A DNA stretch of 64,000 nt from positions 1-64,000 of the forward strand of contig RXJA01000155.1 of the NCBI GenBank assembly GCA_003963455.1, written 5' to 3'. The DNA comes from Hyphomicrobiales bacterium. GTDB lineage: Bacteria; Pseudomonadota; Alphaproteobacteria; Rhizobiales; Rhizobiaceae. Numbering within the stretch: the stretch's first letter is position 1; every line of letters starts with the position of its first letter. Made by a program: the position numbers and the translations under genes. Below the pieces are notes generated by a model. The model had not been told where the DNA came from and did no database searches. It worked only from the letters and a program-made list of their open reading frames with translations. Shown one piece after another: positions 1 to 64,000 of this stretch.

Positions 1-162
1 CGCGGGAGGCGGGGCATGACGAGGAGAGTGACCGGAGCCTCGTCGAAAGAGAAATGCTGACTGGCTCTTAAATCGATACCTGAAAACTATCGCGGATCAT
101 TTATCGGCGCGCGATTCCGAGCCACGACATAACGCGTGGCCCCGGCTCTTTTCTTCGATTTG

Positions 163-1077
163 CTATGCAGCCGTTTTCCTTACCGACACATCGATGCCGC
201 TTTCGGGCCAGCTGTGTGCCTTGACGCTGTTGACGAAGGTTGATGTGGCTGGCGAAAAACGGCGCCCGGCAACAACTACAAGCGATACCTCTCGTCAAAC
301 CTCCGGATCGATAACGGGCCTGATCTGCAAGCCCGGGATGACGGCGCTGAATTCCGGAATGAAGCAGATGCCCAGCCCGCCCGAGACCATGTTTTGGATC
401 CAGTCTTCGCGTTCGCTGGCGTAGGAGATCCTGAGCTTGACACCGCGTTCATTGCAAAGGCCCGCAAGATAGTCGCGATATTCGCAGTTCAGGCGCCTGA
501 GATAGTTCTCGCCGTCGAGCTCGGAGATGGCGACATTGTCGTTGCGGGCCAGGCGATGGCCATTAGGAAACGCAAGCACGAACCGCTCGCGATAGAGCGG
601 CGTGACATCGAATCGCTCCGGAAAACTATTGCTGGACGCCATGATGGCGACATCGATCTCGCCCGCTTCCAGCAGCTGCGAGAGGGATGCCGGCACGCCC
701 TCGACAAGCTGCAGCTGGATGCCTTGCTGGCGCCGGTTGAAATCCGTCAATAGACCGGTAAATCGGCGCGGACCAATGGTGCACATCACCCCAACCTTGA
801 GATTTGCATTCTCGAGGCACAAGAACCTCGATGCTTCCTGGCGCACGCCGGTCACCTCGTCGAGGATCTGCTGAAATCTGGGGCGTAGCAAAGCGCCCAG
901 ATCCGTCAGGTGCGTCAAGTTCCTCTCGCGGCGAAACAACAGGCCGCCGACCTCATCCTCGAGCTGCTGGATGGCGCGCGACAGTGCCGGCTGGGTCACG
1001 TTGCACTTTTCGCCCGCGCGCGTGAAATTCCGAGTCTCGCAGACGGCCAGGAAGTAGCGGATGTGATGGATGTCCAT
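163..1077 (-). pseudogene. LysR-type transcriptional regulator with an in-frame stop
   Basis: The N-terminus (MDIHHIRYFLAV, then TRAGEKCNVTQPALSRAIQQLE) is a classic LysR winged helix-turn-helix. A substrate-binding domain with the usual IDVAIMAS and GGLGICFIPE stretches follows. The ORF-track version stops at 295 after IDPEV, giving about 260 aa, which is short for the family. Reading on in the same frame past that TGA gives REVSLVVVAGRRFSPATSTF and ends at TAG (163-165), for a total of about 304 codons, the normal length, and the added part resembles the usual LysR C-terminus. So a single nonsense codon removes the last helix and strand of the effector domain. It is either a recent pseudogene, a truncated but active regulator, or a sequencing error. 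The ORF-track start at 1770 is only an open-frame extension; 1077 is the conserved LysR start. Confidence 0.8.
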
Positions 1078-1271
1078 GCCGATTTGTCCCGCATTGCGAC
1101 GATGATTTTCGTGGCTTGGAACGTGCCGCAAAGCGTCTGTCCGCGCCAATGCGCTGCGGCTATTAAGTCGATAGCGATCGGTCATGAAGCCTGGCGGCGG
1201 ACGTGCTAAACTTCCCAAACGATGATGGCGAGCAAGCCGCTCGCCATCATGTCGGGTTCGATGTCGGCAGC

Positions 1272-1547
1272 TCAGTTGGCGCCGCCAAGCGCCTGCAGGT
1301 TGGCGCAGAATTCGGCATGCGGCTTGCTCATCGCAGCATCCTGGCATTCCTTCATCATCGCGCCCTGCTTGTCCTTCGCCATCGCGTCCCAAGCGGCCTT
1401 GAATTCGGCCTTGGGCTTCATTGTCTTCATGCTGGCGTCGGTGAAGAAGGGCTGCATGTTGGAGGGTTCGTCGAGCGCGCCGGCGAACGCAACGCCACCG
1501 AGCATGGAAAGTGCAAAGGCGCCGAGGCAGATAGCTTTGATATTCAT
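1272..1547 (-). CDS. small exported two-cysteine protein, copy 1
   Basis: 91 aa. Residues 1-22 are a signal peptide with a hydrophobic core and an AFA-type cleavage site. The mature part is helical and hydrophilic, with the motif FTDASMKTMKP near the start and two cysteines in KECQDAAMSKPHAEFCANL, ending ALGGAN. The start has a good ribosome site (GAAGGACC). I do not recognise a named family. It is clearly paralogous to the next gene (1742-2017): both share the FxTDAxMKTMKP block, the Cys spacing and the C-terminus. Periplasmic location is inferred. The neighbourhood (bufferin operon nearby) allows a metal or oxidative-stress role, but nothing in the sequence proves it. Confidence 0.8.
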   Translation of the reverse strand: MNIKAICLGAFALSMLGGVAFAGALDEPSNMQPFFTDASMKTMKPKAEFKAAWDAMAKDKQGAMMKECQDAAMSKPHAEFCANLQALGGAN

Positions 1548-1741
1548 GGTGAGGTCCTTCTCTGGAGTTTGTGCGATCGCCCAATCGACGACCGCTCTGG
1601 TGACCGGCAGCTTTTTGGAACTTTGTTGTTCCTGCTCGCCGAGATCGACTTTGCTTCACTCGGCGTTCAACTTGCCAATGCCCTTCGCGAATGGAGTTTA
1701 TGCCGGTTCTGCATCCCCACAGATGCTTGGCGGTCCAGCCG

Positions 1742-2017
1742 CTAGTTGGCACCGCCCAAGGCCAGGACATTGGCGCAGAATTGTGGGTGGGGCTTGCGCA
1801 TCGCCGGGTCTTCGCATGCCTTCGTCATCTGTGCCCGGTCATGCTTCGACAGGGCGAACCAGGCTTTCTTGAATCCGGCCATCGGTTTCATCGTCTTCAT
1901 TGTGGCGTCCGTGTAGAACGTCGGCAGTGCAGCGAGGTCGGTGAACGGGTTGGCGGACGCCGGGTTCGCACCAAAGGCGACGGCAAACACAGCCACGCAG
2001 GCAAGCTTTCTTCTCAT
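1742..2017 (-). CDS. small exported two-cysteine protein, copy 2
   Basis: 91 aa, the tandem paralogue of the protein at 1272-1547. It has a signal peptide (MRRKLACVAVFAVAFG...ASA), then FYTDATMKTMKPMAGF and KACEDPAMRKPHPQFCANV, ending ALGGAN. I chose ATG 2017 because AGGAGA lies 8 bases upstream; the longer ORFs reaching 2377 and 2765 are unsupported extensions. It is transcribed leftward and divergently from the patatin-like gene at 2220; the 2018-2219 gap should hold both promoters, but none could be placed with confidence. The 1548-1741 gap to copy 1 shows no gene, so the two could be one transcript. Confidence 0.8.
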   Translation of the reverse strand: MRRKLACVAVFAVAFGANPASANPFTDLAALPTFYTDATMKTMKPMAGFKKAWFALSKHDRAQMTKACEDPAMRKPHPQFCANVLALGGAN

Positions 2018-2219
2018 CGTTGATCTCCTTTGCACTCCGGGCGCGGCTTGGGTGAACGGCGCCAGCCTGATCGGGAACAGAGTGCGGCGCGCGACGACGG
2101 GCAGCCAATGCAATCTGCCTATGGACTTCATGCCACCTTGGCATTTCGGCTGAACAAGAAGATGCGGCAGTCTCTCTCCAATCGCCCTTGCCGGCGACCT
2201 TGGGGATGGAGACCAGATC

Positions 2220-3071
2220 ATGCTTGCCCAGTCCGAAGTGAGAACAGTCGCAGTCGCCACGCCAACAGCGCATCTTGGTGTCGAAGACCGGACGATCGAC
2301 ATCGTGCTGGCAAACGACGCGCATGCTGCTTTCGTCTGGGGTGTGCTCGATCGGCTGCTGGATGAGCCGAACTGCAACGTGAGCGGCGTTACCGCGTCGG
2401 GCTTCGCGGCGATGCAAGCGGCGGTCTTTGCCTATGGGCTGAGCGTCGGCGGCAGGCGCGGAGCGCGGACGGCGCTTGCCAATTTCTGGCGGCGCGTCAG
2501 CCACGCCTCGATGTTCGCCATCGACAGAACGAGCCTGCTGCGCTCGATGCTGGAACAGTCGATCGACCTCAAGCGGATCCGCGACGAAGACTGCCCGGTG
2601 AAACTGGACGTCGTAGCCGTCAACGCCCGCAGCGACGCTTTGAAGATATTTTCGGGCAGGCAGTTGTCGATCGACGCGATCGTGGCGGCAGCCACTGTTC
2701 CGTTCCTGTCCGCAGCCGTTGAAATCGACGGCGACTTCTATTGGGGCGATGGCGACGTCTCGCAATTGCCGACCGAGTTATCGACCGGAGCCCGCCATCG
2801 TCTGATGGTCACGGGCAAGCCGTCGATATCCATGGCGCGGTGTCCGGATCGCAGCCTCACCTCTACCCATTGTGCGACCGGATGCGCCGCGGTTCACACG
2901 GTCTTCGACAGCCAATATCGGGCTGCAGCTCCGCTGCTTCTGAGACCCTGGATCGACTGGGGCGAGCTGACTGACGTTCGCGACAGGGGGCGGCAAACTG
3001 CTGAAGACTGGCTTACGGCCGATCCTTCACGCGCCGACGAGCGCCCGGCCTTCGACTGCAGAACCCAATAG
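2220..3071 (+). CDS. degenerate patatin-like protein, catalytic motifs lost
   Basis: 283 aa. The overall pattern follows bacterial patatin-like phospholipases: FVWGVLDRLL, YGLSVGGRRGARTALANFWRRVS, SIDLKRIRDEDCPVKLDVVAVNAR and a GRQTAEDWL-type end. The three catalytic elements are damaged. The glycine-rich oxyanion loop (GGGAHGAF in active relatives) reads ANDAHAAF, the GTSAG nucleophile elbow reads GVTASG, and the DGG/DGA aspartate motif reads GDGDVS. The middle (from SISMARCPDRS) also departs from the family. So this is a pseudo-enzyme or a decaying gene that still has an open frame. The start ATG has GGAG about 8 bases upstream. A strong terminator follows (3134-3166). Confidence 0.65.
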   Translation: MLAQSEVRTVAVATPTAHLGVEDRTIDIVLANDAHAAFVWGVLDRLLDEPNCNVSGVTASGFAAMQAAVFAYGLSVGGRRGARTALANFWRRVSHASMFAIDRTSLLRSMLEQSIDLKRIRDEDCPVKLDVVAVNARSDALKIFSGRQLSIDAIVAAATVPFLSAAVEIDGDFYWGDGDVSQLPTELSTGARHRLMVTGKPSISMARCPDRSLTSTHCATGCAAVHTVFDSQYRAAAPLLLRPWIDWGELTDVRDRGRQTAEDWLTADPSRADERPAFDCRTQ

Positions 3072-3133
3072 ATCTAGGCGCTTCCCTCCCGCCTAGCCGC
3101 GCCTGCCTCGCATACTCCCGAACGCAGGCGCCG

Positions 3134-3166
3134 GGCCCTCCGGTTCCCCGGCCGGAGGGCCTTTTT
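3134..3166 (+). terminator. intrinsic terminator after the patatin-like gene
   Basis: Perfect 10-bp stem GGCCCTCCGG / CCGGAGGGCC with a short loop, followed directly by TTTTT. It separates the patatin-like gene from the bufferin operon, so the operon at 3312 must have its own promoter in 3167-3311. I could not place one with confidence. Confidence 0.9.
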
Positions 3167-3311
3167 CGCACTGCTCTCCAGAACATAGTGGCCGCGTATC
3201 AATTCTATGCCGAGACAGCATTTCAGCTCGGCATCACGATCGGAGAGACTGATCTGCAGACGGGCCTCGAGGCCGGTCTTCCACTCGAAACGCCAACCAG
3301 GAGACACGCCT

Positions 3312-3581
3312 GTGATCAACACCAAGACCCTCATCGGATCGGCCCTTGCGGCCGCCACCACGCTCGCCGCGACGGCGGCATACAGCGGCCCGGCCGCCAA
3401 GCCCGGCTTCGCCTTCGAAAAATGCTACGGCGTCGTCAAGGCCGGCCAGAACGACTGCCAGACCGCGACGCATTCCTGCGCAGGCACTTCCACCGCCGAC
3501 AACCAGCCGGATTCCTGGCTCTACGTGCCCGCCGGCAGCTGCGCCAAGATCACCGGCGGCAGCGATAAGCCGAAGGCCTGA
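3312..3581 (+). CDS. bufA: bufferin precursor BufA (DUF2282)
   Basis: 89 aa. Residues 1-25 are a signal peptide ([18 protein letters not shown]). The mature peptide carries the four-cysteine signature of the DUF2282 family: [14 protein letters not shown], then HSCAG and GSCAK. Family members (bufferins) are ribosomally made peptides whose cysteines are converted to copper-binding thiooxazole groups by the DUF692 enzyme, and the product is exported to buffer copper. That is family knowledge, not seen here. I chose GTG 3312 because AGGAGA sits 7 bases upstream and the signal peptide starts there; the ORF-track start at 3207 is out of context. It is the first gene of the four-gene operon 3312-5918. 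Confidence 0.85.
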
Positions 3582-3626
3582 CCAACCTTCCACCTCGAGC
3601 TAACCAGATTAGAATGGAGGAGACCG

Positions 3627-4661
3627 ATGTCCGTCATGTTTTCACCTCTCGCAATCCCCGCATCGGCGGGTATCGGTCTTCGCTCGCCTCACATCGCCGA
3701 GATGCTCACGCGGCGCCCTTCGGCTGGCTGGCTCGAGGTCCACGCCGAGAACTACATGGGTGACGGCGCTGGCGTCGAGGCGCTGAAAAGGCTGCGCCAG
3801 ATCTACCCGCTGTCCGTGCACGGCGTCGGCCTGTCGCTCGGCAGCGCGCAAGGCCTGGATCGCGATCATCTGGAGCGACTGCGCAAGGTCTGTGAGCGCT
3901 TCCAGCCCGATCTCGTTTCCGAGCATCTGGCCTGGAGCGTCGCCGACGGCGCCTATCTCAACGACCTGTTGCCGCTGCGCTATGACGAAGAGGCGCTGGC
4001 GGTCGTTGCCCGCAATGTCGAGACGCTCCAGGACACGCTGAAGCGGCAGGTGCTGATCGAAAACCTGTCAGCCTACCTGGCGTTCGCCGACTCCTCGATG
4101 AACGAGGCCGAATTTTTGGCGGCGCTGGTAGCGCAGACGGGTTGCGGCTTGCTGCTCGACGTCAACAACGTCCACGTTTCCGCGCACAACCTGCAATATG
4201 ACGCCAAGGCTTTCATCGACGCTTTGCCTGCTGAGGCTATCGGCGAAATCCACCTTGCCGGTCATGCGACCAACCAGGTCGGGACCGACACCGTGCTGAT
4301 CGACGATCACGGCTCGCGCGTGCCGCCAGTGGTCTGGGCCCTCTACCGGCATGCCATAGAGCGGCTCGGGCCGCGCCCAACCTTGATCGAGTGGGACACC
4401 GACGTTCCCGTTCTTGATGTGCTGCTTGGCGAAGCGATGTGGGCCGACATGCTGACCGCGTCGATCATGTTCAACCGCGGGCAAGCTGTCCGACGCGGGC
4501 AGCCGACCGAAGGCCGGGCGAAGCCAGTCTCCCTTTCTGTCGAATGCGAAACGAGGACCAGCATGCCTGTCCTTGCGGCGTTTGCGGCCGCCAGATCCGC
4601 CAGACCGTCCGCTTCCTCGGCGCTGCCCTCGCTCGAGGAGATGTACCATGCTGCCGCTTGA
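3627..4661 (+). CDS. bufB: bufferin-modifying enzyme BufB (DUF692, MbnB-like)
   Basis: 344 aa. This is a DUF692 TIM-barrel of the MbnB type, a multinuclear iron oxygenase that modifies cysteines of the precursor peptide. Candidate metal ligands fall in LEVHAENY, SVHGVG, SEHLAW, LIENLSAY, LDVNNVHVSAHN, EIHLAGH, DDHGSRV and IEWDTDVP, in family order. The core ends near residue 275 (LDVLLGEA). About 70 further residues, low in complexity and rich in Ala, Arg and Ser, make it longer than the usual 280 aa. GGAGGA lies 5 bases before the ATG. The gene overlaps bufC by 14 nt, so translational coupling is likely. The long tail could be real or a product of a lost earlier stop. Confidence 0.88.
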   Translation: MSVMFSPLAIPASAGIGLRSPHIAEMLTRRPSAGWLEVHAENYMGDGAGVEALKRLRQIYPLSVHGVGLSLGSAQGLDRDHLERLRKVCERFQPDLVSEHLAWSVADGAYLNDLLPLRYDEEALAVVARNVETLQDTLKRQVLIENLSAYLAFADSSMNEAEFLAALVAQTGCGLLLDVNNVHVSAHNLQYDAKAFIDALPAEAIGEIHLAGHATNQVGTDTVLIDDHGSRVPPVVWALYRHAIERLGPRPTLIEWDTDVPVLDVLLGEAMWADMLTASIMFNRGQAVRRGQPTEGRAKPVSLSVECETRTSMPVLAAFAAARSARPSASSALPSLEEMYHAAA

Positions 4662-5445
4662 GCACCTGCAGACCAACATGGCGCGCGCCGTGCTGGCCAT
4701 GGAACCGACGATCGCCGCGAAAGCGCTGACTGCCGGCAAGGCCGATCCGCTGGCACGCTTGCGCATCTACCAGAACAACACCCGCAGTTCGCTGACCGCC
4801 GCGCTGATGGCGGTGTTTCCGGTCACGGTCCGCCTGGTCGACGAACGTTTCTTCCGCTACGCAGCGAGCGAGTTCATTCGACGCCATCCGCCGGCGGAAT
4901 CTCGGCTGGCGCGCTATGGCGCCGGCTTCCCGCGCTTCCTCAAGTCGATCGACACGCTATCCGACATGCCGATCGTCGCTGAAACGGCGCGGCTCGAATG
5001 GGCCATCGCCGAAGCGCTCGATGCGGCTTGCTTGCCACCTCGTCGTCTCGCAGACTTCGAGAATATGGATCTGGGCACTTCTCCCGACATCCTGGTGCAG
5101 CCATCGCTCAGGCTCATCGTTTCGCATTGGTCGATCCTGTCCGTATGGACGGCGCATCAGCAGGACGCCACCGACCGACATAGCGGCTGGACAAGACGCG
5201 CCGAACGCGTGGCGCTGTGGCGAGCGGGAGACAGCATCCGGCTCGTTCAGCTCGATCGCGCGAACTTCGCATTCCTGCACTCCTTGAAGCATGGCCTCGG
5301 CCTTGAGCATGCCGCCGGCCGCGCGCTGGCGCTCGATCCGGGTTTCGATCTTGTATCCGCGCTCGTGCGCCTTTTCGGCGACGGGCTCGTCACCAATGTG
5401 CGAGCCGTCGCGAACTCCCACTCAAACTCATGGAGACAATCATGA
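4648..5445 (+). CDS. bufC: bufferin partner protein BufC (DUF2063)
   Basis: 265 aa. The N-terminal half is the DUF2063 helical domain (RLRIYQNNTRSSLTAALMAVFPVTVRLV, then FRYAASEFIRRHPP and RYGAGFPRFL). The C-terminal half is the variable domain of the family. DUF2063 proteins work with DUF692 enzymes, like MbnC with MbnB, and are thought to present the precursor peptide. ATG 4648 has GAGGAG 7 bases upstream and overlaps bufB; the ORF-track start at 4573 lies inside bufB. Its TGA overlaps the bufD ATG. Confidence 0.88.
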   Translation: MLPLEHLQTNMARAVLAMEPTIAAKALTAGKADPLARLRIYQNNTRSSLTAALMAVFPVTVRLVDERFFRYAASEFIRRHPPAESRLARYGAGFPRFLKSIDTLSDMPIVAETARLEWAIAEALDAACLPPRRLADFENMDLGTSPDILVQPSLRLIVSHWSILSVWTAHQQDATDRHSGWTRRAERVALWRAGDSIRLVQLDRANFAFLHSLKHGLGLEHAAGRALALDPGFDLVSALVRLFGDGLVTNVRAVANSHSNSWRQS

Positions 5446-5918
5446 CCGCAATGTCAGAACATTCTTCGTCCGCCCCCGCCGGCCTTGTCGGCCTCTACAG
5501 GCGCATCATCAAGCTGCCCGAACATATTCCGTTTTCGCTCGTCCAACTCGCCGCTCGCGGCGCGGTGGCGCATGTCTTCTGGCAGTCGGCCCAGAGCAAG
5601 CTTGCGTCCTGGCCAGTGACGCTGCAGCTATTCGCCAACGAATACAATTTGCCATTCATCGACCCGTCGATTGCGGCGCCTCTGGCGACGACGGCGGAAA
5701 TCACAGGTTCGGTGTTGATCTTCCTTGGCCTGTTCTCGCGCCTCGCAGCCTTGATGCTGCTCGGCGTCGTCTCCGTCATCCAGATCTTCGTCTATCCGGA
5801 GAACTGGGCCGAGCATTTGCTCTGGGCCTCGTTGCTGCTTCTGGTGCTGACACGCGGCGCCGGCGTCTTTTCGCTCGACCACGTTGCCGAGCTGACCCTT
5901 TCAGCATCCAGAAAATAG
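5442..5918 (+). CDS. bufD: BufD-like DoxX-family membrane protein
   Basis: 158 aa with about four hydrophobic helices, including the block LATTAEITGSVLIFLGLFSRLAALMLLGVVSVIQIFVYP typical of DoxX. The start overlaps the bufC stop as ATGA, with GGAG just upstream, so it is the last gene of the bufABCD set. DoxX proteins in bufferin loci are an inner-membrane accessory of unknown exact role. The organisation (precursor, DUF692, DUF2063, DoxX) matches described bufferin operons. Confidence 0.85.
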   Translation: MTAMSEHSSSAPAGLVGLYRRIIKLPEHIPFSLVQLAARGAVAHVFWQSAQSKLASWPVTLQLFANEYNLPFIDPSIAAPLATTAEITGSVLIFLGLFSRLAALMLLGVVSVIQIFVYPENWAEHLLWASLLLLVLTRGAGVFSLDHVAELTLSASRK

Positions 5919-5944
5919 ACATTCCGGCCAGCTGGAAACGGACG

Positions 5945-6652
5945 ATGCGCATCTTCATCGTTCACGCTCACCCTGAGCCCAGCAGCTTCAACGGCGCGCT
6001 GACGCGCGCGGCTGAGCAAGCGCTGGTTGCGGTCGGGCACGAGGTCGCTATCTCCGACCTTTATGCAATGGGCTTCAATCCGGTGTCGGATCGCCGCAAC
6101 TTCACGACCGTGCGCGACGCGAACTACTATCGCCAGCAGGCTGAAGAGGCGAATGCCGCCGTTCACGACGGATTTGCCCCCGACATCCAGGCGGAGATGG
6201 ACAAGCTTTTCTGGTGCGACGCCTTGATCCTCCAGTTTCCGCTCTGGTGGTTCGGGCTGCCGGCGATTCTCAAGGGCTGGGTTGACCGCGTGTTCGCATC
6301 GGGTGGCCGCATCTATGGCGGCGGCAAATGGTATGATCGCGGTGTCTTCGCCGGAAAACGCGCGATGTGTTCCGTCACAATCGGCGGTCCGCCGCCGATC
6401 TATTCCGACCGAGGGCTGAACGGGCCGATCGGTTCGACCCTGTTTCCGATCAACCACGGGATGCTCTATTTTGTCGGCTTTACCGTGATCGAGCCTTTCC
6501 TTGTGCACGCGCCAGCGCGCATCAGCGATGCCGAGCGCCAGATGTGGCTCGATCGTTATCGCAACCGCGTCCTCAGCCTCGCACATGCCCCCACGATCGT
6601 GTATCCGAAGCTGGCAGATTTCGACGACACCCATGTTCTGAAGTCTGGTTGA
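5945..6652 (+). CDS. NAD(P)H-dependent quinone oxidoreductase, flavodoxin fold
   Basis: 235 aa. The flavin-binding start MRIFIVHAHPEPSSFNGALT, the FPLWWFGLPAILKGWVDRVF block and GRIYGGGKWYDRGVFAGKRA are typical of the NQO1/MdaB/KefF flavodoxin-like family, which reduces quinones by two electrons with FMN or FAD. It lies 26 bases after bufD and may be co-transcribed; whether it belongs to the copper response is inference. I chose ATG 5945 because the fold begins there; the ORF-track start at 5291 lies inside bufC. It is the last host protein gene before the prophage. Confidence 0.88.
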   Translation: MRIFIVHAHPEPSSFNGALTRAAEQALVAVGHEVAISDLYAMGFNPVSDRRNFTTVRDANYYRQQAEEANAAVHDGFAPDIQAEMDKLFWCDALILQFPLWWFGLPAILKGWVDRVFASGGRIYGGGKWYDRGVFAGKRAMCSVTIGGPPPIYSDRGLNGPIGSTLFPINHGMLYFVGFTVIEPFLVHAPARISDAERQMWLDRYRNRVLSLAHAPTIVYPKLADFDDTHVLKSG

Positions 6653-6711
6653 CCTAATGGGCGCGGGCCTTCGCCTGCCAGAAGCATCAGCGAGTTCAAA
6701 GGAAAAAAGGC

Positions 6712-6786
<75 letters not shown>

Positions 6787-6885
6787 GACGGGCGCTGTTT
6801 CCTTGATTTCTGCGGTTTCGTCAACAGGGCAATTGCAGTTTGTTGCAGAACATAGCGGAACCTTGCGAGAACACCCCGTACCGAG

Positions 6886-6904
6886 TGGCCCACTGCTGCA
6901 CCAG
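6886..6904. repeat. 19-bp direct repeat near attL, possible integrase arm site
   Basis: TGGCCCACTGCTGCACCAG recurs exactly at 59290-59308 in the 3' end of the integrase gene. In the circular phage the two copies would flank the att core in the same orientation, about 100 bp on one side and 55 bp on the other, as arm-type integrase sites do. The rest of 6787-6958 holds no gene that I can support. Confidence 0.55.
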
Positions 6905-6958
6905 TTTGTTCGAGAGACGTTCCGCCTTCCGCGACGATAGATGCATAGGAGATGATGG

Positions 6959-7288
6959 ATGCCTGAGCGAGTTCAGTTGAAGCGAGCCAAGGGCTGGCGG
7001 ATGCCGGACGACACTATCAAAGTCGACCGCTCCACAATCTGGGGTAACAACTGCCCCGTGGCGGACTACGGCAGCGCGGAGATGGCGGTGCTTATGTTCG
7101 AGCATGATCTGGATAAGTTCATGTGCTTCCACCCGGAAAAGTATGACACGTACATCAAGCCGCTGATCGGAAAGAATCTCGCCTGCTGGTGCAAGCCCGG
7201 CGCGCCATGCCATGCCGATGTGCTGCTTCGCGAGGCAGCGATTTATGGCGAATGGCTGACTTCAAAAGAGACCGAGGAAGCCCCATGA
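6959..7288 (+). CDS. DUF4326 domain protein
   Basis: 109 aa. RVQLKRAKGWRMPDDTIKVDRST at the start and GKNLACWCKPGAPCHADVLL near the end are the hallmarks of DUF4326, a small phage and prophage family with a conserved CWC...CHAD cysteine/histidine cluster that may bind a metal. Its function is unknown. AGGAG lies upstream of the ATG. It is the first phage gene after attL and begins a rightward set of overlapping small genes (6959-7963). Confidence 0.8.
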   Translation: MPERVQLKRAKGWRMPDDTIKVDRSTIWGNNCPVADYGSAEMAVLMFEHDLDKFMCFHPEKYDTYIKPLIGKNLACWCKPGAPCHADVLLREAAIYGEWLTSKETEEAP

Positions 7289-7425
7289 CCGAGACGCCTA
7301 TACCAGAGGATATCCGCAAGGCTACTCTGGCTGCAACCAATAGGGCGACCACCGAGGCGCCAGAAGGATTTGAGCAGTTCAATGCTTGGTGCGCGCTGTC
7401 AGAGGCAACGGGAACCCCGGCATGA
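7285..7425 (+). CDS. small hypothetical protein (46 aa)
   Basis: The ATG overlaps the previous stop (ATGA) and its stop overlaps the next start (ATGA), so it is read by coupling. The sequence is acidic and polar (MTETPIPEDIRKATLAATNR), with no motif recognised. The ORF-track start at 7189 lies inside the DUF4326 gene. Confidence 0.65.
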   Translation: MTETPIPEDIRKATLAATNRATTEAPEGFEQFNAWCALSEATGTPA

Positions 7426-7526
7426 TCCTCATCGCGAGCATATGCACTGGCATCGTTTCGGGAGCGCTGGGTGGTTTTCTGTACTGCGCAATGGGATCGT
7501 GGTGGACAGCATATGGACGACGCTGA
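7422..7526 (+). CDS. 34-aa single-span membrane peptide
   Basis: Too short for the ORF track. It starts by an ATGA overlap at 7422 and reads MILIASICTGIVSGALGGFLYC..., which is one hydrophobic helix with a short basic end (GRR). Translational coupling on both sides (the next ATG is at 7513) supports a real gene. The function is unknown; small phage membrane peptides often tune lysis or exclusion. Confidence 0.55.
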   Translation: MILIASICTGIVSGALGGFLYCAMGSWWTAYGRR

Positions 7527-7794
7527 GAAGGAATTACGGCACGCCATCACCGACGAAGTGATAGCGGCCTACAAGGAAGGCTATAATGGCGTGATGACCA
7601 ACTTCCCAATCTACCGGGACCCAACCAAGGAAGCGACGCGTCAAGGGCTGGCGAAGGCCTTCGCCGCGTTCACCAAAATCCATTCTCTCCCTTCGATCAC
7701 GAGAGCGCGTCGGGATGGCGCACTCCGAGATCGGAGACACCATGGAAGCGAAACGGGAAAGACGCAGGCGCGACCTGCGGAGAATGAAAGCTAA
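7513..7794 (+). CDS. hypothetical phage protein (93 aa)
   Basis: ATG 7513 lies within the end of the membrane peptide gene. The protein begins MDDAEKELRHAITDEVIAAY, a helical start seen in many small phage proteins, and its end is arginine-rich. It overlaps the next gene by 53 nt. No family recognised. Confidence 0.6.
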   Translation: MDDAEKELRHAITDEVIAAYKEGYNGVMTNFPIYRDPTKEATRQGLAKAFAAFTKIHSLPSITRARRDGALRDRRHHGSETGKTQARPAENES

Positions 7795-7963
7795 AGCCGC
7801 ACGTCTTGCCAAACGCAACGGCGGTGATTGGAGCAAGCTCTACAACCATCTAGCGTTCTGCTCTCGGGCATGTTGCGGCAATCCGCGTCGGAGCTTTTGG
7901 TATTCAGCCGAGGAACAGCTTACGATGCAGGAGCGCCGATTTCTCGCTGAGCCGTTAGACTAG
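7742..7963 (+). CDS. hypothetical basic protein with two close cysteines (73 aa)
   Basis: MEAKRERRRRDLRRMKAKAARLAK is strongly basic and helical. Then follow FCSRACCGNPRR, with three cysteines within four residues, and a polar end. GGAGA precedes ATG 7742, so I prefer it over the ORF-track start 7715. It may bind nucleic acid or a metal. It is the last rightward gene of the left-end set, converging on the leftward block and overlapping the opposite gene at 7920 by 44 nt. Confidence 0.6.
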   Translation: MEAKRERRRRDLRRMKAKAARLAKRNGGDWSKLYNHLAFCSRACCGNPRRSFWYSAEEQLTMQERRFLAEPLD

Positions 7964-8096
7964 CCTGCAACCGCCTCTGCGCTTCTTTCCGCCAATGCAG
8001 CCGCTCGCCTTCATCGAGAGCACCCCAAACCCCGCCCGCGCTATCGAGTTGGTGCAGCCATCGGGCGAGTTCATCGACCTGACCGAAGGCGGTCAT
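7920..8096 (-). CDS. hypothetical protein (58 aa), end of leftward block
   Basis: MTAFGQVDELARWLHQLDS... is helical and starts by an ATGA overlap with the gene at 8093-8266. It is the promoter-distal end of the long leftward operon. Another start at 8120 (MDNRTASE) is possible but lacks a ribosome site. No family recognised. Confidence 0.6.
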   Translation of the reverse strand: MTAFGQVDELARWLHQLDSAGGVWGALDEGERLHWRKEAQRRLQASLTAQREIGAPAS

Positions 8097-8266
8097 TTCC
8101 GAAGCTGTTCGGTTATCCATCGAAGCGAGCTTGTAGCCTGTAAGGAATGCTCCAGCAGTTCGGTGTAGGTGAGGTCGCACACCTTTAGGCCATCGTAGAG
8201 CATTTCCCATGTGGGGCTGCGCCCGTCTGGACCAAGAGATACGCGGATTTTCAGCTTTTCAGTCAT
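8093..8266 (-). CDS. hypothetical protein (57 aa)
   Basis: MTEKLKIRVSLGPDGRSPTWEMLYDGLKV looks like a small beta-rich domain, followed by a helix. It is coupled by ATGA overlaps to both neighbours. It is below the length limit of the ORF track with this start; the listed 88-aa version extends into the phosphoesterase gene. Confidence 0.6.
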   Translation of the reverse strand: MTEKLKIRVSLGPDGRSPTWEMLYDGLKVCDLTYTELLEHSLQATSSLRWITEQLRK

Positions 8267-9531
8267 GTGGCTGACATTCCTGCCGGGACGCGGATACGTG
8301 GGCGACGTGGTGCTTGCGGGTCTTCGAGGACAACCGGCACCCGCTCGCGAAGGCCCCATTTCTCATGAATGAGGGCAAGCCATTGCTGCGGGGGTTCGGG
8401 AAGGCCACGGATGCGAAGCGAATATTCGGAGTAGCCCACCATCGAACCGTTAGCCAACACGGTTCCAGGGTTCGAAGATGTGTGAAAATGAGCAGTCAGG
8501 ATGATGTCGTAGCGCTCACCCGTGGCGAAGCCAGAGAGCTTGATCTTCTTGCCGCCGCGCACAATGGGCAATTCCGGGCCGGCAAATCCCTGCCCGCCTC
8601 CTGTGCCCATGGAATCCCCGTGCGTCTGGAGCACCGACCATCCGAATAGTGGGAACACGATGTCGGCACCGGAAGCAGTGTTGATCGTAACCCTTCCATC
8701 GCTGGCGAATTCCCGGGCAAGGATATTGCCGATCATCACGTCATAGGAGAGTGCGGCCATGCGCTTGGCATGCGTTTTCTCAGTAGATCTGCCATGGTTA
8801 CCCGGTGTCACCGTGACCAGCACGGCATCGAACTGGTCCGCGAGCTTGCGAATGCCAGCCGCCAATTCGTCTGTAGCCAGTGCGACTTGCTCATGAGACG
8901 TGAGTGCGTTCGTCTCCCGCAATTCCGCGTGGATGTCTCCTGAGATCAGATCCCCGTTCAACGCCACCACGACGCCTTTCAGGTCGCAGTCGGATGACCA
9001 GCGGGGAAGAATGCGGATCGAAGCATCGATCATGCGCCTCAGACGACGCCGGAATATCTCGGGGTTGTACTCGTTGACGCCGGCAGCTTCCTCCAGGCGA
9101 ACGACTTCACCGCAATGAAGGTCGGACAGATGGATCAGGCCAACTGCCCTGCCCGTCTCTCCGTTGCCGGGAAGCGTCCATTCCGGGAGCGATAGCGGGC
9201 GCTGGAAGACGCCAGCCATCTCGCGTAGGATATGCTCGCTTTCAGCAGCGCGATCCTCAGCAGACTTCGCCTTGTTGCGCCAGAAGTTGGCATCGCGGAC
9301 CTCTACCGAGGTCGGCCCGACAATAGACATCGGGTCTTTCGCGACCGCTTCCTGTTGTGGTGGAAGCACGATCCCATCCGCAAGGCGGCCAGTGCTTCGG
9401 AGCATTTCGATGGTGTGCGCTAGAGTGCTTGGTCCCATGCCGAGCGACTCAGCCGCCGCTCGTATTGTTGGATGGGCATTCACGGCGGTAATGCGCCGCT
9501 GAATCTCTTCGTCCGTGAGTGGAGTGGCCAA
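8263..9531 (-). CDS. calcineurin-like phosphoesterase with N-terminal HTH
   Basis: 422 aa. Residues 1-50 look like a helix-turn-helix (DEEIQRRITAVNAHPTIRAAAESLGMGPSTL). The metallophosphoesterase domain follows with its motifs in order: HLSDLHCG (DxH), NGDLISGD (GD), TPGNHGRS (GNH), LQTHGDS and TAHFHTS (GHxH-like). Such proteins are two-metal phosphatases or nucleases. In phages, HTH plus phosphoesterase proteins are found among late or accessory genes, and the substrate is unknown. All catalytic residues appear intact. It lies downstream of the protease and lysis genes and is coupled to the small gene at 8266. Confidence 0.8.
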   Translation of the reverse strand: MATPLTDEEIQRRITAVNAHPTIRAAAESLGMGPSTLAHTIEMLRSTGRLADGIVLPPQQEAVAKDPMSIVGPTSVEVRDANFWRNKAKSAEDRAAESEHILREMAGVFQRPLSLPEWTLPGNGETGRAVGLIHLSDLHCGEVVRLEEAAGVNEYNPEIFRRRLRRMIDASIRILPRWSSDCDLKGVVVALNGDLISGDIHAELRETNALTSHEQVALATDELAAGIRKLADQFDAVLVTVTPGNHGRSTEKTHAKRMAALSYDVMIGNILAREFASDGRVTINTASGADIVFPLFGWSVLQTHGDSMGTGGGQGFAGPELPIVRGGKKIKLSGFATGERYDIILTAHFHTSSNPGTVLANGSMVGYSEYSLRIRGLPEPPQQWLALIHEKWGLRERVPVVLEDPQAPRRPRIRVPAGMSAT

Positions 9532-9573
9532 GCTCTTCCTCCGTGATCTGTTGACAGGAAGGGTTCCCAGAGG

Positions 9574-10320
9574 TCAGGGCTTCGGAGGGATCACGATGTC
9601 GGGCGCAGCCACCTTCAGATAGGCGTAGATGTCCGAAATCTGGGTGTAGAGCCCGAAGTATGGGAAGCCTCGCATTCCGGCCGTGGTGACACCAAGAAGC
9701 TCGTAGTCGCCAGCTTCATTCTTGTGATAGAGCGCGCCGCCCGAGGAACCAGGCGCGATATCGGGCGTCGCCCTGTAGTAGACGCGTCCAGGCTTGTCGT
9801 AGTCGTTCGTCTCCTTTGAAACGAATAGGCCCTTCGTGAGCGTCAAGGCCGCGCCCAGAGGGTAGCCAACCGTCCACGTATCTTCGCCCATCATCAGGGC
9901 CGGCTTTTCTGGTGCGAGCTTCGCCACATTGGGGAAAAAAGTCTGCTTGTCCTTCAGCCTCCAGAGGGACAGATCGGCGTTGTAGTAGACGCCCTGAACA
10001 CGCCCGACATAGGCATCCTTCTTCACGATCTCATTGTCCTGGTAGACCGGGATATCGATGCGTTGGTCCGCGTCCTTGTCGATGGCGCAATGGCCTGCCG
10101 AGAGGATGAGCGTGGTGACTTCGCCTGTCACCTTATCGCGGTTGGAATAGATGATGGTTCCGCTGCAATTGCTGTTGATCTGCACGGTGACGCCAAGAAC
10201 CTCCTTCTGGAGCTTTTCCAGTTCGGCCTTGTCGGCGTGGGCTATTCCGATAGCGGAGAAGAAGGCGGCAAATACCAGTGCGGCCAGCCAAATTGCCGGC
10301 TTCAAGACGATGCGAGACAT
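9574..10320 (-). CDS. exported trypsin-like serine protease
   Basis: 248 aa. A signal peptide (residues 1-28, WLAALVFAAFFSAIGIAHA) is followed by a chymotrypsin-fold protease with a complete triad: His in LSAGHC, Asp in YNADLSLWRL and Ser in APGSSGGAL. SNCSGTI before the His motif is also typical. It should act in the periplasm. It lies within the phage lysis region, next to holin-like and spanin genes, which is unusual; it may help in envelope breakdown, or modify host surface proteins in the lysogen. ATG 10320 is chosen because the signal peptide starts there; the ORF-track start (10371) adds an unsupported leader. Confidence 0.8.
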   Translation of the reverse strand: MSRIVLKPAIWLAALVFAAFFSAIGIAHADKAELEKLQKEVLGVTVQINSNCSGTIIYSNRDKVTGEVTTLILSAGHCAIDKDADQRIDIPVYQDNEIVKKDAYVGRVQGVYYNADLSLWRLKDKQTFFPNVAKLAPEKPALMMGEDTWTVGYPLGAALTLTKGLFVSKETNDYDKPGRVYYRATPDIAPGSSGGALYHKNEAGDYELLGVTTAGMRGFPYFGLYTQISDIYAYLKVAAPDIVIPPKP

Positions 10321-10325
10321 GGGGT

Positions 10326-10418
10326 TTAGCCTTTGATCGTGGGGAGGATTGACGCGACAAGACAGACGCAAAACACGCAGGCGAGAATGATGAGGACGCG
10401 GCGGGCTTCAGGGCTCAT
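10326..10418 (-). CDS. 30-aa membrane peptide
   Basis: Too short for the ORF track with this start. It reads MSPEARRVLIILACVFCVCLVASILPTIKG, which is a basic N-terminus and one transmembrane helix. The ATG overlaps the stop of the upstream gene (ATGA), which supports expression. It sits in the lysis cassette, so a holin- or antiholin-like role is possible but unproven. Confidence 0.55.
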   Translation of the reverse strand: MSPEARRVLIILACVFCVCLVASILPTIKG

Positions 10419-10645
10419 GGAGAGCCCTTGATGGCGAGCCAGAGCAGCCCGAGGGCGCCCGCAACGAGAATGCCTATGGCGGTGACCAGGCCTTGGTTCT
10501 TCACCGTGGCGACAGACTCCCGCCATGCCCTTAGATGGGCCATATCCTTCTGCATCTCGACAGGGTCACTGGCATCGATGCCGAGTTGCAGGAGCGTTTC
10601 GGCCACCGCTTCGGAGACAACCTTTTTCAATTCATGCTCGGTCAT
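10415..10645 (-). CDS. holin-like single-span membrane protein
   Basis: 76 aa. A soluble helical N-terminus (MTEHELKKVVSEAVAETLLQLGI...MAHLRAWRE) is followed by one transmembrane helix (VTAIGILVAGALGLLWLAI) near the C-terminus. This plan is common for phage proteins encoded beside endolysin and spanin genes. It is coupled to the Rz1-like gene. Whether it is the holin or an accessory membrane protein cannot be told from sequence. Confidence 0.6.
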   Translation of the reverse strand: MTEHELKKVVSEAVAETLLQLGIDASDPVEMQKDMAHLRAWRESVATVKNQGLVTAIGILVAGALGLLWLAIKGSP

Positions 10646-10938
10646 TTCGCCTCCAGTACGGAGGCTGCCTTCGCAAGCGCTCCATGGCGCCTAGCGCAGA
10701 TGAGAAGGGATTGGCGGTCTGTCGCCCAAAGCCGGGCCACATCAGCTTCAGTCAGATCCCGCTCGGGTATCGTGACGACACTGGAACAGGCTTGCTTGAG
10801 CAATTGCGGGATATGGGCCGTGACAGGAGGCAGCACAGAATGGCGACCGAACGAGGCGCATCCGGAGAGCGCAAAAAGCACCGCTAGCGCAGCGGTGGCG
10901 CGCCTATTGAGTAGTTTTGACAGCGGTAGCGCGTTCAT
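10642..10938 (-). CDS. Rz1-like outer-membrane lipoprotein (o-spanin)
   Basis: 98 aa. Signal peptide with lipobox LSGCAS (Cys about residue 27), then a short periplasmic domain. It overlaps the end of the Rz-like gene (10935-11303) by 4 nt. A lipoprotein directly after a membrane-anchored coiled-coil protein is the spanin pair arrangement, which disrupts the outer membrane in the last step of lysis. Confidence 0.7.
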   Translation of the reverse strand: MNALPLSKLLNRRATAALAVLFALSGCASFGRHSVLPPVTAHIPQLLKQACSSVVTIPERDLTEADVARLWATDRQSLLICARRHGALAKAASVLEAK

Positions 10939-11303
10939 CTACCCACTCCATTAAGCGCCTTCGCGACGCCCTTGGACATCGCCGGCTTCTTGTCCGCGCC
11001 CTCCGCATGGATGGAGCCTTCCAAGGCGCTCTGCGTCTCGGCAAGCCGCCCCTGAATTGCCAGGAAATCGGCTTCTAGCTGATTGATGGCCCGCTGATCG
11101 GCGGCGGCTTTGGCAAGCTGCTTGGCTTGGTCTTCCTCGCGCTGTGCAACCCAGGCTGTGCGCTCCTTGGCCGATCCAGCCGAATAGCCCTCGTTGTATT
11201 TGTGGGCGCTCCACCACAGGAACCCACCACCTATAACCAAGGCGAGAACGGCATAGATGATGAGAGAGTCGATGCCGAGGGCGCGCGCTATCGCCCCGAT
11301 CAT
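10935..11303 (-). CDS. Rz-like inner-membrane spanin (i-spanin)
   Basis: 122 aa. N-terminal transmembrane helix (SLIIYAVLALVIGGGFLWW) followed by a long charged coiled coil (YNEGYSAGSAKERTAWVAQREEDQAKQLAKAAADQRAIN), the plan of Rz proteins. It is paired with the lipoprotein at 10642-10938 and lies next to the endolysin, so an i-spanin role is likely. Confidence 0.75.
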   Translation of the reverse strand: MIGAIARALGIDSLIIYAVLALVIGGGFLWWSAHKYNEGYSAGSAKERTAWVAQREEDQAKQLAKAAADQRAINQLEADFLAIQGRLAETQSALEGSIHAEGADKKPAMSKGVAKALNGVGR

Positions 11304-11422
11304 TTCGACATCCCCCGAACAAAGCTCGTGAAAACCCAGACGATGATGACGAGGCCAAACGCGCCACCGACTGCCAGGAATAAGGACACCAGCGCGAAGC
11401 CGAGGGTAATGGGCTGGTCCAT
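11300..11422 (-). CDS. 40-aa membrane protein in the lysis cassette
   Basis: MDQPITLGFALVSLFLAVGGAFGLVIIVWVF is one strongly hydrophobic helix. The start overlaps the endolysin stop (TAATG) and its stop overlaps the Rz start (ATGA). The position between endolysin and spanin fits a small holin or a spanin accessory. Confidence 0.6.
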   Translation of the reverse strand: MDQPITLGFALVSLFLAVGGAFGLVIIVWVFTSFVRGMSK

Positions 11423-11880
11423 TACAGCCCCCGAAGGCATAGGGCGCGCTCGTCCTGCCGGCGCTTGGTCAGGCCCGGAAGGCGGATGCCACGTGACTTG
11501 TCCCACATGAGAAGCGCGTCACAGGCTCCCCGAATGTTCCCGGCATTGGCGCGACTAGCGACCGACGATTTGCAGAAGTTCCCCGGCCCGGCGTTGTAGG
11601 TGAAGGACAGGAACGCTGCATAGGCATTGTCGGGAATGGTGTCGGGTGAAGCGAGGCACTTGCGCATGCCCGTTTCAAACTCCCCCAGCCTTGAGATGAG
11701 CATGTCCTTGCATTCGGCTGGTGTCTTGTGATCGCCCATCTTCACGCCACGAGTTTCACCAAAGCAGATTGTTGGGATTCCGACCGGATCACGATAGGCG
11801 TAGGTTCTCAGCCCCTCGAATCCAGACACAAGTGCAACGACGGCGGCGGCCAGCGCCCCGCCCTTTTTCACGCGGCTCAT
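11422..11880 (-). CDS. endolysin, GH24 lysozyme
   Basis: 152 aa. Catalytic signature SGFEGLRTYAYRDPVGIPTICFGET, with the glutamate in GFEG, then AAFLSFTYNAGPGNFCKSS and RGIRLPGLTKRRQDERALC, the ordered features of T4/P22-type lysozymes. A hydrophobic N-terminus (KKGGALAAAVVALVSG) suggests a signal-anchor-release export mode. It degrades peptidoglycan between NAM and NAG. Confidence 0.88.
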   Translation of the reverse strand: MSRVKKGGALAAAVVALVSGFEGLRTYAYRDPVGIPTICFGETRGVKMGDHKTPAECKDMLISRLGEFETGMRKCLASPDTIPDNAYAAFLSFTYNAGPGNFCKSSVASRANAGNIRGACDALLMWDKSRGIRLPGLTKRRQDERALCLRGL

Positions 11881-11889
11881 GATAGGCTC

Positions 11890-12102
11890 CTACAAATCTT
11901 GATCGATGAAGCGGCCAGCAAGCCCTGCGAGGCCAAACACAAGGCCAAGGATCGCGAAGGCCAGCGGCGGTATCGGCAGCAGCCCAGCAAACAGGCTCCA
12001 GCTGTCGCCGACAACGCCAGCCAGGCAGAGGATGGACACCGCCCAGAACCGGACGCTGTGCGCTTTAAGGGCGACGGCGCTTTTGTTCTTGATCAGGCGC
12101 AT
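11890..12102 (-). CDS. holin-like two-span membrane protein
   Basis: 70 aa with two hydrophobic helices (RFWAVSILCLAGVVGDSWSLFAG and PLAFAILGLVFGLAGLAGRFIDQ). The end GRFIDQ resembles small phage holin-like proteins encoded just before endolysins. It is the first gene of the lysis cassette; the endolysin follows 10 bases downstream. ATG 12102 removes the unsupported leader of the 111-aa ORF. Confidence 0.7.
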   Translation of the reverse strand: MRLIKNKSAVALKAHSVRFWAVSILCLAGVVGDSWSLFAGLLPIPPLAFAILGLVFGLAGLAGRFIDQDL

Positions 12103-12205
12103 GCAGGCGCCTGAGCGAAGTTGCGGTCCATGGGAACCTCTTTGTGATGTTGCTTGTCTGAAAATTGCGCTATCTAGCAACGGTCCCCGAGTAGGAGTTG
12201 TCACG

Positions 12206-13183
12206 TTGTTTTCCAGAAAGGCCACCGGCTATCGCAAGATCGTAATCCACTGCGGTCTGCATAAAACCGGCTCGTCGTATCTACAGCAGTTGTTCCTTGC
12301 GAACCGAAACGAGCTAAAGAGAAAGTCAGTCTACTATCCAGAGTTCCGCAACCCAGATGCCGCCGCGATGCACAAGGGCAACCACAGTATCGTCGCCGTA
12401 TCCTACGACAAGAATCGCAGCGCGGAAGAAAACCTATCCAGCTTCTTCGATCTCAACTCCGACTGCGATACCCTGCTTATCTCCGGCGAGGAGTTTTCGC
12501 GAGTGAACGACGTTTCCGGGTTCCTGTCGGGGCTGAAGCAATTTGCTCCAGATGCTGATATCCGGTTGGTTTTCTACCTACGCCGCTATGACCACATGAT
12601 CGAAAGTGTCTATTCCGAGACCGTGAAATATTCACTGACTGGCGACATCAGCCGCGCCGAATACCAGTTGGATTATGGCGCAATCCTTGCCCCATTCATC
12701 GACGCCGTGGGCCTGAAACAGATCACCGTTCGCCCCTACAATCGCGCCCTTTGGTATGATGAAGACCTAGCGACCGACTTCTTTGCGTCTTCCGGCCTAC
12801 ATGGTGTTCGCAAGACACTGCGCTTGATACCACGCACCAATGAAGCGCTGTCGAGGCAAGAGACCTTCATGTTGTCTCTCATCCGAACGACTCGGGCGAA
12901 GCAATTGATGACTGCGCTCCTAGCGCGAACCCCGCTCTCTTCATACGAGAGCCCCGGACGCTACTTTCGCTCAGCGAGCGACCGGCGAAGGTTCAACGCA
13001 GCCTTTGCTGGTAGCGGCCAAAAGCTCGCCGACAAATGCGGTCTTGGAGATATTGGCCTGTTCCTCGATCTATGGAACTTCGATGACGACCCCACTTGGG
13101 CGCCGTTCGATCCGGACTGGCTGGCAATTGCCGGCCACTTGACGAAACTCGGCGAGGAACTGGCCGACGCATTGTCCAAATAA
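12206..13183 (+). CDS. sulfotransferase-like protein, probable lysogenic-conversion gene
   Basis: 325 aa. The N-terminus KIVIHCGLHKTGSSYLQQLF is the 5'-phosphosulfate (PAPS) binding loop of sulfotransferases. RLVFYLRRYDHMIESVYSETVK has the layout of the 3'-phosphate motif (R...S.Y). A conserved ISGEE element precedes it. TTG 12206 is chosen because TAGGAG lies 7 bases upstream and the fold begins there; the ORF-track start 11906 is antisense to the holin-like gene. It points rightward inside an otherwise leftward late block, between lysis genes and tail fibre, and appears less GC-rich than its neighbours. Such morons are usually expressed in the lysogen. A sulfated surface polysaccharide or another sulfated product is a plausible target; the substrate is unknown. 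Confidence 0.75.
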   Translation: MFSRKATGYRKIVIHCGLHKTGSSYLQQLFLANRNELKRKSVYYPEFRNPDAAAMHKGNHSIVAVSYDKNRSAEENLSSFFDLNSDCDTLLISGEEFSRVNDVSGFLSGLKQFAPDADIRLVFYLRRYDHMIESVYSETVKYSLTGDISRAEYQLDYGAILAPFIDAVGLKQITVRPYNRALWYDEDLATDFFASSGLHGVRKTLRLIPRTNEALSRQETFMLSLIRTTRAKQLMTALLARTPLSSYESPGRYFRSASDRRRFNAAFAGSGQKLADKCGLGDIGLFLDLWNFDDDPTWAPFDPDWLAIAGHLTKLGEELADALSK

Positions 13184-15073
13184 TCAGACCCAATAAGTTC
13201 CCGAGATAATCAGGTTCGCTCCTGCGGCGATGGCGGACGTATTGTCATAATAGAATGCGTTTGATGTGGTTGCGGACCCCAAAATTAAGGATTGCAGCAT
13301 CTTTCCAGTCGATGCGTTCTCACGACCAGCCATCCCCCATCCACCTGTAGCGTTTGCTGTGAACGGTAAGGTGAAGACTACCCCGCCCGATGCAGTTCCA
13401 ACGGTCGTGATCGTGATCGATACCCTGATACTGACCAGTCGGCCGATCTTTGTATAACTTCCCGTCGCCGAAGTGGACGTAAAGGTTCCTGACGTTGCGG
13501 TAATGGTTGGCGTCCAGGTTCCTTCTTCGTAGTCGTCCAGCGTATTAGCATCGGAAGATGGAACCTGGGTCGCGGGGAATTTGATCTGGTCGGCTGTCAG
13601 CCTGGGGACATTGACGTTTCCAGTTCCAGCCGTCGAGAACACATAATCGCCATTGACGGTTGTGTTGGCCTTCAGCGTCCACGACTTGGTGTTGTTGCCA
13701 TAGTAGTAGGTGATTGCGTGGCCCGTCGCCATTGCGATGGCTTCGCCTGTGTTACCATCGGTGCCGTTCGTCCCATTGATGGCAGTGAAGCCGAAGCTGA
13801 TACCCTTGTCAAAAACAGCGTTGTTATTCCAAAAGTTGATGCCGACCGAGGACGCGAACTGGCCAACGGCCGACAAGCCGCCGCCGGCTGCAACCTGAAT
13901 ACCGACTGTCTGACCTGTCGCCTGAGCAAACGGGTTCGTTGCCGCGAGAGAGGCGTAGTTTACAGTGTCGATCTCAAATCCATATGCGCCACCGGACACG
14001 CCCGACGCGCGGTATGCCTCGGAATAGAGGCCATAGGTGTTGGTCGAGAATGATGTGTTGTTGTTGACGCCTACGGTAACTACCCCGATGGAATTTCCGG
14101 TACCAGCAAAGCCGGAAGTCTGCGCTCCGGCGACGAAGGCATTTGCCGCGTTCGCATTGGAATTGTTAAGGACCGCCGACTGCGCGAATTCAATGAACCC
14201 GAACGAGCGGCCGGTGCCGATCTGGTATGTCGTCAGCCAGTCGGGCTGCGAGGAAACGGCGCTGGCCTTGTTGTTGACGGCTGATCCCATCATCACGCGA
14301 TCAGCAAGATAATGAACATTGGCACCGGACGGCTGGAAGAACTGCCCCGTCTCGACGCTGCCCGCATATACCCATGCGCCGGCCGAGCCGGTTGGGCTGG
14401 CATCGCTGGCGATATAGCGAGGATCGGCGGCGGTGATTTGCGAGGACAAATCACCGCTCGTCCAGTCGAGGCGGAATTTACGCCCGGCCACAGTCAGAAA
14501 GGCGGTAGTATCTTTTGTCGTGTCAAGCGCCTTAAGCGCTGCTACAGAGGCAACATACGGAGCGGCGTCGATACGGTCGCGCATCGTGGCCTGAAGCGCG
14601 GATGTTGACGGACCATCATCGACATACGCCTTGACGCTCTGCTGCGTCGGCACCTTCGTGTCGCTGTTCGACGCCATATCGTCTTCATCGATCATCTGGC
14701 TTGTCGCCAGCACGGCACGAGCAAACACAATGCTGGTCGTGCCCACAGTGATATCGCCGGTAGTCGTAACTTCCCACCATCCGGCACCGGTGGAGCCGCT
14801 GACGACATTGACCATCGTCCCGGTCTTGATATCCTTGGTCTTGTTGAAGTCCTTGGAGCGGCGCCATGCCCCTGTATCGGCGATATAGATGCCGTTCTCG
14901 GAACCGGTCGTCTGATCTTTCACCAGTACACGATCATCGGTGACCACAGCCACGCCGTCGATGGTCTGCTCGCCCGACAGGGTGATGTTCGCAGTCGTGG
15001 CAACGCGGCACGGGCCTTTGATGGCCACCGAGGACGACAGGCCGTCTTTGATATCGATCTGGATGCTGGTCAT
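13184..15073 (-). CDS. tail fibre / receptor-binding protein
   Basis: 629 aa. The N-terminal region (VRVATTANITLSG-like, DDRVLVKDQTTGSENGIYI, GAWRRSKDF) is the adaptor-type beta domain common at the start of podovirus tail fibres. The middle is a long glycine-, serine- and asparagine-rich beta region. The end carries DDYEEGTWTPTITATSGTF, a C-terminal motif frequent in fibres. ATG 15073 has GAGGA 6 bases upstream, so the ORF-track start 15139 is too long. It probably binds the host surface. A terminator hairpin lies just upstream. Confidence 0.82.
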   Translation of the reverse strand: MTSIQIDIKDGLSSSVAIKGPCRVATTANITLSGEQTIDGVAVVTDDRVLVKDQTTGSENGIYIADTGAWRRSKDFNKTKDIKTGTMVNVVSGSTGAGWWEVTTTGDITVGTTSIVFARAVLATSQMIDEDDMASNSDTKVPTQQSVKAYVDDGPSTSALQATMRDRIDAAPYVASVAALKALDTTKDTTAFLTVAGRKFRLDWTSGDLSSQITAADPRYIASDASPTGSAGAWVYAGSVETGQFFQPSGANVHYLADRVMMGSAVNNKASAVSSQPDWLTTYQIGTGRSFGFIEFAQSAVLNNSNANAANAFVAGAQTSGFAGTGNSIGVVTVGVNNNTSFSTNTYGLYSEAYRASGVSGGAYGFEIDTVNYASLAATNPFAQATGQTVGIQVAAGGGLSAVGQFASSVGINFWNNNAVFDKGISFGFTAINGTNGTDGNTGEAIAMATGHAITYYYGNNTKSWTLKANTTVNGDYVFSTAGTGNVNVPRLTADQIKFPATQVPSSDANTLDDYEEGTWTPTITATSGTFTSTSATGSYTKIGRLVSIRVSITITTVGTASGGVVFTLPFTANATGGWGMAGRENASTGKMLQSLILGSATTSNAFYYDNTSAIAAGANLIISGTYWV

Positions 15074-15085
15074 TGATGTCCTCAT

Positions 15086-15111
15086 AGAAAAAGGCGGCCC
15101 GAGGACCGCCC
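15086..15111 (-). terminator. intrinsic terminator upstream of the tail fibre gene
   Basis: On the minus strand GGCGG - TCCTCGGG - CCGCC is followed by TTTTTC. It lies inside the late leftward unit, before the tail fibre gene, so it would stop most polymerase unless read-through or antitermination occurs. Confidence 0.7.
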
Positions 15112-15142
15112 TTGCGAAATTCTGGTTTTTGGAGTTCACTGC

Positions 15143-15478
15143 GTGGCTATGCGCAAATCGTTATTCGGGCTGTTGCCCGTTGCCGCACTGGCGGCCTGTC
15201 AAACTGCAAGTATTCCGAGCGATTCCTACCGCCCCATCCTCAAGAACTATTATGCCTGCGTCCTCGTGCGCGCCGACCGCTACGCGGCTACCAGCAACGA
15301 AGACCCGTACTATCTTGCCCTAGCTTCGCGAGATGCCTGCGGCCGAGAGCGCCAGATCGCACAGGAGGCTGTCTTTGCTTCTGAGCGCCCCGCCGTAGCC
15401 GGCAGGATCTGGAAGATCTACGATGATGGGCTCATCACAGATATGACGGCTCGCATAACCAGGAAGCGCCAAGGTTGA
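15143..15478 (+). CDS. small lipoprotein, rightward
   Basis: 111 aa. Signal peptide KSLFGLLPVAALAACQ with a lipobox (LAAC), then a short soluble part with two more cysteines (YYACVL, RDACGRE). GTG 15143 has GGAG 9 bases upstream; ATG 15149 is the alternative. It is oriented against the late genes and coupled to the membrane protein at 15475. Together they look like a lysogen-expressed surface cassette, with exclusion of other phages as one possible role. Confidence 0.65.
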   Translation: MAMRKSLFGLLPVAALAACQTASIPSDSYRPILKNYYACVLVRADRYAATSNEDPYYLALASRDACGRERQIAQEAVFASERPAVAGRIWKIYDDGLITDMTARITRKRQG

Positions 15479-15654
15479 GCCAGCCCACAGCCGTAGCGGT
15501 ATTCGCTTTTTGGACACTTGCCTTCGTCTTCGGCGTCTATGTCTGGACCACCGGTAAAACAAAGGGCTTCGGCTATTTCCTTGCCGTGTGGCTCGGGCCT
15601 TTCATTGTGGCCGGTGTGCTGGCCGCGCTGATTGCCTGGGATCAATCCTACTGA
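15475..15654 (+). CDS. 59-aa two-span membrane protein
   Basis: Missing from the ORF track because of its length and TTG start. TTGA overlaps the stop of the lipoprotein gene. The protein MSQPTAVAVFAFWTLAFVFG...GFGYFLAVWLGPFIVAGVLAALIAW has two transmembrane helices. The tight coupling to the lipoprotein gene and the tail-to-tail 7-nt overlap with the ejection-protein gene support it. Confidence 0.6.
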   Translation: MSQPTAVAVFAFWTLAFVFGVYVWTTGKTKGFGYFLAVWLGPFIVAGVLAALIAWDQSY

Positions 15655-18176
15655 AACGGCTGTAGCGGCTTCACCATCAGCTTCTGGCCGTACTGCGAGA
15701 ACCGCTTGGATTCGGTCTTCTTGATGTAGCCTGGCGTTGCCACTTCATGCAGCGAGTTCAGGAACAGGAAATCCAGCGCCGGCCGCACGTAATAGAGGTT
15801 CACATAGGGTGTGTTCTGCGTGGCGTAGTTCAGCCAGTCTGCCAGCTTCACTTGCTCATCCGAACTCACGCTAGCATCACGCGCTTTCAGGATCAGGTCC
15901 ACCAGCCCGGAGCCGGCGCCGATTGTCGGGCCAAGTGCCGCATCGAGGGGGCCACCACCGAAGCGATTGACGCGACTGAAGAGATAGTCGCCATAAATGC
16001 CGGCAGCGCCACCCTGGATAAAGGCCGCGCCCCATGTTTTCGGATCGGTAGGATCACGTGGCGGCCAATAGCCCCTGGTGAAATCCTTCATAGTCATAGC
16101 CGCGTAGCCAGCCATGGTAAGGCCCGCCAGCATCGTGCCAATGTGGGCGACCTGTTCGAGCTTAGCGCCCTGCCTGAAACCAAACGCCGCGCGGCCCATT
16201 GTCCTCTGTGCAAAGGCAATCGGGAAACCCTTGAACTGCATGATGAAGCGGATGCCCTCGCCCGCGATCGTGCCAGGCCTCGTGCCCATCGTCGTGGTGC
16301 GGCGAGAGCGCGCGTCGGTCTCGATGACGCCATAGCTTGTCTCATCAGCGAAGAACTTGCGCAGCGTCATTTCCAGATCGTGGCGGGCAGCATCTGGTGT
16401 CTTACCAAGACCGGCAACCGCCTCATCCGGCAGCTCACGGATTCTTTCAGGCGTGACATACGAGTTGCCGTTGATCTCGCGGAAGTTCGCCTTGCGGATG
16501 GCTTCCCATTTCGGCGCGTCGATGCCATGCAGGCCAAGCACATGCTTATAGTTCGCCGGCAGATCGGCAAAGGCGACCTTGGCCCGCATGCCCATCTCGG
16601 ATGAGATCATGCGCCCGGCCGAAGCGCGCTGGATATCGGTCCACCAGGACAGGCCATTCCAGCGGAAGAACGTCTCCTGCATCTTTGAGAGCTTGCCGAT
16701 TGGCCCATCCGCCGCAGCGGCAGGCGAAACGATGTGGCCGATCAGCCCATCAAAGCCCTCACCGAGCAGATAGGAAATCTCGGCCTGCTCGCCCTTCGGC
16801 CTGCCATGCATGATGCCATCGATCTGCGCGACGAAGCCCTTGATGAAACCGGAGCCGCGAAACTGCGAAGCAAGCCCGGCCGTCACGGTATCGGACATTG
16901 ACGACCAGATGGCGCCGCCAAGCTTTGCCATCGACTGCACCGCCCGGATGTCGGAGCTGACCTTGGCGATTGTCGTATTGACTGGCCTGGAGATGAGGCC
17001 CGTCGAGACGTCAAGCGCATCGCGAAGCGCGCCGCCATCGATAGTGAGACCCTTCATCTGCTTGGTCTTCTCGGCAGGCGAGAGGTTCGGATTATCCTTG
17101 ATGGAGCGCTTTAAACCCTCGACCACCGCGCCATACATGACTTCCGGGTTTGGCCCGAGCGCTTCCATATTAGCCGCCATGCGGGAGGCTGAGCGCAGAT
17201 GTGCAATGATGCCCGAGACGGTATTGCCGTAGCCGAACTGCTCACGATAGGCCAAGGCCGATTCCGCGTCGCGGAAATGCAGGACGCGGGACCTGCCCAA
17301 CGACTTCGCCAGATTGGCCGGGCTGACCCGCTGGCCGATTTCTCTAGGAGTGGGCTTGTTCGGCAGGCCGGTGACGATGGTATCGTAGATGCCGCTGAGA
17401 GCATCTTCCGCCTCCTTGACCGAAGTCAGGTCGGGGAATGTCTTGGCGATGTCCAGTTTCGGCAGAACCGAGGCAATCCATGCTTCCTTGCCGGCAGCCA
17501 GAAGCTTCATGTCGTCATGCGTCTGAGCACCAGACCAGCCGTCAAGCTTGCCGATCGACGCCCCGAGCTTGTTCAGGTCCGTGCGGGAGAGTTCCGCATA
17601 GGTCGAGAACACCTTGGCGACGTACTGCGCATCCTTGTTGCCGGTGATGCCTGGCTTGCCGCCATCCTTCAGCTCTGCCATCTCGCGCATGATATCGGCA
17701 TCGAGCCGGGGATCACGCAGCGCATGGATGAGATGCGGTGCATTGGCCTGGATTTCCGCGAACATATCGCCGATATAGCGGGCCTCATAGGCGAGGTTAA
17801 GCGCGCCGACAGAGTTGCGTCCATTCTCGATGCCCTCGCTCGTTCCTTCCAGGACTGCCAGCAATGCCTTCTTTGGCGTCAGGCCGGCAGCAAGGAACCC
17901 TTGGAGCGTCTTGTCGAGACGATCCCGCACGAGAATGTTCAGGGCCGCATGACGGCGCTGCATGGCCGCTGCAATCTTGGTGCGCTCCGCTTCACGCTCA
18001 GCAAAGGATTTTAGTTTATCGCCGAGATTGGTGATGTCGCCGCTCGCCTGCAGGCTGGCCTTGTACTCGGCCATGCGCTGGAAGGCAGCCTCGATGTCTT
18101 CGCGGTTGAGCTGTTCGCCCGATGCCGCATTGGCAGCGTTGAAGCATTCCTCGCCCATCTTGTAGCGGATTTTCAT
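15648..18176 (-). CDS. internal virion / ejection protein (842 aa)
   Basis: A large, mostly helical protein located with the transglycosylase-bearing and other internal proteins, after tail tubular proteins, as in T7-like gene orders (gp14-gp15-gp16). It has hydrophobic stretches near residues 690-720 (VAHIGTMLAGLTMAGYAAMTM). I recognise no enzymatic motif. The role as a DNA-ejection core protein is inferred from size and position. The start has no clear ribosome site; MGEECF at 18158 is an alternative. Confidence 0.65.
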   Translation of the reverse strand: MKIRYKMGEECFNAANAASGEQLNREDIEAAFQRMAEYKASLQASGDITNLGDKLKSFAEREAERTKIAAAMQRRHAALNILVRDRLDKTLQGFLAAGLTPKKALLAVLEGTSEGIENGRNSVGALNLAYEARYIGDMFAEIQANAPHLIHALRDPRLDADIMREMAELKDGGKPGITGNKDAQYVAKVFSTYAELSRTDLNKLGASIGKLDGWSGAQTHDDMKLLAAGKEAWIASVLPKLDIAKTFPDLTSVKEAEDALSGIYDTIVTGLPNKPTPREIGQRVSPANLAKSLGRSRVLHFRDAESALAYREQFGYGNTVSGIIAHLRSASRMAANMEALGPNPEVMYGAVVEGLKRSIKDNPNLSPAEKTKQMKGLTIDGGALRDALDVSTGLISRPVNTTIAKVSSDIRAVQSMAKLGGAIWSSMSDTVTAGLASQFRGSGFIKGFVAQIDGIMHGRPKGEQAEISYLLGEGFDGLIGHIVSPAAAADGPIGKLSKMQETFFRWNGLSWWTDIQRASAGRMISSEMGMRAKVAFADLPANYKHVLGLHGIDAPKWEAIRKANFREINGNSYVTPERIRELPDEAVAGLGKTPDAARHDLEMTLRKFFADETSYGVIETDARSRRTTTMGTRPGTIAGEGIRFIMQFKGFPIAFAQRTMGRAAFGFRQGAKLEQVAHIGTMLAGLTMAGYAAMTMKDFTRGYWPPRDPTDPKTWGAAFIQGGAAGIYGDYLFSRVNRFGGGPLDAALGPTIGAGSGLVDLILKARDASVSSDEQVKLADWLNYATQNTPYVNLYYVRPALDFLFLNSLHEVATPGYIKKTESKRFSQYGQKLMVKPLQPFQ

Positions 18177-18198
18177 GCGGCGATACTCGTGCTATATA
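18170..18198 (+). promoter_or_regulatory. candidate promoter for the gene at 18224
   Basis: TTTTCA - 17 bases - TATATA, followed by ribosome site AAAGGAG before ATG 18224. It lies in the short gap between two leftward genes and points rightward. The -35 is weak. Confidence 0.45.
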
Positions 18199-18223
18199 TT
18201 TCACGTCGCGAAAGGAGATTTGG

Positions 18224-18469
18224 ATGTTCTCGGTAGGCGGTTCTGTACTTACGTCCTTGGCACACGCTGCGGAGGCGAGGCGCAATATGGAGCAGGCCCG
18301 CCGACTTCTCGAAAGCGGCCAACCAATCGGCCAAATTCAGCATGCAAATCTTGAGCGGGCCCTTGCCCGGCCTAGTCGGTCCATGGTTATCCAGCCATCG
18401 AACACAAGAAGTGGCTTTGGCTGGGGAACGATTATCCTCGCCTTCATTGCCGGCGGTCTGCTGTCCTAG
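18224..18469 (+). CDS. small rightward membrane protein (81 aa)
   Basis: A polar, helical N-terminal part (SLAHAAEARRNMEQARRLLESGQPIGQIQHANLERAL) with one C-terminal transmembrane helix (FGWGTIILAFIAGGLLS). A strong ribosome site AAAGGAG lies 6 bases upstream. It is a lone rightward gene between two leftward virion genes, so it probably has its own promoter and is expressed outside the late program. Function unknown. Confidence 0.65.
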   Translation: MFSVGGSVLTSLAHAAEARRNMEQARRLLESGQPIGQIQHANLERALARPSRSMVIQPSNTRSGFGWGTIILAFIAGGLLS

Positions 18470-20229
18470 ATCAAGCATCCGGCCACGCTCTTCAACGCTT
18501 CGGCAAAAGCACTGCCCGTCTGATAGTCGGCCTCGGCCTGCGCCAGCGTCACCGCATCATCCGGCGTCAAACGGCCTTCGGATGCGAGTTGTGCCACTTC
18601 CGCTTCCTCTGGAAAGGCTCCGGTGTTCGGATCGACGCTGAACTGATCAGCGAGCGCCTTGGTGTCTTCTGGTTTGGCGACTGAGGCTTCGGCTTGCTTG
18701 ACGCCATCCGAGCGCGGCTCTGGGCGGGCCTGCGTCGTGTCTACCGCGACCTGGTTCTTTAGCTTGCTCACCACATCCAATTGCGCGGCCTGAGCATCGA
18801 CCTCGCGTCGCACCTTGGAAAACTCCTGACGGGCTGATGCTAAAGCAGAGCGGGCCTGTTTGGCCTTCTTCTGGGGCCCGATGCGAAAGTCATTCTCGGC
18901 CTTAGCGATCTGATCTGGGCCCAGGCTTTCAACAATGGTGTTGCGTTCTGCCTCTAGTGCGGCCGCGCGTTTAGCTGAGGGCTTTTGCGACAGTTCCGCT
19001 TCTATGGCGCGCAATCTATCGGCGGATGGTTGATCGATCAGCGCCACGGCATCAGCCTGCGTCCTCGCGGCCAATGGCTCTTCTATCGCAGCAACCTTCT
19101 CTTGCGCTGCATTGAACTTGGCTTCGGCGGCCCGATATCGTGTCGCCAGTTCGGAATCGGCAGAAAGGATGTTGTTCCTTAGGGCGGTTTCGAAATCCTG
19201 CACATGCGGCGCACGCGCATCGATGACACGGCCTACCGCCGTCGAAGCGTACAGGTCTTGCCTATCCAGCGGCGCAAATAGATCGGCAGACCGCGTTGGA
19301 TTGATTTGGTCTGCTACCCTCTGCAGTGGATCGGTCGCATTCGGAGAAAGCCTGACATCTTCGCCACGGACTACGGCATCAATGCCCTCGTTCAGGGCAA
19401 TGCGAGCCTCCTGCGTGGTTCTGAGCGTAGCAAGGCGCTGTTCCGCATCCGAGAGCCTTGCTGCGTCTACACGCCCTCCTACGGCTCCCGCTAAGGCGCC
19501 GAAGGCATGGCCGATCAATGCGGCGGTGGCAATCTGCGAAATCGTCGCCTGCCAGGATACGTCATCGCCGAATTGCGCACGGACGCCAGCAGTGCCGATG
19601 CCGAAGATTGCGGTATTCGCAGCCGCATCAATGCCACCTACCAGCGCATGGCCCGCGATGTTACCCATTCTCGCAACGGCTGCCGCCTTGACCGCCTCGC
19701 CCGCGATCGGGACATAGTTGATCGGATCGAGCGCCTGCCCGGCGAGATTGCCGAGGAAAGAGCTAAAGGGCCGCTTCTGAGCGTAGAACTCACGCACCTT
19801 CTTTGCATCATCCATCGACGCGAGCGCTTCGGCCCGCGCGCTGGTCATGCCGGGATCGTAGGGGATATCCTTCCGATAATACGGCGATGCCTTATACTGG
19901 TCCTCTGACAGCGCGCCCATCTCGGCACGCTTCTTGGCGATCATGTCGGGCGTGACCCAATTGCCCTGAAGGTAGTCCTGCGGGCTGATGCCTTGCGGGA
20001 CATCCAGGCCTTGCGGGTCGAAGCCGTAGGGCGCATCCTGGCTGGGCGCCGGCAATGGCACCCGGCTTTCGCGCATGACGGTACCGAGGCCAAACGATTC
20101 TTGCGCACCGCCCTTGCCCTGCTCGACCAGCGTCGATGTCAGGCTGAGCGGCTGAGACATGGCGGCATCGAACAATGCCTGCCGCGACAGTCCGCTATAG
20201 GTCGGCGAGGACATCGAATAGATGCTCAC
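18466..20229 (-). CDS. internal virion protein (587 aa)
   Basis: GTG start overlapping the stop of the 966-aa gene (GTGA). Composition is Ala/Gln-rich with a long predicted coiled coil near residues 330-480 (RAIEAELSQKPSAKRAAALEAERNTIVES and KKAKQARSALASARQEF). The hydrophobic segment ALIGHAFGALAGAVGG and a glycine-alanine rich part follow PINYVPIAGEAVKAAA. Position among the ejection proteins suggests a virion core component; no named family. Confidence 0.6.
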   Translation of the reverse strand: MSIYSMSSPTYSGLSRQALFDAAMSQPLSLTSTLVEQGKGGAQESFGLGTVMRESRVPLPAPSQDAPYGFDPQGLDVPQGISPQDYLQGNWVTPDMIAKKRAEMGALSEDQYKASPYYRKDIPYDPGMTSARAEALASMDDAKKVREFYAQKRPFSSFLGNLAGQALDPINYVPIAGEAVKAAAVARMGNIAGHALVGGIDAAANTAIFGIGTAGVRAQFGDDVSWQATISQIATAALIGHAFGALAGAVGGRVDAARLSDAEQRLATLRTTQEARIALNEGIDAVVRGEDVRLSPNATDPLQRVADQINPTRSADLFAPLDRQDLYASTAVGRVIDARAPHVQDFETALRNNILSADSELATRYRAAEAKFNAAQEKVAAIEEPLAARTQADAVALIDQPSADRLRAIEAELSQKPSAKRAAALEAERNTIVESLGPDQIAKAENDFRIGPQKKAKQARSALASARQEFSKVRREVDAQAAQLDVVSKLKNQVAVDTTQARPEPRSDGVKQAEASVAKPEDTKALADQFSVDPNTGAFPEEAEVAQLASEGRLTPDDAVTLAQAEADYQTGSAFAEALKSVAGCLI

Positions 20230-23126
20230 TGGCCCATGCTCCGGCGCATCTGGTTCAACTGCTGCTGCTGCGCTCCTGTGGTTCCAAGGTCGGTGATAGG
20301 CCCAGGCTTCGGTGCGGGGATATCGCCGGAGAGCTTGAAGATGATCGGCTGCTCGTTGGCGTCCGAAACCGCCATGCCCGTATAGGGATCGATGAACACG
20401 TAGCCATCGCCGGAGTTGCGGAAGAAGCCATTGGCCAGCACGTTCGGAATATGATTCTGCGTTGCGGCATCGATGACCGCAGAAACACCGCTGGCGCGAT
20501 TGCCGTAAAACTGTGCCTGCGCCTCATGGAGCGCCTGAGCATATTCGTCCGCAGCTTGCGGGCTATCGAACTTGCCGAGGTGCTGGCCAGTCTTGTGATA
20601 GAGGTCGATTGCCTGCTGATCGGAAAGGATCTTGCCATCCGGCGAAACGGTCGGGACAAGGATTTCCTTGCCATCCTCCTCGAATGACATCGAACGCACC
20701 GTGCTGATCGTGCCATCAGCGTTCTTGACGACTGGACGCTTGGCAAGATCGATATTGCCCGGTTCGCTCTGGCCCGGGATTGGGCCGAGCGGCGCCGGCC
20801 CCGGAGGAGCAATCGCCGTTCTAAGCGCCTGCTCGACCTCGGGAAGCTTAGCAGATAGGCCGGCAATGACAGCGCTTGGGTCTTGATTGGTCGGTACCAG
20901 GATCTGCGCATGCGGCTGGTTGACCACTTGCACATCGCCATAAAGGTCTTTCGTCACGCCCGCGATTGCCTGATCCATCGTTTCGCCATTGCGCAGGCGG
21001 ATGTTGACGGCATTGTTGATGAGCTTCGAATCCCGCTGGGCGCGGGTGTAATTATCGGCGGTCCCGTTCGAAAGTCCGTAGTAGATATCGCCAATCTGGC
21101 CCTGATCCATGATCGAGGACTGCACGGCCTGGGCAATGTCGGCTGGCTTCTGCCCATCCTTCGCGGCGCCGGCAAGCTTCGTCGGGTCGGTCATCGCTGC
21201 CTGGAACAAGCGCTGCGCGGCGCCTTGGTCACCACGCGAAAGCGCCTCAAAGGCACCCTCCGTCAGGTCGGGAAGGCCGGCATCCACCATCTGGTTGAAC
21301 AGCATCTTGCGCTGGTTCGGGTCCGGCGTCGCCATGATGATCGAGGCAACCGCGCCAATGCGGTTCTGCTGTGGCTGCGTCTCGTCCTTCCAGACGTTCA
21401 CGGCGTTGTCGGCAACGGTCTTAGGCAGTGGCTTGATGTCCTGGATGCCCAACTGCTGCTGAGCCGTGATCGAGGCTGCAACCGCCGATTGATAATTGCC
21501 GACCGACTGTGCGTTGTTCCACTGCTGATCGACTGATGGGAACGCAGTTCGCACATAGGTTGCCGGATCAGACTCGCGGGCCTTTAATGTGGTCTGTTGC
21601 GCGCTGGCCAGCGTGTCGTAGCGCTTGGCCTCCAGTGCTGCATTGTCGCCCGAGGACGTTGGCTTGGCAGCGTTCACCATCTGCTGGATATCGCCAGCGG
21701 ACATAGTCCGCATTTCAAAGGCTTGCTGGCTCGTCTGCATTGACGAAACGAAGGCATCGTAGCGTGATGCGCCTTCCTGCGGGCCGTAAGCCTGGAAGAA
21801 CTGGTCCTGCGTCGGCAGGGTGCCGGTATACTGCCCGGTGTTCAGTATGGCTGTTGGCGCGTTCGTGGTCGCGACATCGATGTTGGCGCGCGTGTCGGCC
21901 GCGATCTGGTTGTTGCGAGTGTCTACCTCGTTGTTGATGACCTGGCGCTGCTCGGGGGTGAGCACTTTGTACCAGTCAGGGTTCTCTCCGGCCCCCGCCT
22001 GATGCATGGCCTTGGCCATCGTGCCATCCGCCCAGGCTTTTACATCGCCAGCCGTCTTGCCGGCGAGGATAGAGCGGTTAGCCGCGATGGCTTGCGGGCT
22101 GAACAGATCGCTTGTTGGCGTGTCAGGCGAAGCCTTGGCGAGCTTCTCGGCCACACCGTAGCCGCTGAAGTGCGCAAGATAGACTTCGCCAGGCGTCGGA
22201 TCGCGGCCGAGGTCACGCTTGAGGCCGGCGATGTTATCCGCCGTCAGTCGAGCGCCGGCATCGGCATTAGCTTCCGCATCGAACTTGTTGCGCAGATGAT
22301 ACTGCGCTGCCGTGCCATCAACGAATTGGAACAACCCACCGGCAGAGGACGTGCCCGACTTGGCATTCGGGTTCATGCCGCTTTCGATCTGCGCTATGCC
22401 AAGAGCAATCGCTGGCGGAACGCCATGCCGTGTTGCCGCCGCCGCCACGATTCCAGCAACCGGGCCTTTCGGCTTCGAGATGATAGAGGGATCTTGCTCG
22501 ACGGCCAGTTTGCCGCGCGAGAACTCGGCATCCCGGATATACTTCTGGCGCCGCGCCTCTGCCTGGCTCGGATCAAGGAGACCCGATTTCTGCCCCTGCT
22601 CGATTGCGCCGGCAATGTCAGCCTTGGCCTTGGCCCTTACGTCCGGGGGAGTAGCTGGATCGACATACAGATTACGATTGGTCTCAAGCGCGTTGTCGAA
22701 GGCAACAGTCTCCGCCTCGCGCTGCATCGTGATGCCGTGGTCGTTGATGCCATTGGTGACGCGGAAGGCATCCGTGCCGGCCCCGATCGACCAGCGCTCC
22801 CGCATCTTGGGGTCGCGGATTAGGTTAGCCGCTTTGGATACAACCTCATTTGCGGCGACAGGTGCGCGCTTGCTGTAGGTGTCGTAGTTCGGATCGTTCT
22901 TGAACTGATCCTGAACCTGAAGCAGACCCTTGGTCTTTTCCGCCTCAGCTCGGGCAATATCAACCGTGTTCTGCTGCTGTTGGCTTTCGGCGCCGATCTG
23001 CTGGAGATTGGCGCCAAGGCTTTCCAGCCCGCGACCAATACCGCTAGTGTCGATCGTCGCGATAGCACGGCCCGAGCGGAGGTTTTCCGGCCCGCTAAGA
23101 TCGACACTGGATGGAAGTCGGGCCAT
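20226..23126 (-). CDS. virion transglycosylase / ejection protein (966 aa)
   Basis: A lytic transglycosylase (SLT) domain lies near residues 220-340: RHGVPPAIALGIAQIESGMNPNAKSGTSSAGGLFQF, with the catalytic Glu in QIESG, then YLAHFSGYGVAEKL. The remainder is long, helical and repetitive (QQQQ stretches), as in T7 gp16-type internal proteins that enter the periplasm and locally open peptidoglycan during DNA injection. The C-terminal part has short structural domains (VVKNADGTISTVRSMSFEEDGKEILVPT). It overlaps both neighbouring virion genes. Confidence 0.82.
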   Translation of the reverse strand: MARLPSSVDLSGPENLRSGRAIATIDTSGIGRGLESLGANLQQIGAESQQQQNTVDIARAEAEKTKGLLQVQDQFKNDPNYDTYSKRAPVAANEVVSKAANLIRDPKMRERWSIGAGTDAFRVTNGINDHGITMQREAETVAFDNALETNRNLYVDPATPPDVRAKAKADIAGAIEQGQKSGLLDPSQAEARRQKYIRDAEFSRGKLAVEQDPSIISKPKGPVAGIVAAAATRHGVPPAIALGIAQIESGMNPNAKSGTSSAGGLFQFVDGTAAQYHLRNKFDAEANADAGARLTADNIAGLKRDLGRDPTPGEVYLAHFSGYGVAEKLAKASPDTPTSDLFSPQAIAANRSILAGKTAGDVKAWADGTMAKAMHQAGAGENPDWYKVLTPEQRQVINNEVDTRNNQIAADTRANIDVATTNAPTAILNTGQYTGTLPTQDQFFQAYGPQEGASRYDAFVSSMQTSQQAFEMRTMSAGDIQQMVNAAKPTSSGDNAALEAKRYDTLASAQQTTLKARESDPATYVRTAFPSVDQQWNNAQSVGNYQSAVAASITAQQQLGIQDIKPLPKTVADNAVNVWKDETQPQQNRIGAVASIIMATPDPNQRKMLFNQMVDAGLPDLTEGAFEALSRGDQGAAQRLFQAAMTDPTKLAGAAKDGQKPADIAQAVQSSIMDQGQIGDIYYGLSNGTADNYTRAQRDSKLINNAVNIRLRNGETMDQAIAGVTKDLYGDVQVVNQPHAQILVPTNQDPSAVIAGLSAKLPEVEQALRTAIAPPGPAPLGPIPGQSEPGNIDLAKRPVVKNADGTISTVRSMSFEEDGKEILVPTVSPDGKILSDQQAIDLYHKTGQHLGKFDSPQAADEYAQALHEAQAQFYGNRASGVSAVIDAATQNHIPNVLANGFFRNSGDGYVFIDPYTGMAVSDANEQPIIFKLSGDIPAPKPGPITDLGTTGAQQQQLNQMRRSMGQ

Positions 23127-23641
23127 TAGCCGAATATACCTGACTTGTAGAGGCCGCCGGCAGTATCACCGAAGCCACCGATGACAGACCCAAGCAGGGA
23201 GGCATTGCCTGACGCGCGCCTTGCCTTGGCGCTATCCCTCAGTCCCGCAGCACGGGAATAGCCGCCATACATGGCCGTCTGGGCATTGTAATCAGCCTCT
23301 CCCGCCGTCTGGCCCATGAGCTTGACGATCGTTGGAGCATCCGTGCCCGCACCGCCACCCGATGCAGCGGCAAGCGCCTGGGCGCGCGAATTGAGGATTG
23401 CGCCTTCGCGGCGCTTGGCGATAGCGTCACGCTGGGAGGCTGCGACCTCCTCCTTCGCTTTCTGCTCCATCTGAGCGGCTTCGAAATCAGCCGCCTGTTT
23501 CTGTGCTGCACCAGCCGCGATCGTGCCGACACCAGAAACAACACTGCCGATAGCGCCGAGCGCGGTGCCCGTCGAGACGGTTGACGCGCCCGCAGCTCCG
23601 GCGCCACCGAATAGTCCGGCAAGAAGTTCAAGCCCCGACAT
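23126..23641 (-). CDS. small internal virion protein
   Basis: 171 aa, Ala/Gly rich with a hydrophobic start (LAGLFGGAGAAGASTVSTGTALGAIGSVVSGVG) and a central coiled coil (ADFEAAQMEQKAKEEVAASQRDAIAKRREGAILNSRAQALAAASGGG). This plan matches the gp14-like core proteins of T7-type podoviruses. ATG 23641 has GGAG 8 bases upstream. Confidence 0.7.
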   Translation of the reverse strand: MSGLELLAGLFGGAGAAGASTVSTGTALGAIGSVVSGVGTIAAGAAQKQAADFEAAQMEQKAKEEVAASQRDAIAKRREGAILNSRAQALAAASGGGAGTDAPTIVKLMGQTAGEADYNAQTAMYGGYSRAAGLRDSAKARRASGNASLLGSVIGGFGDTAGGLYKSGIFG

Positions 23642-23667
23642 CAGAGACTCCAATTTCGCATCGTGAT

Positions 23668-23826
23668 TTGACCCAAGCCATTGATTCTGCTAGAAATAGC
23701 GAAAACGTTCTGGAGATCAGGAAACTTAGAGGGAAGCTGTCGCAGCGGGAGATTGGATTGATATTTGGTGTAAACCAGTCAGCTATCGCCGCGATCCATA
23801 CCCGTAGAAGGTGGGGTTGGATTTAA
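23668..23826 (+). pseudogene. orphan C-terminal HTH of a homing-endonuclease type protein
   Basis: The rightward frame encodes NVLEIRKLRGKLSQREIGLIFGVNQSAIAAIHTRRRWGWI, which is the helix-turn-helix and terminal basic-aromatic end found at the C-terminus of many HNH homing endonucleases. No nuclease part is present and no good start or ribosome site is seen; TTG 23668 is an arbitrary limit. It overlaps the 3' end of the opposite gene by 48 nt. I read it as a relic of a homing insertion. Confidence 0.5.
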
Positions 23827-24183
23827 CTGGCAGACATAGACCTCTTGTCCGTCTTCGGTCGCGAGGAATTCGAACCCGGCCAGCCTGATCAGCTTTGGTG
23901 CCGTTTCGAATTCCGGGTCGCGAATGGCGTAGATATAGCGCTCGCCCAACTGAGCGGCCTTCTTCTTGAACTTGCGCACCATCAATAGAACTGGCAGGGC
24001 GTATTCAGGTTTGGGCTTGGTTACAGTGAACCATATCCAGCATCTGTCGCCGCCCCATGCCAGGCCGCCAGTGCCCACCAGTTCATCGTCATCTATCCCG
24101 ATATAGGCGATCGCCGGCCAGTCGATTTCAATGTCCAGAGCCACCGCCACGGCGTGCGGATCAGCGTAGTGGATGGTAAGCAT
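23779..24183 (-). CDS. GNAT-like small virion-associated protein
   Basis: 134 aa. MLTIHYADPHAVAVALDIEIDWPAIAYIGIDDDELVGTGGLAW then ALPVLLMVRKFKKKAAQLGERYIYAIRD and KLIRLAGFEFLATEDGQEVYVC follow the strand and helix order of GNAT acetyltransferase folds, like T7 gp13-type proteins at this map position. The start overlaps the nozzle stop (TGATG). Whether it binds acetyl-CoA is uncertain. Confidence 0.65.
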   Translation of the reverse strand: MLTIHYADPHAVAVALDIEIDWPAIAYIGIDDDELVGTGGLAWGGDRCWIWFTVTKPKPEYALPVLLMVRKFKKKAAQLGERYIYAIRDPEFETAPKLIRLAGFEFLATEDGQEVYVCQLNPTPPSTGMDRGDS

Positions 24184-26927
24184 CAGCCGTTGGTTGTCAC
24201 ACCGATAACAAGTGATATGAGCGTCATGGTGTTCGGGCTTGCGCACTCAATCGCCACCCGGCTGTCGCTATTCCACTCGCCAGGAAAGGCGAACGGCTCT
24301 TCATCGTTCACGTCGCTGAGGACGATCGGCGATGCCGTGGTCAAATCCTTCATAGCCGGCAGCGGATAGAGCGGTCTTTCGCTATTATCGAACTCGGAGC
24401 CGTAGCGAACCCCCGCCCTCACGAAGTCAGTCATGATGATACCAACCTCATCGACCTTCTTCATTTGCAGCATGGCCGTACCGCCAGCGGCGCCATAGGC
24501 AAGCTTGGCTGACTTGTACCGGGCAGTGTAGGGAAGGCCGGCAACCCAGTTCGTTACCGCCGAGCCAACGGTGATGTTGCCGCTACCATTGACCGTGTAG
24601 GTGTTCGGTGCGGTCATCCCATCGGCGCCGAGCGTCACCAGCGGCGCGCCATCAGCCCAGACAACGACGCTTTCACCCTGAAGGTGCGTGCCGACATGGA
24701 TTGTCGTGGACGCCGGGGAGTTGGTTCCCGACGCGAAGGCATCCATCACCTTGCATGTCGTGGACGGCTTCACGTCGCTATCGAGGGCCATTTTCTCGAT
24801 GTAGCGGATCGTCGAGCCATTGATGGTGCGGTTCACCACGAAATACACACGATCCTGGGCGTCGTCGGGCAAAACTGCGACGCTCTCGAACTCGCCATCC
24901 GTTTCTATCGGAATGAAGGCCAGGACTTCCTCAAGCGGCTCATAGACGATGCAAACGCACGAGCCGTCATTGTTGATGACCCAGATGCGCGTGTCGGGCC
25001 GGCGCTGAACGGCAAGCGTCTTGATGCCCGACGTGAACAGGTCAGTCGCCAGTTTGCTCATCTGCGTGGCGTTGTAGTCTGAACTCTGCCCGTCAAAGGA
25101 GAGCTCGAACACGGCCCTGCTTGATCGATCGACAAATACCCCTCTGGTATCGACACGGGCAGGATCGACCGAAGACGCGCCGGTTGACGAAGAATCCTTG
25201 ATCGAAAGATTGGTCGGCGTCAGCGGCTCATCGAAGGATGAAGACTTAACCGTAGATACCGCACCTTCCGTGCCCACAAGAAGCCGCTGGAGGGGAAGGA
25301 GCCATTGCGTATCGTTGACACCACCAGTGGCTATCGATCGCGAGATGGGTCCGCTATCGCCTTCCGTGGTGTCGTCGAAATCCTCGAACCCGTCAGAGAC
25401 AGAGCCCCAGATCCGATCCGAACCGGACCACCACAGGCGCCCCTCGGCAAACGTTACGGCAGAGGGCCATATCTGCTCTTCAGACCACTCGCACTCGCGC
25501 CAGTTGTCCGTTGCATCCGTGCCGTGGAAAGGGGTCAGCACTTCTATGTCAACGGAGGTCGCGCTATTGAACGCTGTAACCCTGCATATTCCGGTACCGC
25601 CACCGCCATCATAAGTTACGGTGACGGTCGCCACGCCGGATGTGTACGACCCATCCTCGAAGCCAAGCTTATACCATATGATTGCGTTATTGTCGTTATC
25701 GTCGTTGTTCGTTGAACCGAGTGGTGCAGTTATATCAATTGTCGCCGACCCATGGGTGTAGTGGAATTGCTTAAACCCACTATCCTCTCCGTCGAACGAC
25801 CGCTGCCACCGCAACGTGCCAACCCATGTGCCACTAACGCTGTACGTCCAATTACGGTCGTTGTAGTCAGTGGTGTTGACGCCGGTCACTTTAAACGCGT
25901 CGGTGAACTGCCCCCCGCCAGCAAGTTTCGTTGAACAGGAAAACCCCTCATGCGTCAGAGAAAACAACGTTCCGACGTGATTGGCAGTGAAAAATGCAGA
26001 CGATGCCGTTAACGTCCCATTGCCTTCCGTCACGCTTGGGGTGAGCTTGACAGCTCGCGTGCGGGTCAACGTGAACGGACCGTTATCTGGCTGATACCTA
26101 ACAACCGACCACGAGCGAGTAGAGCGGCGTTCAATGCGCTGCGGACGGTATCCGTCGCAGGCTACAAACACCACATCCGCCGACTGGGCGAACCGCATCT
26201 TGAATAGATCCGCCTCAAGCCAACCGGTCGGCAGCGTCATCACGCCGGCGGCCTCAAGCGTCACGCTATCGACGCGCTTCAATTGTTCAAGTTCGGATTG
26301 GAAGAGAAGGTAGAACGAGGCGCCCGTTGGTGTAAATGCCAGGGAGTGGGTGCCAGTCCTCAGCGAGGTTTCGTTGATGTACTCGTCGCCGCCGGACGAA
26401 GAGCCGACCCGGATCGTGACGGGCCCGCGCTCCACAACGATACGCAACGCATGCTCAGTTCCTATCTCATTGACCGTAACAGTCTGCGCCGCAGAGGCCT
26501 TGGAGCCACGAGCGAGAGCCGTAAGATTGAGATATCCGCCTGATACCGTGCTTGTGGCGCCCGAAGTGGCGGTAAGCGTCCAGCCCGTGCCAGAGGAGAA
26601 ATCACCACTGGTGATCGCAGCAGTCACAGCGGGGCGCGTGACGAGCGTATCGTCCACCCTCACCCGCATAAGCTGGTTCGTAAACTCCAATAGCGCCGCA
26701 TCGGTGGCACCAAAGACGAACTCCTTAACGCGGCAGATGGCATTGCTGACCGTGGTCGAGAGGTATTCAAGGCCTGGCCGCATGAAGGCTGGACCGCTGG
26801 TGAGAGGCAGCAGATTGGTCTGCGTCTCCGCAGCCAGGCGCATCCTCTCCAGATCAACACGCGCAAGGTGCTTCTTGTCTTGCACGCCTACGGCAAAGTG
26901 CTGGAGGTATACGTTGACTTTCGGCAT
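24183..26927 (-). CDS. tail tubular protein B (nozzle)
   Basis: 914 aa. MPKVNVYLQHFAVGVQDKKHLARVDLERMRLAAETQTNLLPLTSGPAFMRPGLEYL is the conserved start of podovirus nozzle proteins. EGRLWWSGSDRIWGSVSDGFEDFDDTTEGDSGPI and the RAVFELSFDGQSSDYNATQMSKLATDLF block are also diagnostic. It forms the tip of the short tail. It directly follows tail tubular A. Confidence 0.85.
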   Translation of the reverse strand: MPKVNVYLQHFAVGVQDKKHLARVDLERMRLAAETQTNLLPLTSGPAFMRPGLEYLSTTVSNAICRVKEFVFGATDAALLEFTNQLMRVRVDDTLVTRPAVTAAITSGDFSSGTGWTLTATSGATSTVSGGYLNLTALARGSKASAAQTVTVNEIGTEHALRIVVERGPVTIRVGSSSGGDEYINETSLRTGTHSLAFTPTGASFYLLFQSELEQLKRVDSVTLEAAGVMTLPTGWLEADLFKMRFAQSADVVFVACDGYRPQRIERRSTRSWSVVRYQPDNGPFTLTRTRAVKLTPSVTEGNGTLTASSAFFTANHVGTLFSLTHEGFSCSTKLAGGGQFTDAFKVTGVNTTDYNDRNWTYSVSGTWVGTLRWQRSFDGEDSGFKQFHYTHGSATIDITAPLGSTNNDDNDNNAIIWYKLGFEDGSYTSGVATVTVTYDGGGGTGICRVTAFNSATSVDIEVLTPFHGTDATDNWRECEWSEEQIWPSAVTFAEGRLWWSGSDRIWGSVSDGFEDFDDTTEGDSGPISRSIATGGVNDTQWLLPLQRLLVGTEGAVSTVKSSSFDEPLTPTNLSIKDSSSTGASSVDPARVDTRGVFVDRSSRAVFELSFDGQSSDYNATQMSKLATDLFTSGIKTLAVQRRPDTRIWVINNDGSCVCIVYEPLEEVLAFIPIETDGEFESVAVLPDDAQDRVYFVVNRTINGSTIRYIEKMALDSDVKPSTTCKVMDAFASGTNSPASTTIHVGTHLQGESVVVWADGAPLVTLGADGMTAPNTYTVNGSGNITVGSAVTNWVAGLPYTARYKSAKLAYGAAGGTAMLQMKKVDEVGIIMTDFVRAGVRYGSEFDNSERPLYPLPAMKDLTTASPIVLSDVNDEEPFAFPGEWNSDSRVAIECASPNTMTLISLVIGVTTNG

Positions 26928-26928
26928 T

Positions 26929-27558
26929 CTAGAGGCCGCGCCTCGTGCCGGTGAGCGAGCCCCGGCGAAGCCTGGACTTCACCAGACGGCCGGCTGGAGA
27001 ATAGGCCACTCGCTCATCCACAGCGTCGAGTGTCTTGGCTTCCGTCAACAGGGCCTTGGAGAGGTTGAACAGATCGTTCCTGCTGCCCTTGTCGGCAGAG
27101 ACTGGAAGCGAGCACTGGAACGCCAGATAGGCCGCGAATGCTTCGGCAAACGGCTGTCTCCAGGCCCCGATGTTCCAGCCATAGGCATCATCGTTCGAGA
27201 CATAGCGGACGTAGAGCGTGTCGTTGTTGGCGTACCAGTATTGCGTCTCGTCCGCGAAATCCTCGAAGCCGATGGCGAAGGCCGGGTCGGTGTCGATCGC
27301 TACCGTGCGCACCCAATCATCGGGCTTGGAGAATGCATGCTGGTATCCGAATAGCGGCTCCACATCCTCATCCTCGCTGAGCTGCGAAGTGCGGATGGCG
27401 AAGTTCCACAGGCCCTTGGCGAGCATGTATTCGCCGGCTTCCTGCCAGGCATCATCCAGGGCGCGGCGGGTGACGCTTGCCTCTGTGAGGCTGGCGATGC
27501 CGGCCGCATTGCCGAGATAGCGCAGCGCCGATTTGTAGATGCTCAATCGGCTCGCCAT
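26929..27558 (-). CDS. tail tubular protein A (gatekeeper)
   Basis: 209 aa. IYKSALRYLGNAAGIASLTEASVTRRALDDAWQEAGEYMLAKGLWNFAIR is the family start, and FAYLAFQCSLPVSADKGSRNDLFNLSKALLTEAK the conserved end. It joins portal to nozzle in T7-like virions. It starts at ATG 27558, 3 bases after the stop of the upstream gene. Confidence 0.85.
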   Translation of the reverse strand: MASRLSIYKSALRYLGNAAGIASLTEASVTRRALDDAWQEAGEYMLAKGLWNFAIRTSQLSEDEDVEPLFGYQHAFSKPDDWVRTVAIDTDPAFAIGFEDFADETQYWYANNDTLYVRYVSNDDAYGWNIGAWRQPFAEAFAAYLAFQCSLPVSADKGSRNDLFNLSKALLTEAKTLDAVDERVAYSPAGRLVKSRLRRGSLTGTRRGL

Positions 27559-27561
27559 TGA

Positions 27562-27987
27562 TCAGACCTCACACTTCATGGTCTTAACCTCGCCACCCGT
27601 GCAATCATCGAGGAGGGCCGCTATCTCGACGGCCTTCGCGGCGTCGGCTCCCATGTACATTGCGGCGTTTGCGGCCGGTGAACCGCTCCCCCACGCACCA
27701 AATTCGGTGGTGACGTTGAACGATGCGCCCGCCTCATAGATTGTCAGCGTTCCATCCTTGCGAAGGCGAACCACTGTGGCTTCGGAGAGCGTCGGCTTGT
27801 CCCCTGCCTCTCCACCCTGTAGCCACGAGACAAACGCTACGGCTTCGGCGTAGGTGCCGGTTACTCCGACTATCTCGCCATTCGGAAGGCGGAAAAGCTT
27901 GTCGCCGCCATAACGGTGAATCCAGCCGCCATTCATCATGCGGCTGTCAGAGGCCAACACGCCCCAGCGATACGCGATCGTGGTCAC
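27562..27987 (-). CDS. HslV/proteasome-like Ntn hydrolase
   Basis: 141 aa. The start M-TTIAYRWGVLASDSR is the N-terminal nucleophile pattern of HslV and proteasome beta-type subunits: after Met removal a Thr is exposed, and the Asp of ASD is the second family position. IVGVTGTYAEAVAFVSWL and YMGADAAKAVEIAALLDD follow the family order. The gene is GTG-started, overlapping the previous stop (GTGA). It lies among virion genes with no ATPase partner nearby; a role in capsid maturation or in degrading host proteins is inference. Confidence 0.7.
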   Translation of the reverse strand: MTTIAYRWGVLASDSRMMNGGWIHRYGGDKLFRLPNGEIVGVTGTYAEAVAFVSWLQGGEAGDKPTLSEATVVRLRKDGTLTIYEAGASFNVTTEFGAWGSGSPAANAAMYMGADAAKAVEIAALLDDCTGGEVKTMKCEV

Positions 27988-28460
27988 GCGGCGAGGCCTT
28001 GCGCCTTGGCGGCGTGCGCATGCGCGGCCTGTACCGCCTCTGCCCGCGTGCGATGATCCTTGCTGATGACCATGTGTGGATCATTGGTCATCGCGCGCCA
28101 CTTGTGGGCCGGCGCAAAATTCACAGTGTAGCCGGCCGGCGGCTGGGGAGCGTCATCGGCAACTTCACTCGGCTGCTGAACAGCGGGAGCCTTGGCAATC
28201 ACCTTGGTCAGGTCGATCGCATGCAGGAGAGCCGTCTTGACGAAGCCGACGCCAACTTCTGTCACCAGCAGATGCAGGCGCCAAGTTCGGTCCTCGGGGA
28301 TCACGATCACTTCATCGTCAGCCTTGACCAGAGAAAAGACGTTGGCCCAATTGCCGGGGACTGAAACATCCTCCATCGTCATGTCGCTCGGCACGATCAT
28401 GCGGCGAAGGGTGCGCGAAAAGTCGGCGCCATTGAGCCTCGTAATAGCTGGGATTTTCAT
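27984..28460 (-). CDS. hypothetical virion-region protein (158 aa)
   Basis: MKIPAITRLNGADFSRTLRRMIVPSDMTMEDVSVPGNWANVF is followed by a basic, alanine-rich end. ATG 28460 has AAGAGG upstream. The 288-aa ORF-track form runs backwards through the opposite frame of the 28561 gene and is not supported. The role is unknown; position suggests a minor head or connector protein. Confidence 0.65.
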   Translation of the reverse strand: MKIPAITRLNGADFSRTLRRMIVPSDMTMEDVSVPGNWANVFSLVKADDEVIVIPEDRTWRLHLLVTEVGVGFVKTALLHAIDLTKVIAKAPAVQQPSEVADDAPQPPAGYTVNFAPAHKWRAMTNDPHMVISKDHRTRAEAVQAAHAHAAKAQGLAA

Positions 28461-28560
28461 ATGTGCCTCTTGAGTTGGAAGCGGTTCGGGGGCCAGCGCA
28501 ATCTGGCCAGCCCCCTCGACCGCCGGGAGGCAACCAGCGACCGAAGTCGCTAGCTGCTCA

Positions 28561-28827
28561 TCAGGTGATCGCGATCGGAGCCGCGACAGTCGCAGCCGCG
28601 CCGGAGACCGACGCAACCTGGTAGCGCTTGTACTTGGCGGTGCCGGTGTTGATGGCGTCCACCAGATCGCCAACCCGCATGCCCTTCGTGACGCCATCCG
28701 AGAACCAGGATGCACCGACGATGGTGCCGTCCGAGTCCGCAGCGGAGTTGAAGTACATGAACACGCGCGGCATAGCGCCGCCGACCGGGTTGATGACCAT
28801 TGCGAGGTTGTCAGGAACGTATGCCAT
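28561..28827 (-). CDS. hypothetical head protein (88 aa)
   Basis: MAYVPDNLAMVINPVGGAMPRVFMYFNSAADSDGTIVG is a beta-rich protein directly after the major capsid gene (13 bases). The size and position suit a head decoration or accessory capsid protein; no family recognised. The gap 28461-28560 holds no gene. Confidence 0.65.
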   Translation of the reverse strand: MAYVPDNLAMVINPVGGAMPRVFMYFNSAADSDGTIVGASWFSDGVTKGMRVGDLVDAINTGTAKYKRYQVASVSGAAATVAAPIAIT

Positions 28828-28839
28828 TGGTTCGTCTCC

Positions 28840-29682
28840 TTACGTGGCAACGAACGCCGAGCCGTCGTGAGTCCATTTCACGATGCCGGTATTCTGGAGG
28901 ATCTTCGCATTGTGGAAGAGCGTGGCGCGGGTCCAGGACGTGTCCTGTTTCTCGTCGTAGCCGACGGCGATCTTCTCTTCGCCAACGTTCACTGCGTAGC
29001 CGAGGGCGTTGCGGTGGAACAGGTAGCAAAGCTCGGACGAAGTGCCGAGGCCGGTGATGCGACTGGAAACAGCCCAGTTGATGCCAGCCCACCGGAAGAA
29101 GCGACGGGATGCCTGGCCGAATGGCTTCACATCCACGTAGTCGCCATTGGAGAATTCGGTGGTCTGCTCAAGATACGCCTCGAATGCCGGCGAGATGATG
29201 CCGAACATGTTGTCGGCTTCCTCGATCGGGATGTCGGCGTTGCCCAGAATGGCCTTGGCGCCAAGAACCATCTGCAGCGAGGCGGTCTGTGCCGTCGAAG
29301 GATAGTCCTGGGTAGCGTTGGCCAGCTCAGCAAGGATGGTGAGATCGATATCGCGGTTGATGACCGCCATCGAATTCATCTGCATGATGCGCTTCTGGTC
29401 GCCCTGCGAGGCGAAGATGTTGAACCCGGTCAGTTCATACGGCGCGTGTTTTTCAACAAGCGTCGCAGTAACCTGCGAGTTCGTGGGATTGCCATACGGA
29501 ATCTGACCGTTGGTCCCACGGGTGACGGCGGTGTCAGTACCGGAGCCGGAAACGAGGAAGGTGGCCTGATTGCCATTCATCACCGTTTCTTTGGTCGCCA
29601 TTGCTTTGAGCGAGCTGACGCGCTGCTCGAAAGCCCCGACGAACTCCTTGCGGTACTGCACAATCTGGGCTTCAATAGCCAT
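28840..29682 (-). CDS. major capsid protein
   Basis: 280 aa. MAIEAQIVQYRKEFVGAFEQRVSSLKAMA, PYELTGFNIFASQGDQKRIMQMNSMAVINRDIDLTILAEL and DKQ-type ends place it in the podovirus major-capsid group (HK97-like fold, inferred). It follows the scaffold gene and precedes tail genes as expected. AAAGGACT lies upstream of the ATG. Confidence 0.85.
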   Translation of the reverse strand: MAIEAQIVQYRKEFVGAFEQRVSSLKAMATKETVMNGNQATFLVSGSGTDTAVTRGTNGQIPYGNPTNSQVTATLVEKHAPYELTGFNIFASQGDQKRIMQMNSMAVINRDIDLTILAELANATQDYPSTAQTASLQMVLGAKAILGNADIPIEEADNMFGIISPAFEAYLEQTTEFSNGDYVDVKPFGQASRRFFRWAGINWAVSSRITGLGTSSELCYLFHRNALGYAVNVGEEKIAVGYDEKQDTSWTRATLFHNAKILQNTGIVKWTHDGSAFVAT

Positions 29683-29906
29683 TGTTCAGTCCTTTCAAAG
29701 GGTTGAGGGAGGTTTGGAGCCGCTGTCGTGCAGGGTGGCCGAAGGCGTTCCGGGGCCTTTGCAGGGGTGGCCGGTCAGCAAATCGGGGCTTCACGTCATA
29801 GGCAGGGTAGATTTGCCGTGCTCGGGGCCGTTTCCGGGGTGGCCGATCAGGCAATAAAAACGCCCGCCGAAGCGAGCTGTTCACTGACAGATCGTCAGAG
29901 AATTCC
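29683..29906. other. scaffold-capsid spacer with degenerate repeat
   Basis: 224 bases without a gene. It contains the terminator at 29853-29877 and two related segments (GGGGCCTTTGCAGGGGTGGCCGGTCAG and GGGGCCGTTTCCGGGGTGGCCGATCAG) about 70 bases apart. They may form RNA structure or a binding site in the capsid leader. No clear promoter was found for the capsid gene. Confidence 0.5.
29853..29877 (-). terminator. intrinsic terminator between scaffold and capsid
   Basis: The minus strand reads GCTCGC-TTCG-GCGGGC-GTTTTTATT, a 6-bp stem with the stable UUCG loop and a T run. It lies in the middle of the head operon, so it either lowers read-through or is bypassed by antitermination. Confidence 0.75.
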
Positions 29907-30806
29907 TTATCTGCGGCGGCGCATCTCGCGCTCTAGGATCTGGGCATATTCCTTATCCAGACCCTTCTCGTAATACTCATCGGTGCCGATGATCTTTTCG
30001 ATTTCCGCCTTGCGAGCCGTGTGCTTGGCTTCGCTATCGGAGGAAGTGAACGCGACATCGCCGAACTTCTCGCGGCCCATGTCGGCAGCCCATGCGATGA
30101 ACTCGGGCATATCGCCAAGCCGCTTGCCGTCAATGCGAGCCTCGGCCCATTTCGCACCCACGCCAGGAATGCCCTCGATGAAGCGGCGGGCGATCGTGGT
30201 GTTGGCCTTGTACTCGCCGTGCGCCCAATCCTTGCGAAGAGTATCCTCGGCTTCTTCCGAAGCTACCTTGTCGGCCTCGATCTGCTTGGCCTGGGCGGCC
30301 TCAGCCATTTCGATGTACCATTCAGACGCGATATCAACGACATCCGGCCTGGCGCCCTTGGCATGAGCAAACTCGGTGAAGCTCGACAGGATCGGCTTGT
30401 CGTCATCCGTCAGGCGTTTCTGCACGGCCTCGGGCAGCTTGTAGCCTGTCGGATCATCCGGGATGCCCTCGGCCTTACGCCATTCGGCCATGGCCTTTTC
30501 GTCCTTGGGGTCCGGCTTCGGAAGCCGCTGCTGTCCAGAACGAATAGCAGCCTGTGCCTCACGCAGAGCCCGCGCAACACCCTTGGGAGAGCCATAGCGG
30601 GAGATAGCCTTGGCGACATCATCGTCACCACCAGCCATTTCCTCGCGCCAGTTGTCGCCCCACGGCGATCTCTGCTCAGGAGCAGGATCGGGCGTTGGTG
30701 CTGGGTCAGGAGTGGGAGTGGGAGCCGGCGCAGGTGCCGGGTCTGGGGTCGGCGCTGGGGATGGTGCCGGATCGGGTGTAGGAGTCGGGTTTTCCAACTC
30801 AGCCAT
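29907..30806 (-). CDS. capsid scaffolding protein
   Basis: 299 aa. The N-terminus is a proline/alanine/threonine/aspartate repeat (PTPDPAPSPAPTPDPAPAP). A charged helical region follows with KGVARALREAQAAIRSGQQRLPKPDPKDEKAMAEWRKAEGIPDDPTGYKL, the typical scaffold motif of many podoviruses, and then an end rich in Lys, Glu and Arg (EKGLDKEYAQILEREMRRRR). It lies upstream of the capsid gene. It should be absent from mature virions. Confidence 0.82.
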   Translation of the reverse strand: MAELENPTPTPDPAPSPAPTPDPAPAPAPTPTPDPAPTPDPAPEQRSPWGDNWREEMAGGDDDVAKAISRYGSPKGVARALREAQAAIRSGQQRLPKPDPKDEKAMAEWRKAEGIPDDPTGYKLPEAVQKRLTDDDKPILSSFTEFAHAKGARPDVVDIASEWYIEMAEAAQAKQIEADKVASEEAEDTLRKDWAHGEYKANTTIARRFIEGIPGVGAKWAEARIDGKRLGDMPEFIAWAADMGREKFGDVAFTSSDSEAKHTARKAEIEKIIGTDEYYEKGLDKEYAQILEREMRRRR

Positions 30807-31104
30807 TCTGTGCCTCTTGCCTCTTGCCTCGAACTGGTTTCGGCGGCTTGCCTTCCACCGCCTTGAGGGTCTCAGCCCTCAGCATTTTCACTATCTGCGC
30901 GCCGACGAACCGCCTGCCCTCGGCAAAGGCCGTGGCGTGGCTGTCCTGCTTGCGATAGCTCAGGTCGTAATAGTTGCTGGCCTGGTTGATGATCCAGTCC
31001 ATGGCCGTCTGCTGCTGGCCTTCATTGGCCTTGCCGGCAATCACGGCACGAACGGCCATGAGGATGTCTTTGTCGTAGGGAGCCGGCGAATGCGCTTCGC
31101 TCAC
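30799..31104 (-). CDS. Bbp19-like small phage protein
   Basis: 101 aa. NYYDLSYRKQDSHATAFAEGRRFVGAQIVKML is the core motif of a small protein family encoded between portal and scaffold genes in podoviruses (Bbp19-like). GTG start by GTGA overlap with the lipoprotein gene. Confidence 0.7.
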   Translation of the reverse strand: MSEAHSPAPYDKDILMAVRAVIAGKANEGQQQTAMDWIINQASNYYDLSYRKQDSHATAFAEGRRFVGAQIVKMLRAETLKAVEGKPPKPVRGKRQEAQNG

Positions 31105-31208
31105 TGCTTTTCCTTTGCCAGCTTGACGATTGCCAGCGCTGTTTCACGTGACATATCGCGGTGAGATGCGCAGCCCGCGAGGAGCAGGAGCGCCAGAAGC
31201 ACCCTCAC
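31101..31208 (-). CDS. 35-aa small lipoprotein inside the head operon
   Basis: Not in the ORF track. The protein MRVLLALLLLAGCASHRDMSRETALAIVKLAKEKQ has a signal peptide with lipobox LLAGC right at the end of the hydrophobic core and a short charged tail. It is joined by GTGA overlaps both to the portal stop and to the next gene, so it sits in a tight coupled chain. A lipoprotein of this type in the head operon is unexpected. Confidence 0.65.
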   Translation of the reverse strand: MRVLLALLLLAGCASHRDMSRETALAIVKLAKEKQ

Positions 31209-32866
31209 GCGGCCACCGCTGGCGGCTGGATCATGCCGGCCTGCTGTAGAGCCAGCGATGCATCGGCAACGCTCTTGCCCACGTCCGCGCCGCCCTTGAG
31301 CGCCGCTGCCGCCTGTGCGAGACCATCAACCGTGTTGGTCTGGTCCGCCGCGTCCTGCTGCGTCTGTTCATCATTGAACCAGTCAGCCGGCGCCTGCGTG
31401 CCGCGTACCGCATCCTTGGTGGCCTTCTGCCAGTCAATGAGCGTGGCAACCGTCTTGTCGATATTGGCCGCACCAGCAACGATCTGGAGTGATTCCTGGA
31501 AGGCCTGCACGTTCTGCCTACCCTCAGCCGTGTTGAGCGGGCCCTCGAACGTGAAGGTCACGTCCTTGTCGCTCAGCGCCTTGGGCATCTCATCGATGTT
31601 GAAGGCGTTGTTGCGCACCGCCATCTGGAACGCCACGTCGAGCAGCGGCAGATGGTATTCGCTCTCAATCGGGCCGGTGAATGGCAGGATGGCGCGGCGG
31701 TATTCCTCTAGCCTGGCCTGTGTTTCGAATGCCGTCTTCTGCTGCGGCGGCAGCATGATCTTGTTGAGCAGGAAGGCTTCCGCAATGAGGTTGCGCACGT
31801 CCTGCTTCATTTCCATCCCGAAGCTCAGGCCGCTTGATGGCTGCTCCGTAAAGATGGCATCCTGGATCTTCTGGTCCGCCTCCAGATCCACATAGGTCAT
31901 GCCGCCTGCATAGCGGTTCACGGCGTCGCGGAAGATTTCTCCACGTGCGAACATCGGCGCATCAACAGCCTTTTCGCCCTGCTCCAGAAGGATGCGTGCA
32001 AGCGATTGAAGCATGCGGACATCGGGCAACGAGTTGATCGCGGCCGGGCTGAACCCCTGCGGGAAGCTCGATACCGTGCGCCACCGGGGAATGATGTAGT
32101 TGAAGACCGGTAGCGGGCCTTCGCCCAGCACTTCCTCATGCTCGCAATCGATGTAGAGCGAGCAGAAGGGATTGTCCTTGTACTGGCGACGCTTGGCCTT
32201 GTCGTCGCCGTAAATCTCCTCGAACGGCAGGACGATGTGCCTGATCTTGAATTCCTTCGACGGCTCTTTCTCCGCCGCCTGGATGATGTCCTGATGCAGT
32301 TGCGCCTTCGGCCAGCGCTGCTTGATGCTGCGGGCCGTCATGGGCATGTGGCGCTGAACATGATCGATCTTGCCGACCTGGTTCAGCATCCATGCGCATT
32401 CCTTGGGATGCCATGTGCGGAACAGGAAGTGCGTGCGGTCGGGGCTTTCCTCTACCGACAGAACCGGATTGCCGAATGCCACCCAGTCGTGATCGGCTTC
32501 ATTGGTCGAGCGCACGAAGTTAGCGCGGCGATCGTAGACCAGCCTACGGAAATGGTTCGTGGCATACTCAAGCCAGCGCGCATTGCTCGGATCTTCATCA
32601 ATCTCCTTGAGCCCGGTCTGGACCTTGAACCAATCACCCTGACGAAGCAGCGCGCCAATGGTGTTGCCGAGCGTTTCCCGCGCCTGTACCTGGAACGAAT
32701 CCATGAGGTCGGCCGAGAAATCATCGCCAAGCGTGAACGACTGCGTGAAGTCGCCGCGCATGGGATAGATGTACTCGGCAACCTCCTGCTGGAGGCTGTC
32801 CCATTGCTGCTTCTTGGCGAAGAGCTTATCCCCGATAGAGACAAGCTCCTTGGCGCGGATTTCCAT
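31205..32866 (-). CDS. portal (head-to-tail connector) protein
   Basis: 553 aa, the usual length. Podovirus portal features in order: LFAKKQQWDSLQQEVAEYIYPMRGDF, NTIGALLRQGDWFKVQT, FLFRTWHPKECAWMLNQVGKID, EGPLPVFNYIIPRWRTVSS, INSLPDVRMLQSLAR and LNKIMLPPQQKTAFETQARLEEYRRAILPFTGPIESEYHLPLLD. It forms the dodecameric DNA gate of the head. Confidence 0.87.
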   Translation of the reverse strand: MEIRAKELVSIGDKLFAKKQQWDSLQQEVAEYIYPMRGDFTQSFTLGDDFSADLMDSFQVQARETLGNTIGALLRQGDWFKVQTGLKEIDEDPSNARWLEYATNHFRRLVYDRRANFVRSTNEADHDWVAFGNPVLSVEESPDRTHFLFRTWHPKECAWMLNQVGKIDHVQRHMPMTARSIKQRWPKAQLHQDIIQAAEKEPSKEFKIRHIVLPFEEIYGDDKAKRRQYKDNPFCSLYIDCEHEEVLGEGPLPVFNYIIPRWRTVSSFPQGFSPAAINSLPDVRMLQSLARILLEQGEKAVDAPMFARGEIFRDAVNRYAGGMTYVDLEADQKIQDAIFTEQPSSGLSFGMEMKQDVRNLIAEAFLLNKIMLPPQQKTAFETQARLEEYRRAILPFTGPIESEYHLPLLDVAFQMAVRNNAFNIDEMPKALSDKDVTFTFEGPLNTAEGRQNVQAFQESLQIVAGAANIDKTVATLIDWQKATKDAVRGTQAPADWFNDEQTQQDAADQTNTVDGLAQAAAALKGGADVGKSVADASLALQQAGMIQPPAVAA

Positions 32867-32869
32867 CGA

Positions 32870-33082
32870 TTAGCCGGCCTGGCCCAAGAGCGAGTTGGAG
32901 TAGCTCGACGTGCCAGCATCGCCACCACCAGAGCGGCGGGACAACATCGTGGACGCCCTACCCGAGCGCGCGGCGATCTGCTGGCGCTGGCGAAGATCGG
33001 CCGCCTTGGCGGCTGCATCGTCAGGCGTCGGCATGGGCGTGGGCGCTTCGGGTTTTTGGGCCTTGCCAAAGAGTCCGGACAT
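32870..33082 (-). CDS. small conserved head protein (70 aa)
   Basis: MSGLFGKAQKPEAPTPMPTPDD then a helical basic segment and ASTMLSRRSGGGDAGTSSYSNSLLGQ. Proteins of this type are found between terminase and portal in many podoviruses. The start overlaps the TerL stop (TAATG). Function unknown. Confidence 0.65.
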   Translation of the reverse strand: MSGLFGKAQKPEAPTPMPTPDDAAAKAADLRQRQQIAARSGRASTMLSRRSGGGDAGTSSYSNSLLGQAG

Positions 33083-34482
33083 TAGGCTCTCCGTTTTGTT
33101 TTGATGGAGGAATATCCAAGGTTAACGACTGGCGCGCGGCGCCCGAACTGGCCTTCCTCGCGCTTCGTCATGGCCGGGAACAGGGACGCAAGGCCCCAGA
33201 TCATTGCATCGGCGCGGTCAGGCGAGCGTGAGCCCACATAACCAGCCGTGGTCATTGCGCAGAGCTGGTCTTCCAACTCGCCGAAATAGCCGACGAGCGA
33301 GACCTTCTGCTGCTCGAACAGAGCCGCGATAGGCTCAGCCCGTACAATCTTGCCCCTCGACGCGGTGACTTCCCGGTACGGAACCATCGAACCGATGCGC
33401 TTCGAGGCTGCGGAGCGGATGATTTCCGCCACCATGGCCCCGCCGAAGTTGCCTTCAGCCACCACGCAGTCAGCTTCCCAGCGATCGAATGCCGAGACCG
33501 CAGCCGCACCCCATTGAGCGGGAGCCATGCGCCCCGAGATATCCTCAAGGACATAGCCGCGCCCGTCCTTGCCGAGGCCGCAGACGACTATGCCGACCTC
33601 GTCTGAGCGCTTGTCTTCCTCGCCGGCAACACCGGAGGGATCGACCGCCACGACAATGCGCACCATCTCCGGTGTATTGCCGTCAACGATGCGCTGCTGA
33701 TCGAGCAGTTCCATCGTCCATAGCGCTGAATCCGCCATGTCGGCGAACTGCCCGAGCCAGAAGCGGCGCCGCATCGCCTCCGACATGCCTTGAAGCTCCT
33801 CCAGATACGAGGCCGGGAGATTGGCTTCGTTGTCCTTTGGGTTCATGGTGATGGCGGCGTAGTTCGCTGGATTGGCCAGCGGCGTACGGCGATCGGGGTC
33901 TCTCTTCTCCACGAAGAGCTTGTAGGTCCAGTGCGCCATTCCTGGCGGGTTGCAGTCGTAGTAGGCTTTCAGCCGAAGCGGTGTCTTCTGCGCCAGGCGG
34001 GTGATCGCCATGTTGCGGGAGGCATAGGGAATCTGCGAACACTCGTTGAGGTAGAGCGTGGCGTATTCCTGGCCGAGGATCTTTTCCGTGCGCTCCTTGT
34101 CGTCCAGGCCGCCGAACCAGATTTCCGAGCCGTTGGGCAGCGTCAGATACCAGTCCGACTTGTCGAGCTTGCAATTTGGCCCGAGGCCAGGAAAGCACCG
34201 CTCCATTACTGTGGGCAGCGTATCCAGAATGATCGAGGCCTTGATATGGTTGAACCGGTAGCGAAGCATTGCGTGCCGGCTCTTATGGGCCAGCGCGCGG
34301 ATCATCACGGCACGGACGAAGCCGAAAGTCTTTCCAGATCGTGAGCCACCATACGCCATGATGTGCGTGGCATCAGAAGCCAGAAGATCAATCTGCGCCT
34401 GCTGCTTCTTGTGAAGCTTGAACGGCTCGTCGGGGCGCTTGACCTGGCCGAGGATTCCCGTCCACTCACCAATAACGGTCAA
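33082..34482 (-). CDS. terL: terminase large subunit
   Basis: 466 aa. Walker A is AYGGSRSGKTFGF; Walker B with the catalytic Glu is TLYLNECSQI. The C-terminal nuclease domain shows Asp motifs VAVDPSGV, ADCVVAEGNFGG and SRSPDRADAMIWGL. It packages DNA into the prohead with ATP. It overlaps terS. Confidence 0.9.
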   Translation of the reverse strand: MTVIGEWTGILGQVKRPDEPFKLHKKQQAQIDLLASDATHIMAYGGSRSGKTFGFVRAVMIRALAHKSRHAMLRYRFNHIKASIILDTLPTVMERCFPGLGPNCKLDKSDWYLTLPNGSEIWFGGLDDKERTEKILGQEYATLYLNECSQIPYASRNMAITRLAQKTPLRLKAYYDCNPPGMAHWTYKLFVEKRDPDRRTPLANPANYAAITMNPKDNEANLPASYLEELQGMSEAMRRRFWLGQFADMADSALWTMELLDQQRIVDGNTPEMVRIVVAVDPSGVAGEEDKRSDEVGIVVCGLGKDGRGYVLEDISGRMAPAQWGAAAVSAFDRWEADCVVAEGNFGGAMVAEIIRSAASKRIGSMVPYREVTASRGKIVRAEPIAALFEQQKVSLVGYFGELEDQLCAMTTAGYVGSRSPDRADAMIWGLASLFPAMTKREEGQFGRRAPVVNLGYSSIKTKRRA

Positions 34483-34916
34483 AGGATGGCCGCGTCCTTG
34501 GTGCCGATGAGCACCTGGATTGGCCCGCCATCTGGACCGGTATGCTCCTGCTTGTCGCGCCAGTCAGCTGGGCGGCGGTTTTTCAGCCAGAAGATCGCCG
34601 CTGTCGTATCAGGCGCGACATGCTCACGTACCGGAGCGCGGATGATCTCGCCCTGATGCTGGAATATCTTCTCGCTTTCGAACGTGTATCCGACCGCCTT
34701 ATGGTAGAGGCTGCTCACCACGCGCTCGTCGGCTTTTTCCTTTCCGGCGTTTAAGGCCTGACAAAATTGCTCGTGTGCGTGCTTCCAGCGATAGATGGTT
34801 CGCACGTCAACATCGAAGAAATCTGCCACCTCGATATCTGTTGCTCCGAGTGAGGCAAGCTTTTCTGCCTGCCCCACATAGGAGGGATCGAAGTCGGTGG
34901 GCCTTCCAGCGGTCAT
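34479..34916 (-). CDS. terS: terminase small subunit
   Basis: 145 aa. MTAGRPTDFDPSYVGQAEKLASLGATDIEVADFFDVDVRTIYRWK has the helix-turn-helix used for pac/cos recognition, and the C-terminal part includes TTAAIFWLKNRRPADWRDK, a conserved small-terminase motif. GGAGG lies 10 bases before ATG 34916; the ORF-track start at 35051 lies in the neighbouring gene. Confidence 0.85.
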   Translation of the reverse strand: MTAGRPTDFDPSYVGQAEKLASLGATDIEVADFFDVDVRTIYRWKHAHEQFCQALNAGKEKADERVVSSLYHKAVGYTFESEKIFQHQGEIIRAPVREHVAPDTTAAIFWLKNRRPADWRDKQEHTGPDGGPIQVLIGTKDAAIL

Positions 34917-34944
34917 AAGCTTGTTGCCTCCAAGCTGTTCCCGT

Positions 34945-35349
34945 TTAGGCCTTGACGACCACGAACGAGATAACCAGCGTACCGTTGACTGCGGCAGCGC
35001 CGGAAATATTCTGGATGGTGATGGCGACGGAGCCCGCAGCCGGGATGACATCGGCCACAGTGACAGTGCCCGTGGTTGCGGTGCCCTTGCCGACAGTGAC
35101 GAGTACGATATCGGCCGCCGCGATCTTCGAGTTGGTCAGCGTGAGCACATGGGTAGCAGCCGCTGCCGTGGTCAGGGCTGCCGTCGTGATCTTGCCAGAC
35201 GCCTTGTTGAGCGTTGCAGTGCTCGTGCCACCAGTGCCGGTAGCGGTTGCCGTCTTGGTGCCGCTGTCGATCGAGATGGCGCCCGCATCGTGACGGAGCG
35301 TGTCGTTGTCGTCGAAGCCGAGCTTCTTGCCGTAGAGAGAGTGGAACAT
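34945..35349 (-). CDS. beta-rich structural protein (134 aa)
   Basis: Starts MFHSLYGKKLGFDDNDTLRHDAGA, then a Thr/Ala-rich beta domain (TKTATATGTGGTSTATLNKASGKITT). It looks like a head decoration or fibre-like protein; no named family. It sits upstream of terS with the SGNH protein genes. Confidence 0.6.
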   Translation of the reverse strand: MFHSLYGKKLGFDDNDTLRHDAGAISIDSGTKTATATGTGGTSTATLNKASGKITTAALTTAAAATHVLTLTNSKIAAADIVLVTVGKGTATTGTVTVADVIPAAGSVAITIQNISGAAAVNGTLVISFVVVKA

Positions 35350-35423
35350 TGGTGTAAACCCTTATGATTGCTGGTTGCTGGTGGGATGCCCGGAATGGGC
35401 TACACTGCTCTGAGGCAGGATCT

Positions 35424-35690
35424 TCAGGATTTCAGATCGCCGGGGATGACGGCCCACTCGATCGCGGACGAATGCGCCGTCACGTTGAGCCGGATCGTGG
35501 TCATGGCCGGCGATTCCCATACGTTGGAATAGTCAGCCGTGATGCCGGTAACGACCTTGATCCAGTTTCCGGAGGGCATCTTCTCTTCGATGTCAACGGA
35601 ACCGGTACCGAAGTCCATCTTGATCGCGAACTTGTAGTTCGGCCCGACCGCAGCAAGCGCGCCGGTACCGCTGGTTGTACCTGTAGCCAT
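35424..35690 (-). CDS. small structural protein (88 aa)
   Basis: MATGTTSGTGALAAVGPNYKFAIKMDFGTGSVDIEEKMPSGNWIKVVTGITADYSNVWESP is a compact beta domain, probably part of the virion. No family recognised. It lies between the SGNH protein and the beta-rich protein, all in one direction. Confidence 0.6.
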   Translation of the reverse strand: MATGTTSGTGALAAVGPNYKFAIKMDFGTGSVDIEEKMPSGNWIKVVTGITADYSNVWESPAMTTIRLNVTAHSSAIEWAVIPGDLKS

Positions 35691-35699
35691 GTTCGGCTC

Positions 35700-36950
35700 C
35701 TATAAACCTGCCCGTGTGATCCGATTCACGTCAACGGCACCGCTGTTCTTGATGCGAAGATAGCCGGCCTGCGTGCTGTGCAGACCATCGGATGTGGTGG
35801 CATTGGCAACGCCAGTGACCCACCATTTGCCAGAGTTGCGCGCGCTCTCGACCTGATCGGCAATTTCGAAGAAACCCAGCGAGTTTGCCACGCCTGCCCG
35901 GATCGCATCGTTGTAGGCGGTGATCTGCGCCGAGTTGGCGTTGACGGCTTGGTTTGCCGTGGTCGCGAAGTTGTCGCTGGAGGTCGGGTTCGGCCCGCCG
36001 CAAGTCGTGGTGAAGCAGCGCCTGTCCGAGAACATGGCAAGGATCGACTGCAGCTCCAACAACACGGTCGCCGCAGTCTTGTTCTGCCCTGAACCGCCAG
36101 AGCGCAGCGCGTTGATGGCATCTCCGACGATGACATGGGACACATACTGCTTGAGCGACTGGCGCTTGGTGCCGCCTGCAATGAGCGCTGAGAATGTATC
36201 GCCAGCACAGGACGCATTGATATAACCAAATGATGGCCCAATCGATCTGGCTATATCGCCCAGGTCACCACTGGTGTCCAGCGTGTCGGTAAAACCCCAG
36301 TCGCGGCTGTCCCCGATGATCAGCACAGAGGGGTTACTTGTTTGGGCGATGATAGCAGTCGGAACAAATATCGGCGCTGTCGCCGCCCCGTTGTCGTTTA
36401 CCGTTCCACCCATGGTTTTGTCGGTTGTGGTCGATGCCGAATATTCGTACGCCTCGCCGTTGCCCAAATCTCGGCGGGCAAAACCGGTATTGCCTTCGCA
36501 GAACACGATCGCTGTAGCGGCATTGACGAAGATGCGCACCCAGAAGGATGCACCCTTGGGGATGTTGACGGCGATCGCATCCGAGAGCGCGGACGCGCCG
36601 CTGGCGATCACCTTACTGGTAGCCCCTGAGAAGGTGCCCTGCCAGAAGGTGCCGGCCGGATATTCAACAGAGAGCGTTGCCGTGATGTTGCCGCCGCCAT
36701 TAGTCTCCGGTCCTGTCGTGCCGCGCGCCCAGTACCAGTTCGGGATCTCGATCTTGAGCGCCGAGATGTCATCTCTGGCGATGTGGTGGCTGCGGGACTG
36801 CGCCGTCTTGTTGGTGGTCGAGACGCCGGAGGGGATATACGATTTTGTCGCAACCTGCCCCCAATACAGGCTTGGAACGAACTTATTGCTCAGCGCTGAG
36901 TAGACCGGACCACTGATTGGGCTATGGACCGGCGAGCGGACAATCGTCAC
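35700..36950 (-). CDS. SGNH/GDSL-type esterase, virion-associated
   Basis: 416 aa. The N-terminal 180 residues form a beta domain (WYWARGTTGPETNGGGNITATLSVEYPAG). The SGNH hydrolase domain starts at SVLIIGDSRDWGF (block I, Ser in GDS), continues with VIVGDAINAL (block III region) and ends at DGLHSTQAGY (block V, Asp/His). It may de-acetylate or cleave a surface polysaccharide during adsorption. It lies just upstream of the terminase genes, outside the tail module. Confidence 0.75.
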   Translation of the reverse strand: MTIVRSPVHSPISGPVYSALSNKFVPSLYWGQVATKSYIPSGVSTTNKTAQSRSHHIARDDISALKIEIPNWYWARGTTGPETNGGGNITATLSVEYPAGTFWQGTFSGATSKVIASGASALSDAIAVNIPKGASFWVRIFVNAATAIVFCEGNTGFARRDLGNGEAYEYSASTTTDKTMGGTVNDNGAATAPIFVPTAIIAQTSNPSVLIIGDSRDWGFTDTLDTSGDLGDIARSIGPSFGYINASCAGDTFSALIAGGTKRQSLKQYVSHVIVGDAINALRSGGSGQNKTAATVLLELQSILAMFSDRRCFTTTCGGPNPTSSDNFATTANQAVNANSAQITAYNDAIRAGVANSLGFFEIADQVESARNSGKWWVTGVANATTSDGLHSTQAGYLRIKNSGAVDVNRITRAGL

Positions 36951-37138
36951 TTCGACTTGTTCCGCAGCATGTTTAAGATCGCGCCCGCCACTCTTTCCCC
37001 GGCTTCTGGCGAGCCGTACTTCTTCCCGGCCTTCTCAGCAATCTTCGAAAAGTTGCGGCCTTTGCGCCCGATGTCCTCAACCTGGGCCATTGGGTTCTTC
37101 CTTCGAAAGAGGTGGAGGAATGCGGATAAGATGGACAT
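36947..37138 (-). CDS. small basic protein (63 aa)
   Basis: MAQVEDIGRKGRNFSKIAEKAGKKYGSPEAGERVAGAILNML is a helical basic core preceded by MSILSAFLHLFRRKNP. The 37138 start overlaps the previous stop (TGATG); ATG 37090, with AAGGAAG upstream, is also good. Function unknown. Confidence 0.6.
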   Translation of the reverse strand: MSILSAFLHLFRRKNPMAQVEDIGRKGRNFSKIAEKAGKKYGSPEAGERVAGAILNMLRNKSK

Positions 37139-37314
37139 CAGCCGAACTCTTCAAGAAGTTCGATATGGTCCCTGAGCAGCCTGATAACCGCCGGGATGGG
37201 CATGTGCGTTGCAGCCAGGTTGATCGAGCAGTCGATGAACTGCCGCGATTGCTCAGCCAGGAATAGAGCTGCCTCGCGCTGGGCTATCTCTGTGATCTGG
37301 CGGGGTTCAGGCAT
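37138..37314 (-). CDS. hypothetical protein (58 aa)
   Basis: Missing from the ORF track. MPEPRQITEIAQREAALFLAEQSRQFIDCSINLAATHMPIPAV... reads as an all-helical protein. It is flanked by coupled genes (TGATG to the next). No family recognised. Confidence 0.6.
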   Translation of the reverse strand: MPEPRQITEIAQREAALFLAEQSRQFIDCSINLAATHMPIPAVIRLLRDHIELLEEFG

Positions 37315-37319
37315 TGGGG

Positions 37320-37562
37320 CTACTTGCCTTTCGGGCGCTCACCGAGTTCGGCACTTGCAAGCAAACCGGCGACATCATCGACATGAAGGCAGTCCACCAT
37401 GCACGCATAGTCGTTCGCCTGTTGAATTACCGCGATATAGCCATTGCAGTAGTCATTCCCGGGCGTCGCGCTATGAAGCACACCAAAGGCGACGATCTGG
37501 CCACCGTTCAGTTTAACGATTTTGTCACCATTCTTCGCCTCGCGGCCATTGCGATAGTGCAT
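37320..37562 (-). CDS. hypothetical protein (80 aa)
   Basis: MHYRNGREAKNGDKIVKLNGGQIVAFGVLHSATPGNDYCNGYIAVI has the layout of small beta-barrel phage proteins (RNGREA..GD.V). ATG 37562 has AGAGGAAAAG upstream; the ORF-track start at 37712 runs through the tRNA. It is the first protein gene after the tRNA. Confidence 0.65.
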   Translation of the reverse strand: MHYRNGREAKNGDKIVKLNGGQIVAFGVLHSATPGNDYCNGYIAVIQQANDYACMVDCLHVDDVAGLLASAELGERPKGK

Positions 37563-37675
37563 TGGACTTTTCCTCTTCACGTGATTGGGGCTTGCCGGCG
37601 GCTGACCGCGAAGGTCTGCGCTTATCCCTGCCATGTGCGTTTCAACGCGGATGGGGAGGCCGGCAATGAGTGAAT

Positions 37676-37752
37676 TGGTTGCGGAGCCTCGGATTTGAAC
37701 CGAGAACCTCAAGGTTATGAGCCTTGCGCTCTACCGGATTGAGCTAGCCCGC
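37676..37752 (-). tRNA. phage tRNA with CAU anticodon (Met or Ile2), irregular acceptor stem
   Basis: Minus strand: GCGGGC-TA-GCTC...GAGC D-arm, anticodon arm CAAGG-CTCATAA-CCTTG (CAT), T-arm CTCGG-TTCAAAT-CCGAG, 3' side GCTCCGC then AACCA. The 3' acceptor strand expects a 5' strand such as GCGGAGC, but only GCGGGC stands before U8-A9, so one base seems missing, and an extra A precedes CCA. It is either a slightly unusual but active tRNA or a damaged one. Anticodon CAU may serve Met or, with lysidine, Ile. Confidence 0.75.
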
Positions 37753-37802
37753 TAAACTGAATTTTGGCAAAGCTTCGCAATGCGGCTGCGGTGAGGTCAG
37801 CC

Positions 37803-37845
37803 TGATTTGCAATCGGGACGTGTCCCAGCCATCGCGTGCAAATCA
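37803..37845. promoter_or_regulatory. inverted repeat between late promoter and tRNA
   Basis: Perfect 9-bp arms TGATTTGCA / TGCAAATCA, enclosing GGGAC-GT-GTCCC. It lies between the promoter at 37856-37884 and the tRNA, so it would be in the 5' part of the transcript or act as an operator. Confidence 0.5.
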
Positions 37846-37855
37846 CCCTGCAGAA

Positions 37856-37884
37856 AATATATGCGATTTTAATTTCTGATGCAA
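37856..37884 (-). promoter_or_regulatory. strong sigma70-type leftward promoter
   Basis: Minus strand TTGCAT - 17 bases - TATATT, in an AT-rich stretch of 37856-37890 between the DUF2493 gene and the tRNA. It should transcribe the tRNA and could feed the terminase and head genes downstream. Confidence 0.65.
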
Positions 37885-37893
37885 TAGGGATAT

Positions 37894-38241
37894 TCATCCC
37901 ACTCTGACCACTCTCACGCCGGCATTCCCAGCCCGAGAAACCATGTCTTCAGTCCCTTTGCCCCCAGGAAAAGCTACGACCAACCCAGGCTTCCCATCGT
38001 CAAGCATTTTCTGGTTCCTGATTGGTCCAGCGGCTCGGCCGTGCGCCTTCCAATTGGCTCTAAACGTCAGTGTGGAAATGCCATTGCTGTGCGCCCAGCG
38101 AAACCCCAGCCTGTCAGCGCCGCTTGCCCCTCCCTCGATCACGTGGGTGAATGGGCCATATTGCTCCTGAAGTGCCTGGAGCGCGGAAAACACACGCCTT
38201 TCATCCGTGTAGTCTCTGCCACCACAAACGAGAACTCTCAT
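37894..38241 (-). CDS. DUF2493 / SLOG-fold protein
   Basis: 115 aa. MRVLVCGGRDYTDERRVFSAL, HVIEGGASGADRLGFRWA, FRANWKAHGRAAGPIRNQKML and PGLVVAFPGGKGTEDMV are the ordered motifs of the YspA-type SLOG Rossmann fold (nucleotide-binding). Common in phages; the exact substrate is unknown. Coupled to the NusG-like gene (TGATG). Confidence 0.85.
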   Translation of the reverse strand: MRVLVCGGRDYTDERRVFSALQALQEQYGPFTHVIEGGASGADRLGFRWAHSNGISTLTFRANWKAHGRAAGPIRNQKMLDDGKPGLVVAFPGGKGTEDMVSRAGNAGVRVVRVG

Positions 38242-38876
38242 CACGCCACCAGCTTCACCGAGTCCATCGGCACCGACATTTCCAGGCTTTGGATGAGCAA
38301 GCGCAACCGCCCTTCTCTGTCCGTTCCGGTGACAATGCCGTGCCGTTCCTCTGCCGGGCCTCTCGTGACTTCGACCAGCGACCCCATGGGAAACATGCTG
38401 CTCGTCTTGCGGCGCGGAAGCCGCCTTGCTGCCGCCTCTCGCTGCTCGATCAGCTTCTGAAGCTTGGCCTCGGCTTCGGCTTCCATCACGCGCAGCATAT
38501 CGATTTCAGCAACCGGTATCGTCATCGGTCTGCCTTGGTTGCGCACGACGCTTGCGACGCCAGCCGTCTCTTCCAGCCGCACCCAATCTTCCACGTCCTT
38601 GACGAAGACGTAGCCAAGAAGGAGCGCGAAGCGGCGCGGCTTCCATAGATCGGTTTTCTTGCGATCTCGGACTAGGCGCCGCTCGACGGGCATATAGTAG
38701 GTGAAGCCTTCGTTAGAGAGAGCGCGCTCAATCGCGGAGATATTGGGGTCAAGGCTTGGCGTGATACGATAGCCCTTCCCTCTCGGCCTGCCGTCTGCGC
38801 CCAGCGAGGTCGATTCCACAACATACTCACGTTGCGGCATTTGGGCACCCGGAGCCGTGCGCACAGCGTACCACAT
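38241..38876 (-). CDS. NusG/RfaH-like transcription factor, probable phage antiterminator
   Basis: 211 aa. WYAVRTAPGAQMPQREYVV and TYYMPVERRLVRDRK are the NusG N-terminal (NGN) start and helix; GYVFVKDVEDWVRLEETAGVASVVR is the most conserved NGN block. A 40-aa linker follows, then the KOW domain MGSLVEVTRGPAEERHGIVTGTDREGRLRLLI. NusG-family paralogues bind RNA polymerase and make it ignore terminators. It sits just upstream of the late genes, which contain intrinsic terminators. ATG 38876 has GAGGG upstream; the ORF-track start at 39056 is an unsupported extension. Confidence 0.8.
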   Translation of the reverse strand: MWYAVRTAPGAQMPQREYVVESTSLGADGRPRGKGYRITPSLDPNISAIERALSNEGFTYYMPVERRLVRDRKKTDLWKPRRFALLLGYVFVKDVEDWVRLEETAGVASVVRNQGRPMTIPVAEIDMLRVMEAEAEAKLQKLIEQREAAARRLPRRKTSSMFPMGSLVEVTRGPAEERHGIVTGTDREGRLRLLIQSLEMSVPMDSVKLVA

Positions 38877-38943
38877 TTCACGTCCCTCGCCTTGTTGCCA
38901 TTGTGTCCCTCGTTGTCCCTTAGTGATGCGATGGATTGGTGGG

Positions 38944-39150
38944 TTATGGGGTCTGCGCCGTTTTGATCCACAGCCCCTTGCCGGACGCGGCGATACGCAC
39001 ATCTGTGATGACGTGGCGTGTTCTGTAGCCGCGCTCCAGTTCCCAGAGGCAGCCACCGCCCTCGCCTATAAATTCCCAGCCGTCTCGCTCCATGTCGCGA
39101 CGATCGCGGCGCACCTTGAGAACTTGGCGAGTGATCTGCGTTAGCTTCAT
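38944..39150 (-). CDS. hypothetical protein (68 aa)
   Basis: MKLTQITRQVLKVRRDRRDMERDGWEFIGEGGGCLWELERGYRTRHVITDVRIA is a compact basic domain found among phage early genes. Coupled to the DnaA-C-like gene stop (ATGA). Function unknown. Confidence 0.6.
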   Translation of the reverse strand: MKLTQITRQVLKVRRDRRDMERDGWEFIGEGGGCLWELERGYRTRHVITDVRIAASGKGLWIKTAQTP

Positions 39151-39698
39151 CTAACCCTCCGCAGGTAATGATCCGATGCCCGCTGGCGATTGCGCTCACG
39201 AGCATTCGCAAGATCATAGCCGACGAGCGGGGGCGCCCCGGTGGCATCGCTGTAGCTGGCTATGGAGTGCAAAATTGACGTGTGGTCGCGATCGAACCAG
39301 TTCGCGAGCTGCGTGCTGGACAGCATCGGCTTGCGAGCCTTGATGAGATAGATCGCTTCGTTGCGGGCCCTGACGACGGGATATTTCCGGTTGTCGCCGG
39401 CCATATGGCTCGGACATACGTCGTGCTTCTGGGCGGTTTCGTCGACGATCTGGCGAGCCCATTCCGGCATATAGCGGCGCTTGAAGGTCAATAGCCCTTG
39501 ACGGCGCGCTTCAGCCCTCGCCTCGATATGCCTCTCTTCGTCGGCGCGCGCCCGTGCTTCATTGGCTCGTTGGATAAACTCCTTGGTATAGACGCTTTTC
39601 GCCGAGCGGACTCTGTCCCTGTGATCCTTGGCAAAGGCCTTGTGAACCGGGACAATTCGCTTTGCATCATAGACGGGCGGATAGGCGATGAGGCCCAT
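39147..39698 (-). CDS. DnaA domain IV-like DNA-binding protein
   Basis: 183 aa. The region near residues 108-148, VRARNEAIYLIKARKPMLSSTQLANWFDRDHTSILHSI, matches the DnaA box-binding helix-turn-helix of bacterial DnaA, including the DHTSILHSI signature helix. The N-terminal half is a charged coiled coil, and no AAA+ ATPase part exists. It could mark the phage origin, or compete with host DnaA. It lies between the NusG-like and the replication HTH genes. Confidence 0.75.
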   Translation of the reverse strand: MGLIAYPPVYDAKRIVPVHKAFAKDHRDRVRSAKSVYTKEFIQRANEARARADEERHIEARAEARRQGLLTFKRRYMPEWARQIVDETAQKHDVCPSHMAGDNRKYPVVRARNEAIYLIKARKPMLSSTQLANWFDRDHTSILHSIASYSDATGAPPLVGYDLANARERNRQRASDHYLRRVR

Positions 39699-39708
39699 AG
39701 TTTACTCC

Positions 39709-40080
39709 TTACGCTGCGATTTTTGCTTGCGAAAATATTTGCCAGATGCGCTGTTTTGTGAGGCCGAATTTGTCGGCCGTTACTTCCATGCTCTCACCGG
39801 CTGCCAGATAGGCTAGGATCAGGCGATCGCGCTCGATGTTCTTGCTGGGGCGGCGCAACCGCGTCTTGTACATGCGTTGCTTCCGCATCGGAGCTGGCGT
39901 CGTATTAAGCGTTGGCTGTTGATATGGCCTGTATGGGTATGGCTTCCCGAGGAGGGCAGAGCGGCACGAGGATATCTCGCGTAGGATCTCTTGCTCTTTG
40001 CGGCCAGTCATTGCCGCAATATCGAAAGTGTCGTGCCCCGCCTTCCAAAGCCCATAGGCGTCGCGAATAGTCAGGCTCAT
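39709..40080 (-). CDS. HTH protein of the replication region (123 aa)
   Basis: An N-terminal helical part (MSLTIRDAYGLWKAGHDTFDIAAMTGRKEQEILREISS) has its own HTH look, and a C-terminal helix-turn-helix ILAYLAAGESMEVTADKFGLTKQRIWQIFS follows. Two HTHs suggest a DNA-binding regulator or loader. ATG 40080 follows the previous gene by 2 bases. Confidence 0.65.
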   Translation of the reverse strand: MSLTIRDAYGLWKAGHDTFDIAAMTGRKEQEILREISSCRSALLGKPYPYRPYQQPTLNTTPAPMRKQRMYKTRLRRPSKNIERDRLILAYLAAGESMEVTADKFGLTKQRIWQIFSQAKIAA

Positions 40081-40082
40081 GC

Positions 40083-40457
40083 TCAACCCTCCCGCTTCTG
40101 GGTTTCCCATTCCTGGAGAAACTTTGGCTTGTAGTTGCTGATGGGCTTCATCTGGACGACGTTTTCGGCCCGGGCTGCTAGACGCGCCTGGTACTCGCGC
40201 TCCTTGTCGGCCCAATCGAGATAGGCGCACTTGTTGAGCCATGAGGCAGCAAGCGGGATGTAGGCTTTGTCGCGCTCCGGCATGTCGCGGAGGAAGGCCC
40301 TCGCCCCGTCGATGATGTCCTGCGGCAGTGCGCCGGCAAGGATATGCTTGCGATAGGCGTCTCTTGCGTCACCGCGTCCATCAGTACGGCGCATCGTTGG
40401 GCGCCAGACGCCCCAGAACTCGGCAAATCCTTCCGGCTCCTGTAGTTGGATCTTCAT
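40083..40457 (-). CDS. DnaT-like replication accessory protein
   Basis: 124 aa. EPEGFAEFWGVWRPTMRRTDGRGDARDAYRKHILAG and KAYIPLAASWLNKCAYLDW follow the FxxFWxxYPRK...W-L-N pattern of phage primosomal/helicase-loader proteins. The role is inferred from this pattern and its position beside RusA. Confidence 0.6.
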   Translation of the reverse strand: MKIQLQEPEGFAEFWGVWRPTMRRTDGRGDARDAYRKHILAGALPQDIIDGARAFLRDMPERDKAYIPLAASWLNKCAYLDWADKEREYQARLAARAENVVQMKPISNYKPKFLQEWETQKREG

Positions 40458-40495
40458 CTTCCCAAACCCTCATGCGGCGCTTTTGCGCCTGGTTG

Positions 40496-40852
40496 TTATG
40501 CTGCTTCGAGTTCGATGCGGACTGCGCCGCCCTTGGTCGGTGCTTCCCTGCGGATGGCGATCTGCCATTTGGAATCGTCAACGCCGATCACGTCGGCTAT
40601 GCCGTCGAGATATGCTTTGGAGGAGGCTAGGCATCCATCGAGGTCGTGCTTATGCCGGTTTGGCGGATAGAAAATTGCGGTGACCTTCAGGTTCTCCGGG
40701 ATATCTGGATCGCCTTGGCGTAATCCGGCCTCTTTGGCACACCAGCCGGCCAGCATGCGGGCTTGCTTGGTGTCCTTTGCCTTGCGCGCCCAATGATCGC
40801 GGCAATTGGGGTGTAGGGATCTAGGCGGCCACGGGAGCGTTATCGCGATCAT
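40496..40852 (-). CDS. rusA: RusA-type Holliday junction resolvase
   Basis: 118 aa. LPWPPRSLHPNCRDHWARK, FYPPNRHKHDLDGCLASSKAYLDGIADVIGVDDSKW contain the conserved aspartates of RusA (HDLDG and DD), with the expected start PxPPSLxxN. It cuts Holliday junctions in phage recombination. Overlaps the methyltransferase stop (ATGA). Confidence 0.85.
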   Translation of the reverse strand: MIAITLPWPPRSLHPNCRDHWARKAKDTKQARMLAGWCAKEAGLRQGDPDIPENLKVTAIFYPPNRHKHDLDGCLASSKAYLDGIADVIGVDDSKWQIAIRREAPTKGGAVRIELEAA

Positions 40853-42210
40853 GCTGCCCTCGCTTCGGAAAGCCGCTCAACCATTTCGATGCGGCGACCG
40901 ATCCAGCGCATCGCGTTCACTGCCATGGAATTGCCAAGCGCTTTGTAGCGAGGACCGTCAGACGCTTCGGCCTGCCCGCGCCATGGAATGTTGGTGTAGC
41001 CGTCAGGGAAGCCCTGTAGGCGCTCGCATTCTGTCGGCGTAAGGCGGCGGACAGCCCAAGCCTCTTGGATGTAATCGCCGCCTTGGTTGCCTCCTACGGG
41101 GCCACCGGCCATGATAGGCTGCGCGACATCGACTTGACGGGCCTTGTAGTCCTTTCCGCTGTTCTGCGGCATGATTGACCATGCAACAGATTGGACATGG
41201 TGCCTTGCCTCTAGCGTGTAACTGACGCCCTCCTGCCATCCCTTTCCTTGCGGCCCGGCGTTTGGATTTTCTGATGTAGCGCGCTCTTGGATGGCTATTG
41301 CCGGCGGATGAGCTCCAGCGGCCAATGGATGGCATGGGTCTCCAGCTTTCGGCTGCGAATAGTTTGAACGGCTAGTGATCTGAGTCGTGTCAAAGGCGAC
41401 GATGTTAACGTCATCTTCCTGCCGCCGGCCTGCATAGCCACCCTTCCCCGAACTCTCCGCGCCGCGAGTCAGCGTCGAAGCGACTGGCCCCGCTATGAAC
41501 TCCATTTCGTTAGGGTCTAGGCGACCTGTGGCTGTGTTGCAGGCAGTGAGAGCGCGTGAGAGGTTATCGTCTGCGCCGCATGTTCCAACGCCGTTCGCAG
41601 TAAGGGCGGCAACTGACGCCCCCTTTTCTCGGCGCGGCGCAGAATCCCCCTGCATGCCTTCGGACTCAAGAAGTACCGCTGCGGCACGTCGCCAGTCTCC
41701 AAGATATCCGACAACGAACACACGCCGTCGTCTTTGAGGGACAGCCCTTGAATACCCGTCCACTCGGACAAATTGAGCGTCAAGCACTCGCCAGGCCGCA
41801 TGATACCCGAGTTCTTCCAACCCTCGGATAAAGGTTGCAAAGTCCCATCCTTTGCTTGACGACAGGACGCCGGGGACGTTCTCCCAAACCAGCCAACGGG
41901 GCTGATATCGTCTAGCGATGGCAAGATAGGTGAGCATGAGGTTGCCGCGCGGGTCAGCAAGTCCTTGGCGAAGTCCTGCGATCGAGAAGGACTGGCAGGG
42001 GGTGCCTCCGACAAGAAGGTCAATTGCGTCATCCGGCCAATCCTTGTATTTTGTCATGTCGCCTCGATTGGGCACTTCCGGGTGATGGTGAGCCAATACG
42101 GCGCTCGGGAACTTCTCGATCTCCGAGAGAAACGTTGCCTTCCAGCCGAGCGGCTTCCACGCCATCGATGCGGCCTCGATGCCTGAACAAACTGAGCCGA
42201 AGCGGATCAT
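40849..42210 (-). CDS. C5 cytosine DNA methyltransferase
   Basis: 453 aa. Motif I GSVCSGIEAASMA, motif IV GGTPCQSFSIAGLRQGL with the catalytic Cys, motif VI WENVPGVL, motif VIII AVPQRRRRVFVVGYLG, a long variable target region, and motifs IX-X ECERLQGFPDGYT and YKALGNSMAVNAMRWI. All are intact. No restriction enzyme gene is adjacent, so it acts alone, possibly protecting phage DNA or changing expression. A second long frame overlaps it (41517-42032). Confidence 0.88.
   Translation of the reverse strand: MIRFGSVCSGIEAASMAWKPLGWKATFLSEIEKFPSAVLAHHHPEVPNRGDMTKYKDWPDDAIDLLVGGTPCQSFSIAGLRQGLADPRGNLMLTYLAIARRYQPRWLVWENVPGVLSSSKGWDFATFIRGLEELGYHAAWRVLDAQFVRVDGYSRAVPQRRRRVFVVGYLGDWRRAAAVLLESEGMQGDSAPRREKGASVAALTANGVGTCGADDNLSRALTACNTATGRLDPNEMEFIAGPVASTLTRGAESSGKGGYAGRRQEDDVNIVAFDTTQITSRSNYSQPKAGDPCHPLAAGAHPPAIAIQERATSENPNAGPQGKGWQEGVSYTLEARHHVQSVAWSIMPQNSGKDYKARQVDVAQPIMAGGPVGGNQGGDYIQEAWAVRRLTPTECERLQGFPDGYTNIPWRGQAEASDGPRYKALGNSMAVNAMRWIGRRIEMVERLSEARAA
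41517..42032 (-). CDS. overlapping frame within the methyltransferase gene
   Basis: 171 codons in another frame of the same strand, MTQLTFLSEAPPASPSRSQDFAK to PATQPQVA, lying over motifs IV-VIII and part of the target domain. It contains ordered-looking segments such as VGWFGRTSPASC, SLSDILETGDVPQRYFLSPKACRGILRRAEKRGRQLPPLL. I recall similar short proteins annotated in phages beside or inside cytosine methylases, so this may be a real overprinted gene. A ribosome site could not be confirmed. Confidence 0.45.
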   Translation of the reverse strand: MTQLTFLSEAPPASPSRSQDFAKDLLTRAATSCSPILPSLDDISPVGWFGRTSPASCRQAKDGTLQPLSEGWKNSGIMRPGECLTLNLSEWTGIQGLSLKDDGVCSLSDILETGDVPQRYFLSPKACRGILRRAEKRGRQLPPLLRTALEHAAQTITSHALSLPATQPQVA

Positions 42211-42410
42211 GCGAACAGCCGCCAAGCGCCCCAAGCAAGCAGGGCGATCGGGACCACACCGACAAGCCAGGCTCCTACCCAGATCATCCAGGTTACGGGG
42301 AGCGAGTAATGCTCGTCGGCTGGCTCGGGGATGTAGTGGCCGTACTCGTCGAGGACATAGCTTCCATCGAGGGCATTGATGCGCTGGCGGTGGTCTATGA
42401 GGGCGTTCAT
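42207..42410 (-). CDS. small membrane protein (67 aa)
   Basis: A polar start MNALIDHRQRINALDGSYVLDEYGHYIPEPADEHYSLP, then one transmembrane helix (VTWMIWVGAWLVGVVPIALLAWGAWRLF). ATG 42410 overlaps the ParB-like stop; its stop overlaps the methyltransferase start. Function unknown. Confidence 0.6.
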   Translation of the reverse strand: MNALIDHRQRINALDGSYVLDEYGHYIPEPADEHYSLPVTWMIWVGAWLVGVVPIALLAWGAWRLFA

Positions 42411-43213
42411 GCCGCGCTCCGATCCATAACGGGTGTGTCGATCAATTCGCGGAAACGCTGGCGTGCCGTCTCGCCGGCTTTGTTCCAAGCGGCAACTAGG
42501 GCATCATATTGTTTATCGGCGGCCTCATCGTCCGTGAGGGGGACGACGCGCCGAGCAATCGCGCCCTTGGCGTGTTCGCGCTGCTGATGCTTGATGAATG
42601 CCAGTTCGCGCTTGGCGACGACGACCTGTTCGCTAGGGGAAAGCTTTTTCAGTTTGTCAAGGAATGTACCGGTGTCGAGCTGGGTGCCGCGAATAATGTC
42701 GATGGCAGCCTGGATGACCTTTTCGCCACGTTCAGCATCTCGTTGCACGGCACGTTCTGATTGACCTGTAACCTTCGCAGTGGCCTCGGTGAACCGTTCG
42801 GCATCGCCGCGCTCGCGTGTGTCGCCAACTTGGCGACTTACGCCCGGAGTACCATGCGCGGTCTCTGGGTGGAGTTCGAGATAAATGGCCTTGCGCCTTG
42901 CTGTGTGCTTGGCGCGATCTGCCGGGGAAAGTTCTGCCCGGCAGAGGTTTTCATCGATCATTGCCAGTTCGGCGTGGAGGTCATCAGCCTCGATCGCGTC
43001 CGCCGCAATATCTGCGAGGCCAAGCCGCTTACAGGCGGCAAGGCGATGATGGCCGGCCACGACTTCCCATTGATCGCCAACGGCACGGACGCGGATAGGA
43101 TTGATGAGGCCGATGGTGCCGATACTATCGACAAGTCCGCCAACCGTGGCTTCGTCTATCAGACGCGCATCTGCACGCGCATGGATTTGATCAATGGGAA
43201 GTTCGCGGAGCAT
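42407..43213 (-). CDS. ParB-like protein 1
   Basis: 268 aa. The N-terminal ParB/Srx domain has VGGLVDSIGTIGLINPIRVRAVGDQWEVVAGHHRLAACKRLGL (ParB GxxRxxA-like box) and the central part carries the HTH-like segment ATAKVTGQSERAVQRDAERG. No ParA or parS was seen. In phages such proteins often act as nucleases or regulators. Coupled to downstream genes. Confidence 0.75.
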   Translation of the reverse strand: MLRELPIDQIHARADARLIDEATVGGLVDSIGTIGLINPIRVRAVGDQWEVVAGHHRLAACKRLGLADIAADAIEADDLHAELAMIDENLCRAELSPADRAKHTARRKAIYLELHPETAHGTPGVSRQVGDTRERGDAERFTEATAKVTGQSERAVQRDAERGEKVIQAAIDIIRGTQLDTGTFLDKLKKLSPSEQVVVAKRELAFIKHQQREHAKGAIARRVVPLTDDEAADKQYDALVAAWNKAGETARQRFRELIDTPVMDRSAA

Positions 43214-43216
43214 GAC

Positions 43217-44122
43217 TCAGTTCTCCAACGCTGGAAGCAGACCGCCACCAATCCAAATGCGCTTGACGGTTTCCCGCTTGCGCCAGTGGTTCCATGCCTT
43301 GAAGATGAGTTCGAGGCGATCGCCAGTCTTGAGTTGGCGGCGTTCGTTGATCAGCCGATTGCGGGCATAGAGGATTGGGTCACCCGCCCGGAGGCCGGCA
43401 CCGCGAATGAGGCTGAGAATGAAGTGGTCGGCGTCTTCCTTTTTGCCGGTTCCACAAAGGATGAAATGAGCCGCTGCGAGAGCCGATTTGCCGCCAGCAG
43501 CATCGGCGCCCTTTTCATGCACGAGACCGACAGATTTGATGATGCCGGGATTCTCTGCGACAAATTCAAGTATCTCGCCCTTAGTAGCTGTATATCGACT
43601 GCTGTGGTTGACAGCCCCTCGCATCCGATATTGGCACACAAAGTTTCCGGCCGCGCCGAGAACGTTGGTGTTAATGTTTCCTTCCATAGAAAGGAAATCA
43701 CCGACAGTGCGCATCCGGCCCTGGTCGAGCGTGGTGCGGGTGTCCCGTTTGATGCCAACGACCATCAGGACTTCGATGGCCCTGCCAGCGGCAATGACCG
43801 CCCGACAACGATGCTGTCCGTCATTCAATTCGCCTGTATCGGAAATGATGATCGGCTCACCGTTGAACGCCCAGCGTCCGCCGACGATCTCGTGCATGTA
43901 GTTTTCAACGATCCGCTCGCTGACTTTGCGGTTCGCTTGATTGCGGTCCAAAAACATTTCGGCCATTTCCGGCGTAAGCGAAATGATCTGCGAAATGGGC
44001 TTGGCCTTGGATTTCTCGACCAGGCTGTCGAGCCAGATGCCGAGCTTCTTGCGAGCGCTTTCGATGTGGAGACCAGCCGTCACGGATTGCGTCGGCATGG
44101 CCTTTTCGACTACACTGAGCAT
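43217..44122 (-). CDS. ParB/Srx-superfamily-like protein 2
   Basis: 301 aa. NRKVSERIVENYMHEIVGGRWAFNGEPIIISDTGELNDGQHRCRAVIAAG carries the ParB-type fold (DGQHR, in place of GxxRx). The C-terminal part is helical with KSALAAAHFILCGTGKKEDADHFI. ATG 44122 has GAGGAAA about 9 bases upstream; the TTG at 44197 is a less likely start. Role unknown; adjacent to the other ParB-like protein. Confidence 0.65.
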   Translation of the reverse strand: MLSVVEKAMPTQSVTAGLHIESARKKLGIWLDSLVEKSKAKPISQIISLTPEMAEMFLDRNQANRKVSERIVENYMHEIVGGRWAFNGEPIIISDTGELNDGQHRCRAVIAAGRAIEVLMVVGIKRDTRTTLDQGRMRTVGDFLSMEGNINTNVLGAAGNFVCQYRMRGAVNHSSRYTATKGEILEFVAENPGIIKSVGLVHEKGADAAGGKSALAAAHFILCGTGKKEDADHFILSLIRGAGLRAGDPILYARNRLINERRQLKTGDRLELIFKAWNHWRKRETVKRIWIGGGLLPALEN

Positions 44123-44193
44123 GATTTGATTTCCTCGGCGGACACCTTCGGGCGTGCCGCCATTTTTCTTTTCAGTGCCCGAAGTCACTATCT

Positions 44194-44643
44194 TCAAGGT
44201 TGTGATCCTCTTCCAACTCGGGGGCGATCCATGCCGCTAGACTGGCCGCGAAGTCCCTCAATCTCAGGGCCAAAGAAATCCTCGTCCGTACGCTCAAGAA
44301 GCGCACGATAAGCGGCGGTTTTCTCGATGAATGCGGCATGCTCTTTCCTCGCTTTCTGGAGCAGTTCACGCTCTTCTTTTGCCTTCGCCGCTGCCGCGTG
44401 TAGTTCGCGCATCTCACGGAATTCGACGTAGGCGGCCTCTTGGTTCCAGAACGAACGAACCCTCCGCTCGGTCCACTGCAATTTCGGGTTTTCCTCGTGA
44501 GGGAACATCTTCACGAGCTTGGAATAGGCTGCGTACAGGATGGCCTGGACCTTCCCGGAGCCTCCGATATCGGCCACGTAGGACCGTGCCAAAGCTACAT
44601 CTGACATCTGCTTCTTATCCGTGTTGCGGGTATGATTTCCCAT
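44194..44643 (-). CDS. hypothetical early protein (149 aa)
   Basis: LARSYVADIGGSGKVQAILYAAYSKLVKMFPHEENPKLQWTERRVRSFWNQEAAYVEFREMRELHAAAAKA is a helical, DNA-binding-like domain of a type frequent in rhizobial prophages, ending in a coiled coil. Function unknown. ATG 44643 and ATG 44607 are both possible. Confidence 0.6.
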   Translation of the reverse strand: MGNHTRNTDKKQMSDVALARSYVADIGGSGKVQAILYAAYSKLVKMFPHEENPKLQWTERRVRSFWNQEAAYVEFREMRELHAAAAKAKEERELLQKARKEHAAFIEKTAAYRALLERTDEDFFGPEIEGLRGQSSGMDRPRVGRGSQP

Positions 44644-44677
44644 GATCTCGGGCGTCCTTCTGCTGCATGGTTTGACC

Positions 44678-45115
44678 ATGGACAGCAGGAGACAAAAGCG
44701 CCCCGATTGGCGGGAAACGGAAAGTTTGAGTGATGCTGCGTCCCGACTTTTGCGGGTGCTGGACGAGCGGAAGAAAAGACGGCTTGCCGGAGCCGAAACG
44801 CCGGCAGAAATTCAGCAATCCCGGACGTATGTCCCTGCGTATCCGGGAGAAAATGGCCGGGAGGCGAGCGCCAAAAACGGGTCCGCTGCGCTCAAACCTC
44901 CCGGCCAGTTGACACCGCAACGGGAGGAATGCGGCGATCACACGCTCGAAGGAGGTAACGGGCGTGGATTGGAAACGGATGGACGCGCGGAATTTTCGAC
45001 ACTGGATTTTGTGCAAAGTTTCAGTCCCCAAGGCACCGCGCGCCCTGGCTCCGGAAGATACCTTGGGAGGGAAAGAACGCGCGAAAGACACGCTCCGGAG
45101 GATGAGGTTGAATGA
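44678..45115 (+). CDS. doubtful rightward ORF in a weakly coding stretch
   Basis: Region 44644-45117 has no convincing gene. The rightward frame from 44678 (MDSRRQKRPDWRETES, then ASRLLRVLDERKKRRLAGAETPAEIQQ) looks coding for about 45 residues and then becomes low complexity. A second rightward frame, GTG 44964 to 45179 (MDWKRMDARNFRHWILCKVSV), has a good GGAGG site and overlaps it. At most one is real; either may be a small early protein. Confidence 0.3.
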   Translation: MDSRRQKRPDWRETESLSDAASRLLRVLDERKKRRLAGAETPAEIQQSRTYVPAYPGENGREASAKNGSAALKPPGQLTPQREECGDHTLEGGNGRGLETDGRAEFSTLDFVQSFSPQGTARPGSGRYLGRERTRERHAPEDEVE

Positions 45116-45117
45116 GG

Positions 45118-45780
45118 TCATGCAGCCTCCGATGTTACAAATACTGGGAGTGAATGAAGTTTTGACCCAGAATTTGTAACGCCCCATTGGGAGGCCATTG
45201 CCATGGCGATGCCCTCATAGGTACGAGAGCGATCGCGCTTCCGGTCTGGTCCAGGCGCCATCTTGAAAACGCGCTGTTCCCGGCCTTCCACAATGCTCGT
45301 CGGGATAAGGCTTGGAATACCGCGAAGCCAAAGACAGGTTGCCTTGGTTTCGCCGTGCCCGAATTGCCACGGCTGGATGATCTGCGTCGGATCGGGAATG
45401 CCGAACAGGCGCTTCGGATGGCCGAGCATGATAGGGTTCTCGACCGCAACCATTGGCGCGGGGGCATTGAGCAGGGAGAGAAAGAATTGAGCTGCAGCAC
45501 CCATTTTTGCCCACCGATCGGCTTCCGGCCCGTTGACGGCGTTCATTCCTGCATAGAGGTGCTTCGCGCCGCTGTTCGCCAGATAGGTGCATTCTGGGTG
45601 GGCGATGATCAGATCCCAATTGCCGGTATAGGCCGCCTTGATGGCATCACCCTGGATGTGGAACTCGCTGCCGTCATCCGCCGGAACAAGATCGTTCGAC
45701 CAGGCGTCATGACCAAGAGTCCTAAATGCGGAGCGGACAACGCCAGACCGTTCGCATGCGACAAGGACGCGCATATTCAT
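45118..45780 (-). CDS. DNA methylase-like protein (MRVLVACERSG family)
   Basis: 220 aa. MNMRVLVACERSGVVRSAFRTLGHDAWSNDLVPADDG is the methyltransferase motif I region found in phage cytosine-specific methylase relatives; the following AHPECTYLANSGAKHL and VENPIMLGHPKRLFG fit motif IV and VI positions (VENP). ATG 45780 overlaps the previous stop (ATGA); the ORF-track start 46194 adds a wrong-frame leader. The target is unknown. Confidence 0.7.
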   Translation of the reverse strand: MNMRVLVACERSGVVRSAFRTLGHDAWSNDLVPADDGSEFHIQGDAIKAAYTGNWDLIIAHPECTYLANSGAKHLYAGMNAVNGPEADRWAKMGAAAQFFLSLLNAPAPMVAVENPIMLGHPKRLFGIPDPTQIIQPWQFGHGETKATCLWLRGIPSLIPTSIVEGREQRVFKMAPGPDRKRDRSRTYEGIAMAMASQWGVTNSGSKLHSLPVFVTSEAA

Positions 45781-45977
45781 GACTGCGCCTCGGAATTGGG
45801 GCCGACAGATTCCGGTAAGAAACAGATGAATATCGCAATGTTCACAATGGCCGCGAACAGGTTGAGCCCAGCCGCCCAATACGCCCCTTGAATTGTTGGG
45901 ATGACCGCCATGCCAAGCGAGAAGCCGGCATAGAATATGTTCACGACATGCAACCCGTTGAATGTGGTGTTGCTCAT
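45777..45977 (-). CDS. two-span membrane protein (66 aa)
   Basis: MSNTTFNGLHVVNIFYAGFSLGMAVIPTIQGAYWAAGLNLFAAIVNIAIFICFLPESVGPNSEAQS has two hydrophobic helices and the tail PESVGPNS. The same tail ends the upstream neighbour, because both genes share a 22-bp repeat. Function unknown. Confidence 0.6.
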   Translation of the reverse strand: MSNTTFNGLHVVNIFYAGFSLGMAVIPTIQGAYWAAGLNLFAAIVNIAIFICFLPESVGPNSEAQS

Positions 45978-46039
45978 GCGTCACCTGTGGAATTGGGGCC
46001 GACAGATTCCACCGGGGGAGGGTTTGCGGAATCTGTCGG
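45792..46039. repeat. 22-bp direct repeat pair with a 12-bp inverted copy
   Basis: GGAATTGGGGCCGACAGATTCC occurs at 45792-45813 and 45989-46010. At 46028-46039 GGAATCTGTCGG is the inverse of CCGACAGATTCC (45999-46010), giving a perfect 12-bp hairpin with a 17-base loop. The direct repeats frame the 66-aa membrane protein gene like the ends of a cassette. Confidence 0.75.
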
Positions 46040-46207
46040 CGTCGCTGCAGGGGTGGGCAGCGAGTTGGAAAGTCGTTCGTATTTCGAAGCGAGATTTCGG
46101 CAGACCAAGGAAGCGCCATGATCGCCAAGTGCCGCGAGATCATTTGCTGCCCGGCTATATCGCGCCGCCTTAGTCGCATACAGAAGATGTTCACCGATAG
46201 AGATCAT
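45974..46207 (-). CDS. hypothetical early protein (77 aa)
   Basis: MISIGEHLLYATKAARYSRAANDLAALGDHGASLVCRNLASKYERLSNSL is helical, followed by a Pro/Thr-rich tail and ESVGPNS. Overlaps the next gene start. Function unknown. Confidence 0.55.
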   Translation of the reverse strand: MISIGEHLLYATKAARYSRAANDLAALGDHGASLVCRNLASKYERLSNSLPTPAATPTDSANPPPVESVGPNSTGDA

Positions 46208-46555
46208 CTAGCGATCCTCCGAGGGCAGCGAGCTGGGAGATTGGGAGAGCGTCTTGTCCGCGTAATCGCGAGCCGCTTTGAAGCGATACTCTCTGTCGAG
46301 ATCGAGGGGATTTTCTTCTTTCCACTCAACGCCACGGAGGTATGCCTCAATTATCATCTTTTCGAGTGGCATCGCCTCGATGGCGGCGCGGGCGGCGGAA
46401 AGGCAGATGGATTTTACCTGCTCAAGCTGCTCCTGCATCGTCTGGCCTTCGACAAATTCGGAGTGATGAAAGGTGACGCCAATTGGATCTCCGCTTGTCG
46501 GGTCAATGGCGTCGCCTATCGCCTTCGCAATGCGATCGATCATGGTCTCGCTCAT
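46208..46555 (-). CDS. hypothetical early protein (115 aa)
   Basis: MSETMIDRIAKAIGDAIDPTSGDP... ARAAIEAMPLEKMIIEAYLRGVEWKEENPLDLDREYRFKAARDYADKTL is helical and acidic, resembling small phage early proteins of the Rhizobiales. It is the first leftward gene after the operator-like repeats at 46658. Confidence 0.65.
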   Translation of the reverse strand: MSETMIDRIAKAIGDAIDPTSGDPIGVTFHHSEFVEGQTMQEQLEQVKSICLSAARAAIEAMPLEKMIIEAYLRGVEWKEENPLDLDREYRFKAARDYADKTLSQSPSSLPSEDR

Positions 46556-46657
46556 GACATCAACCCCGCTTGAATAGTGGAATGTGAGGCGGGGCTAATG
46601 ATCGCTGGGCGCGAAGAACTTACGCCCTGGTTGAAGGCGTTAATCGGCTCTTCACCG

Positions 46658-46679
46658 TAAGCTGAACTTAAGCTGAACA
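46658..46679. promoter_or_regulatory. tandem 11-bp direct repeat
   Basis: TAAGCTGAACT followed at once by TAAGCTGAACA. One copy per helical turn suggests a DNA-binding site. It lies between the leftward gene at 46555 and the rightward gene at 46768. Confidence 0.5.
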
Positions 46680-46767
46680 GTCTGGAAACAGCCCTTGTAG
46701 GTGCGGCGCGATATGCCCCAGCCTGAACATGAGCCGGCGAACAACAACGGCTCTTGGGATCAACAGA

Positions 46768-47019
46768 ATGGGCAAGAACTTCATGGAACCGGCGAACGTG
46801 CCGGAATTCTTCGTTTGCGGAGTTTCGAGGATAGAAAACCTGGGCTCCATCTCCAGACATGTATTGGTGGCAGAGCGCCGTGTTGGAGATCGCGTCCTCT
46901 ATATCCCGAAGGTACACATCATCATTTCGAACGCCAACGCCCATATTGCGATCATGAAGACCGCGCGCGAACTTGCGTTCAATCTGGTTTCTGGCGGGGA
47001 GCGGATGGTGCAACATTGA
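46768..47019 (+). CDS. small rightward protein convergent with the Cro-like gene
   Basis: 83 aa. EPANVPEFFVCGVSRIENLGSISRHVLVAERRVGDRVLYIPKVHIIISNANAHIAIMKTARELAF reads as a normal alpha-beta protein, unlike the opposite frame. ATG 46768 or 46783 are possible starts; neither has a good ribosome site. It lies on the opposite strand inside the leftward early transcript and ends 3 bases from the Cro-like stop, so transcription through here is convergent. Confidence 0.55.
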   Translation: MGKNFMEPANVPEFFVCGVSRIENLGSISRHVLVAERRVGDRVLYIPKVHIIISNANAHIAIMKTARELAFNLVSGGERMVQH

Positions 47020-47021
47020 GG

Positions 47022-47255
47022 TCACGCCGCGTCTGCAAAGAAGTCTGCCGGCGCCAGATCGATCTTGTTTTCCTTGGCGTAGGCCAGAAGCTTTTCAGCG
47101 TCCTCCTGTGGAACGCGGCCGCCAGTCCCGCCGCGCTCCTTGGGGTACATCCACCGGTACACGCGCGAGACGTGCTTACCGGTGATGCTCGCCACCTTTT
47201 CGATGCCGATCTTGCCGATGACTGATTTGGCTGGATTGAGGTGCGTTTCGCTCAT
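47022..47255 (-). CDS. Cro-like regulator
   Basis: 77 aa. AKSVIGKIGIEKVASITGKHVSRVYRWMYPKERGGTGGRVPQEDAEKLLAYAKENKI contains a helix-turn-helix (VASITGKHVSRVYRW) typical of small phage Cro/YdaS-like proteins. It diverges from the CI gene across three operators. Expected to repress CI expression and favour lytic growth. Confidence 0.75.
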   Translation of the reverse strand: MSETHLNPAKSVIGKIGIEKVASITGKHVSRVYRWMYPKERGGTGGRVPQEDAEKLLAYAKENKIDLAPADFFADAA

Positions 47256-47262
47256 GGTGTCT

Positions 47263-47338
47263 ATATTTGCGATTATCGCGATTTTTTGTCAAGCGGATTT
47301 TGCGAACTTCGCGATAGGAAATTTTGCGGCCATCGCGA
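47263..47338. promoter_or_regulatory. CI/Cro operator region with three operators and the leftward promoter
   Basis: Three 15-bp near-palindromes: TTGCGATTATCGCGA (47267-47281), TTGCGAACTTCGCGA (47300-47314) and TTGCGGCCATCGCGA (47324-47338). The leftward promoter is TTGACA (47287-47292) - 18 - AAATAT (47263-47268) on the minus strand, with operator 1 inside its spacer. For CI a -10 (GATTAT, 47337-47342) lies 6 bases before ATG 47349, so the CI message is probably leaderless. Confidence 0.8.
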
Positions 47339-47348
47339 TTATGCCGGG

Positions 47349-47948
47349 ATGAGCGATCCGCAGCGCGATATCAGGGTTTGGGTGCAGGCTGAGCTGGCCA
47401 AGCGCGGGCATGGGGCCAAGGGTATGCTCGCCAAGCACCTCGACGTGCGCCCCGACGCTATCACGCGGATGATGAACACCGACCCAGGGAAGGAGACGCG
47501 CGAGATCCGGGCTCACGAGCTGGTGAAGATGCGCCAGTTCTTTTCCGATGAAACCGAGACGGACGACTATCTGACGACGGTCCCTCTCGTCGGCTACGTC
47601 GGAGCCGGGGCCCGGGCTTACTATAATGCCGACAATGAAGAGCTTGAGCGGGTGAAGGCTCCCAAGGACGCCACTTCCGATACAGTCGCGGTCCAGATTC
47701 GCGGCGAAAGCCTTGGTGCCCTGTTCGATACCTGGCTTGTTTTTTATGACGATGTGCGCTCGCCGGTGACACCCGACATGATCGGCGTGCTTTGCGTCGT
47801 TGGCCTGCCTGATGATCGCGTGCTTGTGAAACGCATCCGACGCGCTAAAACGCCCGGGTTTTTCCATCTCGATTCGAACACCGAGCCGACGATCAACGAT
47901 GTCGAGATCGTCTGGGCTGCGAAGGTCAAGAGCATGGAGCCTAGGTAG
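47349..47948 (+). CDS. CI-like repressor with S24 peptidase domain
   Basis: 199 aa. The N-terminal HTH is RVWVQAELAKRGHGAKGMLAKHLDVRPDAITRMMN. The S24 domain follows: PLVGYVGAGARAY with an AG-type cleavage site, QIRGESLGALFDTW with Ser (nucleophile), DDRVLVKRIRR with Lys. It holds the lysogenic state and may self-cleave after RecA activation. No ribosome site upstream, consistent with a leaderless mRNA. ORF-track start 47241 is not used because it crosses the operators. Confidence 0.85.
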   Translation: MSDPQRDIRVWVQAELAKRGHGAKGMLAKHLDVRPDAITRMMNTDPGKETREIRAHELVKMRQFFSDETETDDYLTTVPLVGYVGAGARAYYNADNEELERVKAPKDATSDTVAVQIRGESLGALFDTWLVFYDDVRSPVTPDMIGVLCVVGLPDDRVLVKRIRRAKTPGFFHLDSNTEPTINDVEIVWAAKVKSMEPR

Positions 47949-48479
47949 TTCCATAGCTCCGCCCTTTCCGCCTTGAGGTATGGGCGCGGGGCCGTCCTCA
48001 AGTCCCTGACCACGGGAGAAGCCTAGGCTTCGCGTACTCGCTTCCCTTTCGCCTCCGCAGAGACGCCGCACATTGTCCCTGTGCGTCCACTGGCAGCTTT
48101 TTTCGGCGCCGCCACATTGATTGACAGACGGAAGGTCAGTCCGCTGATGTCAACCGATGCTCAAGACCGTTCCCGGGGTTGCCGGGCCACTCAAGGCCGC
48201 GCGTTCTATGGGCCACGATTCCGCGCGATTTTTAATTCCCTCTGAGACTGGCACAGGGCGACCGCTTGGGATTGTGTTTCCGGAGTGATCGTAGCTGGCG
48301 ATCCAAGTCCCGTGGAAAACCGCCGCTGACTGCGATCCAGACGCAAGCTCTTGCCGGGAACCACCGGGCAGACGCAAGATATTGCGAATTTCACGCCGTG
48401 CAGCGGAATTTTCTGTTGCGAGATGATCATGCATTTGATACATAACCACTGACTTATCGGTTTTGCTTTGTTGCTGCAC

Positions 48480-48517
48480 GCCTCGGCCAGGATCATCCCT
48501 GCCGAGGCTTTCTTTTT
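48480..48517 (+). terminator. intrinsic terminator before the early rightward promoter
   Basis: GCCTCGG ... CCGAGGC, a 7-bp stem with a 15-base loop, followed by TTTCTTTTT. It would end rightward transcription from CI, just before the next operator region. Confidence 0.8.
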
Positions 48518-48547
48518 GCGCCATCGCAAAAGAGATGTCAAACAAAT

Positions 48548-48599
48548 TTGCGATTTGCGCGATTTTCCCCTTGACTATCTTTGCGATAATCGCGAATAT
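48548..48599 (+). promoter_or_regulatory. early rightward promoter with two CI-type operators
   Basis: TTGACT (48571-48576) - 17 - GAATAT (48594-48599). Operator TTGCGATAATCGCGA (48581-48595) fills the spacer; a weaker one, TTGCGATTTGCGCGA (48548-48562), lies just upstream. A related motif TTGCGCCATCGCAA is at 48516-48529. The same operator consensus as at 47.3 kb shows that one repressor controls both early promoters. Confidence 0.8.
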
Positions 48600-48623
48600 G
48601 TCTCCAACAAACGGAGACGAGAC

Positions 48624-49040
48624 ATGGCGACTAACCATCCTGGATTTGGCGTGATGATCGGAATGCTCGGCGGCAACGCTGATACGGTCAAAGCGCACCA
48701 GTCCGCAATGAACAAGATCATCGCTACGGCGACTGTCGCCAACGACACGCTGACGCTGACGTTTCTCGACGGTTCCATTCTCAAGGCTGTCGATAGCGGC
48801 CAGTCATGCTGCGAGCACCGCTATATGGTCTGTGACGACGATCTGGCGGCTTACGCGGGATCGGTCTTCACCGGAATGGAAATCCGTGACGCGCCAAATG
48901 AACCGGACGATTACGGCGAGCACGAGGTTCAATTTCTCTACGTGAACACCTCGAACGGCCCATTCCACGTCGCCAGCCACAATGAACACAACGGATACTA
49001 CGGCGGGTTTTGGATCACGCTCAATTACGAGCCGGCCTAA
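48624..49040 (+). CDS. DUF7448-like hypothetical protein (138 aa)
   Basis: First gene of the early rightward operon. TATVANDTLTLTFLDGSILKAVDSGQSCCEHRYMVCDDDLAAYAGSVFTGMEIRD and HEVQFLYVNTSNGPFHVASHNEHNGYYGGFWITL match a phage family with a CCEHRY...H.EHNGYYGGF pattern; possible metal ligands are the Cys and His residues. GGAG precedes the ATG. Function unknown. Confidence 0.7.
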   Translation: MATNHPGFGVMIGMLGGNADTVKAHQSAMNKIIATATVANDTLTLTFLDGSILKAVDSGQSCCEHRYMVCDDDLAAYAGSVFTGMEIRDAPNEPDDYGEHEVQFLYVNTSNGPFHVASHNEHNGYYGGFWITLNYEPA

Positions 49041-49103
49041 CCCCATCCCCCACAACAAGCGCAGCAGATGCGCTCACACCAAAGCAACCAAGGGACAACC
49101 AAC

Positions 49104-50033
49104 ATGGCCGCTAAGGCAAAAACCAAGAACGCCGGACTTATCAAGTTCGAGATCAAAAACCGCTGGACCGGCGACATCCAGTTCGTCGCCGAGATCGAAG
49201 CCGATGAGAACGCGACGCTTGGTTTTAAGGTGGGCCTGGCGGTGAAGTGGGCGCTTGGGAATAGCGCGAACCTCAGCGGCGCGAACCTCCGCAACGCGGA
49301 CCTCCGCGGCGCGAACCTCCGCAACGCGAACCTCAGCGGCGCGGACCTCCGCAGCGCGAACCTCAGCGGCGCGTACCTCAGCGGCGCGGACCTCCGCAGC
49401 GCGGACCTCAGCGGCGCGAACCTCAGCGGCGCGTACCTCAGCGGCGCGGACCTCCGCGGCGCGAACCTCCGCAACGCGAACCTCAGCGGCGCGGACCTCC
49501 GCAACGCGAACCTCCGCAGCGCGGACCTCAGCGGCGCGAACCTCAGCGGCGCGTACCTCAGCGGCGCGGACCTCCGCAGCGCGGACCTCCGCAACGCGGA
49601 CCTCCGCGGCGCGAACCTCCGCAGCGCGAACCTCAGCGGCGCGGACCTCCGCAGCGCGGACCTCCGCAACGCGAACCTCAGCGGCGCGGACCTCCGCAGC
49701 GCGAAGAATGCCGATCTTGTCATTGCCAGGACTCGTATCCTGCCGGATGGCGACATCATCGGTTGGAAGAAATGCGCGGCTGGCGTGATTGTCAAATTGC
49801 GCATCCCGGAAGCTGCGAAGCGCTCCCATGCCTTCGGCCGCAAGTGCCGTGCCGAATACGCCGACGTGGTCGAAGTCATCGGCGCCGACAAGGGCATTTC
49901 ACAGCATGACGGCAAGACCGAATACGTAGCCGGCCAGCGCATCACGCCAGACAAGTTTGACGAGAATTGGCAGGAGGAATGCTCCAGCGGCATTCACTTC
50001 TACATCAGCCGGATTGAGGCCGAAAACCACTAA
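49104..50033 (+). CDS. pentapeptide-repeat protein with DUF5758-like end
   Basis: 309 aa. Residues 55-199 are 29 uninterrupted pentapeptides of form A-(D/N/Y)-L-(R/S)-(S/N/G), which should fold as a right-handed quadrilateral beta-helix. The end ([22 protein letters not shown] ... [14 protein letters not shown]) matches the DUF5758 domain found after such repeats. Pentapeptide proteins can mimic DNA (gyrase inhibitors), but the role here is unknown. ATG 49104 is chosen by the AAGGGACAACC site and its MAAKAKTK start. Confidence 0.85.
49266..49700 (+). repeat. 29 tandem 15-bp units coding the pentapeptides
   Basis: Units such as GCGGACCTCCGCAGC and GCGAACCTCAGCGGC are almost identical, with changes only at the few bases that choose D/N/Y, R/S and S/N/G. 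All six frames stay open, which explains the long shadow ORFs. Confidence 0.95.
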
Positions 50034-50075
50034 ACGCCCTATCCCCGTCCTGACTGGTCAACAAGGAGAGAGACG

Positions 50076-50348
50076 ATGAGCAGCCTGACTGGAGAATGCC
50101 GTTGCTGCCGTAAGCCGATAGAGCGCTCGCGGCTCGCGTGTCCGCCCCATTGGGCTATGCTTCCTAAGCCGCTCAAGGACGCGATCCTCGATACCTACAA
50201 GCGCCGCGACATGCGCGCCTACGCAGCGAACATCGGCGAGGCTGACAAGATTTGGCAGGCGGCAGGCATCTGGAAGCCCGGCGTACCAATGTCAACGCGG
50301 GCGAACAAGGGCATGGAAGCGCTGCGCGATGCTCTCAAGCCAGTCTAG
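50076..50348 (+). CDS. small zinc-ribbon-like protein (90 aa)
   Basis: MSSLTGECRCCRKPIERSRLACPPHWAMLPKPLKDAILDTYKRRDMRAY has Cys-x-Cys-Cys and a following Cys/His group (CRCC ... ACPPHW) suited to zinc binding. Good site AAGGAGAGAG. Function unknown. Confidence 0.7.
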   Translation: MSSLTGECRCCRKPIERSRLACPPHWAMLPKPLKDAILDTYKRRDMRAYAANIGEADKIWQAAGIWKPGVPMSTRANKGMEALRDALKPV

Positions 50349-50396
50349 CCCCCTCCCCAACCGCAAGCCCGATACCGCGATAGATGGAGCAACAGC

Positions 50397-50597
50397 ATGC
50401 CGTATTTCAGCAACGAAGAGATCAAAAGCCGCACGAGCAGCTACGAGCCCGCGCAAATTCTGGAAAACGGATCCGTTCGCGGGCCTCGCTGCTGCGGCGC
50501 TCCCATGGCCGACGACGGCGGCTGCTCCGAAGGCTGCTGCGACGACTATCGCTGCGAAACATGCGGACACACCGTTCGCATCGAATGGCCTGACTGA
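50397..50597 (+). CDS. cysteine-rich zinc-finger-like protein (66 aa)
   Basis: Eight cysteines: RCCGAPM, GGCSEGCCDDYRCETCGHTVRIEWPD. The last CxxC...H pattern suggests a zinc finger. It is one of several tiny cysteine-rich products in the early operon. Function unknown. Confidence 0.65.
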   Translation: MPYFSNEEIKSRTSSYEPAQILENGSVRGPRCCGAPMADDGGCSEGCCDDYRCETCGHTVRIEWPD

Positions 50598-50647
50598 CCC
50601 ACCCATCAACACCACTCGCAGTCCCGCACAGTCGGGGGGAGAGACAG

Positions 50648-50986
50648 ATGAACACTAGAGCCAGTAAAATTGTTGGCCAGCTTTGCAAGGCAATAGAGGC
50701 AGGAAGCGCGCCGCTTGAGGTGCTTGAGGACGCCCGAGACTTGATCGTTGATATGGCCTCTCACAGGGCAGATGGCGCAGTCGAGACCGACATTCAGTTT
50801 GAACTGAATGCGGCTGTGGAGTTTGGCGACTTAGAACGCGCCGAGCGCATGCAGCGGATCATGGACGCGCACCGAAACGCGCGTCTAGCTCTGCTTTCCA
50901 TAGCCGAGGGCAACCTTGGCGATGCCCCATGGCAGGCTGGCTACGAGAAGATCAAAGCCACAGCCCGAGCAGCCATTTCAGCCTAG
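50648..50986 (+). CDS. hypothetical helical protein (112 aa)
   Basis: MNTRASKIVGQLCKAIEAGSAPLEVLEDARDLIVDMASHRADGAVETDI, all-helical. GGGGGAGAGA precedes the ATG. No family recognised. Confidence 0.65.
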   Translation: MNTRASKIVGQLCKAIEAGSAPLEVLEDARDLIVDMASHRADGAVETDIQFELNAAVEFGDLERAERMQRIMDAHRNARLALLSIAEGNLGDAPWQAGYEKIKATARAAISA

Positions 50987-51023
50987 TCCCGCACAGTCGG
51001 CGGCTTCACCAGAGAGAACATAG

Positions 51024-51296
51024 ATGAGCCTTCCAGCATCAGAACACAACGCGAGCAGGATGCCCACGAAACCCGGATACTACTGGGCCAAGTGGCGCAT
51101 CGCGACTGACGAGACCCACGAAGGCGATGAACTAACGCCGTGCGACGACTGGGAAATTGTCCAGGTCAACGACAACGGCGGCGAGCCAGGAACGCTCACG
51201 GAACTTTCTGTCTCAGTTCATGGCGTCCGCGAAACCCAGTGGCGAGACCAATTCGTCTGGGGTTCCTACGTCGCCCCGCTCTGTAATGCCGCCTAG
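51024..51296 (+). CDS. hypothetical protein (90 aa)
   Basis: MPTKPGYYWAKWRIATDETHEGDELTPCDDWEIVQVNDNGGEPGTL is the phage pattern of short PGYYWAKW proteins with a conserved Trp-rich beta sheet. Function unknown. Confidence 0.7.
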   Translation: MSLPASEHNASRMPTKPGYYWAKWRIATDETHEGDELTPCDDWEIVQVNDNGGEPGTLTELSVSVHGVRETQWRDQFVWGSYVAPLCNAA

Positions 51297-51327
51297 TTCA
51301 AACCCAGCATCGATAAGGAGCAGGACT

Positions 51328-51699
51328 GTGAGCACCTGGACACTTGAAGAACAGAAGGCGCATCGCAAACTGTGGGCCGCGGCTCTGCGCAGTGGGAAGT
51401 ACCAGCAAGGACAATTCCAACTCCAAGACACGCGGGGTCGCATGTGCTGTCTCGGTGTATTGGCTGACATATCGGGGTGCGAGTGGTCGCCAGCAACGGA
51501 AATATTTGGAATGGCTGCGGACGGTGAAGACCGTTCTGCTCCACTTCGAGCTCGCAATTTCGTCGGCCTTGCTACATCTCTTGGGTCGGCAATTTCATTC
51601 AGCCTTATGGATCTGAACGACGGCGGCGAAAGCTTCGCTACTATCGCTAACATCATTGAGTCTGAGCCTCTTGGCCTTTTCATCGAGGCCACCCCATGA
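51328..51699 (+). CDS. hypothetical protein with GRMCCLGVLADI motif (123 aa)
   Basis: LWAAALRSGKYQQGQFQLQDTRGRMCCLGVLADISGCEW and FSLMDLNDGGESFATIANIIE are conserved in a widespread phage family (WxxALRSGxYxQ...CCLGVL...LNDxxxxSFxxIA). GTG 51328 has GGAG upstream; the ORF-track start 51157 overlaps the previous gene. Confidence 0.75.
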   Translation: MSTWTLEEQKAHRKLWAAALRSGKYQQGQFQLQDTRGRMCCLGVLADISGCEWSPATEIFGMAADGEDRSAPLRARNFVGLATSLGSAISFSLMDLNDGGESFATIANIIESEPLGLFIEATP

Positions 51700-51824
51700 C
51701 TCCGATGAACGCGCAAACACTTGAAGCACTGAAAGCTTCCATCGCGAAGTGGGAGCGGAATGCTGAGGCGGAAAGACCCGACGAATATCTTACGAGCATT
51801 CTTGCGGCAGGCGAGCCTGCGTGA
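51696..51824 (+). CDS. 42-aa protein
   Basis: Not in the ORF track. ATGA overlap with the previous gene; MTPMNAQTLEALKASIAKWERNAEAERPDEYLTS resembles the KWE...-type small phage proteins. Coupled to the next fragment by GTGA. Confidence 0.55.
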   Translation: MTPMNAQTLEALKASIAKWERNAEAERPDEYLTSILAAGEPA

Positions 51825-51922
51825 ACCCGCGACATCTTCGCTGGGCAACGCGGGCAGAAAACGAAGCCGACAAGATCATCCACGGCACCAACAAACGAGG
51901 CTCTAGGAGGGCGACGCAATGA
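51821..51922 (+). pseudogene. C-terminal remnant of an HNH homing endonuclease
   Basis: 33 codons: MNPRHLRWATRAENEADKIIHGTNKRGSRRATQ. This is the end of the HNH catalytic motif (CVNPxHLRWATRxEN) and the following GTxxRG segment of phage HNH proteins, without the first part. It is still read in the coupled chain (GTGA start, ATGA end) but cannot be catalytically complete. Confidence 0.65.
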
Positions 51923-52275
51923 CCTGCGTTTCTGACGACTTCAGTATCTCTTACGAGTTCGAAGATATCGAGATCGAGGAAGACGGCGTTTACTTCGGAT
52001 CTTTCTGGGGCACTGCCGAGCTTTGTCTGAACGATCCGCGCGACGGTGACTTCTACGTCAAGCACATCGCCATCAACGGACAGAAGCGCGAGCGGCAGAC
52101 GCTCAAAGGCTACAGCTTGTCCGTCATGAAGCGCACCGATGCGGTGCTGATGCTGCCATGGCCGGCGAAGGACAACACCGGTTTCAAGGCGCGTCTGTTC
52201 CGCAAGATCGAGGACGCGCTCTACGCCAGCCAGGATGCGCGCGAGCGGTTCGCTGGCGAACTGGAGGCCGCGTGA
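51919..52275 (+). CDS. hypothetical protein (118 aa)
   Basis: Beta-rich start FSISYEFEDIEIEEDGVYFGSFWGTAELCLNDPRDGDFYVKHIAING followed by a helix. The ATGA overlap couples it to the HNH remnant. No family recognised. Confidence 0.65.
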   Translation: MTCVSDDFSISYEFEDIEIEEDGVYFGSFWGTAELCLNDPRDGDFYVKHIAINGQKRERQTLKGYSLSVMKRTDAVLMLPWPAKDNTGFKARLFRKIEDALYASQDARERFAGELEAA

Positions 52276-52277
52276 CC

Positions 52278-52448
52278 ATGGAGCGCAAGGTTATCACGTC
52301 GCACGTGTTCCCGCCCATCCCAGTCAGGTGTTTCGACTGGTGCGCTTGGTTTGATGATCTCGGTGCCGACGACAGCCCATACGGCTACGGGCGCACCGAG
52401 GAAGAAGCTATCGAGGATTTGCTCGAAAACTATGGCGAAGGTGAATGA
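52278..52448 (+). CDS. hypothetical protein (56 aa)
   Basis: MERKVITSHVFPPIPVRCFDWCAWFDDLGADDSPYGYGRTEEEAIEDLLENYGE matches the short phage pattern VFPPIPxRxFDWxAxxD...G.T..EAI.DLL. Listed in the track only within a longer wrong start. Function unknown. Confidence 0.7.
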   Translation: MERKVITSHVFPPIPVRCFDWCAWFDDLGADDSPYGYGRTEEEAIEDLLENYGEGE

Positions 52449-52639
52449 CCATGGCCCCCGAACTCATAAACATCGAACTCGCCCGACTTGTCGAGGACAG
52501 TTCAGCCTGGCGGAAGCGTTTCGATCGCTACGACAGATTAATCGACGCCGGCCTTTCCTGCGAGGAAGCGGCGGTCATCGTCACAGCAGCCTATCAGATC
52601 GATCTCCTCGCGGAAATGGAGGTTCGCCATGCCGCGTGA
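52445..52639 (+). CDS. hypothetical protein (64 aa)
   Basis: Helical, MTMAPELINIELARLVEDSSAWRKRFDRYDRLIDAGLSCEEAAVIVTAA. ATGA overlap. No family recognised. Confidence 0.6.
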   Translation: MTMAPELINIELARLVEDSSAWRKRFDRYDRLIDAGLSCEEAAVIVTAAYQIDLLAEMEVRHAA

Positions 52640-52841
52640 CCACATCGCATCCGATCTTCGCGCCGCCGAAGCTTTGGCCGACGCAGCCAATGACGAAATC
52701 TATGGCGCCGGCTTCGTCGAGTACAGCATTCGCACCAGCTACCGCGACTTGTGCCGTCTCATTGGAACCCAGAACGCTCGGGCGACCGTGAACGAGATCA
52801 TGGACGCCGAACCCAAGAAGAGGATCACCATCGATGCCTGA
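52629..52841 (+). CDS. hypothetical protein (70 aa)
   Basis: MPRDHIASDLRAAEALADAANDEIYGAGFVEYSIRTSYRDLCRLIG, helical; overlaps both neighbours. Function unknown. Confidence 0.6.
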   Translation: MPRDHIASDLRAAEALADAANDEIYGAGFVEYSIRTSYRDLCRLIGTQNARATVNEIMDAEPKKRITIDA

Positions 52842-53343
52842 CCAATATCTTTTCCTCGATGCAGCGTTCGTCAAGGCCGAAATCGGCAAGCTCCTGGCTG
52901 AGTATCCAGAGCTTGAGGAAGACGAGGCGCTGCGCATCGATACCATCGAAGGCGAGACCGACGCTCTGCGCATCATTCAGCGGGCTCTGGACGAGCAGCG
53001 GGAAGCGGAAACAATGGTCGGCGCCATCAGGGCGCGCGAGATCGACATCGCAGCCAGGCGCGGCCGTTACGAACGCAAGAGCGACGCAATGCGGCAGTTG
53101 ATCAAGGCCGTTATGCGAGCCGCCAAGCTCGACAAGATCAGTCTTGCCGAGGCCAGCTTGAGCCTGACGAAGCCGCGCCAGACAGTCGGAATCGAGGACT
53201 TGGACGCCCTTCCGCAGGGATACTTCAAGACCATTCGGCAGGCCGACAAAACCGCCATCAAATCAGCCTTTGACCAAGGCGAACAAATCCCCGGAGCCAT
53301 TCTGGTGACGGGCGATACGGGTCTCATGATCCGAACCAAGTGA
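52834..53343 (+). CDS. Siphovirus Gp157-like protein
   Basis: 169 aa. A helical N-terminal half with the coiled coil REAETMVGAIRAREIDIAARRGRYERKSDAMRQLIKAVMRAAKLDKISLAEASLSLTKPR, then DLDALPQGYFKTIRQADKTAIKSAFDQGEQIPGAIL, the full plan of Gp157 (Pfam Sipho_Gp157). In phages it is encoded with recombination and SSB-like genes. The exact role is unsettled. Confidence 0.85.
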   Translation: MPDQYLFLDAAFVKAEIGKLLAEYPELEEDEALRIDTIEGETDALRIIQRALDEQREAETMVGAIRAREIDIAARRGRYERKSDAMRQLIKAVMRAAKLDKISLAEASLSLTKPRQTVGIEDLDALPQGYFKTIRQADKTAIKSAFDQGEQIPGAILVTGDTGLMIRTK

Positions 53344-53366
53344 AGCACAAGCGCAAGGAAGCAACT

Positions 53367-53876
53367 ATGGGTTACGACATCAGCGAAGTTTACCAGAGCA
53401 ACAGCGACTTTCTCAAGGCAGACGACATCGGCACGAATTTCTGGACTGTTACCATCAATGCCGTTGACATGAAGAACTTTGACGACGGCAGCCGCAAGCT
53501 TTTCATCATGTTTCAGGAACTCGACAAGGGTCTGGTCCTGAACAAGACCAACGCGGACACCATCGGTGATCTGTACGGCCGGAATACTGACAATTGGATC
53601 GGCAAGCCCGTGATGCTGTTCACGGCCCCGGTCGATTACCAGGGCAAGAAGGTGCAGGCAATACGGCTTCGCGCTCCGGCACAGCAGCAGGCCATGCCGC
53701 AGCGCCAGCCGGGGCAGATACAGCCCCAGGCGAATATGCGTCAGGGCGACGCATGGAATACCGCGCAGTCGCCTAATCGGCCGCTGAACAACCAGCCGCA
53801 GAAGTACGCTCAAGCCAGCGGGGTTGATTTCAACCCGCCGGCACCGCCGCCTGAAGACAACGAAATCCCGTTCTAA
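53367..53876 (+). CDS. SSB-like single-stranded-DNA-binding protein
   Basis: 169 aa. An OB-fold-like first half (GTNFWTVTINAVDMKNFDDGSRKLFIMFQELDKGLVLNKTNADTIGDLYG) is followed by a Gln/Pro-rich flexible linker and the acidic tip PPPEDNEIPF, the signature of SSB proteins that recruits partners. ATG 53367 has AAGGA upstream; the ORF-track start at 53340 overlaps the previous gene. Binds ssDNA during recombination or replication. Confidence 0.75.
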   Translation: MGYDISEVYQSNSDFLKADDIGTNFWTVTINAVDMKNFDDGSRKLFIMFQELDKGLVLNKTNADTIGDLYGRNTDNWIGKPVMLFTAPVDYQGKKVQAIRLRAPAQQQAMPQRQPGQIQPQANMRQGDAWNTAQSPNRPLNNQPQKYAQASGVDFNPPAPPPEDNEIPF

Positions 53877-53947
53877 ACGCAGATAGCAACGAGGAAGGCC
53901 GCCAGTCCCGCGCGAATGCGAGCTGGCGGCCGGAAAGGCTAAGGGAC

Positions 53948-54340
53948 ATGGCCCAAACTGTACTGCTACGCGGACCATCGCAGCGAGACTTTGCGAAGAC
54001 CATGATCGATCGCGCGCCGGTCGATGCGGTCGTGACCATCAAGGCGGCAACGCGAACCAACGAGCAAAACTCGCTCATGTGGTGCCTGCTGTCCGACCTG
54101 TCGCGCGCCAAGCCGGAAGGACGGATGCATACCCCAGAAGTATGGAAGCAGCTCGTCATGCACGCTTGCGGACATGCTGTGCAATTCGAGATCGGACTGA
54201 ACGGTCAGCCCTTCCCGACCGGGTTTCGCTCGTCGCGAATGACCAAGGCTGAAATGTCGGATCTCATCGAATGGATTTACCAGTATGGCGCCGAGCATAG
54301 TGTTCAATGGTCAGATAGCTACGACGAGAGGGCAGCATGA
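53948..54340 (+). CDS. ninB: NinB recombination protein
   Basis: 130 aa. RTNEQNSLMWCLLSDLSRA, GRMHTPEVWKQLVMHACGH, GFRSSRMTKAEMSDLIEWIYQYGAEH match NinB/Orf, a lambda recombination mediator. It should act with the SSB-like protein and RusA. Confidence 0.85.
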   Translation: MAQTVLLRGPSQRDFAKTMIDRAPVDAVVTIKAATRTNEQNSLMWCLLSDLSRAKPEGRMHTPEVWKQLVMHACGHAVQFEIGLNGQPFPTGFRSSRMTKAEMSDLIEWIYQYGAEHSVQWSDSYDERAA

Positions 54341-54540
54341 TCCGCGAATCTCGCCAAGTCTGGGTTGCCGCACACCCTCGCCGCCTGCCCAGCCGCAACA
54401 CCGAGGTACACAATGAGCTGAGAGCCGCCAGGGTCCGAGATCTCATCAATGAGCGGCGCCTTCAAGACGAGCTTGCCGACGCAATTGCATCAGAACTTGA
54501 GCAGGCCGAGGAGCATAGCGCTCTGGCGGGGAGGCGGTGA
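54337..54540 (+). CDS. hypothetical protein (67 aa)
   Basis: Basic, MIRESRQVWVAAHPRRLPSRNTEVHNELRAARVRDLINERRLQ, helical end. ATGA overlap with ninB. No family recognised. Confidence 0.55.
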   Translation: MIRESRQVWVAAHPRRLPSRNTEVHNELRAARVRDLINERRLQDELADAIASELEQAEEHSALAGRR

Positions 54541-54954
54541 ATGGGATTCGTTACCGAAGAACAAGCGGCTGCCATCTTTGCCGCCATCGACCGCAGGGAC
54601 GCAGAGCGTGAGGCGGAAATGCCGGACACGCGGGCAGCTCTTTACCACGCATCAGTCGGTCAGGACAGGCTTATGAAGCTTGGCTGGGCAGACGGGATAT
54701 ATTGTCCGAAGGACGGCACTAGGTTCGCCCTCGTCCAGTGGGGATCGACTGGAGTTCACGCTGGTTTCTACATGGGCAACTGGCCGGATGGTCACATTTA
54801 CTGCGGCGACTTCCTGGTCCAGCCACAGGCGGTGATGTGGAAGGCTATTGACAAGCTCTCTCCCGACGAAACCGCAATGCTCGCAGCGTCAGAAGCCGAC
54901 GACCGCGCCTTCATGAACAGGCAGCTTGCAGCATTTGCTGAGGAGATCGGCTGA
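54541..54954 (+). CDS. hypothetical protein (137 aa)
   Basis: ALYHASVGQDRLMKLGWADGIYCPKDGTRFALVQWGSTGVHAGFYMGNWPDGHIYCGDFLVQPQAVMWK shows a compact central domain with W/G/C positions conserved in phage hypothetical proteins. Function unknown. Confidence 0.65.
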   Translation: MGFVTEEQAAAIFAAIDRRDAEREAEMPDTRAALYHASVGQDRLMKLGWADGIYCPKDGTRFALVQWGSTGVHAGFYMGNWPDGHIYCGDFLVQPQAVMWKAIDKLSPDETAMLAASEADDRAFMNRQLAAFAEEIG

Positions 54955-55361
54955 TGACACGATCAGTCCCAGAGTGGCGCGGGAAAACCGACAACCACAT
55001 GCCGCCGGCAACAGTTCGCCAGCGCATTCTAGAGCGCGCCAACTTCAAGTGCTGGATCTGTGAAGGCGAGATCGACAAGCCTGGCTGGCACGCTGACCAC
55101 GTTCCACCGCTCAAGGATGGCGGCGAGAACCGCGAGAGCATGATCAAGCCAGCGCATGCCGTTTGCCACCGTCGTCTGACCGCGCGGCAAGCCATCGAAC
55201 GCGCGCCGATCGAGCGCAAGAAGATGAAGCAGAGCGGGGCCATCCGTCCCGCCGGCAAGATCCGTTCTGCGCCCTTCCCGAAGGCGGACAAGCCGAAGCG
55301 TGAAGGCAAGACGGCGCTGCCGCCAAAGCAATTATTCAGCAACACCCGTAGGAGCGCCTAG
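54954..55361 (+). CDS. HNH endonuclease-like protein
   Basis: 135 aa. ANFKCWICEGEIDKPGWHADHVPPLKDGGENRESMIKPAHAVCHRRLT contains Cys-x2-Cys, the ADH (HNH His), the Asn in ENRESM and a closing CH. Complete HNH core, with a basic tail. May be a mobile nuclease or a phage packaging helper; position in the early operon favours the former. Confidence 0.75.
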   Translation: MTRSVPEWRGKTDNHMPPATVRQRILERANFKCWICEGEIDKPGWHADHVPPLKDGGENRESMIKPAHAVCHRRLTARQAIERAPIERKKMKQSGAIRPAGKIRSAPFPKADKPKREGKTALPPKQLFSNTRRSA

Positions 55362-55363
55362 CT

Positions 55364-55570
55364 ATGAGCAACTACAGCGATTGGATCACTTGGCGCGGAA
55401 CGCCAAGGAGCAAATGTCCTGTTCCATCCGGAACCAAAGGGCACCTACAATTCCGCTGCGAGCTAGGCCGGGATATTGAGCGCGGCTTCCCATACGACAT
55501 CAGCAAATATCGCTGGGACGACACCGGCCGCAAGGAAGACATCGTAGCCTATCGCGTGGTTCAGCCATGA
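55364..55570 (+). CDS. hypothetical protein (68 aa)
   Basis: MSNYSDWITWRGTPRSKCPVPSGTKGHLQFRCELGRDIERGFPYDISKYRWDDTG..EDIVAYRVV follows the SDWIxWxG...CPVxxxT.V phage pattern. Function unknown. Confidence 0.7.
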   Translation: MSNYSDWITWRGTPRSKCPVPSGTKGHLQFRCELGRDIERGFPYDISKYRWDDTGRKEDIVAYRVVQP

Positions 55571-55607
55571 CCAAACCCCTTTTCCGTAACGCAAGCAGGA
55601 GCGCGAC

Positions 55608-55772
55608 ATGAGCGACGAACAGGCGATTGACCGAGCCGCAAAATATTTGCGCGAGACGTTGCAGGCAGGGAAGCGTTTGACGCCATGGGAGCAGACGCCA
55701 AAATTCACCAAGAGGAAATGGATCATCTTGGCAGAGGGAACACTCAAAGCCGCCGAGGAGCCGACGCCATGA
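55608..55772 (+). CDS. hypothetical protein (54 aa)
   Basis: Missing from the ORF track. MSDEQAIDRAAKYLRETLQAGKRLTPWEQTPKFTKRKWIILAEGTLKAAEEPTP is a plausible small helical protein with AGGAG upstream; its stop overlaps the next ATG. Confidence 0.6.
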   Translation: MSDEQAIDRAAKYLRETLQAGKRLTPWEQTPKFTKRKWIILAEGTLKAAEEPTP

Positions 55773-56959
55773 CCGACGCCCCCGAACTGGAGCCGGCGCT
55801 TGACATCTACGAGGTGGCGAACCAGCTTGAGGGCTATGTTGGCCCTGATACGCCAGAGCCATTAGCGCAATTCCTTTTGCGCGAAGGCAGGGAAGCCGCA
55901 AAGCTAGCTGACGAGATTGTCCGGCTTCGCGCCGCTCGTTCCGCACCGGAAGCTGGGAAGGCGGTGGATGAGACTGCCTTGATAGCTGAGATGCTGACGG
56001 CCTTGAAGCAATCGGCGGCTCAGTTTTCTCAATACACCAAACACAGGCGGCTGACAGCAGACGAGCAATTCGCATTCGATTCCGCGCGGCTGGCTATCGC
56101 TAAATTCGATGCGAAGCCGCTGGAGTGGACAGCGGAGACGCCATATCACGTCGCGCGGGCATTGGGCGGTCACTACTCTATTGAGTGCGTCGATAGCGAT
56201 GTGACATATTTCGAACTCAAGGGCAGTTTTGTTTGGCCCGCGAAGAAATTGGCGACGATCAAAGAAGCTAAAGACTACGCGCAAGCCGATTACGAACAGC
56301 GCATTCTCGCCGCCCTCGCATCCTCTCCGGCCCCCACAGGAGCGAAGCCGGTGGCTTGGCAGATTGGCGACCATGGAGCGCTGTATCCGACAAAGGAAGC
56401 AGCCGATAAGCATGTCGCAGGGTGGGCGCGGCAAAACACTCCGTGTGCTTCTCCTCGTCCCCTCTACGCCCGCCCACATCCGGTAGCGCCGACAGGGGAG
56501 ATCGCCAGATTTGAGCCGTGCTTGGTTGGAACGCGCGAAGACCTAGCCGATTGCGCAGAGCATTCCGAAGGCTCTTACGTCCTCTATTCAGATCACCTTG
56601 CCGCGCTCACCGCCTCCGAAGCAGAAGCGGCAGACCTACGCCGCAAGCTGGAGGAGCACCAAGATGCCGAAGATAAAGCTGCACGAGAGATGGCAACCGT
56701 CATCCAAGGCCTGCGCAACAGGGCAACAGCCGCCGAGCGCAAGCTGGAGGAGGCAAGGAACGAGCCAAAGATATCGGGTGCAGAAGACGAGCTGCTTATC
56801 CAGTGGCCGGGGCGCGTCTCCCTTTCTATTTCCAAGGGTGACGTCGGCTATGCCATCATGCGAGACGGCAATTGGGCGCCGGGCAAGCACATCGTTTTCG
56901 ATGCACCGCAAGAAGCCGCCGAAGAGATCGCCCGCACCCTCTCAGGAGCACCCGAATGA
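55769..56959 (+). CDS. mosaic Ea22-like phage protein (396 aa)
   Basis: Built of several small modules: a helical start, TPYHVARALGGHYSIECVDSDVTYFELKG, a KPVAWQIGDHGALYPTKEAADKH module, SYVLYSDHLAALTASEAEAADLRRKLEEHQDAEDK coiled coil and a last module WPGRVSLSISKGDVGYAIMRDGNWAPGKH. Such composite proteins are common among lambdoid and rhizobial phage accessory genes. No enzymatic motif. ATG 55769 by ATGA overlap. Confidence 0.65.
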   Translation: MTDAPELEPALDIYEVANQLEGYVGPDTPEPLAQFLLREGREAAKLADEIVRLRAARSAPEAGKAVDETALIAEMLTALKQSAAQFSQYTKHRRLTADEQFAFDSARLAIAKFDAKPLEWTAETPYHVARALGGHYSIECVDSDVTYFELKGSFVWPAKKLATIKEAKDYAQADYEQRILAALASSPAPTGAKPVAWQIGDHGALYPTKEAADKHVAGWARQNTPCASPRPLYARPHPVAPTGEIARFEPCLVGTREDLADCAEHSEGSYVLYSDHLAALTASEAEAADLRRKLEEHQDAEDKAAREMATVIQGLRNRATAAERKLEEARNEPKISGAEDELLIQWPGRVSLSISKGDVGYAIMRDGNWAPGKHIVFDAPQEAAEEIARTLSGAPE

Positions 56960-57375
56960 GCACCCGCATCACAGAGGCTGGTCCACAGAGCCCATGTTGG
57001 GAATGGGAAGGCGCGCGGTTTACCGCAGGGTATGGCGCAATTCAGGTGGAGGGCAAGACGCGACGCGCCCACCGGATTGTTTATGAACCAGTTAGAGGCC
57101 CGATACCTGACGGCTTGGTTCTCGACCATCTCTGCAGAAATCGGATCTGCGTCAACCCATGGCATCTAGAGCCGGTGACGCTCGTTGAGAATATTCTCCG
57201 TGGTGAATCGCCAATGGCGGGAAATGCCAAGAAAACTCATTGCATCCACGGACATGAGTTCACGGCGGAGAACACGCATATCTATAACAATGCACGTATC
57301 TGTCTAGCCTGCCGCCGCAACTTCAACCTTGTAAACGCTCGCATTTATCGGGCTAAGCGGAGGGCAGCGAAATGA
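56956..57375 (+). CDS. HNH homing-type endonuclease
   Basis: 139 aa. GPIPDGLVLDHLCRNRICVNPWHLEPVTLVENILRG is the HNH core (DHLCRNRxCVNPxHLEPVT). A zinc-finger-like CIHGHEFTAENT...CLACRRNFN end follows. ATGA overlap with the mosaic gene. Probably a self-mobile nuclease; the nearby remnant at 51821 suggests past invasion of the same kind. Confidence 0.82.
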   Translation: MSTRITEAGPQSPCWEWEGARFTAGYGAIQVEGKTRRAHRIVYEPVRGPIPDGLVLDHLCRNRICVNPWHLEPVTLVENILRGESPMAGNAKKTHCIHGHEFTAENTHIYNNARICLACRRNFNLVNARIYRAKRRAAK

Positions 57376-57728
57376 CCCTTGTGACTGACAGGATGGTCGA
57401 GGCGGCCTTGAGCGCCTATCACCGCAAACTGCCGCGCGGATCGTCTGCGGAAGCAAACACTGCGCGCGATCGAATGCACTCTGCTCTCGCCGCCGCCCTC
57501 TCCACAGAGCCAGGAGTGGCGGAGGGGTGGCGCAGCATGGACGGCGCTCCTAGGGACGGGAGCCGCTTCCTCGCCTTTGAAAAGGGTCGCTACTTCGATT
57601 GCTGGTGGGAAGATAAAGGCTACGGCGAAGCTTATTGGATGGATGAGGCCGATAGCGAGCCGAAACCGACGCACTGGTTGCCCCTTCCCGCCGCACCCCT
57701 CCCCGAGGATACCCATCATGGCCGGTAA
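57372..57728 (+). CDS. DUF551-like hypothetical protein (118 aa)
   Basis: GWRSMDGAPRDGSRFLAFEKGRYFDCWWEDKGYGEAYWMDEADSEPKPTHWLPLPAAP contains the W..P..G..........THW.PLP pattern of DUF551-type phage proteins. Helical start. Function unknown. Confidence 0.7.
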   Translation: MTLVTDRMVEAALSAYHRKLPRGSSAEANTARDRMHSALAAALSTEPGVAEGWRSMDGAPRDGSRFLAFEKGRYFDCWWEDKGYGEAYWMDEADSEPKPTHWLPLPAAPLPEDTHHGR

Positions 57729-58155
57729 GCTGACAGAGATCGAGCAGCAGTTGCGCGAGAAAATGGACGGAGTGACACCCGGCCCATGGCGCATGCATGT
57801 GCCAGATCGCGGCTATTGTAGCAACCTTGTTCTGACGGACGCGCCAGACTTCGCGCCAGACGAGAAATACCGCTGGCGTCACCTCATTGCCGACTTTGAC
57901 GACTGCCAGCGCGGCGAAGTCAATGCCGCATTCATCGCGCTATGCTCACCCGAGAACATCCGCGCTCTTCTGGACGAACTCTCCCGGCTGAGGGAAGCGC
58001 TGAAGCCATTCGCAGCCGCAGCCAATTGCCACAGCAACGATAAGGAGTTCATGCCGGACGCCATGCTGATCTGGCAGGGTGGCGAATGTACGATACGCCT
58101 TGGCGATCTCCGCCGCGCCCGCGCCCTCTCCACACAGGTTGAGGAACGCGAATGA
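57718..58155 (+). CDS. Ea22-like hypothetical protein (145 aa)
   Basis: GVTPGPWRMHVPDRGYCSNLV, ADFDDCQRGEVNAAFIALCSPENIRALLDELSRLREALKPFA are the typical signature of Ea22/ead-type phage proteins (TPGPW...NAxFIAxxxPxxIxALL). The extension has CHSNDKEFMPDAML. Function unknown. Confidence 0.75.
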   Translation: MAGKLTEIEQQLREKMDGVTPGPWRMHVPDRGYCSNLVLTDAPDFAPDEKYRWRHLIADFDDCQRGEVNAAFIALCSPENIRALLDELSRLREALKPFAAAANCHSNDKEFMPDAMLIWQGGECTIRLGDLRRARALSTQVEERE

Positions 58156-58526
58156 GCCCTGTGGAAACGGCGCACAACATACTCGACCGCGCAATGTCGC
58201 CGGAAATGGCAGTTGCGCGCCTGGCCGATCTCGGCTTGCATATCTCAGAACGCGCCCTGCGCAAGAAAGCGCGAGACCTTGGCGCCTGCCGTGTGTTTGG
58301 AAAGGCGATGATCCTCCTTCCCGAGCATCTGGAAATCCTGCTGGAGGAACCATGCCGCTCGTCGTCTACAACCGCAACGGCATCTATTGGTACAGGGGTA
58401 CGGTTGCCGGAAGACGGATACACGAAAGCACTCGAACGACTGACAAAAAGACAGCGGAGCGCATCGCCAACCGGGCCGAAGCAAGGGAATTCAAACGTGA
58501 CCTTGATGGCCCGGCGTCGATCCTGA
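58152..58526 (+). CDS. excisionase / AlpA-like DNA-binding protein
   Basis: 124 aa. The first 65 residues, SPEMAVARLADLGLHISERALRKKARDLGACRVFGKAMILLPEHLEILLEE, form a winged-helix excisionase-like unit (…LRKKAR.LG.....GK.I....). The frame continues 175 nt into the integrase gene with a basic low-complexity end. Directly upstream of int, so a Xis role in excision is likely. Confidence 0.65.
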   Translation: MSPVETAHNILDRAMSPEMAVARLADLGLHISERALRKKARDLGACRVFGKAMILLPEHLEILLEEPCRSSSTTATASIGTGVRLPEDGYTKALERLTKRQRSASPTGPKQGNSNVTLMARRRS

Positions 58527-59350
58527 CGTTCGGCGCCGCCGCTGCGCTCTATCTGGACGCCGGTCGCTCAGACCGATTCCTGAAGGAAGTGCTGGACCAT
58601 TGGAAGAACACGCTGGTGAAGGACATCACGCCTGGGGCCATCAAACTGGCAGCGATCAAGGTCTATCCGAAGGCCGGACCAGCCACGCGAAACCGCCAGT
58701 TCATCACCCCCACGGTGGCTGTCATCAATCATGCGGCGACGCTGGAGCTTTGCACGGCTTTGATGAAGGTCGATCGGTTTCAAGTGCCAAAGAAGCGGCG
58801 CGACGAAGCCGACTGGAAGTGGGTGGAGGCTTTTGCCAAGCACGCACCGAAGAACCTTGGCGCTCTCGCGATGTTCGGCTTTGTCACCGGGTCGCGGATC
58901 AGCAACATCACAAGTCTGGAGTGGAGTGCGGTGGACTTCGAGAGGAGAGAGGCTGTGCTATGGCGGACCAAGAACGGTCACGACCATGTGGCGCACTTGC
59001 CGCCGGCCCTGATCGTCGCGATGGCCAACCTGGAAACAGATCGCAAGGGGAAGGTGTTCGGGTACTCCAGCCGGCATAGCATCAAGTCGGCGTGGAACGC
59101 CTCGATCAAGCGCGCCAAGATCAGGCCTCTTACACCGCATTCGCTTCGCCACGGCTTTGCTACCGGGCTACTGCGTGCCGGCGTCGATCCGGTCACCGTG
59201 GCATGGCTTGGAGGCTGGGAAAGCGCACAGCTCGTGGTCGAGACCTATGGGCACGCTATGAAGGACCGGACAGTCACAAATCGCCTTGCTGGCCCACTGC
59301 TGCACCAGCAGCCGGAGTCGGCATCGGAATTGCTAATGAAAACAGGATGA
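58352..59350 (+). CDS. int: tyrosine-type site-specific integrase
   Basis: 332 aa. The catalytic set is present: Arg in GFVTGSRISNITSLEW, Lys in WRTKNGHDH, H-x-x-R in PHSLRHGFATGLLRAGVD, the later W/H in AWLGGWES and the Tyr in VVETYGHAMKD. ATG 58352 has GGAGGAACC upstream; the ORF-track start at 58079 is inside the upstream genes. It recombines the 44-bp core in tRNA-Thr and lies next to attR. Confidence 0.9.
   Translation: MPLVVYNRNGIYWYRGTVAGRRIHESTRTTDKKTAERIANRAEAREFKRDLDGPASILTFGAAAALYLDAGRSDRFLKEVLDHWKNTLVKDITPGAIKLAAIKVYPKAGPATRNRQFITPTVAVINHAATLELCTALMKVDRFQVPKKRRDEADWKWVEAFAKHAPKNLGALAMFGFVTGSRISNITSLEWSAVDFERREAVLWRTKNGHDHVAHLPPALIVAMANLETDRKGKVFGYSSRHSIKSAWNASIKRAKIRPLTPHSLRHGFATGLLRAGVDPVTVAWLGGWESAQLVVETYGHAMKDRTVTNRLAGPLLHQQPESASELLMKTG
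59290..59308. repeat. 19-bp direct repeat near attR
   Basis: TGGCCCACTGCTGCACCAG inside the 3' end of int, identical to 6886-6904. See the entry at 6886. Confidence 0.55.
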
Positions 59351-59363
59351 TATATAAAAAGTG

Positions 59364-59407
<44 letters not shown>

Positions 59408-59632
59408 CTGCGATGGCGGCGCTTCTGCCATATCGAACCGGCAAGCGCAAGGCCAAGAGAAACCTAAAGCGTCGCGGGCGATTCCTGCCGCCAATTGTGC
59501 GATTTCAGGCGACATGCCTGGCTGATCCACAGCATGAAAGCCGCCTTGCGGCCTGCTTTCATGACATGACCGCGCAAAAATGCTAGCCATTTCGGAATCG
59601 CGACCGGCCGACCACCGGCCAGGGACGGGACA
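59408..59632. other. host intergenic region right of attR
   Basis: No gene seen. It should contain the original tRNA-Thr promoter (leftward) and the promoter of the small gene at 59633. An 18-base hairpin-like pair GCATGAAAGC...GCTTTCATG lies at about 59533-59562. Confidence 0.5.
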
Positions 59633-59830
59633 ATGGACGATAAGGCAAATCCACCGAAAAAAGGCGCCGGCGAGCGCAAGGACCGGTTGGCGGAGGCGCT
59701 GCGCGCCAATCTTCAGAAGCGCAAGGCACAGGCGCGTTCGCGGCGGGTTGGCGACGCCGGCCATCACGCCCCCGATCCTGACGACCGGCCGGAAGGATTG
59801 TCGGCTGCTGGAAAAATGCACAAGGACTGA
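59633..59830 (+). CDS. small conserved basic protein upstream of murA
   Basis: 65 aa. MDDKANPPKKGAGERKDRLAEALRANLQKRKAQARSRRVGD is a highly charged helix; the end is acidic. GGGACGGGAC precedes the ATG. A small protein of this plan is commonly found upstream of murA in rhizobia, in my recollection. Function unknown. Confidence 0.7.
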   Translation: MDDKANPPKKGAGERKDRLAEALRANLQKRKAQARSRRVGDAGHHAPDPDDRPEGLSAAGKMHKD

Positions 59831-59968
59831 CCAAATCAGCCATACTGCCCGGCCATGGTCGGTCCGGTTTTGAGAAAATCCTATTTCTTGAACCAAGCCG
59901 GCCAATGGTCTAAGCCGGGCGCATCAACCGATTGAAGCGGCCGGTTCTGGCCGAGGGGACGTTTTCTT

Positions 59969-61261
59969 ATGGATCGCATCAGAATTGTCGGCGGCAATGA
60001 GCTTGCCGGTACCATTCCGATCTCGGGCGCCAAGAACGCGGCGCTGCCGCTGATGATCGCCTCGCTGCTCACCGACGACACGCTGACGCTCGAGAACGTC
60101 CCGCATCTCGCCGATGTCGAGCAACTGATCCGGATCCTCGGCAATCACGGCGTCGACTACTCGGTCAACGGGCGCCGCGAGAGCCAGCAGAAAGGCTATT
60201 CGCGCACCATCAATTTCTCCGCCCGCAACATCGTCGACACCACCGCGCCTTACGAACTGGTGTCGAAGATGCGGGCCTCCTTCTGGGTGATCGGGCCTCT
60301 GCTTGCCCGCATGGGCGAGGCCAAGGTGTCGCTGCCAGGCGGCTGCGCCATCGGCACGCGCCCGGTCGACCTGTTTCTCGAGGGCCTGCAGGTTCTGGGC
60401 GCCGAGCTCGACGTCGACAACGGCTATGTCGTCGCCAAGACCAAGAACGGCCGCCTTGTCGGCAACCGCTACGTGTTCCCGAAAGTGTCGGTCGGCGCCA
60501 CCCATGTGCTGATGATGGCGGCCTCGCTCGCCAAGGGCGAGACGGTGCTGGAAAACGCCGCGCGCGAGCCGGAAATCGTCAATCTCGCCGAATGCCTGAT
60601 CGCCATGGGCGCCAAGATCCATGGCGCCGGCACCTCCACCATCACCATCCAGGGCATCGAGGCGCTGTCCGGGGCGCGCGTGCGCGTCATCCCCGACCGC
60701 ATCGAAACCGGCACCTATGCCATGGCGGTGGCCATGACCGGCGGCGACGTGATGCTCGAAGGCGCGCGGCCGGACCTTTTGCAGACCGCGCTCGACGTTC
60801 TCGTCGAGACAGGCGCCGAGATCACGCCGACCAATGAAGGCATCCGCGTCAGGCGCAATGGCTCAGGCATCGCGCCGGTCGACGTGACGACCGCCCCCTT
60901 CCCCGCCTTCCCGACCGACCTGCAGGCGCAATTCATGGGCCTGATGACGATGGCCAAGGGCAGGTCGCGCATCACGGAGACGATCTTCGAGAACCGTTTC
61001 ATGCATGTGCAGGAACTCGCCCGCCTCGGCGCCCACATCACGCTCGCCGGCCAGACGGCGATCGTCGACGGCGTTACCAGGCTCAAGGGCGCGCCGGTCA
61101 TGGCGACCGACCTGCGCGCCTCGGTGTCACTGGTGATCGCGGGCCTTGCCGCCGAAGGCGAGACCACGGTCAACCGCGTCTACCACCTCGACCGTGGCTT
61201 CGAGCGGCTGGAGGAAAAGCTTTCCGGCTGCGGCGCGGTGATCGAGCGGATTTCGGGCTGA
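59969..61261 (+). CDS. murA: UDP-N-acetylglucosamine 1-carboxyvinyltransferase
   Basis: 430 aa, the normal length. [37 protein letters not shown] is the N-terminal signature with the Lys/Asn of the active site. [18 protein letters not shown] holds the catalytic Cys loop. [18 protein letters not shown] and [19 protein letters not shown] are also conserved. First committed step of peptidoglycan synthesis, in the cytoplasm. Host gene. Confidence 0.97.
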
Positions 61262-61353
61262 GGGGTAACCGCATCCGCCTCGGGCGAGTTGCACCGGCGG
61301 GAAAGACCGCATAACAGAGGGCTGAATTATCAACCTTCAGGTGCGCATTCCGC

Positions 61354-61788
61354 ATGGCAGCTCTCAAGCTCATCGCGCTCGACGATCAGGATCTGAGCAT
61401 CGTCTCGGCGCATGTCCAGGACGCCGTGATGAAGGTCTCCGACCTCCAATACCTGCCGGCGGCCAAGCGCTTCGTGCTGACCATGAACCGCTTCGTGTGG
61501 GAAGCGAAATCCGGCCTGCTGCGCCAGCACAATGAGCGGCGGCAGAGCGTTCTGCATTTCGACCGTGTGCTCGGCGCCAAGACCAGCGGCATTCCGCGCG
61601 ACAAGCCTGCGGAGGTGCTGTCGTTGCTGGCGATCAGCTTCATCCCCATCAGCAAGCCGGCCGGCATCGTCGAGCTGGTGTTTTCAGGCGGCGGCACCAT
61701 CATGCTCGACGTCGAATGCGTCGAGGCGCGGCTTGCCGATGTCGGCGGCTCCTGGGAAGCCACCTCCCGACCCGTGCACAGAGGCTAG
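61354..61788 (+). CDS. DUF2948 family protein
   Basis: 144 aa. LKLIALDDQDLSIVSAHVQDAVMKVSDLQYLPAAKRFVLTMNRFVWE and LDVECVEARLADVGGSW are the family hallmarks. It is linked with murA and hisD in alphaproteobacteria. Function unknown. Probably in an operon with hisD (6 bases apart). Confidence 0.9.
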   Translation: MAALKLIALDDQDLSIVSAHVQDAVMKVSDLQYLPAAKRFVLTMNRFVWEAKSGLLRQHNERRQSVLHFDRVLGAKTSGIPRDKPAEVLSLLAISFIPISKPAGIVELVFSGGGTIMLDVECVEARLADVGGSWEATSRPVHRG

Positions 61789-61794
61789 AGCGCA

Positions 61795-63087
61795 ATGGCC
61801 ATAACGCTTCGCCAGCAGGACGCCGATTTCGAGCAGCGCTTTTCGGCATTCCTCACCACCAAGCGCGAGGTGTCTGCCGATGTCGAGGCCGTGGTGCGGG
61901 ACATCATCGCCCGCGTACGCGCCGAAGGCGACAAGGCACTGATCGACTATACGCTGAGGTTCGACAAGGCCGATCTCGGCGCACTCGGCATCGCCGTCTC
62001 GAAAAGCGACGTCGCCAAGGCCTATGAAGCGGCTGATCCGGCGACGGTCGAGGCGCTCAAGTTCGCGCGCGACCGCATCCGTTCGCATCACGAGCGGCAG
62101 AAGCCGAAGGACGACCGCTATACGGATGCCGCCGGCGTCGAGCTCGGCTCGCGCTGGACGGCGATCGAAGCCGTCGGCCTCTACGTTCCCGGCGGCACGG
62201 CAAGCTATCCGAGCTCGGTGCTGATGAATGCCGTGCCGGCCAGGGTCGCCGGCGTCGAACGCATCGTCATCGTCGTGCCGGCCACCGGCGGCGTCATCAA
62301 TCCCCTGGTGCTGGTGGCCGCCGACCTTGCCGGCGTTTCGGAAATATACCGCGTCGGCGGTGCGCAGGCCGTTGCGGCGCTCGCCTACGGCACCGAGACG
62401 ATCAAACCCGTCGCCAAGATCGTCGGACCGGGCAATGCCTATGTCGCGGCGGCCAAGCGGCAGGTGTTCGGCACGGTCGGCATCGACATGATCGCCGGAC
62501 CGTCGGAAGTGCTGGTCGTGGCAGATGCCGACAATGATCCGGACTGGATCGCGGCAGACCTTTTGGCACAGGCCGAGCACGACAGTTCGGCGCAATCGAT
62601 CCTGATCACCGACAACGCCGATCTCGGCCGGGCGGTCGAGCGGGCGGTCGAACGCCAGCTCAAGGTCCTGCCGCGCGCCGGGACCGCGGCCGCGAGCTGG
62701 CGCGATTTCGGCGCGGTCATCCTGGTGCCGACGCTCGACGCCTCGCTGCCGCTGGTCGACAGGATTGCGGCCGAGCATGTCGAGCTCGCTTTCGACGACG
62801 CCGAGTCGTTCCTTTCCAGGATGCGCAACGCCGGTGCCGTCTTTATCGGCCGGCATACGCCGGAAGTCATCGGCGACTATGTCGGCGGCTCCAACCATGT
62901 CTTGCCGACAGCGCGGTCGGCGCGTTTCTCGTCGGGCCTGTCCGTGCTCGACTTCGTCAAGCGCACCTCGATCCTCAAGCTCGGGCCGGAGCAGCTCAAG
63001 GCGCTGGCGCCCGCCGCGATCGCGCTCGCCAAGGCGGAAGGTCTCGATGCGCATGCCCGCTCCGTCTCGATCAGGCTGAACATGTAG
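61795..63087 (+). CDS. hisD: histidinol dehydrogenase
   Basis: 430 aa. Family features in order: [75 protein letters not shown] with metal ligands, [19 protein letters not shown] with the catalytic His. Performs the last two oxidations to histidine, Zn-dependent, cytoplasmic. Host gene. Confidence 0.97.
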
Positions 63088-63089
63088 CG

Positions 63090-63575
63090 ATGTCCGGCCG
63101 CGACCAAACCCGCGACAGGCTGATCGACGTCGAGCTCGACGAAACGATCGGACGCTCGACGCCCGACGTCGAGCACGAGCGGGCCGTGGCGATCTTCGAC
63201 CTCATCGAGGAGAACCGTTTCCGGCCGGTCGGCGACGAGGGCAGCGGCCCGTACAGATTGAAGCTCTCGCTGGCCGAGCAGCGCCTGGTCTTCGCCGTCA
63301 GCCGCGAGAATGGCGCCGCGGTGGTCACCCACATCCTGTCGCTGACGCCGCTGAGGCGCATCGTCAAGGATTACTATCTGATCTGCGAAAGCTACTACGA
63401 GGCCATCCGCTCCTCGACGCCCAGCCATATCGAGGCGATCGACATGGGCCGGCGCGGCCTGCACAATGAGGGCTCGCAGACGCTGATGGACCGGCTCGCC
63501 GGCAAGATCGAGATCGACTTCGACACGGCGCGACGGCTGTTCACGCTGGTCTGCGTGCTGCACTGGCGAGGCTAG
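63090..63575 (+). CDS. UPF0262 family protein
   Basis: 161 aa. [39 protein letters not shown] and [42 protein letters not shown] are the family signature. It follows hisD in alphaproteobacteria, with unknown function. Starts 2 bases after hisD, so co-transcribed. Confidence 0.92.
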
Positions 63576-63623
63576 ACCAGGATGACGTTTCGTTGAATCG
63601 CCACCCTGATCCAGTTCTTTGTC

Positions 63624-63752
63624 GGAGCATGATCTTCTCCGAAAACCGGTTCCCACTTTTTGCATGCGCTGACCTCCGGTTCGGGATCATGCTCTTTTGT
63701 TGGATCATGATCTCTTCCGAAAACCGGTTCCCACTTTTCGGGATCATGCTCT
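63624..63752. repeat. two copies of a dispersed rhizobial palindromic element
   Basis: GATCATGATCT-CTTCCGAAAACCGGTTCCCACTTTTCGGGATCATGCTC (63702-63752) is a near-palindromic element repeated in rhizobial genomes. A second copy (63624-63694) begins GGAGCATGATCTTCTCC and ends GGGATCATGCTC, and its middle is disturbed by about 20 bases. Both lie between the UPF0262 and phosphatase genes and may influence transcription. Confidence 0.7.
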
Positions 63753-63753
63753 A

Positions 63754-64000
63754 GTGTCGGCCGCCCTGCCTCATTCGATCCTGTTCCTGTGCGGCATGAA
63801 CGCGGTGCGCTCGCCGATCGCGGAGCAACTGGCGCGCCGCATGCTGCCCGCCACCACCTTCGTCGCCTCGGCCGGCGTGCGCGCCGGCGAGCGCGATCCG
63901 TTCGTCGACGCGGTGCTTGCCGAGGAGGGCCTGTCGCTCGGCGAGCGTCAGCCCAGGACGCTGGAGGAGCTGGAAGACGATTATTTCGACCTGATCGTCA
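63754..64000 (+). CDS. low-molecular-weight phosphatase family protein, cut by the window end
   Basis: Partial: about 82 codons, MSAALPHSILFLCGMNAVRSPIAEQLARRML, with the phosphatase loop C-x5-R (CGMNAVRS). FVASAGVRAGERDPFVDAVLAEEGLSLGERQPRTLEEL continues the arsenate reductase/protein tyrosine phosphatase fold. GTG 63754 is the only sensible start and follows the palindromic repeat at once. The 3' end lies beyond the window. Confidence 0.8.
   Translation, partial: MSAALPHSILFLCGMNAVRSPIAEQLARRMLPATTFVASAGVRAGERDPFVDAVLAEEGLSLGERQPRTLEELEDDYFDLIV

Follow-up and report, generated by a model that had tools for sequence, protein, structure and literature searches.

A phage NusG paralogue and a conserved leader RNA as a candidate late antitermination system in temperate phages of Rhizobiales

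A phage-encoded NusG paralogue and a conserved leader RNA lying 3′ of its gene probably constitute a phage late antitermination system in which the paralogue would load through the leader, as LoaP does, a reading drawn by analogy to which we assign a probability of roughly 0.7. More broadly, and with confidence only slightly above even, the pair may represent a second, independent class of RNA-guided NusG paralogue, which has its own pseudoknotted YNCG-hairpin leader, interchangeable C-terminal domains (KOW, short helical or long helical), and replaces Q or N in the temperate phages of Rhizobiales. The combination of NusG and leader RNA looks like a previously undescribed late switch in rhizobial temperate phages; no earlier description of the leader RNA was found in a search of the journal literature that took in few subscription journals.

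The genetic element that carries nusG in the window, as we call the whole 64,000-nt stretch of DNA analyzed here, is a temperate podovirus prophage, in agreement with the original prediction. It encodes a T7-like portal, tail tubular and internal virion proteins as well as an integrase (58079-59350). A 44-bp att repeat at 6743-6786 and 59364-59407 duplicates the 5′ portion of a tRNA-Thr gene. The prophage extends from about 6743 to 59407, and its right host flank contains EPSP synthase and histidinol dehydrogenase genes. Host DNA flanking the prophage also carries a gene for an MbnB/TglH/ChrH-type RiPP modification enzyme (3627-4661, plus strand; PF05114, E=3e-102), and at 49037-50033 ORFs overlap on both strands, that on the plus strand encoding a pentapeptide-repeat protein (E=9e-64) with DUF5758. 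The expected position of nusG just before the late genes was borne out, both terminase subunit genes lying downstream at a nusG-to-terminase distance of 3.8 kb (Table 1). A DnaA-like gene precedes nusG, an order shared with phage phiLM21, and a scan of phage genes revealed nothing resembling Q or N among those it covered.

The window protein is a member of the NusG/Spt5 family, and both its NGN and its KOW domain are real. The 211-aa ORF (ATG at 38876, minus strand) matches the NGN family PF02357 (E=5.8e-11; score 43.2 bits, cut-off 22.2) and phrog_25909, annotated as “transcription antiterminator” (E=4.2e-40), so that the profile searches dispel the concern that the domain assignment was spurious, and when a profile of the phage NusG family was searched against solved structures, RfaH and NusG chains matched with E of about 2e-6. 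The GYVFV block noted in the NGN domain is kept in the family, with G88, Y89 and F91 invariant in 41 sequences. The KOW domain, likewise proposed at the outset, gives no match in a Pfam sequence search and is recovered from structure: an AF2 model built from 41 related sequences (pLDDT 88) contains the NGN domain, a long helix (residues 122-161) and a C-terminal five-stranded barrel (residues 167-209), and its top Foldseek matches are NusG, RfaH and Spt5 chains, including KOW chains; structural comparison of the NGN domain leads to NusG and RfaH. In this single model the C-terminal domain is a beta barrel, not an alpha hairpin. An insertion specific to the family, predicted by AF2 as a beta hairpin, follows the first NGN strand of window-type NusG at about residues 13-46 and bears the motif GKGYRI. 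A Pfam search of the window’s own assembly returned the phage copy only, a result uninformative about the host because the assembly is 86% complete; the housekeeping nusG probably lies in the missing 14%.

Table 1. Features of the nusG and late region of the prophage (window coordinates).
Feature	Coordinates	Strand	Basis or detail
DnaA C-terminal-domain-like gene, upstream of nusG	39147-39698	-	PF08299, E=1e-9
Phage NusG paralogue (NGN, long helix, KOW)	38241-38876	-	Pfam, PHROG, 41-sequence alignment, AF2, Foldseek
SLOG/YspA-like gene, between nusG and late promoter	37894-38244	-	PF10686, E=8e-21
Sigma70-like promoter	37856-37884	-	Promoter scoring; -35 TTGCAT (37884-37879), 17 nt, -10 TATATT (37861-37856)
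Conserved leader element	37785-37847	-	Covariance model R2 (built without the window), covariation
PK5, 5′ end of leader element	37847-37843	-	GGTGA
Hairpin 1	37835-37809	-	S1a GCGAT/ATTGC, S1b GGGA-CACG-TCCC
Hairpin 2	about 37802-37784	-	GGCTG/CAGCC
Conserved 3′ block of leader	37759-37783	-	..CTTTGCCAAAATTC; also present beyond hairpin 2 in relatives
tRNA-Met/Ile-like gene, anticodon CAT, directly after leader	37680-37752	-	ARAGORN; Rfam RF00005, 57.6 bits
Terminase small subunit (TerS), early in late unit	34479-35051	-	phrog_309, E=1.5e-50
Terminase large subunit (TerL)	33082-34482	-	phrog_979, E=7e-72
Terminator-like hairpin, late unit	29862-29877	-	GCTCGCTTCGGCGGGC GTTTTT
Terminator-like hairpin, late unit	15091-15112	-	

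Relatives of the protein are numerous. IMG/VR yielded 146 candidates, from which 80 loci were kept, and nine further nusG loci were found in cellular genomes of Rhizobiales (genera including Mesorhizobium, Chelativorans, Shinella and Rhizobium), not all of them independent because some are the same prophages as IMG/VR entries. Annotated phage relatives are few and distant (phiLM21 and the RHph phages, 25-32% identity), some already carrying the label “NusG-like transcription antiterminator”. For a temperate podovirus, a NusG paralogue in place of a Q- or N-type antiterminator had been singled out as an unusual design; the phage nusG is no one-off, belonging instead to a widespread family of Rhizobiales phages. 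The NGN domain is kept across the relatives, but what follows it at the C terminus takes at least three forms: KOW, a short tail devoid of KOW, and a long tail of helical appearance, KOW having been lost in many relatives of the window NusG. The order nusG, promoter, leader, (tRNA), terminase is kept in nearly all of these divergent relatives, many of which have no gene between nusG and the leader, and TerL lies downstream of nusG on the same strand, 0.75-5.3 kb away, in 52 of the 53 loci in which it was detected. Judged from sequence, such a conserved order fits a late antiterminator.

The late promoter placed at 37856 by the original prediction was recovered as a sigma70-like match, and promoter scores of at least 8.5 were obtained in 91% of 43 leaders versus 9% of shuffles. 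In the same 43 leaders the distance from promoter to element is near-fixed, and therefore the predicted transcript start falls at the element; the late transcript is accordingly predicted to begin with the leader. Because the promoter is a good sigma70 match, it should need no activator, which argues against a scheme in which a DNA-binding protein, for instance the HTH protein encoded at 39709-40242, switches on the late genes and the NusG paralogue is accessory. The weak PHROG match of that protein to “late transcriptional activator” points in the direction of such a scheme but is not significant (E=0.039), and we regard it as the least probable of the alternatives weighed here.

A k-mer comparison revealed conserved non-coding words 3′ of nusG that are common to otherwise divergent phages and that, where extra genes follow nusG, are displaced together with the late promoter. 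The element to which they belong lies directly 3′ of nusG or 3′ of an intervening gene, its offset being about +391 in the window, +1052 in L055 and +1784 in L041. From 5′ to 3′, it consists of PK5 (GGTGA), TTTG, hairpin 1, a link and hairpin 2, the loop of the latter (TCACC, 37794-37790) being complementary to PK5 in a putative pseudoknot. Hairpin 1 is built from a variable stem, S1a, a GACN/G internal loop and GGGA-YNCG-TCCC; the YNCG-type tetraloop, of a kind common in RNA, is kept in the leader and is swapped for other loops in some subgroups. Beyond hairpin 2, relatives show a 3′ block that reads CTTTGCCAAAATTC, or elsewhere GAAAATGCATCCAAAATTC, and is perhaps a boxA-like or pause signal. 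Besides tRNA, none of 4227 Rfam families matched the window or 11 relatives above its gathering score.

Searches in both directions tie the element to nusG. A covariance model built from seven seeds (R1) matched 42 loci, all in sense orientation and 3′ of nusG, with nothing elsewhere in 0.98 Mb at E<=0.1. A second model (R2), built from these 42 hits with the window left out, recovered the window copy (E=0.002) as the top match in its 6.9-Mb genome, detected a single copy per record in all 18 full phage records, and located the element after eight of nine held-out cellular nusG loci, the ninth contig ending soon after nusG. Across 298 related genomes, the three strongest foreign matches all have a phage nusG directly upstream, and in G173 a convincing copy, followed by TerL, lies 1.3 kb away from the end of its contig. 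Weak matches in genomes of the window’s genus (E 0.01-0.1; 1e-4 in L113) have no nusG, are coding-like and were discarded as false positives, and those in G103 (5e-4) and G485 (6e-4), also without nusG, look like false positives. Conversely, an element-only search with a DNA pattern over IMG/VR returned 41 stretches, 38 of them with nusG upstream on the same strand, mostly at 45 nt or less, and the remaining three at fragment edges. Since nusG and the leader adjoin and related loci are not independent, this co-occurrence could partly reflect hitch-hiking.

The type of leader also matches the type of protein. Type-1 leaders occur in phages whose NusG carries the GKGYR/GYT insertion, and phiLM21-like phages, devoid of the NGN insertion, have a second type of hairpin 1, GGACC...GGGAATACTCG. 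By a regular-expression tally, the type-1 leader accompanies 36 of 39 proteins with the KGYR motif versus 2 of 29 without it, and on visual inspection the exceptions trace to an additional hairpin or to GYT, a variant of the motif; shared ancestry could lie behind this match. A further leader type (TGATTTGCCGCCTG.TCCATCGGGGCTC...) was observed downstream of nusG in L081-L087, L092 and L104, with neither the insertion nor GGGAATACTCG.

These associations bear on whether the leader could act as a put-like RNA that binds polymerase by itself and renders it terminator-resistant, leaving the phage NusG to assist or to act elsewhere. The put RNAs of HK022 measure about 70 nt, comprise two stem-loops and work with no dedicated protein, and putL lies just downstream of its promoter (PMC9378689). 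Size and layout are the same here. However, the HK022 sites are early and paired, whereas each of our phages has one late site, a phage nusG sits just 5′ of every testable element, and the hairpin type tracks the insertion in the NusG protein. We consider this explanation unlikely.

Support for the leader fold comes from covariation. As spacing differs between leader subgroups, 24 leaders were aligned segment by segment by hand and the result was checked with covariance models; from 22 leaders aligned simply with MAFFT, RNAalifold had derived no usable consensus. Among the 24, paired cells amount to 97-98% in S1a, S1b and S2 and to 85% in the pseudoknot, double-change cells number 18, 12, 36 and 15, respectively, the pseudoknot counts resting on the hand-made alignment, and 0 of 2000 block permutations reach the observed pairing in any helix. 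The pseudoknot arms change together (GGTGA/TCACC, TGTGA/TCACA, GAGAT/ATCTC, GCGAT/ATCGC) and the pseudoknot is absent or weak in L042, L053, L056 and L083. In the covariance-model alignment of the 42 hits, 95.8% of cells are paired versus 84.1% in shuffles, the covariation score is 0.343 versus 0.147 and double-change cells are 45 versus 11.6, figures that support rather than prove the fold, since an alignment of this kind is by construction biased toward the model and the leaders share ancestry. Covariation collapses in these hits when pairing partners are slid. Taken alone, the window element folds no better than shuffled sequence (z -0.14). Because the stems contain many G-U but few A-C cells, they appear to be conserved at the level of RNA.

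This evidence weighs on an RfaH-like recruitment through DNA, in which TGATTTG, kept at about +3 to +10 of the transcribed region in most subgroups, would be an ops-like non-template signal recognized by the NGN domain, with a secondary part left to the hairpins. RfaH is indeed a structural neighbor of the phage protein in Foldseek. However, the motif changes in subgroup C to GAGATACG or GCGATACG with pairing to the hairpin-2 loop retained, and the covarying stems with their G-U pairs speak for RNA; the leaders that were inspected showed no evident ops consensus, and TGATTTG, although conserved, covaries as RNA. Recruitment through DNA is, in our judgment, very unlikely. A model of the LoaP or put kind is likelier than one of the RfaH/ops kind, as a covarying leader RNA stands where an ops-like DNA site would be expected.

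tRNA genes, mostly Met(CAT), were found by ARAGORN in 24 of 83 relatives, all in sense orientation between nusG and the terminase genes and none upstream of nusG. The window tRNA may be decaying, since its acceptor stem is imperfect. In L149, the leader is directly followed by a tRNA gene (1173-1246, minus strand) that ARAGORN labels “Pyl”, its anticodon CTA being amber-reading, and a quick look at ORF lengths gave no clear sign of TAG recoding on the late strand. The presence of these genes next to the leader, together with the nearly palindromic hairpin 1 at the DNA level, would suit a leader that controls tRNA processing, mRNA stability or translation, or that is an operator, with NusG serving as a general anti-Rho or anti-silencing factor. 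Yet an ARAGORN tRNA after the leader is missing in most loci, and a DNA operator formed by the hairpin-1 palindrome is disfavored by the G-U pairs, the covarying long-range pairing and the single copy per phage. The chance that the leader has such another role seems to us fainter still than that of recruitment through DNA.

The late unit had been expected to contain at least two intrinsic terminators. Two strong terminator-like sense hairpins are present (Table 1), but the sense strand is not enriched in such sites, which number five sense versus seven antisense in the late region of the window. There is no clear terminator directly after the window leader, the first strong sense one being 8 kb away. 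Across 64 leaders, three have a terminator by a strict definition; a looser one, allowing T4 tails, places a terminator within about 260 nt of the leader in 15 of the 64 loci versus 7.4% of control windows (P=1e-4).

Returning to the reading we prefer, in which the paralogue loads through the leader, the NusG paralogue would be made by early or middle transcription, and host polymerase would start at the predicted sigma70-type promoter just 3′ of nusG, which would be constitutive. The first RNA to emerge would be the folded leader of about 65 nt, with its YNCG-type hairpin 1 and a hairpin 2 paired back to the 5′ end, which the paralogue may recognize as it is transcribed. The NGN domain would then dock on polymerase at the usual NusG site, as the modeled fold suggests, and the bound paralogue would stay on, displacing host NusG and/or, along the late operon of roughly 30 kb, counteracting Rho, NusA and hairpin terminators. 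Without the paralogue, late transcription would stop prematurely; with it, polymerase would read through terminators such as the two hairpins of the late unit. We infer these three activities, RNA binding, loading on RNA polymerase and antitermination, for the phage NusG.

If true, this would establish a second RNA-guided NusG family, located in phages and offering many natural protein-RNA pairs with varying C-terminal domains, which would show whether NGN alone can read RNA and by what means NusG paralogues find their targets. Common prophages of rhizobia, both phiLM21-like and podoviral, would gain a switch for their late genes, a step for which we found no described mechanism, and the leader would add an RNA family absent from Rfam.

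Among known systems are the annotated phage relatives, Sinorhizobium phage phiLM21 and Rhizobium phages RHph_TM3_3_3 and RHph_N28_2, in which a NusG-like gene lies just upstream of the late genes, often with a tRNA-Met in between. They differ from the window in the low identity given above, in having no KOW and in their second leader type, and their annotation comes with no described mechanism; the word NusG does not occur in the paper on the phiLM21 prophage, and the reviews of NusG paralogues that were searched touch on prophage copies only briefly (PMC7819879, PMC7593976). The succession of antiterminator gene, promoter, leader and late genes recalls lambda Q at pR′, and the RNA site recalls lambda N at nut, except that a NusG paralogue fills the slot here. 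HK022 put RNA, the nearest precedent on the RNA side, resembles our leader in dimensions, stem-loops and closeness to a phage promoter, but it serves early promoters without a dedicated protein, whereas here a NusG paralogue adjoins in every testable case. RfaH, a fold neighbor, is an NGN-KOW paralogue that acts on long foreign operons, as the phage protein would; it reads a DNA pause hairpin, and the phage NusG KOW is modeled as a beta barrel. The nearest parallel is LoaP, which binds a UNCG leader hairpin with both domains, the hairpin being required for antitermination (PMC12691694). At the dfn/mln leader of Bacillus, as in our phages, a specialized NusG paralogue, whose gene may neighbor its target, is combined with a UNCG-type leader hairpin and terminators downstream. 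In contrast to LoaP, the paralogue described here is phage-encoded, stands at a late operon, carries an NGN insertion, lacks KOW in many relatives, and would bind, by analogy, not a single hairpin but a leader in which two hairpins are combined with a putative pseudoknot at +1.
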